Origin: Pelagibacteraceae bacterium AG-404-P07 | GTDB lineage: Bacteria > Pseudomonadota > Alphaproteobacteria > Pelagibacterales > Pelagibacteraceae | Reading direction: 5' to 3' | DNA: 55,854 nucleotides | Assembly (NCBI GenBank): GCA_003216235.1 | Contig: QCJE01000006.1 | Span: 1-55,854, forward strand | Shown here: positions 1 through 55,854 of the stretch, one piece after another | How the letters are laid out: each line of letters opens with the position of its first letter | How positions within the stretch are numbered: position 1 is the first letter of the stretch | The notes under the pieces: model-generated | The model's input: only the letters and a program-made list of their open reading frames with translations | What the model was told of the DNA's origin: nothing | The model's database searches: none | Program-made: the position numbers and the translations under genes

Positions 1-355
1 TATATAATAGTCCGGCGAGTCGTCTCATTAAGCTTGTTTCATATATATCAGCTTCTTTATTTGAATAAATAATTCTCCACAATGTTTCAACAATCTTTAT
101 TTTGTTGTCATCATTCATTTTTTTTACTTCTTTAGTAAAATCTAAAATTTGATTTGAATTAGACTCAATTTTTTTTCCTTCAAAAATAATTTGTTGAATA
201 TTTTCTTCGTTAATACCAATTTCTAAAAGTGCTTGTATAATGATTTTTTCCTCGTTTTTTGAATAATCTTGATCAATTTTTGCAGCATGTATCAATAATG
301 CTGCAACTTTGATAAAATTTTGATTTACTTCATTTTTTTCATTTTTGAAAAACAT
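1..355 (-). CDS. TerB-like (tellurite resistance B family) protein, C-terminus cut by window edge
   Basis: The reading frame opens at ATG 355 and runs off the left edge after about 118 codons, so only the N-terminal part is visible. It is helical and acidic and starts MFFKNEKNEVNQNFIKVAAL. The segments AALLIHAAKIDQDYS and LWRIIYSNKEADIYE are the two acidic loop-helix motifs typical of the TerB family, and they are followed by a RRLAGLL segment near residues 111-117. TerB proteins bind metal through such acidic loops. Stand-alone alphaproteobacterial versions have no assigned function, and real tellurite resistance is not implied. The start lies 6 nt after the helicase stop on the same strand, so the two are probably cotranscribed. 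Confidence 0.75.
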   Translation of the reverse strand, partial: MFFKNEKNEVNQNFIKVAALLIHAAKIDQDYSKNEEKIIIQALLEIGINEENIQQIIFEGKKIESNSNQILDFTKEVKKMNDDNKIKIVETLWRIIYSNKEADIYETSLMRRLAGLLY

Positions 356-361
356 AATCTA

Positions 362-2839
362 TTAACTTAATCGCAGATCTTTTAAAATACCAAAAGGGCT
401 CTCTTTTTTGCCTTTTTTATCAAAAGTTTTTTTGAAAACTTTTTTAGGAGAATATCTAAAATATATATTCTCCTCTTTTTCAGTAATCTTATAATGCATA
501 TTCTTTAAAAGCTTTTTAAAGTTTTCTTTATTACAACCTAAAAGGTTAAGCATTTCTGGAATCATTTTAATTTCTTTACTTTCTATTTTGTCAGAATTTA
601 TTATTTGTACAAATAACCTTTCAAGAATATCTATTCTTACATAAAGATCATTAAATTTTTCAAAACCACAAAGAAGCATAAAATTTTTATTCAGTTTTTT
701 GTCATCTAAAAAATTTAAACCGAATTTTGGTGGTTTTAAATTGAAGTATTTTTGATGATAATTTTTCCAAAGCAAAGTTCTCAGCGATACAGCATCTGGC
801 TTAATTAGTTTAAATAAAAAAATATGATATCTTCCAAATTTTACTCCAAGTTCTCTTAAAACTTTTCTATCATTTTGTTCCAAGTTTTTTACATATTCGG
901 TAACGTTTTCTCTTTTAATTACTCCATTATTTTCATAAAGCCTATAAGCTAAAGCTTTTATAGATGAATTTTTGTCTTTTAGATTTTTTAAATCAATAAG
1001 GCTCTTTAGCACTGTATCAATTTTATCTTTAATCCATTTATTAATAAATTCCATTAGCTTTTGTTTTTGATTTTGTTCTAAAATGTCATCAACGATTAAT
1101 TCAAAATTAGGATTTAAATAATCTTTTCCAGACATCAATTTTGCAATTGGAGAATTATTCCAGTAAATTTTAAAATCATCTTTTAGTTCTATTAGAGCTG
1201 ATTCAATTATAATTTGAATTCTTTTTTCGAGTTCTGGCCCAACAGTTTGTCGAGCTGCCTTTTTCAAAGATTTGATATCAGTCTCTAATGCTCCTTTTTT
1301 AAGATCTAGTTCTAACTTTAAACCATTAATTTTACCAATAAACTGATTATCAATTATCACTTCATTATTATTATTAATTTTCATGTCAAATTCCATATCT
1401 TGTTTTAAACCTCTAGCAAGTATACTTGCACGTTTATCAATAAATGTTTTGGTAAGCTCATCATGAAGTCTATCTGAAAGTTTATCTTCTAATAATTTTG
1501 TTTTTTCAATCCAATAGTTTTGGTTTTCTACCCAATTATTTTTATTTGAAACATAAGACCAAGTTCTTACATTTGCAATTCTATTTGATAGAGAATCTAC
1601 ATTTCCCTCTAATTTATCAAGTTTCATTAGTTGAATTCGCATATAATCATCAGTAATTTTACCTTTTTGACTATTAAGATACTTAAAAACATTGCTAATA
1701 ACTTCATAATGATTTCCAAAAGTCTTTTTAACAAAATCAGGTATTTGACAGCACTCCCACAATAGTTTTAATTTTTCTTGATCAAACTTAATATTTTGAA
1801 AGTTTTTTTCTCTTAAAAAAAACTTAAGAGCTTTTTCATCCTCACATTCGTGTATTTTTCGTAACCAGTTTTTTGATGGTTTTTCCTCTAAAGATTTAAT
1901 AAGTGATAAAGGATTATTGAAATTTAGATTAGAATTTCTCCAAAACAAAAATTGAATTTCTTCAAATTGATGTTTTTCAAGCAAATCAACTTCTTCAGCA
2001 TTTATCTCTCTACACTGTCCGGTAATTCCAAAACTACCATCATTTAAATATCTTCCTGCTCTTCCTGCAATTTGACCTATTTCTGATAAGTTTAATCGTC
2101 TTAATTTTTTTCCATCAAATTTTTTCAGATTAGAAAAATAAACATTATCTAAATCCATATTAATACCCATACCAATTGCATCTGTAGCAACTAAAAAATC
2201 AACATCTCCGGATTGATATAATTCAACTTGAGCATTTCTTGTTTTTGGGCTTAGAGATCCCATTACAATTGCTGCACCGCCCTTCTGTCTTCTAATTAAT
2301 TCTGCTATTGCATAAACTTCTTCTGCTGAAAATGCAATAATAGCTGTTTTTCTATTGATTCTTGAAATTTTTTTGTGACCTGAGTATGTAAGTTTTGACA
2401 AACGACTCCTATTTATAAATTCAATATCATCATTTAATTTTGAAATAATATTTTTAATAGTATTAGAACCCATTAACATCGTTAATTTATCTCCTCTTAA
2501 ATTGAGCAATCTTTCAGTAAAAATATGTCCCCGCTCATGATCAGCGCACATTTGTATTTCATCAACTCCAACAAAATCTAACTTTTTATCAATAGGCATA
2601 GACTCAACTGTACAAAGAAAATATTTTGCATTAGGTGGTATAATTTTTTCCTCGCCAGTAATTAAAGCAACTTTATCTAGGCTAATTTTTTTTGTTACTT
2701 TGTCATAGACCTCTCTAGCCAATAACCTTAAAGGAAAACCAATCATTCCAGTATCAAAAGACAACATAGTTTCGATTGCTAAATGAGTTTTACCTGTATT
2801 TGTAGGACCTAAAATTGCAGTAATTTTATTTTTTGTCAT
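362..2839 (-). CDS. SUV3/MgpS-like superfamily 2 ATP-dependent RNA/DNA helicase
   Basis: An 825-residue protein with an N-terminal SF2 helicase core. Walker A is GPTNTGKT at residues 11-18, the Walker B equivalent is DEIQ at 93-96 followed by a CADHERGHIFTERLL stretch, and motif VI is QIAGRAGR at 256-263. The degenerate Walker A and the DEIQ box are hallmarks of the SUV3 mitochondrial RNA helicase branch. Alphaproteobacteria keep a long homologue with an extra, poorly characterised C-terminal region, as here (about residues 300-825, lysine-rich and helical). In-frame stops precede ATG 2839 and no upstream ATG is available, so this start is favoured. The likely role is RNA unwinding or turnover, inferred from the family. 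It is transcribed towards the TerB-like gene. Confidence 0.88.
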   Translation of the reverse strand: MTKNKITAILGPTNTGKTHLAIETMLSFDTGMIGFPLRLLAREVYDKVTKKISLDKVALITGEEKIIPPNAKYFLCTVESMPIDKKLDFVGVDEIQMCADHERGHIFTERLLNLRGDKLTMLMGSNTIKNIISKLNDDIEFINRSRLSKLTYSGHKKISRINRKTAIIAFSAEEVYAIAELIRRQKGGAAIVMGSLSPKTRNAQVELYQSGDVDFLVATDAIGMGINMDLDNVYFSNLKKFDGKKLRRLNLSEIGQIAGRAGRYLNDGSFGITGQCREINAEEVDLLEKHQFEEIQFLFWRNSNLNFNNPLSLIKSLEEKPSKNWLRKIHECEDEKALKFFLREKNFQNIKFDQEKLKLLWECCQIPDFVKKTFGNHYEVISNVFKYLNSQKGKITDDYMRIQLMKLDKLEGNVDSLSNRIANVRTWSYVSNKNNWVENQNYWIEKTKLLEDKLSDRLHDELTKTFIDKRASILARGLKQDMEFDMKINNNNEVIIDNQFIGKINGLKLELDLKKGALETDIKSLKKAARQTVGPELEKRIQIIIESALIELKDDFKIYWNNSPIAKLMSGKDYLNPNFELIVDDILEQNQKQKLMEFINKWIKDKIDTVLKSLIDLKNLKDKNSSIKALAYRLYENNGVIKRENVTEYVKNLEQNDRKVLRELGVKFGRYHIFLFKLIKPDAVSLRTLLWKNYHQKYFNLKPPKFGLNFLDDKKLNKNFMLLCGFEKFNDLYVRIDILERLFVQIINSDKIESKEIKMIPEMLNLLGCNKENFKKLLKNMHYKITEKEENIYFRYSPKKVFKKTFDKKGKKESPFGILKDLRLS

Positions 2840-2881
2840 TTCTATCTTTGGTGTATCTTTTTTTTTATCTACCAGATATTG

Positions 2882-2909
2882 TTAGTCTCAAAGAACAAAA
2901 ATAGACTAA
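2882..2909. repeat. Inverted repeat upstream of the helicase gene
   Basis: TTAGTCT at 2882-2888 is mirrored by AGACTAA at 2903-2909, giving perfect 7-bp arms around a 14-nt loop. It lies about 45 bp upstream of the helicase ATG (2839), inside its presumed 5' leader. It could be a weak RNA hairpin or a protein-binding site. There is no T-tract to make it a convincing terminator for the thioesterase upstream. Confidence 0.35.
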
Positions 2910-2915
2910 AACATG

Positions 2916-2926
2916 ACCGAATCGGT
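2916..2926. repeat. Short GC-richer palindrome in the helicase leader
   Basis: ACCGA at 2916-2920 and TCGGT at 2922-2926 form an 11-bp palindrome around a single central base. It stands out because the surrounding 170-bp spacer is almost entirely A/T. A dimeric-regulator half-site pair is possible, but nothing in the sequence identifies the factor. Confidence 0.3.
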
Positions 2927-3012
2927 AGGATAAAAGTTCTCATTTTAAATTTTTTAAGAATTTTAACACAAATAAATAAATTTTTATAATAATAAATCTG
3001 AGAAGAACTAGT

Positions 3013-3438
3013 TTAACCGCCAGGACCTAAATCTGATGGTTTAACTTTTAAAATTTTCCAAACACCTGAGGCAGATGTAATAATTTTATTGTTACATTTC
3101 AGCTCACAAAATAAAAAAACCAATGTTTTTGTTTTTTTTAAAATTTTTACATTACCAATTATTTCATCACCTATTTTTGATGCTCCAATAAATTTTAGGT
3201 CTAATGAAATGGTTACACAAGGAGCATTATCTGCAGAACGATGTGCCGCTGTACCAGCACCTGCATCTACTAAAGCTGATAAATATCCTCCGTGAGTAAT
3301 ACCAGCAGCATTTAAATGATTTTTATTAATAATCGATTTAAATTCATATTTTGTTTCAGATATATTTCTAAATAAAACACCACCATTGTGCTTCATAAAA
3401 CCTTGTTTTAAACTAATTTGTTCAAATTTTTCAGACAT
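3013..3438 (-). CDS. PaaI-family hotdog-fold acyl-CoA thioesterase
   Basis: A 141-residue single-domain protein of normal length for the PaaI / YdiI thioesterase family. The family signature is clear: THGG at residues 48-51 followed by an SALVDAGAGTAA helix whose Asp58 is the usual catalytic acid. These enzymes hydrolyse acyl-CoA or aryl-CoA thioesters, and substrates cannot be read from sequence. The start codon follows 6 nt after the stop of the 32-residue membrane protein gene at 3445-3543, so the two are probably one transcript. The C-terminus is a short glycine/proline tail. Confidence 0.88.
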   Translation of the reverse strand: MSEKFEQISLKQGFMKHNGGVLFRNISETKYEFKSIINKNHLNAAGITHGGYLSALVDAGAGTAAHRSADNAPCVTISLDLKFIGASKIGDEIIGNVKILKKTKTLVFLFCELKCNNKIITSASGVWKILKVKPSDLGPGG

Positions 3439-3444
3439 AATTTT

Positions 3445-3543
3445 TTATAATACAAAAGTTAGAATTAATAAAATTATAAATATGATCAGAAAAAAATATA
3501 TTACAGACTTTTGAAGAGGGGCTTTTGTAAACCATTTAAACAT
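3445..3543 (-). CDS. Small single-pass membrane protein, 32 residues, unknown function
   Basis: A short frame runs from ATG 3543 to TAA at 3445 and encodes MFKWFTKAPLQKSVIYFFLI followed by a continuing hydrophobic stretch. The architecture is a short basic N-terminus (K3, K7, K12) and one hydrophobic helix of about 18-20 residues covering the rest of the protein. It sits between tRNA-Arg and the thioesterase on the same strand, with a 6-nt gap to the thioesterase start and a weak AAGAA ribosome site upstream. That spacing and the clean hydrophobic composition argue for a translated microprotein. I do not recognise a family and assign no function. Confidence 0.5.
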   Translation of the reverse strand: MFKWFTKAPLQKSVIYFFLIIFIILLILTFVL

Positions 3544-3556
3544 ATTAATTCTTTTT

Positions 3557-3633
3557 TGGTGCGCCTGCTAGGAGTCGAACCCAGAGCCTCCTGGTCCGTA
3601 GCCAAGCGCTCTATCCAATTGAGCTACAGGCGC
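3557..3633 (-). tRNA. tRNA-Arg (anticodon ACG)
   Basis: On the minus strand the acceptor arms GCGCCTG and CAGGCGC pair perfectly, followed by discriminator A and an encoded CCA (complement of 3557-3559). The D arm is GCTC...GAGC, the anticodon stem CTTGG/CCAGG encloses loop CTACGGA with anticodon ACG, and the T loop is TTCGACT. Total length is 77 nt. The 5' end faces the accessory cassette that begins at 3764; the 3' end faces away from it. Confidence 0.96.
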
Positions 3634-3686
3634 ATTTTAATTTAATTTAATTATTGTATAATAAATATTAATGTATTTTAACAATT

Positions 3687-3708
3687 AAGACAAATTTAAG
3701 ACAAATTT
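3687..3708. repeat. Tandem 11-bp duplication upstream of the sugar-acid cassette
   Basis: AAGACAAATTT occurs twice back to back, at 3687-3697 and 3698-3708. The second copy overlaps the left-hand 27-bp direct repeat (3692-3718). It could be a duplicated regulator site or a slippage product at a recombination junction. It lies 56-77 bp upstream of the first cassette ATG. Confidence 0.5.
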
Positions 3709-3718
3709 TAAATTTTAT
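3692..3718. repeat. Left copy of a 27-bp direct repeat bracketing the 3764-10323 cassette
   Basis: The segment reads AAATTTAAG, then A, then CAAATTTTAAATTTTAT. The same 27 bases recur at 10375-10401 with one substitution (A to G at the tenth position). This copy precedes the first cassette gene by 45 bp, and the other copy ends on the thiolase start codon. The sequence is AT-rich, which raises the chance of coincidence, but its position at both edges of an accessory block makes a recombination or duplication scar plausible. Confidence 0.5.
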
Positions 3719-3763
3719 ATAAATAATATTAAAAATAACATAGATGACTATACTAAAAATCTA

Positions 3764-6220
3764 ATGAGTAAAAAAAATTGTGCAATTATTTTGGGTGCAG
3801 GACCTACCGGATTAATAACAGCTTGGAAACTGCTTCAAGCAGGATGGAATGTAAAAATAATCGAAAAAAAAAATATAACTGGAGGATTGTGTAGGTCCTG
3901 GAGAAGAAAGGGTTTTATAATGGATACTGGTCCACACATATTTCATACTCCCGATAATATACTTAAGTCATTTTGGAAAAAAAATTTTGGTGATTTATTA
4001 ATTGAAGGAAAATTTAGCTGTAAAAATGTTCAAGGTAAAAATTTTGATCAATTTTATGATTATCCTCTTTCAATAGAAGGTTTGAGACAATTTAATAATA
4101 AAACTAGAGTTAAGATTAAAAAAGAATTAAAAAGTTGTAACAAAAAAGATCAAAGATACAAAGCTAAAAATTATCAAGAATATATAGACTCTTTTATAGG
4201 ACCAACATTACGAAAAATGTTTTTTGAAAAATATCCTCAAAAAATTTGGGGTATAAGTACAAAAAAAATGACACCAGATTGGGCACCAAATAGAATTAAA
4301 TTTAGAGAAAAAATTTTGCCTTTTTATCATGAACAGTATGTGGCGGTAGGAAAATATGGAACAGGATGTCTTTATGATAGAATTAAAAATTTTATTTTAA
4401 AATTAGGTGGAAAATTTTTGTTAAATGAAAATGTAATTAATTTTAAATCAGAAGATGGTAAAATTATTGAGATTTTAACTAATAAAAAAACTTATAAAAT
4501 AAAAAATAATGAAGTTGTGATTTCAACATTGCCAATCAGTATAACTTCAAGACTTTTAGGTAAAAAAAATCAACTTAAATTTAGGGGCATATGTTCAGTA
4601 TATTTATTTTATAAACAAAATCAAATTTTACCAAAAAATCATCATTGGTTATATTTTGATTCAGAAAAACTTCTTTTTAATAGAGTTACTGAAAATAAAA
4701 AAATGTCAAAGTTTGTAGCACCAAAAAATAAATCTTATTTGACAGCAGAGATAACTTATACCCAAGGAGATAAATTTTCAAAATTAAAACCAAAAGAGAT
4801 TATTAATATAGTTAAGAAACAGATGGCTCAGACTGGGATTGTAGATAATAAAAAATTGATTGATGCTAGTATTAATTTTGAACCTTTTGTTTATCCTGTG
4901 CAGTTTTCAGATTATAAAGAGGAGGTTATGAGGGTTAAAAGTTTTGTCGAGAATTTTGATAACCTTTTTTCTATTGGAGCTGGAGGAGAATTTAATTATG
5001 CTGATAGTCAAATTCTTTTTCATAAATCCTTCGATTTAGTAAACAGTCTTGTAAATAGACATAATAATTTTACAAATGAATCTAAAAATATAAATACAGT
5101 AAATTTGAATAAGAGTGTTAAGATTGCAGATAAAGTGATTGGTCCAGGAAATAAAACCTTTATTATTGCAGAGGCAGGATTAAATCATAATGGAAATCTA
5201 AATATTGCAAAAAAACTAATTGATAATGCTAAAAAGACCAAATGTGATGCAATAAAATTTCAATCTTTTTTACCTGACAGTAGAGTTTCTAGATTTGTTA
5301 AATCAGAAAAATATGCAGAAAAAATTATTGGAACTCAAGAGAGTATAAGTGAATTATTTGAGAGATTAAGCCTGAATTTTAAGACACAAAAAACTATCTT
5401 TAGTTATGCAAAAAAGAGAAAAATAGTGATTTTTTCAACACCGTTCGATTTTGAAAGTGCAGATTTTTTAGACAAATTGGGTGTAGCAGCTTTTAAAATA
5501 GCGTCTGCAGATTTAGTAAATATTCCTCTGATAAAACATGTTTCAAAAAAATTTAAACCAGTAATTATATCTACGGGTATGTCAAAAATATCAGAAATAG
5601 ATGACGCTGTTGAAGCAGTTAAATCCACAGGGAATAAAAATCTTATATTATTACATTGCAACTCTTCATATCCATCAACATATTCAGAAGTTAATTTGAG
5701 ATTTATGGATACAATTAGAAAAATGTATAATATTCCAGTTGGTTTTTCTGATCATACGACTGATTTACTTTCCTCAAAAGTAGCTATTTCAAGAGGTGCA
5801 AATGTTATTGAAAGACATTTTACATTAAATAAAAAAATGGAGGGACCAGACCATATATTATCATCAGATGAAAAAGAAATGTCTGAACTAGTTAAATTTA
5901 AAAAAAATTACAATAGATGGAAGTTACTGATCAAAAAAGATTTTAAAAAAATAAGTATCAATGAAAGCATTAAATTATTATTAGGAAACGGTTTAAAAAA
6001 AATTCAACCCAATGAATATATTACTATAAATTCACAGAAAAAAAGTATTTATGCAAAAAAGGATATAAAAAAAGGTGAAAAATTTTCAAAAGATAATATT
6101 TGTATAAAAGGACCAGTAGCTGGCTTAATGCCAAAGTATTATGAAATTATAGTTGGCAGAAAAGCTGTAAGGAATGTAAAAACAGATTATCCTGTTACTT
6201 GGGATAATATTCTTAAATAA
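3764..6220 (+). CDS. Fusion protein: FAD-dependent amine-oxidase/UDP-galactopyranose-mutase-like oxidoreductase + NeuB-type sialic acid synthase + SAF domain
   Basis: An 818-residue fusion. Residues 1-445 form a FAD Rossmann oxidoreductase: LGAGPTGLITAWKLL near the N-terminus, then GGLCR and DTGPHIFHT, resembling UDP-galactopyranose mutase and protoporphyrinogen-oxidase-like enzymes. Residues about 455-720 are a NeuB synthase with IIAEAGLNHNGN, KFQSF, HCNSSYPS, VGFSDHTTD, IERHFTL and GPDHILS, so both metal-binding histidines (SDH and ERH) are kept. Residues about 755-818 are the SAF/antifreeze-like domain that normally ends NeuB. NeuB enzymes condense phosphoenolpyruvate with an amino sugar to give a nonulosonate. 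The FAD domain's substrate is unknown. The gene starts a cassette whose next start follows after 1 nt. The DNA has many A runs. The domain calls are secure; the pathway role is inferred. Confidence 0.88.
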   Translation: MSKKNCAIILGAGPTGLITAWKLLQAGWNVKIIEKKNITGGLCRSWRRKGFIMDTGPHIFHTPDNILKSFWKKNFGDLLIEGKFSCKNVQGKNFDQFYDYPLSIEGLRQFNNKTRVKIKKELKSCNKKDQRYKAKNYQEYIDSFIGPTLRKMFFEKYPQKIWGISTKKMTPDWAPNRIKFREKILPFYHEQYVAVGKYGTGCLYDRIKNFILKLGGKFLLNENVINFKSEDGKIIEILTNKKTYKIKNNEVVISTLPISITSRLLGKKNQLKFRGICSVYLFYKQNQILPKNHHWLYFDSEKLLFNRVTENKKMSKFVAPKNKSYLTAEITYTQGDKFSKLKPKEIINIVKKQMAQTGIVDNKKLIDASINFEPFVYPVQFSDYKEEVMRVKSFVENFDNLFSIGAGGEFNYADSQILFHKSFDLVNSLVNRHNNFTNESKNINTVNLNKSVKIADKVIGPGNKTFIIAEAGLNHNGNLNIAKKLIDNAKKTKCDAIKFQSFLPDSRVSRFVKSEKYAEKIIGTQESISELFERLSLNFKTQKTIFSYAKKRKIVIFSTPFDFESADFLDKLGVAAFKIASADLVNIPLIKHVSKKFKPVIISTGMSKISEIDDAVEAVKSTGNKNLILLHCNSSYPSTYSEVNLRFMDTIRKMYNIPVGFSDHTTDLLSSKVAISRGANVIERHFTLNKKMEGPDHILSSDEKEMSELVKFKKNYNRWKLLIKKDFKKISINESIKLLLGNGLKKIQPNEYITINSQKKSIYAKKDIKKGEKFSKDNICIKGPVAGLMPKYYEIIVGRKAVRNVKTDYPVTWDNILK

Positions 6221-6221
6221 A

Positions 6222-7256
6222 ATGTTTTTAAAAAATTTAAAAAAAAAATATTTAGAGGCAAAAATACTTGCAAAAAAAAAAGGAAAAAAAATTGCTTTTA
6301 TAATAGGAAATACAATTAAAATTGAAAAAGGAAACTATTATTTTACGCCACCACGGATAACCGATAAACTAGTTCTTTTTGGAATTATTGTTTTCAGAGA
6401 GTCTATAGCTATAGATGCATGTAAATATCTAGATGGTAAGGTAGATATCATTTTTGCAGATGGTGAAAAAAAAATATTTCCAAAAAAAAGTGGTGCTCCT
6501 GGAAATATAGAAAGGCGCGTTAGAGAAAGAGTAAAAAAATCAAAAGTATATATTTATAAGGGAAATGACTTAACTGTAGACTCAGTAGATTTAATCGTTA
6601 GTCAATATTTTAATAAAGATTTGAGAGGAGTAGCTGGCAAAAAAATTGGTATCATAGGAGCTGGAAATATAGGATCTAAAATTGGATTATTTATGACAGA
6701 ATTGGGTGCCAAAGTTTTTCTAAACCGAAGAAATAAAAAAAAATTAAAATGTATTGTAAATGCTATAAATTATTTGAAACCTCAGAATACTAGAGAGAAA
6801 GCAAAAATAGCGAATAAAATATTTGCTGCAAAAAATTCTGATGTTTTAATTGGTTCGACTGACGGAAAATCAGTAATAGATGAAAAAATGGTTAACTTAA
6901 TGAAAAAAAAATCAATTATTATAGATGCTGGTAAAGGAACTTTAACTGAAAATGCAATTAGAAAAGCAATTGAGAGGAAAATAGAAATTTTTAGAGTTGA
7001 TATTTTTCCTTCACTTGAGGGCCTAATTTCAAAAACATTTTCAATGGAAAAACAAATAAGTAAATTATTAAAAAATAAAAAAATTGAAAATATAAATATT
7101 TTTAACTCTGGAAAATTAGGTAAATATGGTGATTTAATTGTTGATGATATTGATAATATAAATTTAGTTTATGGTATTTGTGATGGTAAAGGAGATTTTT
7201 TAAGAAAGGTGCCCAAAAAATACAAAGTTTTGATTAGAAGAATCTTAAATAAATGA
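6222..7256 (+). CDS. NAD(P)-binding Rossmann-fold dehydrogenase-like protein of unknown substrate
   Basis: A 344-residue protein I cannot place in a named enzyme family. The clear feature is a dinucleotide-binding segment KKIGIIGAGNIGSKIG with GAGNIG at residues 146-151, followed by GAKVFLNRRNKKK, where the basic residues after the second strand hint at NADP. A later stretch, IIIDAGKGTLTENAIRKAI, resembles the hydroxyacid-dehydrogenase / adenosylhomocysteinase-type fold. The first 130 residues are a separate, lysine-rich domain with no motif I recognise. It is sandwiched between two NeuB-containing fusions: the start is 1 nt after the previous stop and the stop overlaps the next start as ATGA. 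An oxidoreductase step on the same sugar intermediate is the most economical inference. Confidence 0.7.
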   Translation: MFLKNLKKKYLEAKILAKKKGKKIAFIIGNTIKIEKGNYYFTPPRITDKLVLFGIIVFRESIAIDACKYLDGKVDIIFADGEKKIFPKKSGAPGNIERRVRERVKKSKVYIYKGNDLTVDSVDLIVSQYFNKDLRGVAGKKIGIIGAGNIGSKIGLFMTELGAKVFLNRRNKKKLKCIVNAINYLKPQNTREKAKIANKIFAAKNSDVLIGSTDGKSVIDEKMVNLMKKKSIIIDAGKGTLTENAIRKAIERKIEIFRVDIFPSLEGLISKTFSMEKQISKLLKNKKIENINIFNSGKLGKYGDLIVDDIDNINLVYGICDGKGDFLRKVPKKYKVLIRRILNK

Positions 7257-8995
7257 AAATATTTAAACACCCAGTAATATTGGAAACTGCTTGTGGACAT
7301 GATGGAAGTATAAAAACATTAAAAAAACTTGTTGATATAGCCGCAAATACTCAATCAAAAATTATTAAGTTCCAAATTTTTAACCTAAAAGAGAGAGCTA
7401 TAGAAAATACTAAAGAGCATAGAATATTTAAACCTTTGGTAATTAGTGAAAAAAATTGGAAATTAATAATTTATTATGCAAAAAAAAAGAAACTTTATGT
7501 TTTTGCAGATGTTTATGGAGATTTTAGTTTTAATTTAGCAAAAAAACTTAAAGTAGATGGATTCAAAATACACTCTGAGGATTTTTTTAATAGCTATTTT
7601 ATAGAAAAAGTAATTGATACAAAAAAACCAACAATAATTAATATTGGTGGCACCTATAAGTCGGAGGTATATAATTTGATTAATTTTTTACATAATAAAA
7701 AAAAATTATCCAAAAAAATAATATTAATGATGGGTGTTCAAACATTTCCAACACCTTTAGAGGGACATTCTCTATTTGAATTTAAAGCACTCGTTAATAA
7801 ATACTCTAAATTTAACATCTCTTTTGGATATTCAGATCATTTAGATCCAAAAAATGAATTGTCAAAAATACTACCAATCGCTGCTTTTTCATTAGGTGCA
7901 GATTTTATTGAAAAACATTTTACTGATAATAGAAAAAAGAAACGAACAGATTACCAATCAGCGATGGATGAAAACGAAATCAAAAATTTTATTAAATTGT
8001 TTAATCAATTTAAAGGCACTCTGGGTAATATTGATAAATTAAATAAACATGAAATTAAATACAGAAAAATGTTTAAAAAATCGATTGCTTTTAATAAACA
8101 AAAAAAAATTGGTGAAATTATAAAAAAAAATGATTTAAATTTTATAAAAAATAGTAAAACGCCCTCTCCAATTTTTTCACATACTATTGTTGGGAAGCAA
8201 GTTCTGAAAAATATAAAGAAAAATGAGCCATTAGATTTAAAAAAAATAAATAATAAAATTGGTGCAATTATAGTTGCAAGAATGACCTCCAAAAGACTTC
8301 CTAAAAAAGCTATACAGAAAATAAATGGTGAAAATTCTTTAACCCTTGTTATTCGGCGAATTAAAAAAATTAAAAATATTGATGAAATAATATTAGCAAC
8401 TTCAACACATGGATCTGATAATTATTTAAAAAAAATAGCTCAAAAAGAAAAAATTAAATTTTTCAGAGGCTCTTTAAATAAAGTAGCTAATAGATACTTT
8501 GAAGCAGCAAAAAAATATAAATTAGATCACTTTGTAAGAGTAACTGGGGATGCTATTCTCTGTGACGAAGTAATGTTGAATAAAGCAATAGATAGCCATA
8601 TTTTAAAAAAAGCAGATGTCACTTTTATAAAAAATATGCCATATGGTACTGCTAAGGAGATAGTCTCTTTTGATAGTATTAAAACAATTAATAATACCGC
8701 ACAAAAAAAAGATAACACTGAATATTTAGAATGGTTTTTGGAAAATAACAAAAATTTTAAAGTTAATTATATTAAATCAAAATATGTTTTTAATAAATCA
8801 ATGCGTTTAACATTAGATTATAAAGAGGATTTAAAATTATTTAATATCATATTCAAAAAATTTGATAATAAATGTAATTTTACATTACAAGATGTTCTTA
8901 GTTTTTTAAAAAAAAATCCTAAATACCTTAAAATAAATAATTTTTTGGTGCCAAAATTTGAAAAGACAGATATTAATACAGAATTGAAAATATGA
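7253..8995 (+). CDS. Fusion protein: divergent NeuB-like synthase + SAF-like linker + SpsF/CMP-sugar cytidylyltransferase-like domain
   Basis: A 580-residue bifunctional protein. Residues 1-262 are a divergent NeuB barrel: ILETACGHDGS replaces the usual IAEAGxNHNG, MGVQTFPTP replaces HCxSxYP, and GYSDH and IEKHFT keep the two metal histidines. The following acidic/His motif is TDYQSAMDENE instead of PDHxxS. Residues about 268-330 look like a SAF domain (HTIVGKQVLKNIKKNEPLDL). Residues about 335-570 match the SpsF/NeuA nucleotidyltransferase fold: GAIIVARMTSKRLPKKA, ATSTHGSDN, FFRGS and RVTGDA. Such enzymes load a sugar acid onto a nucleotide, usually CMP. The start overlaps the previous stop and the stop overlaps the next start (ATGA both times), implying translational coupling. 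Confidence 0.85.
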   Translation: MKIFKHPVILETACGHDGSIKTLKKLVDIAANTQSKIIKFQIFNLKERAIENTKEHRIFKPLVISEKNWKLIIYYAKKKKLYVFADVYGDFSFNLAKKLKVDGFKIHSEDFFNSYFIEKVIDTKKPTIINIGGTYKSEVYNLINFLHNKKKLSKKIILMMGVQTFPTPLEGHSLFEFKALVNKYSKFNISFGYSDHLDPKNELSKILPIAAFSLGADFIEKHFTDNRKKKRTDYQSAMDENEIKNFIKLFNQFKGTLGNIDKLNKHEIKYRKMFKKSIAFNKQKKIGEIIKKNDLNFIKNSKTPSPIFSHTIVGKQVLKNIKKNEPLDLKKINNKIGAIIVARMTSKRLPKKAIQKINGENSLTLVIRRIKKIKNIDEIILATSTHGSDNYLKKIAQKEKIKFFRGSLNKVANRYFEAAKKYKLDHFVRVTGDAILCDEVMLNKAIDSHILKKADVTFIKNMPYGTAKEIVSFDSIKTINNTAQKKDNTEYLEWFLENNKNFKVNYIKSKYVFNKSMRLTLDYKEDLKLFNIIFKKFDNKCNFTLQDVLSFLKKNPKYLKINNFLVPKFEKTDINTELKI

Positions 8996-10323
8996 AAAAT
9001 ATTCAAAAAAATAAACAAGATATTCTTGTAGGTTCTTCAAAGCTTAATGATAAGAAAAAATCTATTTTTGATAAAAAAAATTATATGTTGGAACATATGA
9101 ACTTGAACAGAGCATTCACTCACATAGTAGATAAAAATGGTTTTGATGATGTTAAGAAAAAAGATTTATTAAATGATTATAGAGAAAATTATGAAGAATA
9201 TCGTTATAATTGGACTAATTCTTTAAATGTAAAGAATAAGTCTAGGCCCCTATCAGTTGATATTGAAATAGCAGCGATCTGCGATTTAGCATGTCCTCAT
9301 TGTCATAGAGAATTTTTGGTAACACCCGACAAAGTTATAAATTTTGACTTATATAAATCTATTATTGATCAAGCAGTAAAATTAAATGTGCCTTCTGTAA
9401 AACTTATTTGGCGTGGAGAGCCATTATTGCATCCGAAAGTAAAAGAATTAATTCAATACGCCAAGGAGTCAGGAATAGTTGAAGTTATTATTAATACTAA
9501 CGGTACTAACTTAAATACTAAAAAAGCAAACGATTTGATTGACTCTGGTTTAGACCAATTAATTTATTCTTTTGATGGCGGAACAAAAGAGACTTACGAA
9601 AAAATGAGACCTGGAAGATTTAAAAAAAATAATTTTGATGATGTTTTCAATAATATTAAAAGTTTTTATGAAATCAGAAAAAAAAGAAATTCAAAATTTC
9701 CAATTACAAAAATCCAAATGATAATGACAAAAGATACAAGAGATGAAGTGGAGAACTTTTACTCATTATTTGGTGATATTGTAGATGACGTAACAATAAC
9801 TCAATATAATGAGAGAGGTGGGAACATAAGTGATCTAGATAAACAAACCAAAGATAAAATAATGAATTATTTTAAGAAAAATAATCTTCCGGAAAAAACT
9901 CCATATATGGTTGATATTGATAATAATATTTTTGTATCATTAAAAAGAAAACCATGTGAACAAATTTATCAAAGACTAATGGTAACTTATAGTGGTAGAG
10001 TTGGAATGTGTTGTCATGATTGGGGCGCAAGACACGGCATTGGTTATTTGAGCAAAGAAGCTTTCAATGAAGAAAATGATAAACAAGAAGTAGTTAAAAA
10101 AATTAATAAAAATCAAAAAGGTTTTCAATTATTAAAAGATGCAAAAAACCCTAAAAATTTAAATGAACCTGAGAAAAAAATTGAAACTTTAAAAGATATT
10201 TGGCAAGGCAAAGAGCTTGAAAGAGTAAGAAATTTTCACGAAAATGGAAAGATTGACTCAATACCAGTTTGTAAGAATTGCACTTTTAAGGATACTTATG
10301 ATTGGAAATTAATAGATATTTAA
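8992..10323 (+). CDS. Radical SAM protein with C-terminal SPASM-like cysteine region
   Basis: A 443-residue protein with the radical SAM cluster motif CDLACPHC, cysteines at residues 97, 101 and 104, preceded by VDIEIAAI. It is followed by RGEPLLHP, the family's GGEP-equivalent motif, here with Arg for the first Gly. The C-terminal part has CEQIYQR, GMCCHDWG and CKNCTFKD, consistent with a SPASM region carrying an auxiliary iron-sulfur cluster. An unusual 85-residue lysine/asparagine-rich N-terminal extension precedes the barrel. Radical SAM/SPASM proteins of this kind occur in surface-polysaccharide loci, where they are thought to modify sugars, although the substrate is unknown. It is the last gene of the cassette and its start overlaps the previous gene by 4 nt. 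Confidence 0.88.
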   Translation: MKNIQKNKQDILVGSSKLNDKKKSIFDKKNYMLEHMNLNRAFTHIVDKNGFDDVKKKDLLNDYRENYEEYRYNWTNSLNVKNKSRPLSVDIEIAAICDLACPHCHREFLVTPDKVINFDLYKSIIDQAVKLNVPSVKLIWRGEPLLHPKVKELIQYAKESGIVEVIINTNGTNLNTKKANDLIDSGLDQLIYSFDGGTKETYEKMRPGRFKKNNFDDVFNNIKSFYEIRKKRNSKFPITKIQMIMTKDTRDEVENFYSLFGDIVDDVTITQYNERGGNISDLDKQTKDKIMNYFKKNNLPEKTPYMVDIDNNIFVSLKRKPCEQIYQRLMVTYSGRVGMCCHDWGARHGIGYLSKEAFNEENDKQEVVKKINKNQKGFQLLKDAKNPKNLNEPEKKIETLKDIWQGKELERVRNFHENGKIDSIPVCKNCTFKDTYDWKLIDI

Positions 10324-10374
10324 ATTTCATTTATTTATTTTTTGCTAATCAATATGTTAACTTTTAAAGTATTT

Positions 10375-10401
10375 AAATTTAAGGCAAATTTTAAATTTTA
10401 T
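10375..10401. repeat. Right copy of the 27-bp direct repeat, ending on the thiolase start codon
   Basis: The segment reads AAATTTAAG, G, CAAATTTTAAATTTTAT and matches 3692-3718 at 26 of 27 positions. Its last two bases are the AT of the thiolase ATG (10400). If this is the ancestral thiolase leader, the left copy would be the remnant created when the 6.6-kb cassette was inserted between tRNA-Arg and the thiolase. Confidence 0.5.
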
Positions 10402-11575
10402 GGATAACAAATCAGATGAAGTAGTTATTGTAAGTGCAATGAGAACACCAATAGGTACCTACAAAGGTTCATTAAAAAATTTAAGATCCGATCAACTTGG
10501 ATCTATAGTTATAAAAGAAATTTTAAAAGAATCTAAATTTAATAAAGATGAAATTGACGAAGTAATTATGGGTCAAGTATTAACTGCAGGTGCTGGGCAG
10601 AACCCAGCAAGACAAGCTGCAATAAATGCTGGCATACCAATTTCAAAACCAGCTCATATAGTTAATCAAGTATGTGGGTCTGGACTTAGAGCAGTGATAT
10701 CAGGTTATCAATCAATCAAATTAGGAGAGTCAATAAATGTAATTTCTGGAGGCCAAGAGAATATGTCAATAGCCCCACACTCAATCTTTTATAGAGATGA
10801 TAAGAAAATTTCAGAAGATAGACTATCGGATACAATGATTAATGATGGACTAATGGATGCTTTCAATAATTATCATATGGGTGTAACAGCAGAAAATGTT
10901 GCAAAAAAATTTAATATATCAAGAGAAGAACAAGATCAATTTGCATTGAATTCCCAAAAAAAAACAGAAGTAGCATTGATCGATAATAAATTTAATGATG
11001 AGTTAATTAAGATCAATCACTATGGTAATATTTTAGATAAGGACGAACATCCGAGAGCTAATTTAAAATTATCCGATTTAGAAAAATTAAAAACAGTATT
11101 TCAAGATAATGGCACTGTTACACCCGGAAATTCTTCAGGGATAAATGATGGTGCTGCAGCTTTATTTTTGACTTCTTTAGAACACGCAGAAAAAAAATCT
11201 ATTAAACCATTAGCAAAAATAGTGTCATGGGCCTCTGTTGGAGTAGATCCTACTTTAATGGGATTAGGACCTATTGAAGCTGTTAGAGAAGCAACTAAAA
11301 AAGCAAAATGGAATTTGAATGAAATTGATTTATTTGAGATAAATGAAGCTTTTGCTGCTCAAAGTATAGCGGTAATTCGTGAATTAGGTATCGAACAAAA
11401 TAAAGTTAATGTAAATGGAGGAGCGATTGCTCTCGGTCATCCTATTGGCGCATCTGGAGCAAGAATACTGGTAACTTTAGTGCATGAAATGAAAAGACAA
11501 AAAAAAAACAAAGGTTGCGCCACACTTTGCATAGGTGGAGGAATGGGTATAGCTTTGTGTGTTGAGAGAATTTAG
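10400..11575 (+). CDS. phaA: Acetyl-CoA C-acetyltransferase (thiolase)
   Basis: A 391-residue protein, the normal length for a biosynthetic-type thiolase, condensing or cleaving acetoacetyl-CoA. The nucleophilic cysteine lies in NQVCGSGLRAV (Cys92). The active-site NEAFAAQ is present, followed by GGAIALGHPIGASGAR (His347) and the acid/base cysteine in CIGGGMGIAL (Cys377). The start is the ATG at 10400, immediately after an AT-rich leader with no strong Shine-Dalgarno site. The gene stands alone: the upstream cassette ends 76 nt earlier and the pyruvate dehydrogenase genes begin 208 nt later. phaA and atoB are equally acceptable names, because the direction of use cannot be told from sequence. 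Confidence 0.95.
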   Translation: MDNKSDEVVIVSAMRTPIGTYKGSLKNLRSDQLGSIVIKEILKESKFNKDEIDEVIMGQVLTAGAGQNPARQAAINAGIPISKPAHIVNQVCGSGLRAVISGYQSIKLGESINVISGGQENMSIAPHSIFYRDDKKISEDRLSDTMINDGLMDAFNNYHMGVTAENVAKKFNISREEQDQFALNSQKKTEVALIDNKFNDELIKINHYGNILDKDEHPRANLKLSDLEKLKTVFQDNGTVTPGNSSGINDGAAALFLTSLEHAEKKSIKPLAKIVSWASVGVDPTLMGLGPIEAVREATKKAKWNLNEIDLFEINEAFAAQSIAVIRELGIEQNKVNVNGGAIALGHPIGASGARILVTLVHEMKRQKKNKGCATLCIGGGMGIALCVERI

Positions 11576-11688
11576 GAATTAATCTTTCCGTACTTTTCTT
11601 CTAGTAAAATTTTTTGTATCCATATTTTTGCATCAATATTAGTACTTACTTTTGGTTGAATAAGTGTTTTTAATAACTTTTTAATCAT
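11572..11688 (-). CDS. Possible 38-residue protein convergent with the thiolase gene
   Basis: A short minus-strand frame, ATG 11688 to TAA 11572, encodes MIKKLLKTLIQPKVS followed by an amphipathic, charged C-terminus ending EEKYGKINS. It shares the sequence TTAG with the thiolase stop (11572-11575), the same 4-nt shared-stop geometry seen at three other convergent gene pairs in this window, which is mild support for its being real. The frame is open for another 20 codons upstream of the ATG but without a standard start codon. I recognise no family. It could also be chance coding in a 208-bp spacer. Confidence 0.3.
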   Translation of the reverse strand: MIKKLLKTLIQPKVSTNIDAKIWIQKILLEEKYGKINS

Positions 11689-11729
11689 TTTTGAAGCATG
11701 TACGTAAAGAGTGTCAAAAATTTGAGCAG

Positions 11730-11759
11730 AATGTGTTAAGATTTGCGTTTAACAACATT
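11730..11759. promoter_or_regulatory. Imperfect inverted repeat upstream of aceE
   Basis: AATGTGTTAA (11730-11739) and TTAACAACATT (11749-11759) are complementary apart from one bulged base, around the 9-nt loop GATTTGCGT. The centre is about 40 bp upstream of the aceE ATG (11784). The right arm is followed by a run of T (11758-11762), so it may be an AU-rich transcription terminator for the thiolase gene or an operator for the pdh genes. The sequence alone does not decide between these. Confidence 0.4.
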
Positions 11760-11783
11760 TTTATAGTGTATAAGACTTAAAAA

Positions 11784-14700
11784 ATGACTGAAAAATTATT
11801 TGTTCCAGATATTGGAGATTTTGAAAATGTTGAGATAATAGAATTGCTTGTTAAAAAAGGGCAAGTAATTAAAAAAAATGATCCAGTAGTTACTATAGAA
11901 AGTGACAAATCTAGTGTTGAGATACCATCAATTTTTTCAGGAAAAATTGATTCTATAGTTGTAAAAGTTGGTGATAAAGTTTCAAAGGGTGATTTAATTT
12001 TAAATATATCAAGTGTTGATCAAAAAATTTCTTCGTCGCAAGATGTTCCAAAAAATACAGAAAATTTAATTCAAGAAGCGGAAAGCTCCTTAATAAAAGA
12101 TCAAGAACAAAAAAAAACATCTCAAAAAATAAAAAAAGAAAAACCTGAAATAATACAGGTTATAAATGAGGAGGATATTGATCCATTAGAGACAAGTGAA
12201 TGGTTAGAATCTCTTTCAGATGTCATAGACAAAGATGGAAATCAGAGAGCTCATTATTTGATTAAGGAATTAATTAATAAAGCTTACATGGAAGGAGCAA
12301 ATATTCCATATACTCAAAACACTCCTTATATTAATTCGATTCCTGTCAGTGATGAAAAAAAATCAAATGGTGATCAAAATATAGAAAGAAGAATAAGATC
12401 TTTAATTAGATGGAATGCTGCTGCAATGGTAGTAAGGGCAAATAAAAAATTTCCTGAACTTGGAGGCCATATAGGAACCTTTGCTTCTGCTGCTACATTA
12501 TATGATGTTGGAATGAACCATTTTTGGAGGGCCAAAAATAATAAATTCGGAGGAGATTTAGTTTATTTTCAAGGACATAGTGCACCGGGCATGTATGCTA
12601 GAGCATTTCTTGAGGGAAGACTAAATGAAAAACAATTAGACAGTTTTAGACAAGAGGTTAATCCAGGTGGTTTATCTTCTTACCCTCACCCATGGTTAAT
12701 GCCAAACTTTTGGCAATTTCCGACTGTTTCAATGGGTTTAGGACCAATGCTAGCTATTTATCAAGCTAGATATATGAAATATTTAATTAATAGAGGTTTG
12801 ATTAAAGATGAAGGTAGGAAGGTTTGGGCATTTTTGGGAGATGGAGAAATGGATGAGCCAGAGTCTCTTGGAGCAATAGGTTTAGCTGCAAGGGAAAAAT
12901 TAGATAATCTTATATTTGTTGTAAATTGTAATCTTCAAAGATTGGATGGACCTGTACGAGGGAATGGAAAAATCATACAAGAATTAGAGGGAATTTTCAG
13001 GGGTGCAGGATGGAATGTCATTAAAGTGATATGGGGCTCCTATTGGGATCAGTTATTAGCAAATGACAAAACAGGACACTTAGTGAAGACAATGAACGAA
13101 ACAGTTGACGGTGAATATCAAGCAATGAAAGCAAGAGATGGTGCTTATGTTAGAGAAAAATTTTTTGGAAAATATCCAGAAACTAAAGAATTGGTTTCTA
13201 GTCTTTCTGATAAAGATATCTGGAGATTAAATAGAGGAGGTCATGATCCTCATAAAGTCTTTGCCGCATATGATAAAGCATCTAAAAATAAAGGAAGCCC
13301 AACAGTCGTAATTGCTAAGACTATCAAAGGTTATGGTATGGGTAAAAGTGGAGAAAGTGTAAATACTACGCATCAGACTAAGAAATTAGATGTTGATGAT
13401 TTAATGTATTATAGAGATAGATTTGATGTTCCTTTGACAGATCAACAGGTTAGAAATATTGAATATTACAAACCTGATCAAAATTCTCTAGAGACAAAAT
13501 ATATTAAAGAAAGAAGACTTAAATTAGGTGGTTTTATTCCAGAAAGGACCACTTATGCAAAGTCAATTAAAGCACCTCCTAAAGATATTTTTGACAATAT
13601 GAAAGTTTCAACTGGTAAAAAAGAAATGTCTACTACAATGGCATTAGTGAGAATGCTAACAAATCTCTTGAGAGATAAAAATGTTGCACCTCGATTAGTC
13701 CCTATTATTCCTGATGAGGCTAGAACATTTGGTATGGAAGGTTTTTTTCAAAAAGTTGGGATATATGCTCATGAGGGACAAAAATATGAACCTGAAGACT
13801 CTGCTCAATTGAGTTCTTATAGAGAGGAAAAAAGTGGACAAGTTTTAGAGGAAGGAATTAATGAAGCTGGTGCAATGTCTTCTTGGATTGCGGCAGGAAC
13901 CTCTTATACAAATCATGATATTGAAATGATACCTATTTATCTTTTTTACTCGATGTTTGGATTTCAAAGAGTTGGGGACTTTGCATGGGCAGGTGCAGAT
14001 AGTCAGTCTAGAGGATTTTTAATTGGAGCTACAGCTGGAAGAACAACTTTAGCTGGTGAAGGGCTTCAGCATCAAGATGGTCACAGTCATCTTATGGCTT
14101 CAACTATTCCCAACTGTATATCATATGATCCAACCTTTCATTATGAATTAGCAGTTATTTTTAGAGATGGATTGAAAAGGATGCATGAAAAAAAAGAGAA
14201 TATTTTTTACTATATTACAACTATGAATGAAAATTATCCTCATCCAGCTATGCCTAAAGACAAATCCTGTGAAGAAGGAATTTTAAAAGGAATGTATAAA
14301 ATAAAAGAATTTAATAAATATAAAAAAACTAAAATCCAATTTTTGGGATCTGGAACAATTTTAAGAGAAATGATTGCAGGTGCTGAAATATTACAGAAAG
14401 AATATCAAATAGATAGCGAAATTTGGAGTGTAACAAGTTTTAATGAGTTAAGAAGAGATGGTCTAGAAGTAGAAAGATATAATCTTTTAAATCCAGACAA
14501 GGAACCAAAGAAGTCTTATGTTGAAAAATGTTTAGGTAAAACAGAAGGGCCTATTTTGGCTGCTTCGGATTATATGAGAATGAATTCAGATCAAATAAGA
14601 CCCTACATTAATAAAAGTTTTTATTCACTAGGAACAGATGGGTTTGGACGAAGTGATACACGAAAAAATTTAAGAAATTTCTTTGAAGTTGATAAGGAGC

Positions 14701-14822
14701 ATGTTGTTACATATGGATTAAGTGTATTAGCAAAAGAACAGCTTATAGCATCTAAGTATGCCAAAGAAGCAATAAAAAAATACAAAATTGATGTTAATAA
14801 ACCTATGCCAACTAAATTATAA
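11784..14822 (+). CDS. aceE: Pyruvate dehydrogenase E1 component (homodimeric type) with extra N-terminal lipoyl domain
   Basis: A 1012-residue protein. Residues 1-78 form a complete lipoyl domain with the ESDKSSVEIPS hairpin and Lys42 as the lipoylation site. About 60 charged linker residues follow, then an AceE-type E1 from about residue 125 to the end. E1 landmarks include GGHIGTFASAATLYDVG, FQGHSAPGMYARAFLEG, the thiamine diphosphate motif GDGEMDEPES through VVNCNLQRLDGPVRGNGK, and LQHQDGHSHL. The classical E. coli enzyme is 887 residues and has no lipoyl domain, so this is a domain-gained form. It oxidatively decarboxylates pyruvate and transfers acetyl to E2. It overlaps aceF by one base (TAATG). 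No E3 (lpd) gene lies nearby. Confidence 0.96.
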   Translation: MTEKLFVPDIGDFENVEIIELLVKKGQVIKKNDPVVTIESDKSSVEIPSIFSGKIDSIVVKVGDKVSKGDLILNISSVDQKISSSQDVPKNTENLIQEAESSLIKDQEQKKTSQKIKKEKPEIIQVINEEDIDPLETSEWLESLSDVIDKDGNQRAHYLIKELINKAYMEGANIPYTQNTPYINSIPVSDEKKSNGDQNIERRIRSLIRWNAAAMVVRANKKFPELGGHIGTFASAATLYDVGMNHFWRAKNNKFGGDLVYFQGHSAPGMYARAFLEGRLNEKQLDSFRQEVNPGGLSSYPHPWLMPNFWQFPTVSMGLGPMLAIYQARYMKYLINRGLIKDEGRKVWAFLGDGEMDEPESLGAIGLAAREKLDNLIFVVNCNLQRLDGPVRGNGKIIQELEGIFRGAGWNVIKVIWGSYWDQLLANDKTGHLVKTMNETVDGEYQAMKARDGAYVREKFFGKYPETKELVSSLSDKDIWRLNRGGHDPHKVFAAYDKASKNKGSPTVVIAKTIKGYGMGKSGESVNTTHQTKKLDVDDLMYYRDRFDVPLTDQQVRNIEYYKPDQNSLETKYIKERRLKLGGFIPERTTYAKSIKAPPKDIFDNMKVSTGKKEMSTTMALVRMLTNLLRDKNVAPRLVPIIPDEARTFGMEGFFQKVGIYAHEGQKYEPEDSAQLSSYREEKSGQVLEEGINEAGAMSSWIAAGTSYTNHDIEMIPIYLFYSMFGFQRVGDFAWAGADSQSRGFLIGATAGRTTLAGEGLQHQDGHSHLMASTIPNCISYDPTFHYELAVIFRDGLKRMHEKKENIFYYITTMNENYPHPAMPKDKSCEEGILKGMYKIKEFNKYKKTKIQFLGSGTILREMIAGAEILQKEYQIDSEIWSVTSFNELRRDGLEVERYNLLNPDKEPKKSYVEKCLGKTEGPILAASDYMRMNSDQIRPYINKSFYSLGTDGFGRSDTRKNLRNFFEVDKEHVVTYGLSVLAKEQLIASKYAKEAIKKYKIDVNKPMPTKL

Positions 14823-16081
14823 TGTCAGAAATAGAAATAAAAATACCAAATATTGGAGACTTCAAAGATGTAGAAGTGATAGAAGTTTTAGTTTCTGAAG
14901 GTCAAACTTTAAAAAAAAATGATCCCTTAATAACAATTGAGAGTGATAAATCTAGCGTAGAAATTCCTTCAAATTTTGATGGTAAAATTAAAACTTTGCA
15001 AATAAAGGTAGGAGATAAAGTTTCAGAGGGTGACTCAATTTTAATTTTAGAAAGTATTAACGAAGCAAAAGAAAAAGTAAAAAAAAAATCAGTAATTGAA
15101 AAAGAGATTAAAAAAAATCAGGAAATAAAACCAGAACCTCAAAAGATATTAACGGATCAAAATAAAGTTCTCAATATATCATCTGCAAGCCCAAAAGTTC
15201 GAAAATTTGCCAGAGAACTTGGGGTAGATATTAATAAAGTTGCGGGCAGTGAACGTAAAGGTAGAGTTATTGAGAGTGATGTAAAATTATTTGTAGCTTC
15301 TAAATCTAATAACCTAATTAATTATGAGAATAAAAGTAATGAAAAAATAAAACAAGAATTTGCTCACTCAGAATTTGGAGAGGTACAAATAAAAGATATA
15401 CCAAGAATTAAAAAATTATCGTCAAAATATTTAATGAATTCTTGGACGAATATTCCACATGTAACCAATCACGATGAAGCAGATATCACCGAACTAGAGG
15501 AATTCAGAACATCACTGACAGACATATACACTGGAGAAAAAAAAAAGATCACACCTTTAGCTTTTATTGTTAAAGCTTTGACAGCATCTTTAAAAAAATT
15601 TCCTAATTTTAATAGCTCTATTGATGATATTGACGGTGGAAAAATGACTGTTAAAAAATATTATCATATTGGAATAGCTGTAGATACTCAGTATGGTTTA
15701 ATGGTTCCAAAACTAAGAAATGCAGATAATAAAAATATTAATCTTATAAGTTCTGAACTTAAAAATCTTAGTGATCAATGCAGAAATCTCAAAATCGATA
15801 AAAAAGAATTGTTTGGTGGATCTATGACAATAACAAGTTTAGGTGGAATTGGTGGATCGTTTTTCACACCTATTATAAATTTTCCTGAAGTTGCAATTTT
15901 AGGAATTGGAAGATCCGAAAAAAAACAAGTTTTCTTAGATGGAAAGTTCGTTACAAGAACTATGTTGCCTTTATCATTGTCTTATGATCATAGAATTATC
16001 GATGGTGCTGAGGCAGCACGTTTTAATAATGAGTTAAAAGAAAATTTAGGAAAAAACTTTGCTTATAAGTTAGCTATCTAA
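14822..16081 (+). CDS. aceF: Dihydrolipoamide acetyltransferase, E2 of pyruvate dehydrogenase
   Basis: A 419-residue E2 with one lipoyl domain (residues 1-78, Lys43 in ESDKSSVEIPS), a lysine-rich linker, a peripheral subunit-binding domain at about 119-160 (SPKVRKFARELGVD), and a C-terminal catalytic domain. The catalytic domain ends with the DHRIIDG motif, His390, which is the acyltransferase histidine. The lipoyl domain is strikingly similar to the one fused to the preceding E1, as expected for duplication within the operon. It transfers acetyl from lipoyl to CoA and forms the core of the complex. Its start codon overlaps the aceE stop, indicating coupled translation. Confidence 0.95.
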   Translation: MSEIEIKIPNIGDFKDVEVIEVLVSEGQTLKKNDPLITIESDKSSVEIPSNFDGKIKTLQIKVGDKVSEGDSILILESINEAKEKVKKKSVIEKEIKKNQEIKPEPQKILTDQNKVLNISSASPKVRKFARELGVDINKVAGSERKGRVIESDVKLFVASKSNNLINYENKSNEKIKQEFAHSEFGEVQIKDIPRIKKLSSKYLMNSWTNIPHVTNHDEADITELEEFRTSLTDIYTGEKKKITPLAFIVKALTASLKKFPNFNSSIDDIDGGKMTVKKYYHIGIAVDTQYGLMVPKLRNADNKNINLISSELKNLSDQCRNLKIDKKELFGGSMTITSLGGIGGSFFTPIINFPEVAILGIGRSEKKQVFLDGKFVTRTMLPLSLSYDHRIIDGAEAARFNNELKENLGKNFAYKLAI

Positions 16082-16088
16082 AAAGATT

Positions 16089-16979
16089 ATGTCAAAAACG
16101 GTCTCACTGTTCTGCGCATTATTGTGTACATTTATTTGGGGAACTACTTTTATTGCACAAGATACAGGAATGGATAACATAGGCCCATTTACATTTAATG
16201 CTGTAAGATTTTTTGTAGGTTTTTTAGCTATCGTTCCTCTTGCTTTTTTATTCGAATTAAAAAAATTTAAATCAGAGTTTAAATTAGATTTTAAAACATT
16301 TGCTGTTTTATCTTTTTTAATAGGCTTGTCACTTTTTTTAGGTTCAGCATTACAACAGGTTGCTCTTCTTTATACCGATGTAGCAAATGCAGCTTTTTTT
16401 ACAATTTTCTATGTCCCCATGGTACCAATTATAATTTTTTTATTTAAAAAAAAATCAATACATTGGAGTGTATGGCCTTCTGTAGTTCTATGTTTAATAG
16501 GTGGTTATTTACTTACAAATTTTTACGATGCAACAGTGAGACTTGGTGATACACTAGTTGTATTAGGAGCTTTGTTTTGGAGTACTCATATCATTTTTAC
16601 CGGAATAATAGTTACAAAATATAATTTGCCTTTAACTTTAGGTGCTATTCAAACTTTATTAGTAGCCTTATTTTCTTTTGCAATTGGATTTATCTATGAA
16701 GAATTTGTAATTGAAAATATTTTAAATGAAATAGACTCAATTTTATATGCAGGTATTCTTTCAGGAGGATTTGCTTTTGTTTTACAAATTTACGCTCAAA
16801 AAAATATTACACCTGCTCCAGCAGCAATAATTTTTTCATTAGAGGGTGTTTTTGCAACAATTGCAGCTTGGTTTTTATTAAATCAAATACTAGGAATAAA
16901 TAATCTATTAGGATGTTTTTTTATATTGTGTGGTGTTTTGTTATCTCAATTGTTACCTTTAATGAAAAAATCTTTTTAA
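16089..16979 (+). CDS. DMT-superfamily (EamA) membrane transporter
   Basis: A 296-residue hydrophobic protein with about ten predicted membrane helices in two EamA repeats. The first begins ALLCTFIWGTTFIAQDTG and the second contains GDTLVVLGALFWSTHIIFTG, the usual repeated W(G/S)xxF pattern. EamA proteins export or import small metabolites such as amino acids; the substrate cannot be predicted. It starts 7 nt after aceF with an AAAAGA ribosome site, so it may be cotranscribed with the pyruvate dehydrogenase genes although no functional link is obvious. Its stop overlaps the convergent uppP stop within TTAA at 16976-16979. Confidence 0.9.
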   Translation: MSKTVSLFCALLCTFIWGTTFIAQDTGMDNIGPFTFNAVRFFVGFLAIVPLAFLFELKKFKSEFKLDFKTFAVLSFLIGLSLFLGSALQQVALLYTDVANAAFFTIFYVPMVPIIIFLFKKKSIHWSVWPSVVLCLIGGYLLTNFYDATVRLGDTLVVLGALFWSTHIIFTGIIVTKYNLPLTLGAIQTLLVALFSFAIGFIYEEFVIENILNEIDSILYAGILSGGFAFVLQIYAQKNITPAPAAIIFSLEGVFATIAAWFLLNQILGINNLLGCFFILCGVLLSQLLPLMKKSF

Positions 16980-17743
16980 AAATAAATTATCAACATCAAA
17001 ATTAAAGCAATTATTAATCTATAAATTACAAAAATATTTAATGAAAATTTATTTAGATATTTTAAAAAAAATTTAACTGTTATATAAGAAAAAAGAAAAG
17101 ACGAAACTATGGCAATAATTATTAATATATTAATTTCAATAGATTCATTTTGTATATCTTTTAATCCAAGAAAGCTTGCTCCCGCCAAGGCAGGTATAGA
17201 AAGTAAAAATGAAATTTTTCCTGAGTCAACCCTATTAAACTTTAAAAATCTTGCAGCTGTCATAGTAATACCTGCTCTACTAACTCCAGGTACTAATGCT
17301 AAAATTTGAAATAATCCAATGAACATAATAGATGTTAAGTTAAGATTTGTAGAAATGTTTTGATCAATTTTTCTTTGGTCAGCAAAGTATAAAATGATTC
17401 CAAACAATAATGTAGTCCATGCTATAACCTCAATATTTCTTAGAAGATGAATTAATTCAGTTGAATGTAATATATATCCAAAAATGATAAGCGGTAAGGA
17501 ACCAATTATGATTAGTTTTAATAATTTTTGATTGTTTTTTAAATCGAATAAATCTTTTTTAAAAAAAAATATTATTGCAAATAAAGACCCTAAATGTAAA
17601 CTTATGTCTATTAACAGTGAACTTGCTTTAAGATCATATAGATTGGATACTACAATTAAGTGAGCTGAAGAACTTATTGGTAAAAATTCTGATATTCCTT
17701 GAATGGCTGATAGAATGATGATTTCTATAAAATCTTGGAACAT
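16976..17743 (-). CDS. uppP: Undecaprenyl-diphosphatase
   Basis: A 255-residue polytopic membrane protein of the BacA/UppP family. It dephosphorylates undecaprenyl pyrophosphate to recycle the lipid carrier used for peptidoglycan and surface glycans. Both conserved motifs are present: QGISEFLPISSSAHL (Glu19, His28) near the N-terminus and PGVSRAGITMTAARFL in the middle, with the active-site Arg. The length is close to the usual 265-275. The gene diverges from gltD across a 183-bp spacer and converges on the EamA transporter with a 4-nt overlap. A lipid-carrier recycler suits a genome with several glycan-building genes, but it is a core gene. Confidence 0.95.
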   Translation of the reverse strand: MFQDFIEIIILSAIQGISEFLPISSSAHLIVVSNLYDLKASSLLIDISLHLGSLFAIIFFFKKDLFDLKNNQKLLKLIIIGSLPLIIFGYILHSTELIHLLRNIEVIAWTTLLFGIILYFADQRKIDQNISTNLNLTSIMFIGLFQILALVPGVSRAGITMTAARFLKFNRVDSGKISFLLSIPALAGASFLGLKDIQNESIEINILIIIAIVSSFLFSYITVKFFLKYLNKFSLNIFVIYRLIIALILMLIIYF

Positions 17744-17849
17744 ATAAGTGTCGTAACTTAAAAAATATCCTTTTAAAACAATTCGATTTAATCATAATAG
17801 GTATGCAAAATTTAAAATTTTCATATTTTAAGCTATTTTTGATTAAATA

Positions 17850-17870
17850 TAGGTCATATATACTGACCTA
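17850..17870. promoter_or_regulatory. Perfect 7-bp inverted repeat between uppP and gltD (candidate operator)
   Basis: TAGGTCA at 17850-17856 and TGACCTA at 17864-17870 are exact reverse complements around the 7-bp spacer TATATAC. The centre is about 67 bp upstream of the gltD ATG and about 117 bp from the uppP ATG, in the divergent promoter region. The size and symmetry suit a dimeric regulator such as the GntR or Lrp/AsnC type, but the factor is not identifiable. It lacks a T-tract, so a terminator is unlikely. Confidence 0.45.
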
Positions 17871-17898
17871 AATAATTCTTTTACTAATAAAAACAATG

Positions 17899-17904
17899 TA
17901 TATT
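17899..17904 (+). promoter_or_regulatory. Possible -10 element for gltDB
   Basis: TATATT lies 22 bp upstream of the gltD ATG, giving a leader of about 15-20 nt. A weak TTCTTT lies 17 bp further upstream as the only -35 candidate. In DNA this AT-rich such matches are common, so this is tentative. Its position 30 bp downstream of the inverted repeat at 17850-17870 is compatible with activation from that site. Confidence 0.25.
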
Positions 17905-17926
17905 TTACCTTTATTCTAAATAAATT

Positions 17927-19366
17927 ATGAATGATAAAATGCTCAAATTTGTAAAAATAGGTCAACAAACTCCACCTAAAAGAGATGTTAGTAACAGGAA
18001 AGATGATTTTAAAGAGATTTATGATGATTTTTTGAAGAAAAAGGCTGAAGAACAATCAAGTAGATGCTCTCAATGTGGAGTGCCATTCTGCCAGGTTCAT
18101 TGTCCTCTTAGTAACAACATTCCGGATTGGCTAAAGTTAACAGCAGAAGGAAGAATGAAAGAAGCTTATGAATTATCTCAAAGCACTAATAATATGCCTG
18201 AAGTTTGTGGAAGAATATGTCCTCAAGATCGTCTTTGTGAAGGTAATTGTGTAATAGAACAATCGGGACATGGCACTGTTACTATTGGATCGGTTGAAAA
18301 ATACATAACAGATAATGCATGGGAACAAGGTTGGGTTAAACCAATCGAGGTAAAATATGAAAAAGATCAAAGTGTTGGTATTATTGGAGCAGGACCAGCA
18401 GGTTTGGCAGCAGCTGAACAATTAAGAAAGAATGGATATAAAATTACTGTTTACGATCGTTACGATCGTGCAGGTGGATTATTAATTTATGGTATTCCAA
18501 ATTTTAAATTAGAAAAACATGTAGTTGAAAGAAGAACAAAGCTTCTTAAAGATGGTGGTATAGAATTTGTGCAAAACTTTGAAGTTGGTAAAGACGCTAC
18601 CTTAGAACAATTAAGAAAAAAGCATGATGCAATTTTGATTGCAACAGGAGTATATAAACCTAGAGAGATAAACTTATCAGGAAATGATTTAGAAAATATT
18701 TTCCCAGCAATGGAATTTTTAACAGCCTCAAATAAAAAAGGCTTAGGAGATAAGGTTGAATTATTTGATAGAGGAATTTTAAACGCAGAAGGAAAAGATG
18801 TTGTTGTTATTGGTGGTGGTGACACTGCTATGGACTGTGTTAGAACTTCGGTGAGACAAAAAGCGAAGTCAGTCAAGTGTATATATAGAAGAGATAAAGA
18901 AAATATGCCAGGATCTGCTAGAGAAGTTGCTAATGCTGAAGAGGAAGGTGTAAAATTTGTTTGGTTAACAAGTCCAAAAGAATTTAAAGGCACGAATAAA
19001 ATAGAAAAATTAATTGTTAATCAGATTCAGCTTGGTGAGCCTGATGATTCAGGTAGACGAAAACCCCAGGTAAAAGAAGGTTCAGAATTTGAAATTAAAA
19101 CTGACATGGTTATCAAGGCTCTTGGATTTGATCCTGAGGACTTACCATACTTGTTTGGTTCAAAAGAATTACAAGTTACAAAATGGGGAACCTTGAAAAC
19201 AAACTTTGATACTATGGAAACAAATCTTAAAGGAGTATTTGCTGCAGGAGATATAGTTAGAGGTGCATCACTTGTTGTTTGGGCTATTAAAGATGGTCGA
19301 GATGCAGCATCTGCTATGAAAACTTATCTGGAAAATAATGAATTAAAAAAAATAAGAGTAGCTTAA
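17927..19366 (+). CDS. gltD: Glutamate synthase (NADPH) small subunit
   Basis: A 479-residue beta subunit that passes electrons from NADPH through FAD and iron-sulfur clusters to GltB for glutamate synthesis. The N-terminal cysteine-rich ferredoxin-like region has Cys47, 50, 55 and 59 (CSQCGVPFCQVHC) and a second set at 94, 98, 104 and 108. The FAD-binding GAGPAGLAAAEQL and the NADPH-binding VIGGGDTAMDC follow, and the C-terminal GVFAAGDIVRGASLVVWAI is typical. The order here is gltD then gltB, and the stop and start overlap by one base. Both are core ammonium-assimilation genes. Confidence 0.97.
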   Translation: MNDKMLKFVKIGQQTPPKRDVSNRKDDFKEIYDDFLKKKAEEQSSRCSQCGVPFCQVHCPLSNNIPDWLKLTAEGRMKEAYELSQSTNNMPEVCGRICPQDRLCEGNCVIEQSGHGTVTIGSVEKYITDNAWEQGWVKPIEVKYEKDQSVGIIGAGPAGLAAAEQLRKNGYKITVYDRYDRAGGLLIYGIPNFKLEKHVVERRTKLLKDGGIEFVQNFEVGKDATLEQLRKKHDAILIATGVYKPREINLSGNDLENIFPAMEFLTASNKKGLGDKVELFDRGILNAEGKDVVVIGGGDTAMDCVRTSVRQKAKSVKCIYRRDKENMPGSAREVANAEEEGVKFVWLTSPKEFKGTNKIEKLIVNQIQLGEPDDSGRRKPQVKEGSEFEIKTDMVIKALGFDPEDLPYLFGSKELQVTKWGTLKTNFDTMETNLKGVFAAGDIVRGASLVVWAIKDGRDAASAMKTYLENNELKKIRVA

Positions 19367-22300
19367 TGAAAATCTATAAAAAAAATCTAAAACTCTTAAC
19401 TGAAAATCATGTTTATTCAAAAGATATGGAACATGACTCTTGTGGTGTCGGAGTAATTGCTTCAACGGAAGGAAAAAAATCTAGGGAGATTGTTGAATAT
19501 GGTATTGAAGCTTTAAAAGCAGTTTGGCATAGAGGAGCTGTTGATGCTGATGGAAAGACAGGCGATGGTGCAGGTATACATGTTGAAATACCAAAAGACT
19601 TTTTTATAGAAAAAATCGAAGTAACTGGGCATGACTATGATAATTCAGAAATTTGTGTTGGTATGATTTTTCTACCAAGAAATGATTATACCTCACAAGA
19701 GAGCTGTAAAACTATTGTAGAAAGCGAGTTAACTAAGAATGATTTTAGCATTTATGGCTGGAGACAAGTTCCTGTGAACCCTAAAATCTTAGGTGAAAAG
19801 GCGTTTCAAACTATGCCTGAGATAATTCAGGTATTATTCAAATCCAATGATCCAAATTTAATAGACAAAAATTTAGAGAGAAAAATTTATGAAACAAGAA
19901 AAAAAATTGAAAATAAAGCATTCGAATTATCACTAAATAACTTTTATATTTGTTCAATCAGTTCAAAATCAATTATTTACAAGGGATTATATCTAGCTCA
20001 GGCGATATCAGATTTTTATTTAGATTTGAGGGATAAAAGATTTATTTCACGATACGCAATATTTCATCAAAGATTTTCAACTAACACAGCTCCTAGTTGG
20101 AGTTTAGCTCAGCCATTTAGAGCAATTGCTCATAATGGAGAAATTAATACCTATAAAGGAAATAAAAATTGGATGCGTGTTCATGAACAAGAAATGAGCA
20201 GTCCACTTTTTGATGATGTAGAAAATTTAAAGCCAGTTATTCAAAAAGGTGTCTCCGACTCTGCAGCCTTAGATAATGTTTTTGAGTTGCTAAATAAATC
20301 AGGTCAACCTGCACCCTTAGCAAAACTTATGCTAGTGCCAGATGCTTGGTCAAAAAAAAATAAAACGCTACCAAGAAGCCATCAACAATTATTTAATTTT
20401 TTAAACAGCACTATGGAGCCTTGGGATGGACCTGCAGCTATAGCTGCAACAGACAATGAATGGGTTATAGCTGCCAATGATAGAAATGGACTTAGACCGC
20501 TCAGATACGCAATTACAAAAGATAAAATGCTTTTTGCAGGATCTGAAACTGGAATGATTAAATTAAATGAAAAAAAAATTTTATCTAAAGGTAGATTAGG
20601 CCCAGGTGAAATTATTGGGGTAAGAATAGAAAAAGGAAAAATTTTTTCAAATGATCAAATAAAAGATTATTTGGCTAAAGAATTTAAACATTTCAACTCA
20701 CAAATTATTGATTTAGATGAAAAATTAACCATCTCAAATGAACAAAATAATTTTGAAGGAGAAAATTTAAGAAGAAGACAATACACTTTTGGAATAAGTT
20801 TAGAAGATCTAGAGCTCATTTTACATCCTATGGCTGAGGATGCAAAAGAGGCAACAGGTTCTATGGGTGATGATACACCTTTAGCTGTCTTATCTGATAG
20901 GTATAGACCACTATATCATTTTTTTAGACAAAATTTTAGTCAAGTCACTAACCCCCCAATAGACTCGTTAAGAGAAAACAAAGTAATGAGTTTAAAAACA
21001 AGATTTGGAAATTTAGGAAATATTTTAGATTTTGATACTTTAACAAAAGAAAATATTTATGTTTTAAACAGTCCAATTTTATCTAATTCACAATTTAATA
21101 AATTTATCAATTTTTTTGGTAAAAATTCTATAAATATAGATTGTACATTCACACAAGAGGAAAATTTAACTAAAGCTATTAAAAGAATTCAAAAAGAGGC
21201 AGAAATTGCTGTTAGACAAGGTATAACACAAATTATTCTTAGTGATAAAGATCTTTCTTCACAAAAACTACCAATGCCCATGTTGTTGTGTGTGGGAGCT
21301 ATAAACACTTTCCTGATAGAAAAAAAATTGAGAGGCTATGTTTCTATCAATGTTCAGTCTGGAGAAGCTTTAGATACTCATTCATTTGCAACTCTTATAG
21401 GTGTTGGAGCTACTACAATAAATCCATATTTAGCTTTTGACAGTTTGTATCAAAGACATTCAAAAAAACTTTTTGGGCAATTCAGCTTCGATGAATGTGT
21501 TCACAGATATATAAAGTCAGTCAATGCTGGTCTGTTAAAAATAATGTCTAAGATGGGTATTTCAGTTTTAAGCTCTTACAGAGGAGGATGTAACTTTGAA
21601 ACAGTTGGACTAAGCAGAACCGTTGTTGATGATTATTTCCCTGGTGTAACGTCAAAAATATCTGGAATAGGCTTAACAGGTATTGAAAAAAAAATAAGAG
21701 AAATTCACAAAGAAGCATTTGAAAGCACAGAAACGGTATTACCAATTGGTGGTATTTATAGATATAGAAAAAATGGTGAAACACATCAATATCAAGGAAG
21801 ACTTATACATATGTTGCAGAGTGCAGTAGGCTCTAATTCCTATGATGCTTATAAGAAATATGCAGAAGGTATATATAGTTTACCTCCAATTAATTTGAGA
21901 GATCTAGTAGATTTTAGGAAAAAAAAATTAGGTCCCTCAATAGAATTATCAGAAGTGGAACCTATTGAAAAAATTTTAATGAGATTTGGCAGCGGAAGTA
22001 TGTCTCATGGAGCTTTATCAAAGGAAGCACATGAAACTTTAGCTATTGGTATGAATAGAATTAAGGGCGCATCTTGCAGTGGTGAGGGTGGTGAAGATGA
22101 AAAAAGATTTACGAAAATGGATGATGGTGACAGTGCAAATTCAAGAGTAAAACAGATTGCCTCAGCAAGGTTTGGAGTAACAGTTAATTATTTAAATAAT
22201 TGTAATGAAATCGAAATAAAGATAGCTCAAGGAGCAAAACCTGGTGAAGGAGGTCAGTTACCTGGTTTCAAAGTTACAGATGAGATAGCTCGTTTAAGAC

Positions 22301-23871
22301 ATTCAACTCCAGGGGTAACATTAATTTCTCCACCACCACATCACGATATCTATTCAATCGAAGATCTTGCTCAATTAATATATGATTTGAAACAAATAAA
22401 TCCAAAGGCAAGAATTGGTGTTAAACTGGTTGCTTCATCTGGCGTTGGAACTATCGCTGCAGGAGTAGCAAAAGCAAAGGCAGATATTATTTTAATTTCA
22501 GGTCACAATGGTGGAACAGGAGCAACTCCACAAACAAGTGTTAAATATGTTGGTATACCATGGGAAATGGGACTTACAGAGGCAAATCAAGTTCTTACTC
22601 TAAACAATTTAAGACACAAAGTTACCTTAAGAACTGATGGTGGGATCAAAACAGGTAGAGATGTAGTGATTGCTGCTATGATGGGAGCAGAGGAATATGG
22701 CGTAGCAACAACTGCTTTGGTTGCAATGGGATGTATTATGGTGAGACAATGTCATTCAAATACTTGCCCAGTAGGCGTATGTACGCAAGATGAAAAATTA
22801 AGAGAAAAATTTAATGGCACACCAGATAAAGTTGTAAATTTATTTACATTTATTGCCTCAGAAGTAAGAGAAATTTTAGCAGAATTAGGTTTTAAATCTT
22901 TAAATGATATAATTGGAAGAACAGATTTATTAATGCAAGTAAATAAAGCTTCTCCAAATTTAGATGATTTAGATTTAAACCCTTTATTTGTTCAAGCAGA
23001 TCCTGGAAGTAATAAAAGATATTGTGAAAATCAAGAGATAAATGAAGTTCCTGAAACATTAGATCAAGAAATTTGGCCCGATATAGAAAAATCATTAGAT
23101 AATTCAGAGAAGATTGAAAAAGAATTTGTTATCAAAAATACAAATAGAGCAGTAGGTACTAGAATTTCTCATTATCTTTTTAAAAAGTATGGTTATGAAA
23201 AATTGGAGGATAACTTTCTTAATTTAAATTTCAAAGGCTCAGCAGGTCAATCTTTTGGAGCTTTTTCATCTAAAGGATTAAAATTAAATCTAAAAGGAGA
23301 TGCTAATGATTATGTTGGCAAAGGATTATCAGGTGCAACATTAGTTATTAAATTATCAGACGAAAGTAATTTAGTATCAAATGAAAACACAATTATTGGA
23401 AACACAGTTTTATATGGGGCAACATCTGGTAAACTTTTTGCTGCAGGTCAAGCAGGTGATAGATTTGCGGTTAGAAACTCAGGTGCTGTAACAGTTGTTG
23501 AAGGGTGTGATTCAAATGGATGTGAATATATGACTGGGGGCACAGTTGTAATTATAGGATCAGTTGGTGATAACTTTGCTGCGGGTATGACAGGTGGTAT
23601 GGCATTTATTTATGATAAATCAAAAGAATTTGAAAAAAAAGTAAATTCAGAGTCAGTCGTATGGCAAAATATTGAAACAGACTATTGGAAGAAATATTTA
23701 AAACTACTAATCTTAGAACATTTAAAAGAAACAATGTCTAATTTATCAAAAAAAATAATTGATAATTTTGAAGAAGAAGTAAAAAATTTTGTACAAGTTT
23801 GTCCAAAAGAAATGCTCAACAAACTTGAAAACCCTATTACATTTAAATCAAAAATTCAAAGAGTTAGCTAA
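19366..23871 (+). CDS. gltB: Glutamate synthase (NADPH) large subunit
   Basis: A 1501-residue alpha subunit of standard length. The class II glutamine amidotransferase domain begins after a 25-residue propeptide at Cys26 in MEHDSCGVGV. The central and FMN-binding synthase domains contain GRFGSGSMSHGALS-like and GEGGED motifs. The 3Fe-4S cysteines lie in MVRQCHSNTCPVGVC. The C-terminal glutamine-rich beta-helix (GXGXG repeats) follows. It hydrolyses glutamine, channels ammonia and aminates 2-oxoglutarate to glutamate. The gene is coupled to gltD by a 1-nt overlap, and its 3' end overlaps the convergent hydrolase by 8 nt. Confidence 0.97.
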   Translation: MKIYKKNLKLLTENHVYSKDMEHDSCGVGVIASTEGKKSREIVEYGIEALKAVWHRGAVDADGKTGDGAGIHVEIPKDFFIEKIEVTGHDYDNSEICVGMIFLPRNDYTSQESCKTIVESELTKNDFSIYGWRQVPVNPKILGEKAFQTMPEIIQVLFKSNDPNLIDKNLERKIYETRKKIENKAFELSLNNFYICSISSKSIIYKGLYLAQAISDFYLDLRDKRFISRYAIFHQRFSTNTAPSWSLAQPFRAIAHNGEINTYKGNKNWMRVHEQEMSSPLFDDVENLKPVIQKGVSDSAALDNVFELLNKSGQPAPLAKLMLVPDAWSKKNKTLPRSHQQLFNFLNSTMEPWDGPAAIAATDNEWVIAANDRNGLRPLRYAITKDKMLFAGSETGMIKLNEKKILSKGRLGPGEIIGVRIEKGKIFSNDQIKDYLAKEFKHFNSQIIDLDEKLTISNEQNNFEGENLRRRQYTFGISLEDLELILHPMAEDAKEATGSMGDDTPLAVLSDRYRPLYHFFRQNFSQVTNPPIDSLRENKVMSLKTRFGNLGNILDFDTLTKENIYVLNSPILSNSQFNKFINFFGKNSINIDCTFTQEENLTKAIKRIQKEAEIAVRQGITQIILSDKDLSSQKLPMPMLLCVGAINTFLIEKKLRGYVSINVQSGEALDTHSFATLIGVGATTINPYLAFDSLYQRHSKKLFGQFSFDECVHRYIKSVNAGLLKIMSKMGISVLSSYRGGCNFETVGLSRTVVDDYFPGVTSKISGIGLTGIEKKIREIHKEAFESTETVLPIGGIYRYRKNGETHQYQGRLIHMLQSAVGSNSYDAYKKYAEGIYSLPPINLRDLVDFRKKKLGPSIELSEVEPIEKILMRFGSGSMSHGALSKEAHETLAIGMNRIKGASCSGEGGEDEKRFTKMDDGDSANSRVKQIASARFGVTVNYLNNCNEIEIKIAQGAKPGEGGQLPGFKVTDEIARLRHSTPGVTLISPPPHHDIYSIEDLAQLIYDLKQINPKARIGVKLVASSGVGTIAAGVAKAKADIILISGHNGGTGATPQTSVKYVGIPWEMGLTEANQVLTLNNLRHKVTLRTDGGIKTGRDVVIAAMMGAEEYGVATTALVAMGCIMVRQCHSNTCPVGVCTQDEKLREKFNGTPDKVVNLFTFIASEVREILAELGFKSLNDIIGRTDLLMQVNKASPNLDDLDLNPLFVQADPGSNKRYCENQEINEVPETLDQEIWPDIEKSLDNSEKIEKEFVIKNTNRAVGTRISHYLFKKYGYEKLEDNFLNLNFKGSAGQSFGAFSSKGLKLNLKGDANDYVGKGLSGATLVIKLSDESNLVSNENTIIGNTVLYGATSGKLFAAGQAGDRFAVRNSGAVTVVEGCDSNGCEYMTGGTVVIIGSVGDNFAAGMTGGMAFIYDKSKEFEKKVNSESVVWQNIETDYWKKYLKLLILEHLKETMSNLSKKIIDNFEEEVKNFVQVCPKEMLNKLENPITFKSKIQRVS

Positions 23872-24610
23872 TCATTAACTTAAGTTCTCTTTTTAAAATT
23901 TTTATCCATTTTGATGAAGATAGACTGTGATCACCATTTTTAATTATAACTAATTTTTTCTTATTTGTTTTGAAAACTTTTAACATTTTTTTTGAGTAAA
24001 TTATTGGTACAGAATTATCCTTGCTGCCGTGAACCATAACAACTTTTAAATCTTGATAAATTTTTTTATCTAAAACTTTATTTTTTCGACCATCTAAAAT
24101 AAGTTGATATGTAATTGGATATTCATAATCTCCATGTTTTAAAGTAATTATTCCTTTTTCTTTAATTTCCTTTTTCATTTTTTTTGAAAATTTATTCCAC
24201 ATAAGATATTCTAAAAATTCAGGGGCAGAGCCTATACCTAGAACACCACAAATTTGTTTTTTAAAAAATTTAAATTGATTTAAAGAAATCCATGCTCCCA
24301 TACTTGAACCTATTAGAATAAAATTATTTTTTTTTACAACTTTTTTTATAAGAATTGTTGTATCTTTACTCCATTTAGAAATATTCCCATTAGTGAACTT
24401 TCCTGAAGATTTACCATGACCAGAATATTCAAGAGCCAAAAAACCAAGGTTATTTTTTTTTGCAAAGCTATAAAAAGCTTTAGGTTTTTTTCCCTCTAAA
24501 TCTGACATAAATCCATGTAAAAAAACAATGTAAGTACTATTTTTCTTAAAATGTTTTAGATGTCTAATTTTTCTAGTTTTAGTAATTTTTAAATAACTGA
24601 AATTAGTCAT
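23864..24610 (-). CDS. Alpha/beta-hydrolase fold protein
   Basis: A 248-residue serine hydrolase-like protein. HGFMSD near residue 32 forms the oxyanion region, LEYSGHGKSSGKF follows, and the nucleophile elbow is GSSMG with Ser103. Later HGSKDNSVPI supplies the acid and NGDHSLSS the histidine of the triad. The family covers esterases, acyl hydrolases and lipases, and the substrate is not predictable. It is similar in layout to the palmitoyl-protein-thioesterase-like ABHD10 group that is common in alphaproteobacteria, which I would offer only as a possibility. It converges on gltB with an 8-nt overlap and diverges from the GT4 gene across 45 bp. Confidence 0.85.
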   Translation of the reverse strand: MTNFSYLKITKTRKIRHLKHFKKNSTYIVFLHGFMSDLEGKKPKAFYSFAKKNNLGFLALEYSGHGKSSGKFTNGNISKWSKDTTILIKKVVKKNNFILIGSSMGAWISLNQFKFFKKQICGVLGIGSAPEFLEYLMWNKFSKKMKKEIKEKGIITLKHGDYEYPITYQLILDGRKNKVLDKKIYQDLKVVMVHGSKDNSVPIIYSKKMLKVFKTNKKKLVIIKNGDHSLSSSKWIKILKRELKLMIS

Positions 24611-24655
24611 AAAAGTTTATTAGTTTAATCTAATATTATATAATTATATTATTAA

Positions 24656-25810
24656 ATGTCGTCTAATATAAAAATTTTACAAGTGATTCCAAGGTTGGGC
24701 TATGGAGGAGCTGAAACTGGCTGTTATGATATTGCGCATTACCTAAATGAAAATAATTGTAAATCATTCATAGTCACAAGTGGTGGAGAATTAATAAAAT
24801 TTATAAATAAAAAAAAGGTAAAATTAATAAGGTTACCTGTACATAGCAAGAATCCAATATTAATATTATTCAATAGCATTGTCTTAATTGGAATAATCTT
24901 ATTTTATAATATCAATATTGTTCATGCTAGAAGCAGAGCACCAGCATGGTCTTGTTTAATTGCTACAAAAGCTACAAAGAGAAAATTTGTTACAACATTT
25001 CATGGTACTTATAATTTTAGTGGAAAACTTAAAAAGTTTTATAATTCTGTTATGGTTAGATCAGATTTAATTATTGCAGGATCAAATTTTATTTTTTCAC
25101 ATATTAAAGAAAATTATTCTGAATATTTAAAATCCACAAAAAAATTTCTAGTTATATTTAGAGGAATAAATATTGATTATTTCGACTCATCTACAAAACT
25201 TGAGAGTGATGAAAAAAAACTTCTCCAAAAATGGGGAATTAATAAGGAAAAAAAAATTATATTAATGCCTGGCAGATTAACGTCTTGGAAAGGTCAAGAG
25301 TTATTTATTGAGGCAATTAAGTTAGTTCAAGTTGAATTGGGTTATGAAGCGTTTTATGCTGTAATATTGGGCAGTGAACAAGGTAGAAATTTATATAAAA
25401 AAAAACTTATTCGTTTAATGGAGCAACATCGTTTGAATAATCAAATCAAATTTATTGAGCATTGTGAAGATATGGCTCTAGCGTATAAAGTTTCTGATAT
25501 TGTTGTTTCAGCCTCAATAGAACCTGAGGCATTTGGAAGAGTTGCAGTGGAAGCACAATCCATGGAAAAATTAATTATTGCTAGCAATATTGGTGGTTCA
25601 AATGAAACAATCGTAGATGGAAAAACAGGTATTTTATTTAAATCTGGAGATGCAAAATCACTGAGTAAAAAAATTATACAAGCGATAATTATGGATGATA
25701 CATCAATTAAATTAATCGGTAAAGAAGGAAGAAAAAACATAATAAAAAAATTTAATGTTGAAAAAATGTGTTTTTCTACTTATGCAGAGTATAAAAGGTT
25801 ACTTAATTAA
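24656..25810 (+). CDS. GT4-family glycosyltransferase
   Basis: A 384-residue GT-B-fold protein. The N-terminal QVIPRLGYGGAETGCYDIA is the typical acceptor-domain opening of family GT4, and the donor-domain motif EPEAFGRVAVEAQ (EX7E type) near residues 288-300 is followed by NIGGSNETIVDGKTG. It would transfer a sugar from a nucleotide donor to a lipid, glycan or lipopolysaccharide acceptor at the inner membrane; the specificity is unknown. It is followed directly by thrS with no gap, so it may sit at the head of the thrS-infC transcript, and it is adjacent to a divergent hydrolase. Confidence 0.92.
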   Translation: MSSNIKILQVIPRLGYGGAETGCYDIAHYLNENNCKSFIVTSGGELIKFINKKKVKLIRLPVHSKNPILILFNSIVLIGIILFYNINIVHARSRAPAWSCLIATKATKRKFVTTFHGTYNFSGKLKKFYNSVMVRSDLIIAGSNFIFSHIKENYSEYLKSTKKFLVIFRGINIDYFDSSTKLESDEKKLLQKWGINKEKKIILMPGRLTSWKGQELFIEAIKLVQVELGYEAFYAVILGSEQGRNLYKKKLIRLMEQHRLNNQIKFIEHCEDMALAYKVSDIVVSASIEPEAFGRVAVEAQSMEKLIIASNIGGSNETIVDGKTGILFKSGDAKSLSKKIIQAIIMDDTSIKLIGKEGRKNIIKKFNVEKMCFSTYAEYKRLLN

Positions 25811-27727
25811 ATGCCTATTATTACATTACCAGATGGAAACAATTTAGATTTTCCAAAAAAAGTTACTGGATTGGAAGTAGCCGAAAAAATAAGCAAATCA
25901 TTAGCTAAACAAGCAATGGTCATTAGCATTGATGGAAAATTAAAAGATTTAGATTTTGTAATTGAAAAAGATTGTTCAGTTAAAATTTTTACTTCAAAAA
26001 ATATGGAAGGGCTCGAGACAATTAGACATGATACTGCGCACATACTTGCTATGGCAGTTCAAGAATTATTTCCAGGAACTCAAGTTACAATAGGTCCAGT
26101 AATTGAAAATGGTTTTTATTATGATTTTGCAAGAAAAGAGCCATTCACTGAGGAAGATCTAAAAAAGATTGAGGAAAAAATGAGAGAGATAGTTGATCGA
26201 GATGAAAAAACAAAAAAAGAGGTTTGGAGCAGGGATAAGGCAATTTCTCATTTCAAAAAAAAGGGTGAATTATATAAAGCTGAATTGATTGAAAGCATAC
26301 CTAAAGAAGAAGAGGTATCTATTTATTTTCATGGTAAATGGCATGATTTATGTAGAGGGCCTCATTTATCTTCAACAGGAAAGATTGGCAAATTTTTTAA
26401 ATTAATGAAAGTTTCAGGTGCTTACTGGAGAGGCGACTCCAAAAATGAAATGTTGCAGAGAATATATGGTACAAGCTGGGCAACTCAAAAAGATTTAGAT
26501 ACCTATTTAAAAAGAATTGAAGAAGCAGAAAAAAGAGATCATAGAAAATTAGGAAAAGAAATGGATTTGTTTCATTTCAGAGAAGAAAGCCCTGGCTCCG
26601 TTTTTTGGCATGAAAAAGGTTGGGCATTATTTCAAAAATTAATAAATTATATGAGGGCCAGACAAGATGCTGCCGGTTACAAAGAAGTTAATACTCCTGA
26701 AGTTTTAGATAGATTGCTTTGGGAAAAATCTGGTCACTGGGAAAAATATGGAGAAAATATGTATACTTCTGAAACTCCAGATGAAAAAGTTTTTGCAATT
26801 AAACCAATGAACTGTCCAGGACATATACAAGTTTTTAATCAGGGACTTAAGAGTTATAGAGATTTACCACTTAGAATAACAGAATTTGGTAAGGTTCATC
26901 GATATGAGCCCTCTGGTGCTCTTCATGGATTATTAAGAGTAAGAGCTTTTACTCAGGATGATGCTCATATATTTTGTTCAGAAGATCAAATAACAAGTGA
27001 ATGTTTGAATGTTACAAATTTAATTTTAGATATTTATAAAGATTTAGGATTTGAAGATGTAATTTTGAAATATGCAGATAGGCCAGAAATTAGAGTTGGT
27101 GATGATAAGGTTTGGGATAAAGCAGAAAAATCATTGCTTGATGCAGTTAAGGCATCAAAATTAGAATATAGCATCAATAAAGGTGAGGGTGCATTTTATG
27201 GACCTAAAATAGAGTTTGTTTTAAGAGATGCAATCGGTAGAGATTGGCAATGTGGAACTTTACAGGTTGACTTAAATTTGCCAGGTAGATTAGATGCATC
27301 TTATGTTGATAAAGATGGAACAAAAAAAATTCCTGTAATGCTTCATAGAGCTCTTTTTGGATCTTTAGAAAGATTTATTGGAATTTTGATTGAACATTAT
27401 GCTGGTAAATTTCCTTTTTGGATATCTCCATTACAAACAGTAGTCATACCAATTTCAGAAGAATTTAATAATTATGCAATTAAAGTTTCAGAAAAAATAA
27501 AATCTGCAGGGATGACTTCGTATGTAGATCTAAAAAATAATAACCTAAATTATAAAATTAGAGATCATTCACTTGCAAAAGTACCTCTTTTATTAATTTG
27601 TGGTAAAAAAGAAGTTGACTCTAACTCAGTAACCATTAGAAGATTGGATTCTAACAAACAAGAAAATATGGAATTAAAAACATTTTTAAAAACATTTTCT
27701 GCTTTAAACAAAGCATCCTCGAATTAA
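25811..27727 (+). CDS. thrS: Threonyl-tRNA synthetase
   Basis: A 638-residue class II synthetase of normal length. It has an N-terminal TGS domain (residues 1-62), an editing domain with HDTAHILA and CRGPHL histidine/cysteine residues, a catalytic core with KPMNCPGH (zinc cysteine), FTQDDAH and [13 protein letters not shown], and a C-terminal anticodon-binding domain. It charges tRNA-Thr and clears mischarged Ser-tRNA-Thr. It begins immediately after the GT4 stop and is followed without a gap by infC, as in the widely conserved thrS-infC-rpmI-rplT-pheST arrangement. Confidence 0.98.
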
Positions 27728-28273
27728 GTGCCAGTATTTAAGCAAAACTATTTTCAAAAAAGAACCAAAGATAGAGGACCTAGATCAAATAATAGGATTT
27801 TTTCTCCAGAGGTTCAGGTGATTGGAAGTAATGGTGAAAACTTAGGAATCCTAAACACAACAGAAGCTATTGCTAAGGCAAAAAATCAAGGTCTTGATTT
27901 AATTGAAATAGCTCCAAATGCTAACCCACCTGTTTGCAAGATAATGGATATGGGAAAATACAAATATGATGCACAAAAAAAAGCAAATCTTGCAAAAAAA
28001 AAACAAAAGATAATTTTATTAAAAGAAATTAAAATGAGACCAGTTACTGAAACTCATGATTATGAGTTTAAGGTTAAAAATGCAAAAAAATTTATAGCAA
28101 AAGGAGATAAAGTAAAATTTACAATAAGATTTAAAGGTCGTGAACTCCAGCACTCCCATCTTGGAAATGAGCTTATGTCCAAAATCAAAGAGGACATGAA
28201 AGATATTGGGAAGGTAGAAATGCATCCAAAATTTGATGGAAAACAAATGATTATGGTGATCCAGCCTTTATAG
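27728..28273 (+). CDS. infC: Translation initiation factor IF-3
   Basis: A 181-residue IF-3 with the N-terminal domain (SPEVQVIGSNGENLGIL, IEIAPNANPPVCKIMD) and the C-terminal domain that binds the 30S platform (FRGREL-like RFKGRELQHSHLG and GKQMIMVIQPL). It prevents premature subunit joining and checks start codons. The start is GTG at 27728, directly abutting the thrS stop. The first in-frame ATG is too far downstream to give a complete protein. In E. coli infC uses AUU for autoregulation; here the GTG does not offer that mechanism in the same form. Confidence 0.97.
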   Translation: MPVFKQNYFQKRTKDRGPRSNNRIFSPEVQVIGSNGENLGILNTTEAIAKAKNQGLDLIEIAPNANPPVCKIMDMGKYKYDAQKKANLAKKKQKIILLKEIKMRPVTETHDYEFKVKNAKKFIAKGDKVKFTIRFKGRELQHSHLGNELMSKIKEDMKDIGKVEMHPKFDGKQMIMVIQPL

Positions 28274-28287
28274 GGTCTTAATAGATG

Positions 28288-28316
28288 TTGTAAAATTATA
28301 TCTTTCTTTGTATAAC
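28288..28316 (+). promoter_or_regulatory. Possible promoter in front of rpmI-rplT
   Basis: TTGTAA (28288-28293) and TATAAC (28311-28316) are separated by 17 bp in the 54-bp infC-rpmI spacer. Transcription would begin only a few bases before the rpmI ATG (28328), and no Shine-Dalgarno sequence is visible there. This would be an internal promoter producing a nearly leaderless rpmI transcript. The match is fair but not proven. Confidence 0.3.
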
Positions 28317-28327
28317 GTCGCTCAATT

Positions 28328-28534
28328 ATGCCAAAACTTAAGACAAAAAGCTCTGCAAAAAAAAGATTTAAGATATCAGCTAGAGGAAAAGTAATAATGG
28401 CTCAAGCTGGTAAAAGACACGGCATGATTAAAAGAACGAATTCTCAAATTAGAAAATTAAGAGGCACAACAACGATGTCAAAACAAGATGGTAAAATCGT
28501 AAAATCGTATATGCCATACAGTTTAAGAGGTTAA
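28328..28534 (+). CDS. rpmI: 50S ribosomal protein L35
   Basis: A 68-residue very basic protein beginning [20 protein letters not shown], the L35 signature, of normal length (about 65). It is a late-assembling large-subunit protein. It lies between infC and rplT, as in most bacteria, and rplT starts 1 nt after its stop. The start codon lacks an obvious Shine-Dalgarno site. Confidence 0.98.
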
Positions 28535-28535
28535 A

Positions 28536-28892
28536 ATGGCAAGAGTTAAAAGAGGTGTAACTAGTCGAGCTAAACATAAAAAAGTTCTAAAGGCAGTTAA
28601 AGGCCAATGGGGGAGAAGAAAAAATACGATTCGAGTTGCGAAGCAAGCAATGGAAAAGGCTATGCAATATGCTTACAGAGATCGTAGAAATAAAAAAAGA
28701 GATTTTAAATCACTCTGGATACAAAGAATTAACGCTGGTGTGAGAGCTGAAGGACTTACTTACTCTAAATTTATTCACGGGCTTAATAAGAGTGGTATAA
28801 AAATTGATAGAAAAATACTAGCCGAGATAGCTTATGATAGTCCAGAAGCCTTTAAAACTATTGTCCAAAAAGCACAATCTGCTTTAAATTAA
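28536..28892 (+). CDS. rplT: 50S ribosomal protein L20
   Basis: A 118-residue basic protein beginning [18 protein letters not shown] with the typical [25 protein letters not shown] segment. L20 binds 23S rRNA early in assembly and in some bacteria represses the infC-rpmI-rplT mRNA by binding an rRNA-like pseudoknot. I see no clear pseudoknot in the short infC-rpmI spacer. It starts 1 nt after rpmI, and pheS follows 43 nt later. Confidence 0.98.
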
Positions 28893-28935
28893 TCTTCGCT
28901 ATTGTTTTATTTTTCAGAGGAAATAATCTGTATAA

Positions 28936-30003
28936 ATGTCAGATCTAAAAAAAATAAAAGATGACTTTTTATTAAAACTAAAATCTAAAACAAATCTTTC
29001 AGAATTAAATCAGATAAAATTAGATCTCTTTGGAAATGAAGGTTTAATTACATCACAATTTAAAAAAATAGGATCAATTCCAGACTCAGAAAAAAAAAAA
29101 TTTGCTACAGATTTAAATTTAATAAAAGATGAATTAAATAGTGTTATTAATCAAAAAACAAAAGAATTAGAGATAGACCAAATAAATTCAAAACTTGAAA
29201 AAGAAAAAATTGATGTAACTTTACCTGAAAGAGGTTTTTTAAGGGGTAAAGTTCATCCCGTTTCTCAAACTATTGATGAAATATCGTCAATTTTTTCTGA
29301 GATTGGTTTCAGCGTCGAAGAAGGTCCAGATGTTGAAAATGAATATAATAATTTTACAGCGTTAAATACTCCAGACAATCATCCAGCAAGAGATATGCAT
29401 GATACATTTTATCTAGATGTTAATAAAGAAAAATTATTAAGAACTCACACCTCTCCAGTTCAAATTAGAACAATGATGAATGGTAAAGCACCATTTAAGA
29501 TCATTGCACCAGGTAGAACCTATAGATCTGATAGTGATCAAACACATTCCCCAATGTTTCATCAAGTTGAAGGTCTTCATATTGATAAAAATATTAATAT
29601 GGGTCATCTTAAAGGTTGTTTAAATTATTTTATTAAAGAATTTTTTGAGGTTGATAAAATAAAGATGCGATTCAGACCAAGTCATTTTCCTTTCACGGAG
29701 CCCTCTGCAGAAGTTGATATTGGTTATGAAATAAAAGATGGAAAAATATCAATAGGAGAAGGAGATAAATGGTTAGAAATTTTAGGCTGCGGTATGGTGC
29801 ATCCAAATGTCTTAAAAAATGTAAAAGTAGACCCTAAAAAATATCAAGGATATGCATTTGGAATAGGAATAGATCGTTTAGCCATGTTAAAATATGGTAT
29901 TAATGATCTAAGATCTTTCTTTGAATGTGATTATCGATGGTTAAATCATTATGGATTTGATCCAATAGATGTTCCAACAAATTATAGAGGATTAAGTAGA
30001 TGA
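28936..30003 (+). CDS. pheS: Phenylalanyl-tRNA synthetase alpha subunit
   Basis: A 355-residue class II catalytic subunit. It has an N-terminal coiled-coil (about residues 1-85) that contacts tRNA-Phe, then the core with [32 protein letters not shown] (motif 2) and [14 protein letters not shown] (motif 3). It activates Phe and attaches it to tRNA-Phe in an alpha2beta2 complex with PheT. The stop overlaps the pheT start by 4 nt (ATGA). The spacer before it contains AGAGGAAA, a strong but distant purine tract. Confidence 0.97.
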
Positions 30004-32408
30004 AAATTACTTATGATTGGCTGAAAGATCATCTTCAGACGAATAACTCAGAAAAACTTTTATTAAGTAAACTCACAGATATAGGCTTAGAGGTTGAAAG
30101 GATTGAAGATACATCTACGGATTTGGATAAATTTATTATAGCAAAAATTGTTAAAGTCAAAAAACACCCTAACGCTGATAGGCTTAAAGTATGTAATGTT
30201 GATATTGGCAATGAAGAAATTGTTGAAGTTGTTTGTGGTGCATCAAACGCTAAAGATGGACTTTTAACGATTTATGCACCTCCTGGTGCAATAATTCCAA
30301 AAAATAATATGAAATTATCAGTTACAAAAATAAGGAATGTTACTTCATATGGAATGCTATGTTCTGAAGCTGAGCTTAACTTATCTAATGAAAGTGAAGG
30401 TATAATTGAACTTGAAAAAAATAAGCATGATAAGAAAATTGGAAAAAAATATTTTGGAAAAAAACCATCTAAATTAATTGATCTGTCTATAACCCCAAAC
30501 AGGCCTGATTGCCTAGGTGTAATTGGGATAGCGAGAGATTTATCTGCCGCAGGGTTTGGAAAATTTAAGGTTTATAAAAATAAAAGCGTTAATTTCAAAG
30601 GCAATAATAAAATAAATGTTAAAATTTCAAAGGAAAAAAATCAAGGATGTTTGGCCTTTGGAAGTTGTTTGATAAAAAATGTTAAGAATGTTGAAAGTCC
30701 CGCGTGGTTAAAAGATAAGTTAATTTCAGTAGGACAAAAACCGATTTCAGCTATTGTAGACGTAACAAATTATATAATGTTGGATTTAAATAGACCTCTG
30801 CATGCTTATGATGCCGACAAGATAAACAAAGGCATTACAGTTAGAAATTCAAAAAATGGGGAGAAGTTTAAAGCTTTAAATAATAAAGAATATAAACTTA
30901 GTGAAGGAATGTGTGTTATTTCTGATAATAGTGGAGTCCTAGGTTTGGGAGGGATTATAGGAGGAACAACAACAGGCACTGAATTTAGCACAAAAAATGT
31001 TCTAATAGAATCTGCTTATTTCAACCCAAGATCAATTAGAAAAACTTCAAAATTATTAAATATAGATACTGATGCTAAATATAGATTTGAGAGAGGTATT
31101 GATCCACTTTCAATAGAAAAAGGATTAATTAGGGCCGCTCAATTGATCAAGGAAATTTGTGGAGGTGATATAAATAAGATAGATATTCAAAATATCACTA
31201 AGTATAAAGATACGCACATTAAATTTGATATTAATTCATTTTATAAAATTGCTGGATTTGAATTATCAAAAAAAGTGGTAGTCAAAATTTTGAGTAATTT
31301 AGGATTTGGAATTAAAAGTAATAAAGAAATTTTAAAATTAAAAGTACCTTCTTGGAGACCAGACATCACCCAAGAAATTGATATAGTTGAGGAATTGATG
31401 AGAATTTATGGCTATGATAAAATTCAACAAATTGAACCAATTAAAGATAGAAGAAAACCAACGTTAAATAAGACACAAAAGTTATTTCATTTTTTACAAA
31501 GAGCGGTTGCTGCCAAAGGGTATCGAGAAGTTATAACTTGGTCATTTACAGATTCTAAAGTTAATGATCTATTTAAATCCAACAGTAAAGATATTGAGAT
31601 TATTAATCCAATTAGTTCAGATCTAAATGTTTTAAGAAGCTCGATATTATCTAACTTAATTTTTAATTTGAACAAGAATCTAAATAGAGATTTCAAAGAT
31701 TTATTATTATTTGAGATAGGTCCAGTATTTTATGGATCCAATCCCGGTGAACAAGAAACCGTGATAGGCGGACTTCGTTCTGGAAAAATTGATAGACTTT
31801 CATGGATCGAAAAAGAGAGAAATGTTGATATTTTTGATGTTAAAAGAGATGTTTTTCAAACTTTGGTTGAAGTTGGATACGACAGATCAAAATTTTTTGT
31901 TGATGATAAAACACCTAATTATTATCACCCTGGGAAATCTGGTAGAGTTTTTTTGAACAAGGGCAAGGATAAAGTTGCTGCATACTTTGGTGAGATCCAC
32001 CCTACAATAATAAAAAAAATGAATATTAAAACTGAATCATTAATGGTTTTTGAAATATTTTTAGACAATCTTAAAGAGACCAAAAGATCACTTAAAGATC
32101 AAAAAACAAAATATTCAATTTCTGATTTTCAAAAATCTGAGAGAGATTTTGCTTTTATAATTGATAAAAATTTTGATACTCAGGCTTTAATTGATATTAT
32201 TTTTAATACTGACAAAGAACTTATAAAAGATGTCAATATATTTGATGTTTATGAAGGTGAAAAAATTCCAAATGATAAAAAATCAATAGCTCTTAATGTA
32301 AATATTCAATCAATGCACAAACCTTTAAAGGAGACAGATTTGGAAAAATTAAATAATTTGATTATTATCAATGTAGAAAAAAAGACGGGTGCTAAAATCC
32401 GATCTTAA
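30000..32408 (+). CDS. pheT: Phenylalanyl-tRNA synthetase beta subunit
   Basis: An 802-residue protein of normal length. Domains in order: EMAP-II-like tRNA-binding domain (about 40-150, [15 protein letters not shown]), the B3/B4 editing domain (about 200-400), the B5 DNA-binding-like domain, a catalytic-like core ([13 protein letters not shown]) and the C-terminal ferredoxin-fold anticodon-binding domain (about 710-802). The editing domain hydrolyses Tyr-tRNA-Phe. It is coupled to pheS by an ATGA overlap, and lepA follows after 5 nt. Confidence 0.97.
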
Positions 32409-32413
32409 ATGAA

Positions 32414-34219
32414 ATGAGCACTATTGATAACATAAGAAATTTTGCAATTATCGCTCATATTGATCATGGAAAATCAACAATTGCAGATAGAATTATTCAT
32501 AAATGTGGTGGTTTAACAGAAAGAGAAATGAAAGCACAAGTTCTAGATTCTATGGATATAGAAAGGGAGAGGGGAATTACAATAAAGGCCCAAACAGTAA
32601 AGTTGAATTACAAGTCAAAAAATGGAAAAGAATATATTTTAAATATTATCGATACTCCTGGACATGTGGATTTTAGTTATGAAGTAAGTAGATCTTTATA
32701 TGCCTGTGAAGGCTCTATATTGATTGTAGATAGCACACAAGGTGTAGAAGCACAAACATTGGCAAATGTTTATCAAGCTCTAGATATAAATCATGAAATT
32801 ATACCTGTTTTGAATAAAATAGATTTACCTGCATCTGATTTAGATCGAACAAAAAAACAAATCGAAGATGTAATTGGGATAGATACTGAAGATGCTATTC
32901 CTTGTTCTGGTAAAACTGGAGAAGGTATAGAGGAAATTTTAGAGAAAATTATTAATCAACTACCTGCTCCAAAAGGTTCTTCAAATGAAGATTTAAAATG
33001 TTTATTAGTTGATAGCTGGTATGACACTTATCTAGGCGTAGTAATTTTAGTAAGAGTGATAAATGGCAAAATAACAAAAAATATGAAAATAAAGATGCTA
33101 TCTACTAATCAAGATTATATCATAGAAAAAGTAGGTGTTTTCACTCCAAAACCAAAAGACATAAATGAACTCAATTCAGGTGAGATTGGTTTTATCACAA
33201 CCGGTATTAAAGTTTTATCTGAAACAAAAGTAGGAGATACAATATGTGACGCCTCTAAAGGACCTGTTGATCCTTTGCCAGGTTTTAAACCAAGTAAACC
33301 AGTAGTTTTTTGTGGATTATTTCCTGTTGATAGTTCCGAATATCAAAAACTAAAAGATGGATTAGCAAAATTAAAATTAAATGATGCAAGTTTTTCATTT
33401 GAAGCAGAATCATCGTCTGCTTTAGGATTGGGTTTTAGGTGTGGTTTTTTAGGCTTACTTCATCTTGAAATAATTACTGAAAGATTAGAAAGAGAATTTG
33501 ATGTTAATTTATTAACAACAACACCTGGAGTAGTTTATAAAGTAAACTTAAACACTGGAGAAAAAATAGATTTACAAAACCCATCTAGTTTATCAGATCC
33601 CACACATATTCAATCAATTGAAGAACCATGGATTAAAGCAACTATTATTACACCCGACCAGTATTTAGGCTCAATAATAAAACTTTGCCAAGATAAAAGA
33701 GGTATTCAGAAAAATTTAACTTACTCAGGTAATAGAGCTGTTTTAAATTATGAATTACCATTAAATGAAGTTGTATTTGATTTTAATGATAGAATAAAAT
33801 CTATGACAAGTGGTTATGCAAGTTTTGATTATGAATTAATTGAACATAGAGAAGGTGATTTAGTCAAACTTGGAATACTTGTCAATGGTGATCCTGTTGA
33901 TGCGCTTGCAATGATGATACATAAAGATTTTGCTCAAAGAACTGGAAGGGAAGTTTGTGAAAAATTAAAAGATTTAATTCCTCGGCACAACTTTATGATA
34001 CCTGTTCAGGCAGCCATTGGTGGAAAAATAATTGCTAGAGAAACAATTAAAGGATTTAAAAAGGATGTATTAACAAAAATACATGGTGGTGGTGCTACTG
34101 ACAGAAAAAGAAAACTTTTAGAAAAACAAAAAAAGGGTAAAGCTCGATCAAAGCAATTTGGAAAAGTTGAAATTCCACAAGAGGCTTTTATTGGAGTACT
34201 TAAAATTCAAAAAGAATAA
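32414..34219 (+). CDS. lepA: Elongation factor 4 (back-translocating GTPase LepA)
   Basis: A 601-residue translational GTPase of standard length. The G domain has [14 protein letters not shown] (G1), GITIKAQT (G2), DTPGHVDF (G3) and NKIDLPASD (G4). The unique C-terminal domain ends in [22 protein letters not shown], as in all LepA proteins. It acts on ribosomes under ionic or cold stress and in 30S biogenesis. It follows pheT by 5 nt. The next gene, a sugar-type oxidoreductase, starts 3 nt later, which marks a switch from core to accessory content. Confidence 0.98.
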
Positions 34220-34222
34220 TAA

Positions 34223-35236
34223 ATGGAAAAAATTAATTGGGGAATTATTGGTTTAGGTAATATTGCCCATAAATTTTCTGAGGCATTCAGAGAAATTGAA
34301 AATTCAAAATTATTAGCAGCTGCTAGTAACGACAAAAAAAAACTCAATGTATTTAAAGAAAAATATGATTTCGAAGATAAATTTTTATTTAATAATTACG
34401 ATGAATTAATTAATTGTAAAGATATAGATATTATATACATAGCTTTACCAAATTTTTTACATCATAAATGGGTTATAAAATGTATTCAAAATAATAAAAA
34501 TGTTTTAGTAGAAAAACCCGCAACAATAAATTTATCTGAGGTAAACGATATAAAAAAAAATTTACATTCTAAAAATTTATTCTTTGGAGAGGCATTTATG
34601 TATAGATATAATCCTCAAATTAGCTCAATAATAAATTTGATCAAAGATAATAAAATTGGAAAACCTCTATCAATGAAATCTTATTTTGGAAATAATGTAT
34701 GGTTCAAACGGAAACTATTTTTTTTTAAAAAAAAGAAAAAAATTGACAAAAATAACAGACTTTTTAACAAAGATTTTGGTGGTGGATGTATTTTAGACTT
34801 AGGGTGCTACCCTTCTTCATTTAGCCTATTAATTAATTCTTTAATTGGAAATTCTAATTTTAAATTAGAAAACGTTTCTAAAGAATTATGTGAAACAGGC
34901 GTTGATATAGACTCTTACGCTGAACTCGTATTTGAGTCTGGGTTTAAATCAAGCCTATATGCATCATTTAAAAAGAATTTGCGCTCAAGTATAATTGAAG
35001 GTGAAAAAGGTAGTATTATTATTAATGATACTTGGTCATCTAAAGATAGTATTGAAATTAAAAGTGATAAAAATTATTCAATGAAATTCGATAAAGTAAA
35101 GAATATCTATTCATATCAGATTGAATGTATTAGCAAAAATTTGTTAAATAAAAATTATAAACCAACGTTTCCAGTAATGAGCTTAAATGAAACAGTAAAT
35201 AATATGGAAATAATTGATTTGTGGCTAAACTCTTAA
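34223..35236 (+). CDS. Gfo/Idh/MocA-family NAD(P)-dependent oxidoreductase
   Basis: A 337-residue protein with the N-terminal Rossmann motif WGIIGLGNIAHKFSEAF and the family's EKPATINLSEV segment containing the catalytic-region lysine at about residue 96. The C-terminal GFO-IDH-MocA alpha/beta domain contains EAFMYRYNPQI and GGGCILDLGCYP. Members oxidise or reduce hydroxyls of sugars, inositols or nucleotide sugars. It begins 3 nt after lepA and 19 nt before a GT61 gene, suggesting that it makes or modifies a sugar used by that transferase. The substrate is not identifiable. Confidence 0.92.
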   Translation: MEKINWGIIGLGNIAHKFSEAFREIENSKLLAAASNDKKKLNVFKEKYDFEDKFLFNNYDELINCKDIDIIYIALPNFLHHKWVIKCIQNNKNVLVEKPATINLSEVNDIKKNLHSKNLFFGEAFMYRYNPQISSIINLIKDNKIGKPLSMKSYFGNNVWFKRKLFFFKKKKKIDKNNRLFNKDFGGGCILDLGCYPSSFSLLINSLIGNSNFKLENVSKELCETGVDIDSYAELVFESGFKSSLYASFKKNLRSSIIEGEKGSIIINDTWSSKDSIEIKSDKNYSMKFDKVKNIYSYQIECISKNLLNKNYKPTFPVMSLNETVNNMEIIDLWLNS

Positions 35237-35255
35237 GACTAAAAAAAAGTGATAA

Positions 35256-36314
35256 ATGAAAATAAAAAAAATTTTTCAAAACATTTTTAAAAAGACATTT
35301 CAGTTTTTATTTAAATTTTTATATGGAAGGATTATAATAAATCAAAATCAACAAAAGATACATTATAAGCAAAAAAAAATTAGTTCAGATAACTATTTGT
35401 ATGAAATAAAAAATGGGAGAATTTATACAGATTTAGTTGAACATGTAGCCATCATCCAAGATAATTTCATTTTGCCAAATATTTCTTATCAACAGATTCA
35501 TGGTAATTTTAAAAATATTGATTTTAATAAAACTTTAATAACAGGTACGCCTAGATTTCTAAAAAAATTTAAAGGTAGTATTTTATCTCTTGTTCAAGGA
35601 GCAAGTGGCAATAATTATTTTCATTTTTTATTTGATATAGCAACAAAACTAAAACTATGTGAACAAAATTTAAATCTGAGTCGAATTGATTATTTTTATT
35701 TACCAGGAATAGCTAACTGGCAAAAAAAAATTCTCTCTGTTTTTGAAATATTCGAGAATAGAATGATAAACAGTCTACAACACAGACATATTCAAGCTGA
35801 TACTATTTTTGCTTTAGAGCAACCTTGGTATAAAAAAGGTTTTGTACAAAACGAAATAAATGAAATTCCTGATTGGATTATTTATTCTCTAAGGGAGAAA
35901 TTTTTGTCATATAAAAAAAAATTTCAATCAAATGACAAAATTTTTATAGATAGATCAGACTCATTATATAATCATTGTAAATTAATTAATAATAAAGAAA
36001 TTATAAAATTTTTATCTGATAATGGTTTTTCTAGTTATAAAATTAGTGAGCTTGATTTTTTTGAACAAATCTATTTATTTCATAATGCTAAAGTTATAAT
36101 AGGCCCTCATGGAGCTGCGTTTACAAATTTAATTTTTTCAAATCCAAGTTTGAAAATAATGGAAATTATCCCTGAAAATCATTCAAGTAAAAAGTGCAAA
36201 AAATTTTCTGAAATATTAAATTTTAATTACAAAAGAATTGAATTACCAAAAATAAACAAACATCAAGATGGTGATATGTTTTTAGAAATTGATGAAATTA
36301 AAAAATTAATTTAG
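35256..36314 (+). CDS. GT61-family (DUF563) glycosyltransferase
   Basis: A 352-residue protein. A basic N-terminus with a hydrophobic patch is followed by the GT61 landmarks: QGASGNNYFHFLFDI (the conserved NYFHWL-like motif) and IIGPHGAAFTNLIFSNP (the GxHGAxxxN motif) near residue 285. GT61 enzymes in bacteria add sugars such as xylose or heptoses to lipopolysaccharide or capsule; the specificity is unknown. The 3' end overlaps the convergent GT17 gene within TTAG at 36311-36314. It is probably an outer-surface glycan tailoring enzyme working with its neighbours. Confidence 0.9.
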   Translation: MKIKKIFQNIFKKTFQFLFKFLYGRIIINQNQQKIHYKQKKISSDNYLYEIKNGRIYTDLVEHVAIIQDNFILPNISYQQIHGNFKNIDFNKTLITGTPRFLKKFKGSILSLVQGASGNNYFHFLFDIATKLKLCEQNLNLSRIDYFYLPGIANWQKKILSVFEIFENRMINSLQHRHIQADTIFALEQPWYKKGFVQNEINEIPDWIIYSLREKFLSYKKKFQSNDKIFIDRSDSLYNHCKLINNKEIIKFLSDNGFSSYKISELDFFEQIYLFHNAKVIIGPHGAAFTNLIFSNPSLKIMEIIPENHSSKKCKKFSEILNFNYKRIELPKINKHQDGDMFLEIDEIKKLI

Positions 36315-37111
36315 ATTAACCATTCTTTAAGTAAATCTTTGTTTTCTAATATAAATTTTGGAAAAGTTTGGTCTAATTCTACTTTTTCATATTTAAAATT
36401 TCTTTTAAATAAATCTCTATAATTCAAGATATTCTCTTTAATAATTTCTTCATCAGAATACTCTGGTGAAGAAAATTCTTGATGCGCAAATGATCTAAGT
36501 TTTGATGAGATTTCTATTGGTGTTAATAATGAATTAAAATGCCATCCTCCATTACTTATTATTTCTAAATTTTTATCTTTATAAAATTTCCAAAAAGGAG
36601 CTTTTAAATTTTTAGAATTAATTTTTTGTCTCATATAATCAATAGATTTAAGATCTTTTTTTTTGCATATTCTTGTCCCTTCCCAAGGAGTTTCAAATTT
36701 ATTGTATAAATTAAATTTATAACAATATGACTTTTGAAAAAAAATTCCATATTTTTTATTTAAATTTATATTCTGCAGAACTTTAGGATTTGGAATTTCA
36801 TCTGGATCAGAAAATAAAATATAATCGTTAGAGTCTGCGAAATCTAAATTATCTAAAATATATTCTCTTTGGATTGCTTGATTTTTCCAAGGATTATTTG
36901 TTTTAGGAAAAGGTGTTTCATATTTTAAATAAATTAATTTTTTTTTAAATTTTTCATTAAATAATTTAAAGTTAAGATTTTTTTTCTCTCCAATATGACT
37001 AAATTTTGATTCACAAATAACAAAATAGTCTACATACTCATTTAGAATTTCAAATCTTATATTTGTTATAAAATTTTCTTGATAAAATGTTATACAATCA
37101 AATATTTTCAT
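36311..37111 (-). CDS. GT17-family glycosyltransferase (N-acetylglucosaminyltransferase III-like)
   Basis: A 266-residue protein with the GT17 opening IFDCITFYQENFITNIRFEI, VICESKFSHIGEKKNL and the metal-binding region DYILFSDPDEIPNP, which contains the DPDE acidic cluster. The name-giving eukaryotic enzyme adds bisecting GlcNAc; bacterial members are uncharacterised glycan-locus genes. It is on the opposite strand to GT61, overlapping it by 4 nt, and its start lies 50 bp before tRNA-Ser. I infer a role in surface-glycan synthesis from the neighbourhood. Confidence 0.88.
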   Translation of the reverse strand: MKIFDCITFYQENFITNIRFEILNEYVDYFVICESKFSHIGEKKNLNFKLFNEKFKKKLIYLKYETPFPKTNNPWKNQAIQREYILDNLDFADSNDYILFSDPDEIPNPKVLQNINLNKKYGIFFQKSYCYKFNLYNKFETPWEGTRICKKKDLKSIDYMRQKINSKNLKAPFWKFYKDKNLEIISNGGWHFNSLLTPIEISSKLRSFAHQEFSSPEYSDEEIIKENILNYRDLFKRNFKYEKVELDQTFPKFILENKDLLKEWLI

Positions 37112-37142
37112 TATTTGATGATTAAATTATTTTAATATTATG

Positions 37143-37148
37143 TATAGT
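37143..37148 (+). promoter_or_regulatory. Probable -10 element of tRNA-Ser
   Basis: TATAGT ends 13 bp before the tRNA 5' end (37162), the expected distance for a tRNA promoter. No convincing -35 element is visible in the very AT-rich DNA upstream. Confidence 0.35.
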
Positions 37149-37161
37149 ATTAAAATTAGAT

Positions 37162-37251
37162 GGAGAGATGGCCGAGTGGTTTAAGGCGCACGCTTGGAAA
37201 GCGTGTAAAGGGGTAACTCTTTCATGGGTTCGAATCCCATTCTCTCCGCCA
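37162..37251 (+). tRNA. tRNA-Ser (anticodon GGA)
   Basis: GGAGAGA (37162-37168) pairs with TCTCTCC (37241-37247), followed by discriminator G and an encoded CCA at 37249-37251. The D arm is GCCGAGTGG...GGC, the anticodon arm ACGCTTGGAAAGCGT has anticodon GGA, a long variable arm (AAGGGGTAACTCTTT region) is typical of class II serine tRNAs, and the T arm contains GGTTCGAATCCC. Total 90 nt. Confidence 0.96.
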
Positions 37252-37333
37252 TCAATTAAGCTTGATTTTAAAGACTTATTTGATGTTTATTATTTTTTAA
37301 ACATACAAAAATTAAACATTAATTCTTAAAAAA

Positions 37334-37342
37334 TGGTATAAT
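37334..37342 (+). promoter_or_regulatory. Extended -10 promoter element of gyrB
   Basis: TGGTATAAT contains a perfect TATAAT (37337-37342) preceded by an extended TGn motif. The gyrB ATG lies 19 bp downstream, so the leader would be about 12 nt. The -35 region (TTAAAC near 37312) is weak, as is usual for extended -10 promoters. This element also separates gyrB-regB transcription from the tRNA gene. Confidence 0.45.
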
Positions 37343-37355
37343 AAATTTTCCTTAA

Positions 37356-39425
<2,070 letters not shown>

Positions 39426-39427
39426 AA

Positions 39428-40708
39428 ATGAAGTTTTTTGAAACTTCGAAATATTATACTTTAAAAAAATCTACATACATTTCCCTAAGATGGATTGGAA
39501 TAATTGGTCAATTATTTTCGGTTTATTTTGTATTTTTTTATTTAAATTTTGATTTCAACTTTATTATCTCAAATTTAGTAATTTTTGTAGGAATCTTAAG
39601 TAATTTATATTTAGTTTTTATTTATAATAAAACTCAACTTTCAGATAGATCTGCCTTAATTTTTTTATTAATTGATATAATTCAACTTGCGGTACTTATG
39701 TATTTAACAGGTGGAATTGTAAATCCATTTGTAATATTTCTTTTAATTCCTAGTGTTTTTGCATCTTCTAATTTAGGTTTAAGAACAAATTTATTAATTG
39801 TGGTAACAACAATTTTTATAATTATTTTTCTTACGTTTTATTCTAAAGAATTACCATCACCTTTAAATAATCATTTTCATGTAGATGATTATTATTTTTA
39901 TTCAATACCAGTAGCGCTAATAATTGCTTTGGTTTTTCTAAATTATTTTGCAATAATTTTTGGCGCTGAGTCAAGAATTAGAAAAAAAGCTTTAAACAAG
40001 ATGGAGGAGATAATGGCCAAAGAACATGAAATGTTATCTTTAGGTGGTCAGGCGGCTGCAGCAGCTCATTCTTTAGGAACACCTCTCTCAACAATCAAAA
40101 TTATCTCATTAGAACTTTCTAAACAGTTAAAAGACAATAAAGACTTAATTCAAGACATAGAATTGCTTTCAAGTCAGGTTGAAAGATGCAACCAAATACT
40201 AAAGAGGCTGTCTTTAAATCCTAATGAAGAAGATGAATTTATTGATGAAGATCTTAGTATCAGAGAGTATTTAAAAGAAATTACTTCATCATTTAAGGAA
40301 ACAAGTGAAAAAGAATTTATCTTAAATTTTGATCAAGACGCTAATTCAAAAAAAATTACAAAATCTATAGAAATTATATATGGTTTAAGAAATTTTATTG
40401 GTAACGCGAATAAGTATAGCAAGTCTAAAATTTTTATAACTTTAAAAAGTGATAATGATGTTAGTGAAATTACAATTGAAGATGATGGAAAAGGATATCC
40501 AAATGAAATTTTATCAAAAATAGGTGAACCTTATCTTCAAGCTTACCGAAGTGGTAATAAAAAAAAAAGTGGTTTAGGTTTAGGAATTTTTATTGGAAAA
40601 AATTTATTGGAGAAAAACTTTGCTAATATCAATTGTCGTAATTCAAAAACAAGAAGTGGAGCAGAGGTTATAATCAGATGGCAGAATAAGGACTTATTTA
40701 AAATTTAA
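39428..40708 (+). CDS. regB: RegB/PrrB-type redox-sensing histidine kinase
   Basis: A 426-residue sensor kinase with about six N-terminal membrane helices (residues 20-178). The quinone-site motif GGIVNPF (95-101) matches the RegB GGxxNPF box. The H-box is [15 protein letters not shown] with His214; the redox-switch cysteine equivalent is Cys254 in VERCNQIL, the same 40-residue distance as in Rhodobacter RegB. The ATPase domain ([19 protein letters not shown]) ends the protein. RegB controls redox-responsive genes with the regulator RegA, which is not encoded next to it. Ser215 replaces the Glu that normally follows the phosphorylated histidine. The gene starts 2 nt after gyrB and its stop overlaps cobT. 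Confidence 0.92.
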
Positions 40709-42510
40709 TTCAATTTATTCTTTTTTTCAAACAATTTACTTAATTGAGAAATCATTACATCACCAAGTTCATTCACATCAGTAATTTTGATAGCTCGGTT
40801 ATAATATCTTGATACATCATGACCTATGCCTATAGCTAAAATTTCTATTTCAGATTTATCTTCTATATGTTTGACAATTTTTTTAAGATGTTTTTCTAAA
40901 AAATCTCCAGAATTTACTGATAAAGTAGAGTCATCTACTGGAGCACCATCTGAAATTACCATAAGTATTTTTCTTTCTTCTTTTCTTTTTTTTATTCTGT
41001 TAAATGCCCAAGATATAGCTTCTCCATCTATATTTTCTTTAAGCAAACCTTCTTTTAACATTAATCCTAGATTATTTTTCGCTTGTCTCCAATGAGTGTC
41101 AGCGCTTTTATAAATTATATGTCTTAAATCATTTAATCTACCAGGTGTTTTTGGTTTTCCTTTTTTATTCCATAATTCTCTACACTTACCACCTTTCCAA
41201 TTTTTAGTCGTAAAACCTAAAATTTCTACTTTGACCGAACATCTTTCTAATGTTCTTGATAAAATATCTGCACAAATAGCAGCTATAGTGATAGGTCTTC
41301 CTCTCATTGATCCAGAATTATCAATTAAAATTGTGACGATTGTATCCTTAAAATCTAAGTCTTTTTCTTTTTTGAAAGATAAAGAGTTATAAGGATCCAT
41401 TATAATCCTTGGTAATTTTGAGCTATCTAACAATCCTTCCTCTAAATCGAAATCCCATGCTCTATTTTGTTTTGCTAGTAATTGTCTCTGAAGTTTGTTT
41501 GCAAGTTTTGTGATTAAGTCCTGAAAAGCTATTAATTGATGATCTAGCGTTTTTCGCAATTTAATTGCTTCTTCTGAATTCTCTAAATTTTCTGCTTTTG
41601 TAATTTCATCGAATTGATGAGTAAATATTTTATAATCAATATTTAGTTCATTAAGTTTTTTTTGAATTACATTTTCATTACTTATCTGATCAGAGTCAGT
41701 ATCTACCAATTGTTCATCTATCCTATAATCGTCAATATCATAATCAGATTCCAAACTAACTTCAGTTTCTTCATCTTTTTTTTGATCTTTATTATCTTCA
41801 TTATTATTTTCATCATTTTCATTTGAGGGATTTTGTTTGTTGTCATCTTGTTCATTATTCTCTGTTTCTTCTGTATCTTCATTTTGAAATATATCCATTT
41901 CTTTAAGAATTTTTGAAAATTTCGAAGAATAATTTTCTTGAGACTCTAAATTTTCTTTTAAATAATCAATATGATCACTTATAGAATTATCAAAATCTTT
42001 TTTCCAAAAATTTAACATCTTCTCTGTGAGTGAATTCAATTTAATATTATGAAATTTATTTAACATGTATAATTCAAAAGCTTCAATAACTGGAACGTCA
42101 TCTTTAGATTTAAGTTGGTCTTTACGTTTAAAATTTATTATTTGATTATAATTTTCGACAAAATTTTTTTCTATACCCTTAAGCATTTTTCCGCCTAAGG
42201 ACTCGTATCTAATTTTTTCTGCAATAGAATATAATTGTTTACATGATGAATTTGATGGTAAATTTTTATTATAAATTTCTTTATTAGAAAATCTTATTTT
42301 TAAAGCTGAGCTATCCGATTTCGCCCTGGCTTTTATAAAATCATTTTTTGAGTTAAGATTATCTAATTGAAAAAAATCAAATTTATTTGAGCTTTTATTA
42401 TTATTAGTTTTGTCTTTATGACCTAAATCATCTGAAATTACTTTAGCTGTTGAAGATAGAGCTTGTTTAAATTTTTCAATTACGGTAGCAGTTTTATTGC
42501 TATTACTCAT
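40705..42510 (-). CDS. cobT: CobT-like cobaltochelatase subunit (VWA domain)
   Basis: A 601-residue protein with the N-terminal CobT region, a low-complexity acidic and asparagine-rich linker (about residues 205-260), and a C-terminal von Willebrand A domain whose MIDAS motif is DNSGSMRG near residue 395, with [12 protein letters not shown] later. In aerobic cobalamin synthesis CobT works with CobS and the large subunit CobN to insert cobalt. CobS/CobT-like pairs also persist in genomes without that pathway. cobS ends where cobT begins, with no spacer. CobN is not in this window, so the cobalt-chelatase role is not established here. Confidence 0.92.
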
Positions 42511-43485
42511 TTAAATTTGAATATTTACAAGTGACTCGGGTAGTTCATCTCCAAAACACCTTTGATAGTATTCAGATATAGTGTTTTTTTCTAAATCATC
42601 ACATTTATTTAAAAATGTTACTCTAAATGCATATCCAGTATCTTTAAATATTTCAGCATTTTCAGCCCAATGCAAAACCGTTCTTGGACTCATTACTGTT
42701 GATATGTCACCAGCTATAAAACCCTTTCTTGTTAAAGTGGCTACTTTAATCATATTAGAAACTTTTTCTTTACCTTTAGCGTTATTTAAGTTTTTATTTT
42801 TTGCTAAAATAATTTCCATTTCTTTTTCTAAACTTAAATAATTCAAAGTAGTAACAATATTCCATCTATCCATTTGACCTTGATTTATTTGCTGTGTACC
42901 ATGATAAAGTCCAGATGTATCTCCAAGCCCAACTGTGTTAGAAGTAGCAAATAATCTAAAATATTTATTTTGTTTTAAAACTTTATTTTTATCTAAAAGA
43001 GTGAAATTACCATCTGCTTCCAAAACTCTCTGAATAACAAACATTACATCTGGTCTCCCCGCATCATATTCATCAAATACTAATGCAACTGGATTTTGAA
43101 TTGACCAAGGTAAAATACCTTCATTGAATTGGGTAATCTGTTTTCCATCCTTTAGAACAATCGCGTCTTTCCCAATTAAATCTATTCTACTTACGTGACT
43201 ATCAAGATTTACTCTAATGCAAGGCCAATTTAATCTAGCAGCAATTTGTTCTATATGCGTAGATTTTCCTGTTCCATGATAGCCTTGGACTAAAACCCTT
43301 TTGTTATAAGCAAAACCAGAAATAATTGCTAGTGTTGTATCTCTATCAAACTTATAATTTTTATCTATTTCTGGAACATACTCATTGCGTTTTGAAAAGG
43401 CATTAACTTCCATGTCAGACTCAATTCCAAAAGTCTGTTTAATTGAAACTTTTATATCGGGCAGTGTGTCAATATTAATTGTCAA
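42511..43485 (-). CDS. cobS: CobS-like AAA+ ATPase (cobaltochelatase subunit / MoxR-type)
   Basis: A 324-residue AAA+ protein with Walker [10 protein letters not shown] (68-76), Walker B VFDEYDAG (136-143) and sensor 1 LFATSNTVG. The N-terminal [13 protein letters not shown] segment is characteristic of CobS. It forms a ring with CobT in the aerobic cobaltochelatase, powering metal insertion into hydrogenobyrinate a,c-diamide with CobN. Its start overlaps the upstream J-domain gene by 11 nt and it is followed directly by cobT, so the three form one unit. An ATPase plus VWA-adaptor role on another substrate is possible. Confidence 0.93.
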
Positions 43486-44002
43486 TTTTTTCTCTGTATG
43501 TATTTTTTAATTGCGTATAAGCTAAAGTTATTAATTTAAGTTTTTCTTCATATTTTTTATTACCAGAATTCATATCAGGGTGAAATTTTTTAACAAGGAT
43601 TTTGAATTTTTCTTGAATTTTTTGCCACTTAATACCAATAGAAATACCCAAAATACCAAAGGCTTTTATATCATTATGATTAAAATTAAATTGACGCATA
43701 TGATTAAAGTCACTTTTTTGTCTATTATTGTCTAACTCATCTTTTAAAGTATTATTCCATAAAACTTTAAAGAAATTGTCCGAAGAACTAAAACTTTGTG
43801 TAGGTTTATGCCATGTCATATCTGATTTTAAAAAATTAATAACTTGATCATCATTCATTCCTTCAAAATAATTCCAATTTTTATTGAATTCTTTTATATG
43901 CTCCAAACATAACATCCTGAATTTTCTGCTATTATCCTTCTCAACTGGTGCTTTATACTCACCTATTTCAGAACAATTATCCCAGTCACAAATATTTTTC
44001 AT
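43475..44002 (-). CDS. J-domain (DnaJ-like) protein with N-terminal zinc-finger-like segment
   Basis: A 175-residue protein with a C-terminal J domain carrying the HPD motif at residues 141-143 ([10 protein letters not shown]), then [14 protein letters not shown]. The N-terminal CDWDNC...LCLEH arrangement could bind zinc. It stimulates Hsp70 ATPase on a substrate that is not known. The gene lies immediately upstream of cobS with an 11-nt overlap, an arrangement I recall as common in alphaproteobacteria, hinting that it helps assemble or remodel the CobS/CobT machine. A TATAAT-like element sits 6 bp upstream of its ATG, which may mean a leaderless mRNA. Confidence 0.9.
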
Positions 44003-44023
44003 GTTATATTATACTTATAATTT
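44003..44023. promoter_or_regulatory. 21-bp divergent promoter space between the J-domain gene and bolA
   Basis: Only 21 bp separate the two divergent start codons. On the minus strand TATAAT (44013-44008) would place initiation on the A of the J-protein ATG. On the plus strand TATATT (44005-44010) or TATTAT (44007-44012) would leave a leader of roughly 5-7 nt before bolA. Any -35 elements would fall inside the opposite gene. Confidence 0.35.
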
Positions 44024-44284
44024 ATGGATATAAATCATTTAATTTCAATTATAAAAAAAAAACTATCTGATCAAATTAAGATTGAAAATATTAATATAGA
44101 AGATAAATCTTTTTTACATAAAAATCATAAAAATAACGAAAAAGGAAAATTTCACTTAAAGATTTCAATTGATTCAAAAGAGTTAAGCAAAGTAGGTAAG
44201 CTTGAAAGTAATAGATTAATCTATAAAATTATAAATGAAGAAATCAAACTTTATATTCATTCTTTACAAATTTTAATTCATTAA
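44024..44284 (+). CDS. BolA-family protein
   Basis: An 86-residue single-domain protein of BolA length. The alignment landmarks are IKKKLSDQIKIENINIEDKS near the N-terminus, the HF-type GKFHLKISID, a basic KLESNRLIYKII helix (the helix-turn-helix-like region) and the C-terminal IHSLQI. BolA proteins pair with monothiol glutaredoxins to handle iron-sulfur clusters and sense iron. It diverges from the J-domain gene across 21 bp and overlaps the convergent aroB by 12 nt. A glutaredoxin is not adjacent. The similarity is good but the sequence is divergent, so BolA subtype is left open. Confidence 0.82.
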   Translation: MDINHLISIIKKKLSDQIKIENINIEDKSFLHKNHKNNEKGKFHLKISIDSKELSKVGKLESNRLIYKIINEEIKLYIHSLQILIH

Positions 44285-45379
44285 TTCATTTTTTAAAAAT
44301 AATTTTAATCTTTTTCTACTGAATTTTTGATTGATTATTGGATATCCAATTTTTTTTAATAAAACTAAACTAATTTTATTTGAGTCATTTTTTTTATCTT
44401 TTATCATAAATGATAAAATTTTGTTGATATCTTTTTTTGAAAAATATTTGTTTATGTCCCATGGTAAATTTGAGTCTTCTAGGCATTTTTTAATTATTTG
44501 ATATTCAATTTTATTTATTGATTTATTTTTGTTGCTAAAATTTAACGCAGAATTCATTCCCAAAAGTACAGCTTCGCCATGATTTAATTTTTTTGAGTAG
44601 CCAAGTGATGCTTCATAAGCATGAGCAAAAGTATGTCCAAAATTTAATGTCTTTCTCAAATTTTTTTCTTTTTCATCTTTTTCAATGACCAGTTTTTTTA
44701 CTTTGCAACTTTCATAAATGGATTTATCAATAAATGGTGATTTAAGATCAATTATTTTTTTAAAATTTTTATTTAAATACATAAATAATTTTTTATTAGC
44801 GATTAGTGCATGCTTTAAAATTTCTCCATACCCACAAATTAGTTCTCTTTTTGGAAGTGTTTTTAAAAAATCAATGTCACTAATTACTAAAGAGGGTTGA
44901 TAAAAGGTACCGATTAAATTTTTACCAAAACTTGTATTTATTCCTGTTTTACCACCAATAGATGAGTCAACTTGAGATAATAAAGTAGTTGGAATATTAA
45001 TAAACTTAATTCCTCTTTTAAAAAGGCTTGAAGCAAAACCTCCTATATCCCCAGTTATACCACCTCCTATTGATATCAAACAGTCATTTCTTGTAAAATT
45101 CTTATTTAATAAAGTGTTTAGAATAAAATTTATAGTTTTTTGATTTTTATTTTTCTCATTCGATTTTAAAAAAATTGAGGATATTCTTTTCCCCTTAAGA
45201 GATTTAAAAATTTTTTTAGTCATTCTTTTTGGAATTTTAGAGTCAATTAACAATAAACATTGATCAAATTTAATTGAATTTTGAGTTAATATTTTTGAAA
45301 ATTTAGAAATCAAATTTGATCCAATTAATATGAAATATTTTTGTGATTTAGTTTTAATTTTTAATTTTACTGTCTTCAT
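44273..45379 (-). CDS. aroB: 3-dehydroquinate synthase
   Basis: A 368-residue enzyme that converts DAHP to 3-dehydroquinate in the shikimate pathway, using NAD and a metal. NAD binding and active-site motifs are SIGGGITGDIGGFASSLFKRG, PTTLLSQVDSSIGGKTGI, NFGHTFAHAYEA and LNHGEAVLLGM, the last two supplying metal-binding histidines. The length is usual. The start overlaps the aroK 3' end by 26 nt, so aroK and aroB form a coupled pair, as in many proteobacteria. Its own 3' end overlaps bolA. Confidence 0.96.
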   Translation of the reverse strand: MKTVKLKIKTKSQKYFILIGSNLISKFSKILTQNSIKFDQCLLLIDSKIPKRMTKKIFKSLKGKRISSIFLKSNEKNKNQKTINFILNTLLNKNFTRNDCLISIGGGITGDIGGFASSLFKRGIKFINIPTTLLSQVDSSIGGKTGINTSFGKNLIGTFYQPSLVISDIDFLKTLPKRELICGYGEILKHALIANKKLFMYLNKNFKKIIDLKSPFIDKSIYESCKVKKLVIEKDEKEKNLRKTLNFGHTFAHAYEASLGYSKKLNHGEAVLLGMNSALNFSNKNKSINKIEYQIIKKCLEDSNLPWDINKYFSKKDINKILSFMIKDKKNDSNKISLVLLKKIGYPIINQKFSRKRLKLFLKNELMN

Positions 45380-45878
45380 ATATTTTTAACACTTTTCTTA
45401 TAATTTCAGTTTTTGTTTGATTGTTACAGTTTATTTTATACATCGCTTTTGAGTAAAAATTTGAGCGTTTTTTAATCATATCAAATAATTCATTTTTTGT
45501 TGAATTAAAAGCTATTGGTCTTTTAGGGTTTCTTTTTATTCTATTGATTAAAGTTTTACTATTCCATTTTAACCAAAAAGATAAGTGATTTTTTAATACT
45601 TCTAATCTAATATTTCTATTTAGAAATGCTCCACCACCTATAGATATAACTATATTTTTTTTTTGTAATATTCTTAATGTTGTTTTTTCCTCATATTCCC
45701 TAAAGAATTTTTCACCTTTTTCTTTAAATAAGGTTGATATTTTTTTACCCAATTCTTTTTCTATATATTTATCTACATCAAAAAAACTTTTTTTTAATTT
45801 TTTGGAAAGTAGTAATCCAATTGTAGATTTTCCGGATCCCATCATACCTACAAAAACAATATTTTTACTTGATTCCAT
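45354..45878 (-). CDS. aroK: Shikimate kinase
   Basis: A 174-residue kinase from the preferred start ATG 45878, beginning MESSKNIVFVGMMGSGKST with the Walker A at residues 11-19. DVDKYIEKELG, ISIGGGAF and RPIAF follow. It phosphorylates shikimate ahead of EPSP synthesis. A longer frame opens at ATG 45941 and would add 21 residues unlike the family, and it would overlap the divergent microprotein start at 45936, so I prefer the shorter form, which has an AAAGAA-like ribosome site. It is coupled to aroB by a 26-nt overlap. Confidence 0.93.
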   Translation of the reverse strand: MESSKNIVFVGMMGSGKSTIGLLLSKKLKKSFFDVDKYIEKELGKKISTLFKEKGEKFFREYEEKTTLRILQKKNIVISIGGGAFLNRNIRLEVLKNHLSFWLKWNSKTLINRIKRNPKRPIAFNSTKNELFDMIKKRSNFYSKAMYKINCNNQTKTEIIRKVLKIYEDSKIKN

Positions 45879-45935
45879 AATATTCTTTATTGAAAAAACA
45901 CAAATATGTCTTAATTTGAAACTAACTAAAGTTAT

Positions 45936-46115
45936 ATGCAATTTATAAAAAAAACAAGTTCGAGAACAAGTATTCTTAGTATTGTTATAAAATTATTGTT
46001 AGTATTATTTGTGATTCTTGGAGTTGTTTATCTACTCAATAAAATAGATTTTCCTGCACCGCTTAAAGAAATAGAAAAAATAATTCCTAATGAGAATTTT
46101 AAAATTGTTAAATAA
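45936..46115 (+). CDS. Small single-pass membrane protein, 59 residues, unknown function
   Basis: ATG 45936 to TAA 46115 encodes a 59-residue protein starting MQFIKKTSSRTSILSIVIK, with one hydrophobic helix (LLLVLFVILGVVYLL, about residues 20-35), then a polar tail KIDFPAPLKEIEKIIPNENF. The positive N-terminus and helix suggest N-in insertion, with the tail in the periplasm. It overlaps the following periplasmic protein gene by 26 nt, and no ribosome site dictates another start. The FPAP(K/L)KEIEKIIP-type tail gives the impression of a conserved protein, but I recognise no named family. Confidence 0.65.
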   Translation: MQFIKKTSSRTSILSIVIKLLLVLFVILGVVYLLNKIDFPAPLKEIEKIIPNENFKIVK

Positions 46116-47859
46116 AAAATATTTTTTAATTATATTTATTTTCTTTTCATTAAATATTCACGCTGAAGAAAAACCAGTTGATATATGGAATATAGGTAAA
46201 GAAAATATTGGGGAAAATTCTTTAAAAGAGATAGCAGATAACGAGATTACTACGAGTATTAATAACAGTAATGAAACTAGTATTTATGAAATGCAATCAA
46301 AAAAAAAAATTGAAAGTATAGAACTAGATGAAAATTTGAATTTAAATGAAATTAATTTATTAGGTTTATATGATCCTGAAAAATTTGATTTAGATATTAA
46401 TATGTGGATCCATTCAGATGGAGATCAACTAAAAAATATTTTTTCGAAATTATTTAAAATAAATTTTTCAGATGATGCAAAAGAAATTATGAATATATCT
46501 GTTTTAACTAATTCGTATTCTCCAAAAAAAAATATTTCAAAAAATGAATTTTTGAAATTCAAATCAGATTGGTTAATTAAAAACTCAGATTTTGATTTAA
46601 TTAGAGAATATCTTATTAAGAATCAAGCTTTTGATCTTCAACCAGAATTAACACGATTTTTTATAAATGAATACTTATCGAATTTTGAAATTGAAAAAGC
46701 TTGTGACATATTTTCAGAAAATTTAAATCCTATAAATGATAAATATTTATCAAAGTTTGAAATATATTGTTTGATTAAATCAAATAAAAATAATGAAGCC
46801 CAAATCTTATTTGACTTAAAAAAAGAACTTGGTTTTAAAGATAAGTATTTTGAAAAAAAAATAAATATTCTATTTGGTTATACAGATGAAATTGATAAGA
46901 GTATTTCAGAAAAAACTATTCTTGATTTTCATTTAGCCCATATTACAAATCCTAATTTCGAATTTGAACCAGAAGAAACAACTAATAAAATAATTTGGAG
47001 ATATCTTTCTTCTTCAAATTTATTAAAATCTTTTAAAGAAGTAGATACAAAAAATTTAGATAAAATTTCAACTATTGAAAAAGCCGTTCATAACAAAAAT
47101 TATCCAGAAAAAGATCTTTTTAATTTATATAAAAGATTTCAATTTAGTATAAATCAACTTTTGAATGCAAAAGAAAATTATCAATCCTTGTCTAACATTG
47201 AAGCAAGAGCATTAATTTATCAAAAAATTTTACTTGAATCAGAAATGGTAGAAAAATTAAAATTGTTAAAAATATTGAAAGAATCTTTTAAAAAAGATGA
47301 TATCGACCAAGCTTTTGACAAGGAATTAAAGAAATATTTAAATGAAATGGATCCACTTAAAATACCTGATACTTTAACTAGTTTTTATTACACAAACATT
47401 AAAATTAAAAAAGAAGAGGATAAAAAAATAAAATATAATAATGACATTATACATCAATCTAAACTTGTTAATTATTTTAATGGTGATTATTCAAAATCTA
47501 AAATTACTAAAGATATAAATAACTTTTTAAGAAAAATAAAAAAAAATAAAAAATACTTTCTTTCAAAAAAAGATATAATTTTAATTGAGTCGTTAAAGTC
47601 TGATGGGATAGTTGTAGAAAAAAAATATGATGATTTGTACGAAATAAATATATCAGAAATACCGACTGATATTCAGGTAATGATAAATAATAAAGAAAAG
47701 GGTGCTGCTCTGCTAAGAATAGCAGAAGTTATTGGTCAAGATGAACTAGAAAGAATAGATGAAGACACTATTTATTTTATAATAAGTACTTTAAATCAGC
47801 TAAATATTGACTCTATAAGAAATAAAATTTTACTAAAAGTTCTCCCTTTAAAAGTATAA
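46090..47859 (+). CDS. Exported alpha-helical repeat protein, unknown function
   Basis: A 589-residue protein with a clear Sec signal peptide: MRILKLLNKK, a hydrophobic core and probable cleavage after NIHA. The mature protein is rich in Lys, Asn, Glu and Leu and helical throughout, with a solenoid-like pattern. No enzyme motif is visible. The C-terminus (ALLRIAEVIGQDELERID onward) has a leucine-rich helix-turn-helix character that I associate with conserved periplasmic alphaproteobacterial proteins of unknown role. It overlaps the preceding membrane microprotein gene by 26 nt and precedes def by 24 nt. A role in the cell envelope is likely but unproven. Confidence 0.75.
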   Translation: MRILKLLNKKYFLIIFIFFSLNIHAEEKPVDIWNIGKENIGENSLKEIADNEITTSINNSNETSIYEMQSKKKIESIELDENLNLNEINLLGLYDPEKFDLDINMWIHSDGDQLKNIFSKLFKINFSDDAKEIMNISVLTNSYSPKKNISKNEFLKFKSDWLIKNSDFDLIREYLIKNQAFDLQPELTRFFINEYLSNFEIEKACDIFSENLNPINDKYLSKFEIYCLIKSNKNNEAQILFDLKKELGFKDKYFEKKINILFGYTDEIDKSISEKTILDFHLAHITNPNFEFEPEETTNKIIWRYLSSSNLLKSFKEVDTKNLDKISTIEKAVHNKNYPEKDLFNLYKRFQFSINQLLNAKENYQSLSNIEARALIYQKILLESEMVEKLKLLKILKESFKKDDIDQAFDKELKKYLNEMDPLKIPDTLTSFYYTNIKIKKEEDKKIKYNNDIIHQSKLVNYFNGDYSKSKITKDINNFLRKIKKNKKYFLSKKDIILIESLKSDGIVVEKKYDDLYEINISEIPTDIQVMINNKEKGAALLRIAEVIGQDELERIDEDTIYFIISTLNQLNIDSIRNKILLKVLPLKV

Positions 47860-47883
47860 ATAATACATTAAAATAAACTTATC

Positions 47884-48402
47884 ATGACAGTTAAAACTAT
47901 ATTAACAGAACCTAACGATATATTGAGAAAGGTTTCACAACCAGTCGATAAAGTTGGTAAGGATGAAAAAATATTAATGGATGATATGTTGGAAACAATG
48001 TATGCAGCAAATGGGATAGGTCTTGCAGCAATTCAAATAGGTGTACCAAAAAGAATAATTGTTATGGATTTAGGAAGAGAGGATGGAAAAAAAGATCCAA
48101 GATATTTTGTAAATCCTGTAATTAAGAATAAAGATCAAGCAAGATCTACGTATGAAGAGGGCTGCTTATCTGTTCCAAATCAATTTGCAGAAATAGATCG
48201 ACCAAGTAAATGTGAGGTTCAATTTTTAGACTATAATGGAGAAAAAAAGATATTAAAAGCAGAAGGGTTACTAGCAACATGTATTCAACATGAAATGGAT
48301 CATTTAGAAGGAATCCTCTTTATCGATTATTTATCAAAATTAAAAAAAACAATGATTTTAAAAAAACTATCTAAAAATAAATCCACTCGTATAGTTGTTT
48401 AA
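47884..48402 (+). CDS. def: Peptide deformylase
   Basis: A 172-residue metalloenzyme that removes the N-formyl group from nascent proteins. All three signatures are present: NGIGLAAIQIG (GxGxAAxQ), EGCLS near residue 92 with the metal cysteine, and QHEMDHL with His136, Glu137 and His140. The length is typical. It is followed by fmt with a 3-nt gap, the usual def-fmt pair, and then truA. The C-terminal KLSKNKSTRIVV extension is short and basic. Confidence 0.97.
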   Translation: MTVKTILTEPNDILRKVSQPVDKVGKDEKILMDDMLETMYAANGIGLAAIQIGVPKRIIVMDLGREDGKKDPRYFVNPVIKNKDQARSTYEEGCLSVPNQFAEIDRPSKCEVQFLDYNGEKKILKAEGLLATCIQHEMDHLEGILFIDYLSKLKKTMILKKLSKNKSTRIVV

Positions 48403-48405
48403 TAA

Positions 48406-49338
48406 ATGGCAAATAAGATTATTTTTATGGGTACCCCATTGTTTGCAGTACCAATTTTAAAATCATTATATCAAAATGGTTATCCAATATCAGTTGTGTA
48501 TACACAACCACCTCAAAAATCTCATCGTGGACAAAAGATTAATAAATCACCCATTCAAGGAATCTCGGAAACTTTAAATATTGAATTTAGATCTCCAGAA
48601 ATATTAAAAGATAATAAGGAAGAGTTTGAATATATAAAAAAATTAGATGCAGATCTTGCAATTGTTGTTGCTTATGGAAAAATTATACCAAAAACCTTTT
48701 TGAATTTAACCAAAAAAGGTTTTTTTAATATACATGCATCTATTCTTCCTAGATGGAGAGGTGCAGCTCCAATTCAAAGATCAATAATGAATTTAGATGA
48801 AAATGTAGGAATAAGTATTATGAAAATAGTTGAAGAATTGGACAGTGGGCCAGTTAGTAATATCTATAAAATAAGATTAAATCAAAATGATAATGCTCAA
48901 GAAATATCAGAAAAATTATCAATATTAGCAGCAGAAAAAATTTTGGGCAATGTTGATGACATTTTGGAAGATAAAGTAAAATTCACTGAACAAGATCACT
49001 CAAAAGCAACCTATGCAAAAAAAATAGAAAAAATAGAAGGTAAAATTAATTGGAATGAGAAAGCTATAAATATTATTGGAAAAATAAATGGCTTATTTCC
49101 AAATCCTGGTGCTTTTTTTAATTTTAAAGGAGAGAGATATAAAGTTCTTAAAGCTGAAATGTGTAATGGCGTAGGTATGATTGGTGAAGTGCTGTCTGAC
49201 AAATTAGAAATAGCATGTAACAATAATGAGTCTATTAAAATTCTTGAAATTCAAAGGCAAGGAAAAAAATCTCAAAAAATAGGAGAGTTTATGCTTGGTT
49301 CTCAAATTAAAAAGGGTTTAATATTAGAAAATGTTTAG
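48406..49338 (+). CDS. fmt: Methionyl-tRNA formyltransferase
   Basis: A 310-residue enzyme that formylates initiator Met-tRNA with 10-formyl-THF. The N-terminal Rossmann-like domain contains HASILPRWRGAAPIQRSI, which includes the SLLP-type motif and the catalytic His/Asn region, followed by IMKIVEELDSGPV. The C-terminal domain binds tRNA. It lies in def-fmt-truA order, 3 nt after def, and the truA start lies inside its last codons (8-nt overlap), giving coupled translation. Confidence 0.97.
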   Translation: MANKIIFMGTPLFAVPILKSLYQNGYPISVVYTQPPQKSHRGQKINKSPIQGISETLNIEFRSPEILKDNKEEFEYIKKLDADLAIVVAYGKIIPKTFLNLTKKGFFNIHASILPRWRGAAPIQRSIMNLDENVGISIMKIVEELDSGPVSNIYKIRLNQNDNAQEISEKLSILAAEKILGNVDDILEDKVKFTEQDHSKATYAKKIEKIEGKINWNEKAINIIGKINGLFPNPGAFFNFKGERYKVLKAEMCNGVGMIGEVLSDKLEIACNNNESIKILEIQRQGKKSQKIGEFMLGSQIKKGLILENV

Positions 49339-50071
49339 ATATCAAATACTCATTGAGTACGTTGGTACTAACTTCAGAGGTTGGCAGGTCCAAAAAAAGG
49401 GAAAAACTATTCAAGGATTTATACAAGAAAAAATTTCAAATCTTTTAAGAGAAAAAATATTATTATTAGGATCAGGTAGAACAGATACCGGAGTACATGC
49501 ATTTGAACAGTCTGCTCATTTCGATTGTAAAATCAAAATTAAAAATTTTGATAAGTTTTTGAAATCAATGAATTATTTTTTAAATAAAGATGGAGTCACA
49601 ATTCTTAAAATTAAAAAAAGAAATAATAATTTTCATGCGAGATTTTCAGCTAAGATGAGAATATATAAGTATATAATTATAAACCGTCTTGGAAGGCCAG
49701 TTATAGAAAATAATAGAGGCTGGCATATAATGAAGAAACTTGATTTAACAGAAATGAAAAAAGGTGCAAAAAAGTTAATTGGAACTAAAGATTTTTCGAC
49801 TTTTAGAGCTTCAAGCTGTAGAGCAAAAAGCCCTATAAAATCTTTGAAATTAGTAAGGATTAAAGCTTCAAGAGATAAAATAGAAATAGAATTTAGGTCT
49901 CAATCTTTTTTACAGCAACAAGTTCGTTCTATGGTTGGTTGCTTGAAATATCTTGGTGAGAATAAATGGTCATTAAAAAAATTTGAAAGTGTAATGAAAT
50001 CAAAAAAAAGAACATTATGTGCTCCACCAGCGCCACCAGAAGGTTTATTTTTATTTAAAATTATTTATTAG
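49331..50071 (+). CDS. truA: tRNA pseudouridine(38-40) synthase
   Basis: A 246-residue TruA that modifies U38, U39 and U40 of the anticodon arm. The catalytic aspartate is Asp52 in GSGRTDTGVHAFEQSAHF. The conserved FRGWQVQ, KDFSTFRASSC and RSQSFLQQQVRSMVG segments are present. It overlaps fmt by 8 nt at the start. Its last 11 nt overlap the convergent SET-domain gene, so no spacer for a terminator exists. Confidence 0.96.
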   Translation: MFRYQILIEYVGTNFRGWQVQKKGKTIQGFIQEKISNLLREKILLLGSGRTDTGVHAFEQSAHFDCKIKIKNFDKFLKSMNYFLNKDGVTILKIKKRNNNFHARFSAKMRIYKYIIINRLGRPVIENNRGWHIMKKLDLTEMKKGAKKLIGTKDFSTFRASSCRAKSPIKSLKLVRIKASRDKIEIEFRSQSFLQQQVRSMVGCLKYLGENKWSLKKFESVMKSKKRTLCAPPAPPEGLFLFKIIY

Positions 50072-50540
50072 CTTCTTTTTTAGTTAATGAGAATTTTTTA
50101 TTAATGCGCCATCTTGATTCTGCTCTAACAATATATCCACAACACTTTTTAGATCCACACTTACAAGGAAATTGTTTATAATCTTTGTCAAAACCAAAAC
50201 CATAATCACATGTAAATTCCTCACCTTTTTTAATATCTTTTATTGTAGTCACCCAAACTTTGAGGCCTTTTCCCTCGTAGTCACAATTGTTATCACACGA
50301 ATGATTTATTAAACCAGCTGTATTCCAAGAAAAATCTCCATCTAAAGTATATCTTTTATTTAAAGTGAATAAGTAGATTGGTTTTTTATTGTCAAATTTA
50401 TCAGAATTATCCACTTTTTTATTAGTTATAATTTTTCCAACATAATTTATAATTTTTGTTCCTGCCTTTATATTTTTTGTGGCATAAAGTCCTCTACCTT
50501 TATTATCAATTTTAGATTTTTTTATTTTATATAATTTCAT
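50061..50540 (-). CDS. SET-domain lysine methyltransferase-like protein
   Basis: A 159-residue protein. The SET core runs from SKIDNKGRGLYATKNIKAG (the first SET motif) through GLINHSCDNNCD (the NHSC knot at residues 79-82) to GEEFTCDYGF with catalytic Tyr113. A post-SET segment CKCGSKKC (Cys126, 128, 133) can bind zinc with the NHSC cysteine. SET proteins methylate protein lysines using SAM. No histone is known in such bacteria, so targets could be ribosomal or other proteins. It overlaps truA by 11 nt and lies 31 nt downstream of the histone-deacetylase-family gene on the same strand. Confidence 0.88.
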   Translation of the reverse strand: MKLYKIKKSKIDNKGRGLYATKNIKAGTKIINYVGKIITNKKVDNSDKFDNKKPIYLFTLNKRYTLDGDFSWNTAGLINHSCDNNCDYEGKGLKVWVTTIKDIKKGEEFTCDYGFGFDKDYKQFPCKCGSKKCCGYIVRAESRWRINKKFSLTKKEANK

Positions 50541-50571
50541 GAAGAGTTATTTATAATTTATTGGAGCATTA

Positions 50572-51501
50572 TCAATTGAATTCTAATAATGCATCAACAT
50601 GCCTCTTAGCACTATCTTTAAGAGCCTGTAAATCATACCCACCTTCAAGAATTGAAACTACTTTACCATTAGAATATTTTTTTGATGTTTCTAATATTCT
50701 TTTTGTTATTTCATAATAATCATCAGTATAAAGTTTAAATTGTGCAAGTGGGTCTGAGGTGTGTCCATCAAATCCTGCACTAATAAGAACAAATTCAGGC
50801 TTAAATTCTTTTAATCTTTTTAAAGCAAATTCAAATGCATTTAAGTATTCTTGCGAGTTTGTGCCAGCTGGCAAAGGAATATTGTAAATATTATTAAATT
50901 TACCTTTTTCTTTATCAGATCCTGTTCCAGGATAAAAAGGATATTGATGTGTTGAAATAAATAAAACATTTTTATTGTCGTAAAAAATATCTTGTGTTCC
51001 GTTACCATGATGAACATCAAAATCCACAATAGCAACTCGCTTATATTTATATTTATTAAGTAAATAATTAGCACCAATTGCAACATTATTTAAAATACAG
51101 AAACCCGCAGCTTTATTTTGATTACTATGATGACCGGGAGGACGTACATTGCAAAAAGCATTTTTAAATTCTCTATTTTGCACACCGTCTATTGCCGCAA
51201 TAATTGATCCAGCAGCATCAAATGTTGCTTTTTTACTTCCAGGAGAAATAATTGTATCACCATCAAGAAATGAAAAACCCTTAGCTGGAAAAGAATTTTT
51301 TAATAAATCAACATAATTGGATTCATGAGTATATTCTATTATATCATCAGTAATTATTGAGGGTTTTTTCCACAAAATATTTTTATTGTTATGCTTTTTA
51401 AAATTTTCAGTAATAACCGAAACTCGTGCTATTTGTTCTGGATGACCTGGACCAGTATCATGATTTTGAAATGTTTTTGAAGTAATTAAACCAGTTTTCA
51501 C
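50572..51501 (-). CDS. Histone deacetylase / acetylpolyamine amidohydrolase family protein
   Basis: A 309-residue arginase-deacetylase-fold hydrolase. Family landmarks are GPGHPEQIARV, CNVRPPGHHSN, AGFCILNNVAIGA, VDFDVHHGNGTQDIFY with the zinc Asp/His pair, STHQYPFYPGTG, ISAGFDGHTSDPL with the second zinc Asp, and EGGYDLQAL. Bacterial members remove acetyl groups from polyamines, acetoin-related substrates or protein lysines. Its start overlaps the dapE stop as ATGA, so it is probably translated from the lysine-biosynthesis message, and the SET gene follows 31 nt later. Confidence 0.93.
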   Translation of the reverse strand: MKTGLITSKTFQNHDTGPGHPEQIARVSVITENFKKHNNKNILWKKPSIITDDIIEYTHESNYVDLLKNSFPAKGFSFLDGDTIISPGSKKATFDAAGSIIAAIDGVQNREFKNAFCNVRPPGHHSNQNKAAGFCILNNVAIGANYLLNKYKYKRVAIVDFDVHHGNGTQDIFYDNKNVLFISTHQYPFYPGTGSDKEKGKFNNIYNIPLPAGTNSQEYLNAFEFALKRLKEFKPEFVLISAGFDGHTSDPLAQFKLYTDDYYEITKRILETSKKYSNGKVVSILEGGYDLQALKDSAKRHVDALLEFN

Positions 51502-52655
51502 TTAAAATAATTTTGTAAAATATTTTTATAAATCTTAGTCAAATTTTTTAGATCTTTCAAAGATACTGCCTCATCAACTTTGTGCATAGTTTTTCCTACT
51601 AACCCGAATTCTAAACCTGGTGATATTTTTTTTATAAATCTTAAATCTGAAGTTCCACCTGTGGTAGATAGTTTTGGCTTAATCTTAGTGATTTTTTTAA
51701 TTATATTTTGGATCATAAAAGTTGTGCTATTTGCTTTTGTTAAAAAAGCTTCGCCTGATACTCTATATTCAATTTTGTATTTAGATTTATTCTTTTTACT
51801 AATTTTATTAAAAATTTTATTAAGTCTTCTTTTTATAGAAGCTGATGAATGTTTATTGTTAAACCTTATATTGAATGTTGCTTCTGCAACTGCAGGAATA
51901 ACATTATCTGCTTTATTATTAATATTTATTTTAGTTACTTCCAAGTTAGTGGGTTGAAAATTTTTTGTGCCTTTATCAAATCCAATTTCTTTAAGTTCAT
52001 TCAAAATTTTTATAATTATTGTTGATGGATTCTTTGCCCTATGAGGATATGCTACATGTCCTTGTAAACCGAATATCTTCAATTTACCGGTTAAACTCCC
52101 CCTTCTGCCAATTTTAATCATTTCACCTAATTTATTTGGATTTGTTGGCTCACCAACTAAACAAAAATTAATTCTTTCTCTCTTTTTTTTTAAATAGTCT
52201 ACAACTTTTTTTGTTCCATTTACCGCATCACCTTCTTCATCTCCAGTTATTATTAAACTTATGGAACCATCAAAATTTTTGTTTTCATTTAAAAATTTAC
52301 TTACTGCTGAAACAAAGGATGCAATAGAACTTTTCATGTCATTTGCCCCTCTTCCAATTAAATGACCATTTTTTATAGATGGTTTAAAAGGATTAATTGT
52401 CCAATCTTTAATATTTCCTGGGGGTACCACATCTAAGTGACCCGCATAACAAAAATTAGGTCCTTTAGTACCTATTCTTGCATATAAATTTTTAACAGGT
52501 TGAAAATTTTTTTCTTTAAATTCTAATATTTTTGTTTTGAAACCTAATTTTTTTAATTTTTTTTCTAAAAATTTCATTACTCCTGCATCGATCGGAGTAA
52601 CAGATGGAAATTTTATTAGCTCTTTAGCTAATTGTAATTCATTTAAAACATTCAT
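51498..52655 (-). CDS. dapE: Succinyl-diaminopimelate desuccinylase
   Basis: A 385-residue M20 metallohydrolase producing LL-diaminopimelate for lysine and peptidoglycan synthesis. Motifs are CYAGHLDVVPPG (metal His/Asp), GRGANDMKSSIASFV, TGDEEGDAVNGT (Glu pair), the dimerisation-domain GRRGSLTGKLKI and GLQGHVAYPHRAKNP, and the C-terminal TGGTSDLRF and GKTMHKVDEAV. It lies 1 nt after dapD and overlaps the HDAC-family gene by 4 nt, so the dap genes and the hydrolase are one operon. Confidence 0.97.
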   Translation of the reverse strand: MNVLNELQLAKELIKFPSVTPIDAGVMKFLEKKLKKLGFKTKILEFKEKNFQPVKNLYARIGTKGPNFCYAGHLDVVPPGNIKDWTINPFKPSIKNGHLIGRGANDMKSSIASFVSAVSKFLNENKNFDGSISLIITGDEEGDAVNGTKKVVDYLKKKRERINFCLVGEPTNPNKLGEMIKIGRRGSLTGKLKIFGLQGHVAYPHRAKNPSTIIIKILNELKEIGFDKGTKNFQPTNLEVTKININNKADNVIPAVAEATFNIRFNNKHSSASIKRRLNKIFNKISKKNKSKYKIEYRVSGEAFLTKANSTTFMIQNIIKKITKIKPKLSTTGGTSDLRFIKKISPGLEFGLVGKTMHKVDEAVSLKDLKNLTKIYKNILQNYFK

Positions 52656-52656
52656 T

Positions 52657-53484
52657 TTAATCTCTTAAAAGATCGTTTATAGACGTTTTGGATCTTGTTC
52701 TTTCATCAACTTGTTTAATTATAACCGCACAATATAATGATGGTGCCAATGAGTTTTTTTTGTCAGGCAATGATCCTGGAACGACGACTGAGTAAGGTGG
52801 AATTTTTCCATAAGAGATTTTTCCAGTTTTTCTATCAACTATTTTAGTTGATTGACCAATATACATCCCCATACTTAAAACTGAGCCTTCACCAACAATT
52901 ACACCTTCTACTACTTCTGACATAGCTCCTAAAAAAACGTTATCTTCAATTATTGTTGGCAATGCTTGTGCAGGCTCTAATACTCCACCAACACCTGAAC
53001 CAGCCGAGATATGACAATTTTTTCCTATTTGACAACAGCTACCTGCTCTAGCAAAAGTATCTATCATTGTACCCTCATCTATATAAGCACCAATGTTTAC
53101 ATAGCACGGCATTAAAACAGCATTTTTTCCAACAAATGACCCTTTTCTTACTGGAGAATTAGGAACCATTCTAAAGCCAGCTTTCTCATGGTCTTCTTTC
53201 GACCATCCTGCAGTTTTACCTTTTAATAAATGAGCTTTATCATACCAACTACTATAAGGACCATTTAAATTTTCCATTGGATAAATTCTGAAACTTAACA
53301 TAATTGCTTTTTTAAGATGCTGATGTGTCACCCATTCTCCATCAATTTTTTCAGCAACTCTAGATTTACCACTATCTAAATCACTGATAACTTGATTGAT
53401 AGCATCCTTAAGTTTTTGATCAGAGTTTTGGTTTATTTGGTCTTTAACTTCCCAAGCATCATTAATAATTTTTTCTAAAGACAT
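52657..53484 (-). CDS. dapD: 2,3,4,5-tetrahydropyridine-2,6-dicarboxylate N-succinyltransferase
   Basis: A 275-residue left-handed beta-helix enzyme that succinylates tetrahydrodipicolinate in lysine/DAP synthesis. The hexapeptide repeats run from about residue 110 to 230, containing [37 protein letters not shown] and [10 protein letters not shown]. The C-terminal [18 protein letters not shown] is typical. The length matches E. coli DapD (274). The HAD phosphatase gene ends 3 nt upstream, and dapE follows after 1 nt. Confidence 0.97.
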
Positions 53485-53487
53485 AAT

Positions 53488-54180
53488 TTATTGACTTTTT
53501 AATAACCTTATTTCTTTAAGAAATAAAGATAGATTTTCAATTTTATGGGAAATATATTCTTTATCAGAATCTATCTTTCCAAAGTGTTCATCATTAATTA
53601 ACCAAACAGTTGTACATCCTCTTTCATGGCCAATACTAAGATTTTTAGCGATATCCTCTATATAAATTGTCTCTTTTGGATTAATGTCAAATTTTTTAGC
53701 CATTAAATCAAAAGTTTTAGCTTCTGGCTTAGGTACATAACCAGCATCTTTGATGTCAAAAACTTTATCTCTTCCAAAAAGATCATAAATACCCAGATGA
53801 GTTAAAATATTTTCAGCATGCTCAGCACTTCCATTAGTAAAAATAAATTTTTCCATATCTAGTTTTTCAAGCTCATTTCTCATGATTTTATCTTCTTTCA
53901 TAAATGATAGATCAATTGTGTGGACATATTTTAAAAATTCTTCTGGTGGAATATTGTGATGTATCATTAAACCATTTAAGCTTGTGTTATATTTATAAAA
54001 ATAATTGGTTTGTAACTCTTTAGCTTTTTTGGTGTCTATTTTTAATCTTTCCGATATAAACATTGTCATTCTTTTAGAGACCTGACCAAATACTTTTTCT
54101 AATGAGTAGTTATTATGTTTTCCATAACAAACTCCATCAAGATCTAACAAGAGATTCTTCATTTGTTTAATATTTTTCAT
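53488..54180 (-). CDS. HAD-family hydrolase (pyrimidine 5'-nucleotidase-like)
   Basis: A 230-residue haloacid dehalogenase-superfamily protein. Motif I is LLLDLDGVCYG with both aspartates, motif II TNGS, and motif IV EDIAKN. It resembles the alphaproteobacterial/SDT1-type pyrimidine 5'-nucleotidases that occur beside argB. The likely reaction is dephosphorylation of a nucleotide or phospho-metabolite, exact substrate unknown. It begins inside the argB stop (ATGA, 4-nt overlap). An internal ATG 18 nt downstream is an alternative start that would keep motif I, and the overlap supports the longer one. dapD follows after 3 nt. Confidence 0.88.
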   Translation of the reverse strand: MKNIKQMKNLLLDLDGVCYGKHNNYSLEKVFGQVSKRMTMFISERLKIDTKKAKELQTNYFYKYNTSLNGLMIHHNIPPEEFLKYVHTIDLSFMKEDKIMRNELEKLDMEKFIFTNGSAEHAENILTHLGIYDLFGRDKVFDIKDAGYVPKPEAKTFDLMAKKFDINPKETIYIEDIAKNLSIGHERGCTTVWLINDEHFGKIDSDKEYISHKIENLSLFLKEIRLLKSQ

Positions 54181-55028
54181 TTTCTTATTAAAGTCCCGGA
54201 ACCTTTATCAGAAAAAATTTCAAATAATATAGAGTGTTGTTTTCTACCATCAATTATCCCAACAGCTGTTACACCATTGTTAACGGCATCTAAACAAGTA
54301 TTTATTTTAGGAATCATTCCCTCAGTAATAGTTTTATCCTCAATCATTTTCATTATTTCTGATGAAGAAATTTCTTCAATTAGTTTTTTTTCTTTATTTA
54401 AAACTCCCTCTACATTGGTCATTAGAAGTAATCTTCTAGATTGTAACGATTTAGCAATTGCACCAGCAGCAGTATCACCATTAATATTATAAGATTGATT
54501 ATTTTTATCCAAGCCTAGTGGTGAAATAATTGGAATCTTTTTATGTTTAAGAGTATTCACTATAATGTCATTATTAATTTTATTTGGTATTCCAACAAAC
54601 CCTAGTTCTTCAGCTTCTGGGATCACTTCAATTATGTTCTGATTTTTGGTGTGGATTGAAATTGCTTCAGATCCTTTTTTTTTTAAAGATTTAACAATAT
54701 CATTATTAAAATCAATTAAAACAGTTTCAACTATGTTTATAATTTTTTTATCAGTTACTCTTAGTCCTCTAATAAATTTAGACTCAATATTTGATTTATC
54801 TAACTCCCTTTTAATTCTTGGACCACCTCCATGAACAACTGCTATGGAAAGTCCTAGTTTATTCAATATACTTATGTCTGTTATAAAATTATTAAATATA
54901 TTTCTATCAATAAATACATTTCCGCCATACTTTATAATGATTAAATCATTTTTGTATTTTTCTATATATTTTGATACCTCATTTATTGGTGGTCCATTTT
55001 TAGGTAAAATTTTTTTTAAATCCATCAA
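54177..55028 (-). CDS. argB: Acetylglutamate kinase
   Basis: A 283-residue amino-acid-kinase-fold enzyme, the second step of arginine synthesis. Motifs include IIKYGGNVF (phosphate-binding lysine), VVHGGGPRI, YNINGDTAAGAIAKS and TNVEGVLN, followed by GMIPKINTCLDAV, which is typical of the feedback-responsive group. A second ATG lies one codon after the first and either is possible. It is the first gene of an argB-HAD-dapD-dapE-HDAC-SET run on the minus strand and starts 26 nt after yidC. Confidence 0.96.
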   Translation of the reverse strand: MMDLKKILPKNGPPINEVSKYIEKYKNDLIIIKYGGNVFIDRNIFNNFITDISILNKLGLSIAVVHGGGPRIKRELDKSNIESKFIRGLRVTDKKIINIVETVLIDFNNDIVKSLKKKGSEAISIHTKNQNIIEVIPEAEELGFVGIPNKINNDIIVNTLKHKKIPIISPLGLDKNNQSYNINGDTAAGAIAKSLQSRRLLLMTNVEGVLNKEKKLIEEISSSEIMKMIEDKTITEGMIPKINTCLDAVNNGVTAVGIIDGRKQHSILFEIFSDKGSGTLIRK

Positions 55029-55054
55029 GTTTTTTTTGATTTTATACTCAAGAA

Positions 55055-55854
55055 TTAAGTTGTAGTTTTAATCGTTGTTCTTTTCATTATGAACACTTGT
55101 TGTGCCATCGTTAAAATATTATTTACTGTCCAGTAGATCACTAAACCACTAGGGAAAGGTGCAAGTATTACAGTTAGAAAAAGAGGGAAAAATGCAAAAA
55201 TTTTTGCTTGCATAGCGTCTGTTGGTGCAGGATTTAGTTTTTGTTGTATCCACATAGAAACCCCCATTGCCACTGGCCAAACACCAATTACTAAAAAAGA
55301 AGGAACATCATATGGCAACAAACCAAAAAGATTAAATATACTTGTTGGATCACGCTCACTCAAATCTTGTATCCAGCCATAAAACGGCATTTGTCTCATT
55401 TCTATAGTTACAAACAAAACCTTATACAGAGCAAAAAATACTGGGATCTGAACCAGAATTGGTAAACATCCAGACATTGGATTTACTTTTTCTTTTTTAT
55501 AAAGTGCCATCATTTCTTGTTGTAATTTCATCTTGTCATCTTTATGCAACTCTTTAAGCCTCACCATTTCAGGCTGCAACGCCTTCATTTTTGCCATGCT
55601 TCTAAAAGAAAAATTTGCAAGTGGGAAAAAAACTAATCTGATACAAATTGTAATAGCTATAATTGCTAAGCCATAATTTCCAAGAAGTTTAAAGAAATAA
55701 TCGATTCCAAAAAATAAGGGTTTGGTAATAAAGTATAAAAAACCCCAATCTATAACCAAATCAAATTTATCTATATCTAATGCTTTGGCATAACCATCAA
55801 TTACATCTACTCTTTTTGCTGCAACAATGATTTGTAATTCTTCCTCGATTAAAC
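55055..55854 (-). CDS. yidC: Membrane protein insertase YidC, 5' end beyond the window
   Basis: The visible part is about 266 codons and continues past the right edge: the frame is open upstream of ATG-like positions through LIEEELQIIVAAKRVDVIDG to the last base. It comprises the end of the periplasmic P1 domain and the complete Oxa1-like core: YFFKLLGNYGLAIIAITICI, MAKMKALQPEM, MNPMSGC-like NPMSGCLPILVQIPVFFALY, and the last membrane segments ending AQQVFIMKRTTIKTTT. YidC inserts and folds inner-membrane proteins, alone or with SecYEG. The C-terminus is short. Confidence 0.96.
   Translation of the reverse strand, partial: LIEEELQIIVAAKRVDVIDGYAKALDIDKFDLVIDWGFLYFITKPLFFGIDYFFKLLGNYGLAIIAITICIRLVFFPLANFSFRSMAKMKALQPEMVRLKELHKDDKMKLQQEMMALYKKEKVNPMSGCLPILVQIPVFFALYKVLFVTIEMRQMPFYGWIQDLSERDPTSIFNLFGLLPYDVPSFLVIGVWPVAMGVSMWIQQKLNPAPTDAMQAKIFAFFPLFLTVILAPFPSGLVIYWTVNNILTMAQQVFIMKRTTIKTTT

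Follow-up and report, generated by a model that had tools for sequence, protein, structure and literature searches.

Organization and insertion site of a four-gene cassette

The window, a stretch of 55,854 nucleotides from contig QCJE01000006.1 of Pelagibacteraceae bacterium AG-404-P07, contains four intact ORFs, A to D, encoded on the forward strand between positions 3764 and 10323. Gene A (3764-6220, 818 aa) encodes a fusion of a flavoprotein similar to UDP-galactopyranose mutase (UGM) with a NeuB-type synthase, and gene B (6222-7256, 344 aa) encodes an NAD(P)-type Rossmann protein. Gene C (7253-8995, 580 aa) combines a divergent NeuB domain with an SpsF/CMP-sugar-synthetase-like domain, and gene D (8992-10323, 443 aa) encodes a radical SAM/SPASM protein. 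A single nucleotide separates A from B, the B/C and C/D junctions are ATGA overlaps, and neither of the two terminator-like sites in the 3400-10500 region lies on the forward strand. The identical gene set and order, with protein identity of 50-88%, recurs in three other genomes (L024, L025, and L063), so the arrangement is not due to chance. Thus, the observation of a four-gene unit, originally made in a sequence-only reading of this DNA, is confirmed, and the collection of genomes with the same gene order that was suggested there yields four, the window genome included, in different genomic surroundings.

In this genome, the cassette is located between a tRNA-Arg(acg) gene (3557-3633, reverse strand), which adjoins the insertion point, and a thiolase gene. 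It is bounded by a 27-bp direct repeat, with the left copy at 3692-3718 and the right copy at 10375-10401 of the forward strand; the two are identical in 26 of the 27 positions, and the right copy extends into the start codon of the thiolase gene. When the two flanks were dinucleotide-shuffled 200 times, the longest flank-to-flank match with one mismatch allowed was 21 bp, compared to the 27 bp of the repeat. The site was read in the window and in four other genomes; it is empty in all four relatives examined, each of which carries the same tRNA-Arg, and the flanking thiolase is found in 8 of 10 genomes. The cassette appears to have entered this genome next to the tRNA gene. Its neighbors here are housekeeping genes, and no glycosyltransferase gene adjoins it.

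Domain architecture of the cassette proteins

Protein A consists of a UGM-like FAD domain (residues 1-449; 3764-5110), a NeuB domain (residues 485-715; 5216-5908), and a SAF (antifreeze-like) domain (residues 761-816; 6044-6211), all encoded on the forward strand. The respective Pfam matches are NAD_binding_8/Amino_oxidase, NeuB (PF03102; 269 bits, cut-off 22.1), and SAF (40.4 bits, cut-off 21). The flavin domain had been taken for an FAD oxidoreductase; in a profile search against solved structures, its nearest match is instead UGM (E = 3.4e-23), and the best 20 distinct sequences in this search are all UGMs. The similarity encompasses bacterial UGM (Glf) and, over nearly the full length, eukaryotic UGM. 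Nine UGM active-site positions (H60, H63, Y155, W160, R174, R280, Y314, Y349, and D351) and the FAD-binding GxGxxG motif are invariant among the 13 A homologues, and R178 and E283 are retained in 10 and 12 of these, respectively. Protein A differs from UGM in its fusion to a NulO-type synthase, in three substitutions common to all 13 homologues (Y185 to Phe, N270 to Tyr, and D353 to Gln), and in its score of 47 bits against the UGM equivalog TIGR00031, far under the cut-off of 304. In NCBIfam, the flavin domain best matches families of hypothetical proteins (PRK07208, with about 188 bits) but does not reach their cut-offs. AlphaFold models built from three sequences each, for this domain (mean pLDDT 40) and for protein B (mean pLDDT 55), were set aside as too poor for fold search. 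Protein B belongs to a family that lacks its own Pfam model and produces only generic Rossmann-type matches, the best of which covers residues 134-262; no relative of known function was detected in the libraries searched.

Protein C contains a NeuB domain (residues 26-261; 7328-8035 of the forward strand; 119 bits) and, as the sequence-only reading had proposed, an SpsF-like nucleotidyltransferase domain, identified as CTP_transf_3 (PF02348; residues 338-523; 8264-8821 of the forward strand; 77.6 bits, cut-off 22.6), with no SAF match. Comparison of six fused proteins shows that the R..S.R...K, GD...D, and LTLD motifs, which we take to be those that matter in SpsF-type CMP-sugar synthetases, are retained. 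Thus, both A and C carry NeuB domains scoring well over the PF03102 cut-off, with different fusion partners, as had been claimed.

In a phylogenetic tree of 35 NeuB sequences, the A-type (13 sequences) and C-type (11 sequences) domains form separate clades, each with 100/99 support. The positions equivalent to E25, K53, Q55, K129, D214, H215, E234, H236, and D247 of NmNeuB are retained in all 24 A- and C-type domains; K53, H236, and D247 are presumably catalytic or metal-binding positions. The loss of catalytic residues had been named as an outcome that would speak against the nonulosonate interpretation, but the metal and core residues are kept in both A and C; E25, Q55, K129, H215, and E234 appear in a residue list of PMC6795526. 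E134 is replaced by Asp in all A-type domains, whereas seven of the C-type domains have Asp at this position, three have Glu, and one has Asn. All 11 C-type domains, that of the window included, have Gln in place of Asn184, and 9 of them have Phe in place of Tyr186. The position of Arg314, in the SAF part, is occupied by Gly in 12 of 13 A-type domains, among them A of the window, and by Ser in one, which suggests that the sugar involved is not handled like ManNAc; in the C-type domains, this position is Lys or Arg. A has a SAF domain that lacks the Arg314 equivalent, and C of the window has no SAF match. Against the N-acetylneuraminate and pseudaminic acid synthase models (TIGR03569/TIGR03586; cut-offs 400/340), A scores 339/285 bits and C 156/127 bits, under the cut-offs in each case.

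Protein D has a radical SAM core (residues 92-259; 9265-9768 of the forward strand; PF04055, 56.6 bits) with the C97-x3-C101-x2-C104 motif, the cysteines of which are present in all three aligned sequences, and a SPASM domain (residues 322-360; 9955-10071 of the forward strand; PF13186, 36.0 bits). Both matches exceed the cut-offs, in agreement with the original assignment. Regions 349-560 of C and 74-281 of D match successive parts, 10-227 and 218-426, of the spiro-SPASM model TIGR04321, with 29.3 and 62.2 bits against a cut-off of 250; what is a single model there is split here between two separate genes, with NeuB attached. Among solved structures, the top match of D is cytosylglucuronate decarboxylase BlsE (7VOB/7VOC; E = 6e-7), also a radical SAM enzyme, the substrate of which is presumably a cytosine-linked sugar acid; only the common core (D residues 97-210) aligns, which gives no indication of a shared specificity.

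Two separable modules

The cassette is composed of two separable modules, A+B and C+D. Counting from the genomes in which B was found, B directly adjoins A in all 10 such Pelagibacterales genomes; in 7 further genomes of the phylum outside Pelagibacterales, A is near B in 5, and 2 have no visible A. Eleven matches to D at E ≤ 1e-40 were detected in 397 genomes, and 10 of these have a C-type NeuB and an SpsF-like gene that adjoin D or lie within 3 kb of it, either fused or as separate genes. The eleventh (G389; 7e-41, residues 52-289), which we count apart, has neither NeuB nor SpsF in the 6 kb read. One genome (G551) carries A, B, and C without D, so that D is not required in every case. The neighboring genes were named by eye; among 10 submitted to Pfam, 7 were assigned to a family and 3 were not, at E ≤ 1e-8.

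A search with the single B sequence matched 74 of 150 genomes, with E < 1e-30 only in its own genome and two others (G001 and G103); the remaining matches, at E = 1e-8 or weaker, look like generic Rossmann proteins and were rejected. Scans of IMG/VR with B, as a single sequence and as an alignment, and with D found no relatives, and neither the phage nor the plasmid collection contained a match to B. Identity to D was below 60% in all 137 plasmid records that it matched; in two of these, the match extended over 80% of the protein, with 23-24% identity. One phage record covered 22% of D, and coverage of A reached 80% in none of the plasmid records. Radical SAM genes of Brachyspira plasmids were set aside, with neither NeuB nor SpsF annotated in the 24.8 kb shown.

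A candidate route to atypical nonulosonate-like acids

The cassette shares a NeuB-type synthase and an SpsF/PseF-type CTP-transferase with the PseBCHGIF and Bacillus subtilis SpsM-C-D-G-E-F pathways; SpsE and SpsF are described in PMC7439481 as part of a legionaminic acid route. It differs from these in its UGM-like and SpsF-like fusions, the extra Rossmann protein, the radical SAM enzyme, and synthases that form their own clades. In Leptospira, too, a nonulosonate pathway includes a NeuB fusion, in that case with a phosphatase (PMC3438082); both the partner domain and the group of organisms are different there. No described nonulosonate locus with this set of genes was found in the literature searched, and the two fusions appear not to be used by standard sialic-acid-type pathways. 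The absence of the early nonulosonate genes, noted originally, holds for the cassette, which lacks the dehydratase, aminotransferase, and acetyltransferase of a pseudaminic cluster, but not for the genome: contig C1 encodes PseB-like (388.5 bits, cut-off 407.75), PseC-like (398.8, cut-off 423.5), and PseH-like (88.4, cut-off 93.1) proteins and a PseF-like protein that exceeds its cut-off (253.5 bits over 205.7). The missing early genes are thus partly explained by genes elsewhere in the genome. No match to the hydrolysing epimerase (PF02350) was found in the assembly.

We favor, with slightly better than even confidence, the explanation that the cassette is mobile and that its two modules synthesize one or two atypical acids of the nonulosonate-like (3-deoxy-2-ulosonic) type and activate them with CMP, for use in the cell-surface glycan. 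To judge from the conserved UGM residues, the reduced-FAD domain of A would act on a nucleotide-sugar, and its NeuB domain, given the conserved residues, would condense the sugar with phosphoenolpyruvate. B may be a dedicated NAD(P)-dependent partner of A that acts on the same sugar or maintains the reduced flavin. The divergent NeuB domain of C would make its own ulosonic acid, the SpsF-like domain would attach CMP to an ulosonic acid, and D could modify the sugar made by C or its CMP form. The scores of A and C under the NeuB/PseI equivalog cut-offs, and that of A far under the UGM cut-off, count against this explanation, as do the altered UGM positions, the replacement of E134, the occurrence of A, B, and C without D, the two genomes in which B has no visible A, the lack of relatives of known function for B in the libraries searched, and the housekeeping neighborhood of the cassette in this genome. 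The earlier proposal of a compact route to an activated nonulosonate-like acid is partly supported: homologues located inside PseB/PseC/PseI loci speak for an activated route, whereas the two separable modules speak against a single pathway.

A NeuB domain requires an open-chain aldehyde, and the boldest reading, though quite an unlikely one, is a self-feeding protein A, in which reduced FAD would displace the nucleotide of an NDP-sugar, a flavin-N5 iminium would open the ring, and the open-chain aldose would pass to the fused NeuB domain, with B keeping the flavin reduced and, in the second module, the radical SAM enzyme remodeling a CMP-ulosonate. Covalent flavin catalysis would then take the place of the hydrolysing epimerase or PseG in the known pathways. 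A real, if doubtful, possibility is that the flavin domain is a plain oxidase or dehydrogenase that, together with B, oxidises or epimerises a sugar or the finished ulosonic acid without UGM-type covalent chemistry. The hypothetical-protein families among its best NCBIfam matches, the three altered UGM positions, and the constant adjacency of a Rossmann protein in Pelagibacterales are compatible with such a role; it is at odds with the UGMs that make up the best 20 structure-search sequences and with the invariance of W160, Y314, Y349, D351, and two arginines that we take to be key to the UGM active site.

The cassette might instead do no more than complete an ordinary pathway to pseudaminic or legionaminic acid by providing its missing late steps, with A standing in for PseI, C for PseI/PseF, and the early genes on C1. 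This appears unlikely. The Pse-like genes on C1 fit it, as does the lack of any NeuB beyond A and C in the assembly, apart from a match of 22.8 bits on C1 that was rejected as a NulO synthase, being a 295-aa DAHP-synthase-like ORF; for PseG, only a weakly similar stretch was found, with 25.8 bits against a cut-off of 153.55. However, the assembly is 79% complete, so a PseI gene could lie in the part that was not sequenced; L024 and L025 carry their cassettes in loci with PseB, PseC, and PseI over the respective cut-offs, so the cassette is additional there; and the A-type NeuB is a clade of its own that has lost Arg314 in all 13 sequences. That the NeuB-type domain of C has abandoned ulosonic acid synthesis for another condensation or a binding role is very improbable: the substitutions of Asn184 and Tyr186 and the missing SAF match point that way, but the metal ligands, E25, K53, and K129 are retained in 11 of 11 sequences, and a basic residue (Lys or Arg) occupies the Arg314 position, in line with the activity reported for R314K of NmNeuB (PMC6795526).

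If the favored explanation of a mobile cassette is right, nonulosonate chemistry gains two synthase sub-families, a flavin-linked route to ulosonic acids, and a step catalyzed by a radical SAM enzyme, and a 6.6-kb unit can move as one into a tRNA-adjacent site, away from the usual polysaccharide locus. The genome is that of a SAR11 bacterium; few cells in the sea are as abundant as those of this group, and their surface sugars are presumably a point of contact for phages and grazers. The cassette provides concrete genes for tracing the origin of unusual surface acids.

Recurrence of the two cassette modules

The four genes that the sequence-only reading had described as a translationally coupled cassette (forward strand, 3764-10323) were recovered with the same ORF coordinates (A, 3764-6220; B, 6222-7256; C, 7253-8995; D, 8992-10323) and junctions, and the domain assignments are backed by Pfam: A combines a UDP-galactopyranose mutase (UGM)-like flavoprotein with NeuB and SAF domains, B is a Rossmann protein, C joins NeuB to an SpsF-like domain, and D is a radical SAM/SPASM protein. 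In Pfam, the flavin part of A matches broad flavin families and B matches generic Rossmann models only. The contig, C6, belongs to a 937-kb assembly that is 79% complete. Scanning GTDB contigs for B yielded two loci, L024 (AG-892-C18) and L025 (AG-365-O14), both from uncultured Pelagibacteraceae and both with all four genes in the same order; these relatives point to a SAR11-type genome for the window as well.

A profile of B gave 9 matches at E<=1e-15 in 397 Pelagibacterales genomes which, with G001, makes 10 genomes with B; in all 10, the UGM-like/NeuB fusion A directly adjoins B. The full A-B-C-D order is present in four of these (the window; G286, taken as L024; G358, taken as L025; and G282, locus L063). 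B is carried by 8 of 398 genomes sampled from the phylum, AG-404-P07 itself among them. In the 7 others, A adjoins B in two (G551, G824), lies 2.5-5 kb from it in two (G548, G576), is present in G604 as a cut-off fragment at a distance of about 1 kb, and is not found in the stretches read around B in G524 and G544. G551 has A-B-C and no match to D anywhere in its genome. Its A-B-C adjoins genes named by eye as a transketolase-like pair, an aminotransferase, and GHMP-kinase/nucleotidyltransferase-like genes (locus L102, 11927-18625), which may hint at the identity of the sugar made.

The second module comprises C and D. Searching the 397 Pelagibacterales genomes with D produced 11 matches at E<=1e-40, 10 of which (E<=5.3e-68) are accompanied by a NeuB like that of C (C-type) and an SpsF-like gene. 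These two are fused and adjoin D at five loci (the window, L024, L025, L063, L064), are unfused yet adjoin D at four (L123, L124, L125 and L127, where D is interrupted by the contig end), and lie 2.8 kb from D at L126; the eleventh match, in G389, has neither NeuB nor SpsF-like gene in the 6 kb read. Among 229 genomes drawn from the phylum, D was detected at E<=1e-40 in AG-404-P07 only. An extra NeuB, not C-type, occurs in the stretch read at 9 of the 10 D loci, the tenth stretch being a 5.8-kb contig; this co-occurrence alone proves little, given how widespread NeuB- or SpsF-like matches are in the order (212 of 397 genomes). At L064, which counts among the nine, the extra NeuB is a 232-aa NeuB-like ORF (7073-7771), short for the family, that adjoins the C-D pair. 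The nearest structure to the C-terminal part of C is 6oew, annotated as a cytidylyltransferase (E 5.5e-23), and that to D is cytosylglucuronate decarboxylase, which aligns over the core only (E 6e-7). The spiro-SPASM model weakly matches the end of C and then the start of D, a hint that a nucleotidyltransferase and a radical SAM protein are partnered in other systems too.

NeuB and flavin domains

A tree was built from 35 NeuB domains, without the short L064 ORF; in it, 13 A-type and 11 C-type domains each fall on one side of a branch with support of 100/99; the C-type row L125 forms a long branch, and the remaining 11 rows are not one group. With positions transferred from the reference NmNeuB through alignment to 2wqp, both types retain the core catalytic and metal positions. 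The Asn184 position is Gln in all 11 C-type domains, and position 314 is Lys or Arg; in the A-type, the Arg314 position is occupied by Gly (12) or Ser (1). Since R314A NmNeuB is reported as inactive and R314K as active (PMC6795526), A probably handles a substrate group other than that of NmNeuB.

A 13-row profile of the A flavin domain, compared with solved structures, placed UGMs first (top, 3gf4, E 3.4e-23), and the best 20 distinct sequences that it matched are UGMs. In the 3gf4/1wam chain numbering, which we take to be that of the Klebsiella enzyme, H60, H63, Y155, W160, R174, R280, Y314, Y349 and D351 are invariant in the 13 A homologues, R178 is retained in 10 and E283 in 12, and three positions are altered in all 13 (Y185 to Phe, N270 to Tyr, D353 to Gln). 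UGM needs reduced flavin and forms an N5-iminium with an opened ring, according to a review (PMC7662398). On this basis, A would more likely act on a nucleotide-sugar than catalyse a simple oxidation. It is conceivable that B serves as the reductant of the flavin and, more speculatively, an open-chain sugar might be handed over from the flavin domain of A to its NeuB domain.

Insertion, recombination and genomic context

In four genomes (G286, G151, G152, G012), a thioesterase gene, tRNA-Arg(acg) and a thiolase gene form an unbroken series in which the two protein genes are 248-272 bp apart. In the window, tRNA-Arg and thiolase are separated by the cassette, which is bounded by a 27-bp direct repeat (3692-3718 and 10375-10401; 26/27 identical; the longest chance match in 200 shuffles was 21), a possible scar of insertion. 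Six matching proteins at this site in G286 are 67-95% identical to those of the window, five of them 81-95%, and the G286 cassette sits on another contig. No recombinase was seen by eye among the ORFs neighbouring the cassette. Because D is closer to L024 (88%) and A, B and C to L025 (82, 83 and 74%), parts of the cassette recombine; the closer of the two loci switches from L025 to L024 near position 8960 (D side, 8958-10323). Elsewhere in the window, genes for glycosyltransferases of families 61 and 17 (35256-37111) adjoin a tRNA-Ser gene (37162-37251) and may represent a further small insertion concerned with surface glycans, and a 589-aa ORF of 21% GC (46090-47859) has no Pfam match at E<=0.001.

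Another contig of the same assembly, C1, encodes pseudaminic-type genes: PseB-like (388.5 bits, cut-off 407.75), PseC-like (398.8, cut-off 423.5), PseH-like (88.4, cut-off 93.1), and PseF-like (253.5, above the cut-off of 205.7). For PseG, there is only a weak N-terminal likeness in an 1826-aa ORF without Pfam match (C1 locus L134, 2110-7590), and no PF02350 epimerase was found in this 79% complete assembly. L024 and L025 have PseB, PseC and PseI above cut-offs within the 19 kb of surrounding sequence that was read, so the cassette is additional there. The pseudaminic/polysaccharide locus on C1 (L028) also includes DAHP-synthase-like and shikimate-dehydrogenase-like genes (8271-11895) with, by eye, a NodU-like carbamoyltransferase between them, and a 458-aa ORF (3866-5242) in which a Glycosyltransferase-2-like part precedes a PseF-like CMP-sugar synthetase part.

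A transferable unit, probably for unusual ulosonic acids

In the open-access literature, we found nothing on nonulosonic acid together with radical SAM, or on SpsF, radical SAM, cytidylyltransferase and SPASM in combination. Among the open-access matches listed, no such cassette is described under SAR11 with sialic-type or polysaccharide topics or under flagellin, radical SAM and nonulosonate. On UGM with NeuB or nonulosonic acids, excerpts of two papers name glf and neu as separate genes (PMC5109656) and describe a NeuB operon, there without mention of a UGM-NeuB fusion (PMC3765264). The general pathway class is well supported, the individual reactions within it being predicted. The cassette is a real, conserved, transferable unit, built of two modules and probably dedicated to unusual ulosonic acids.
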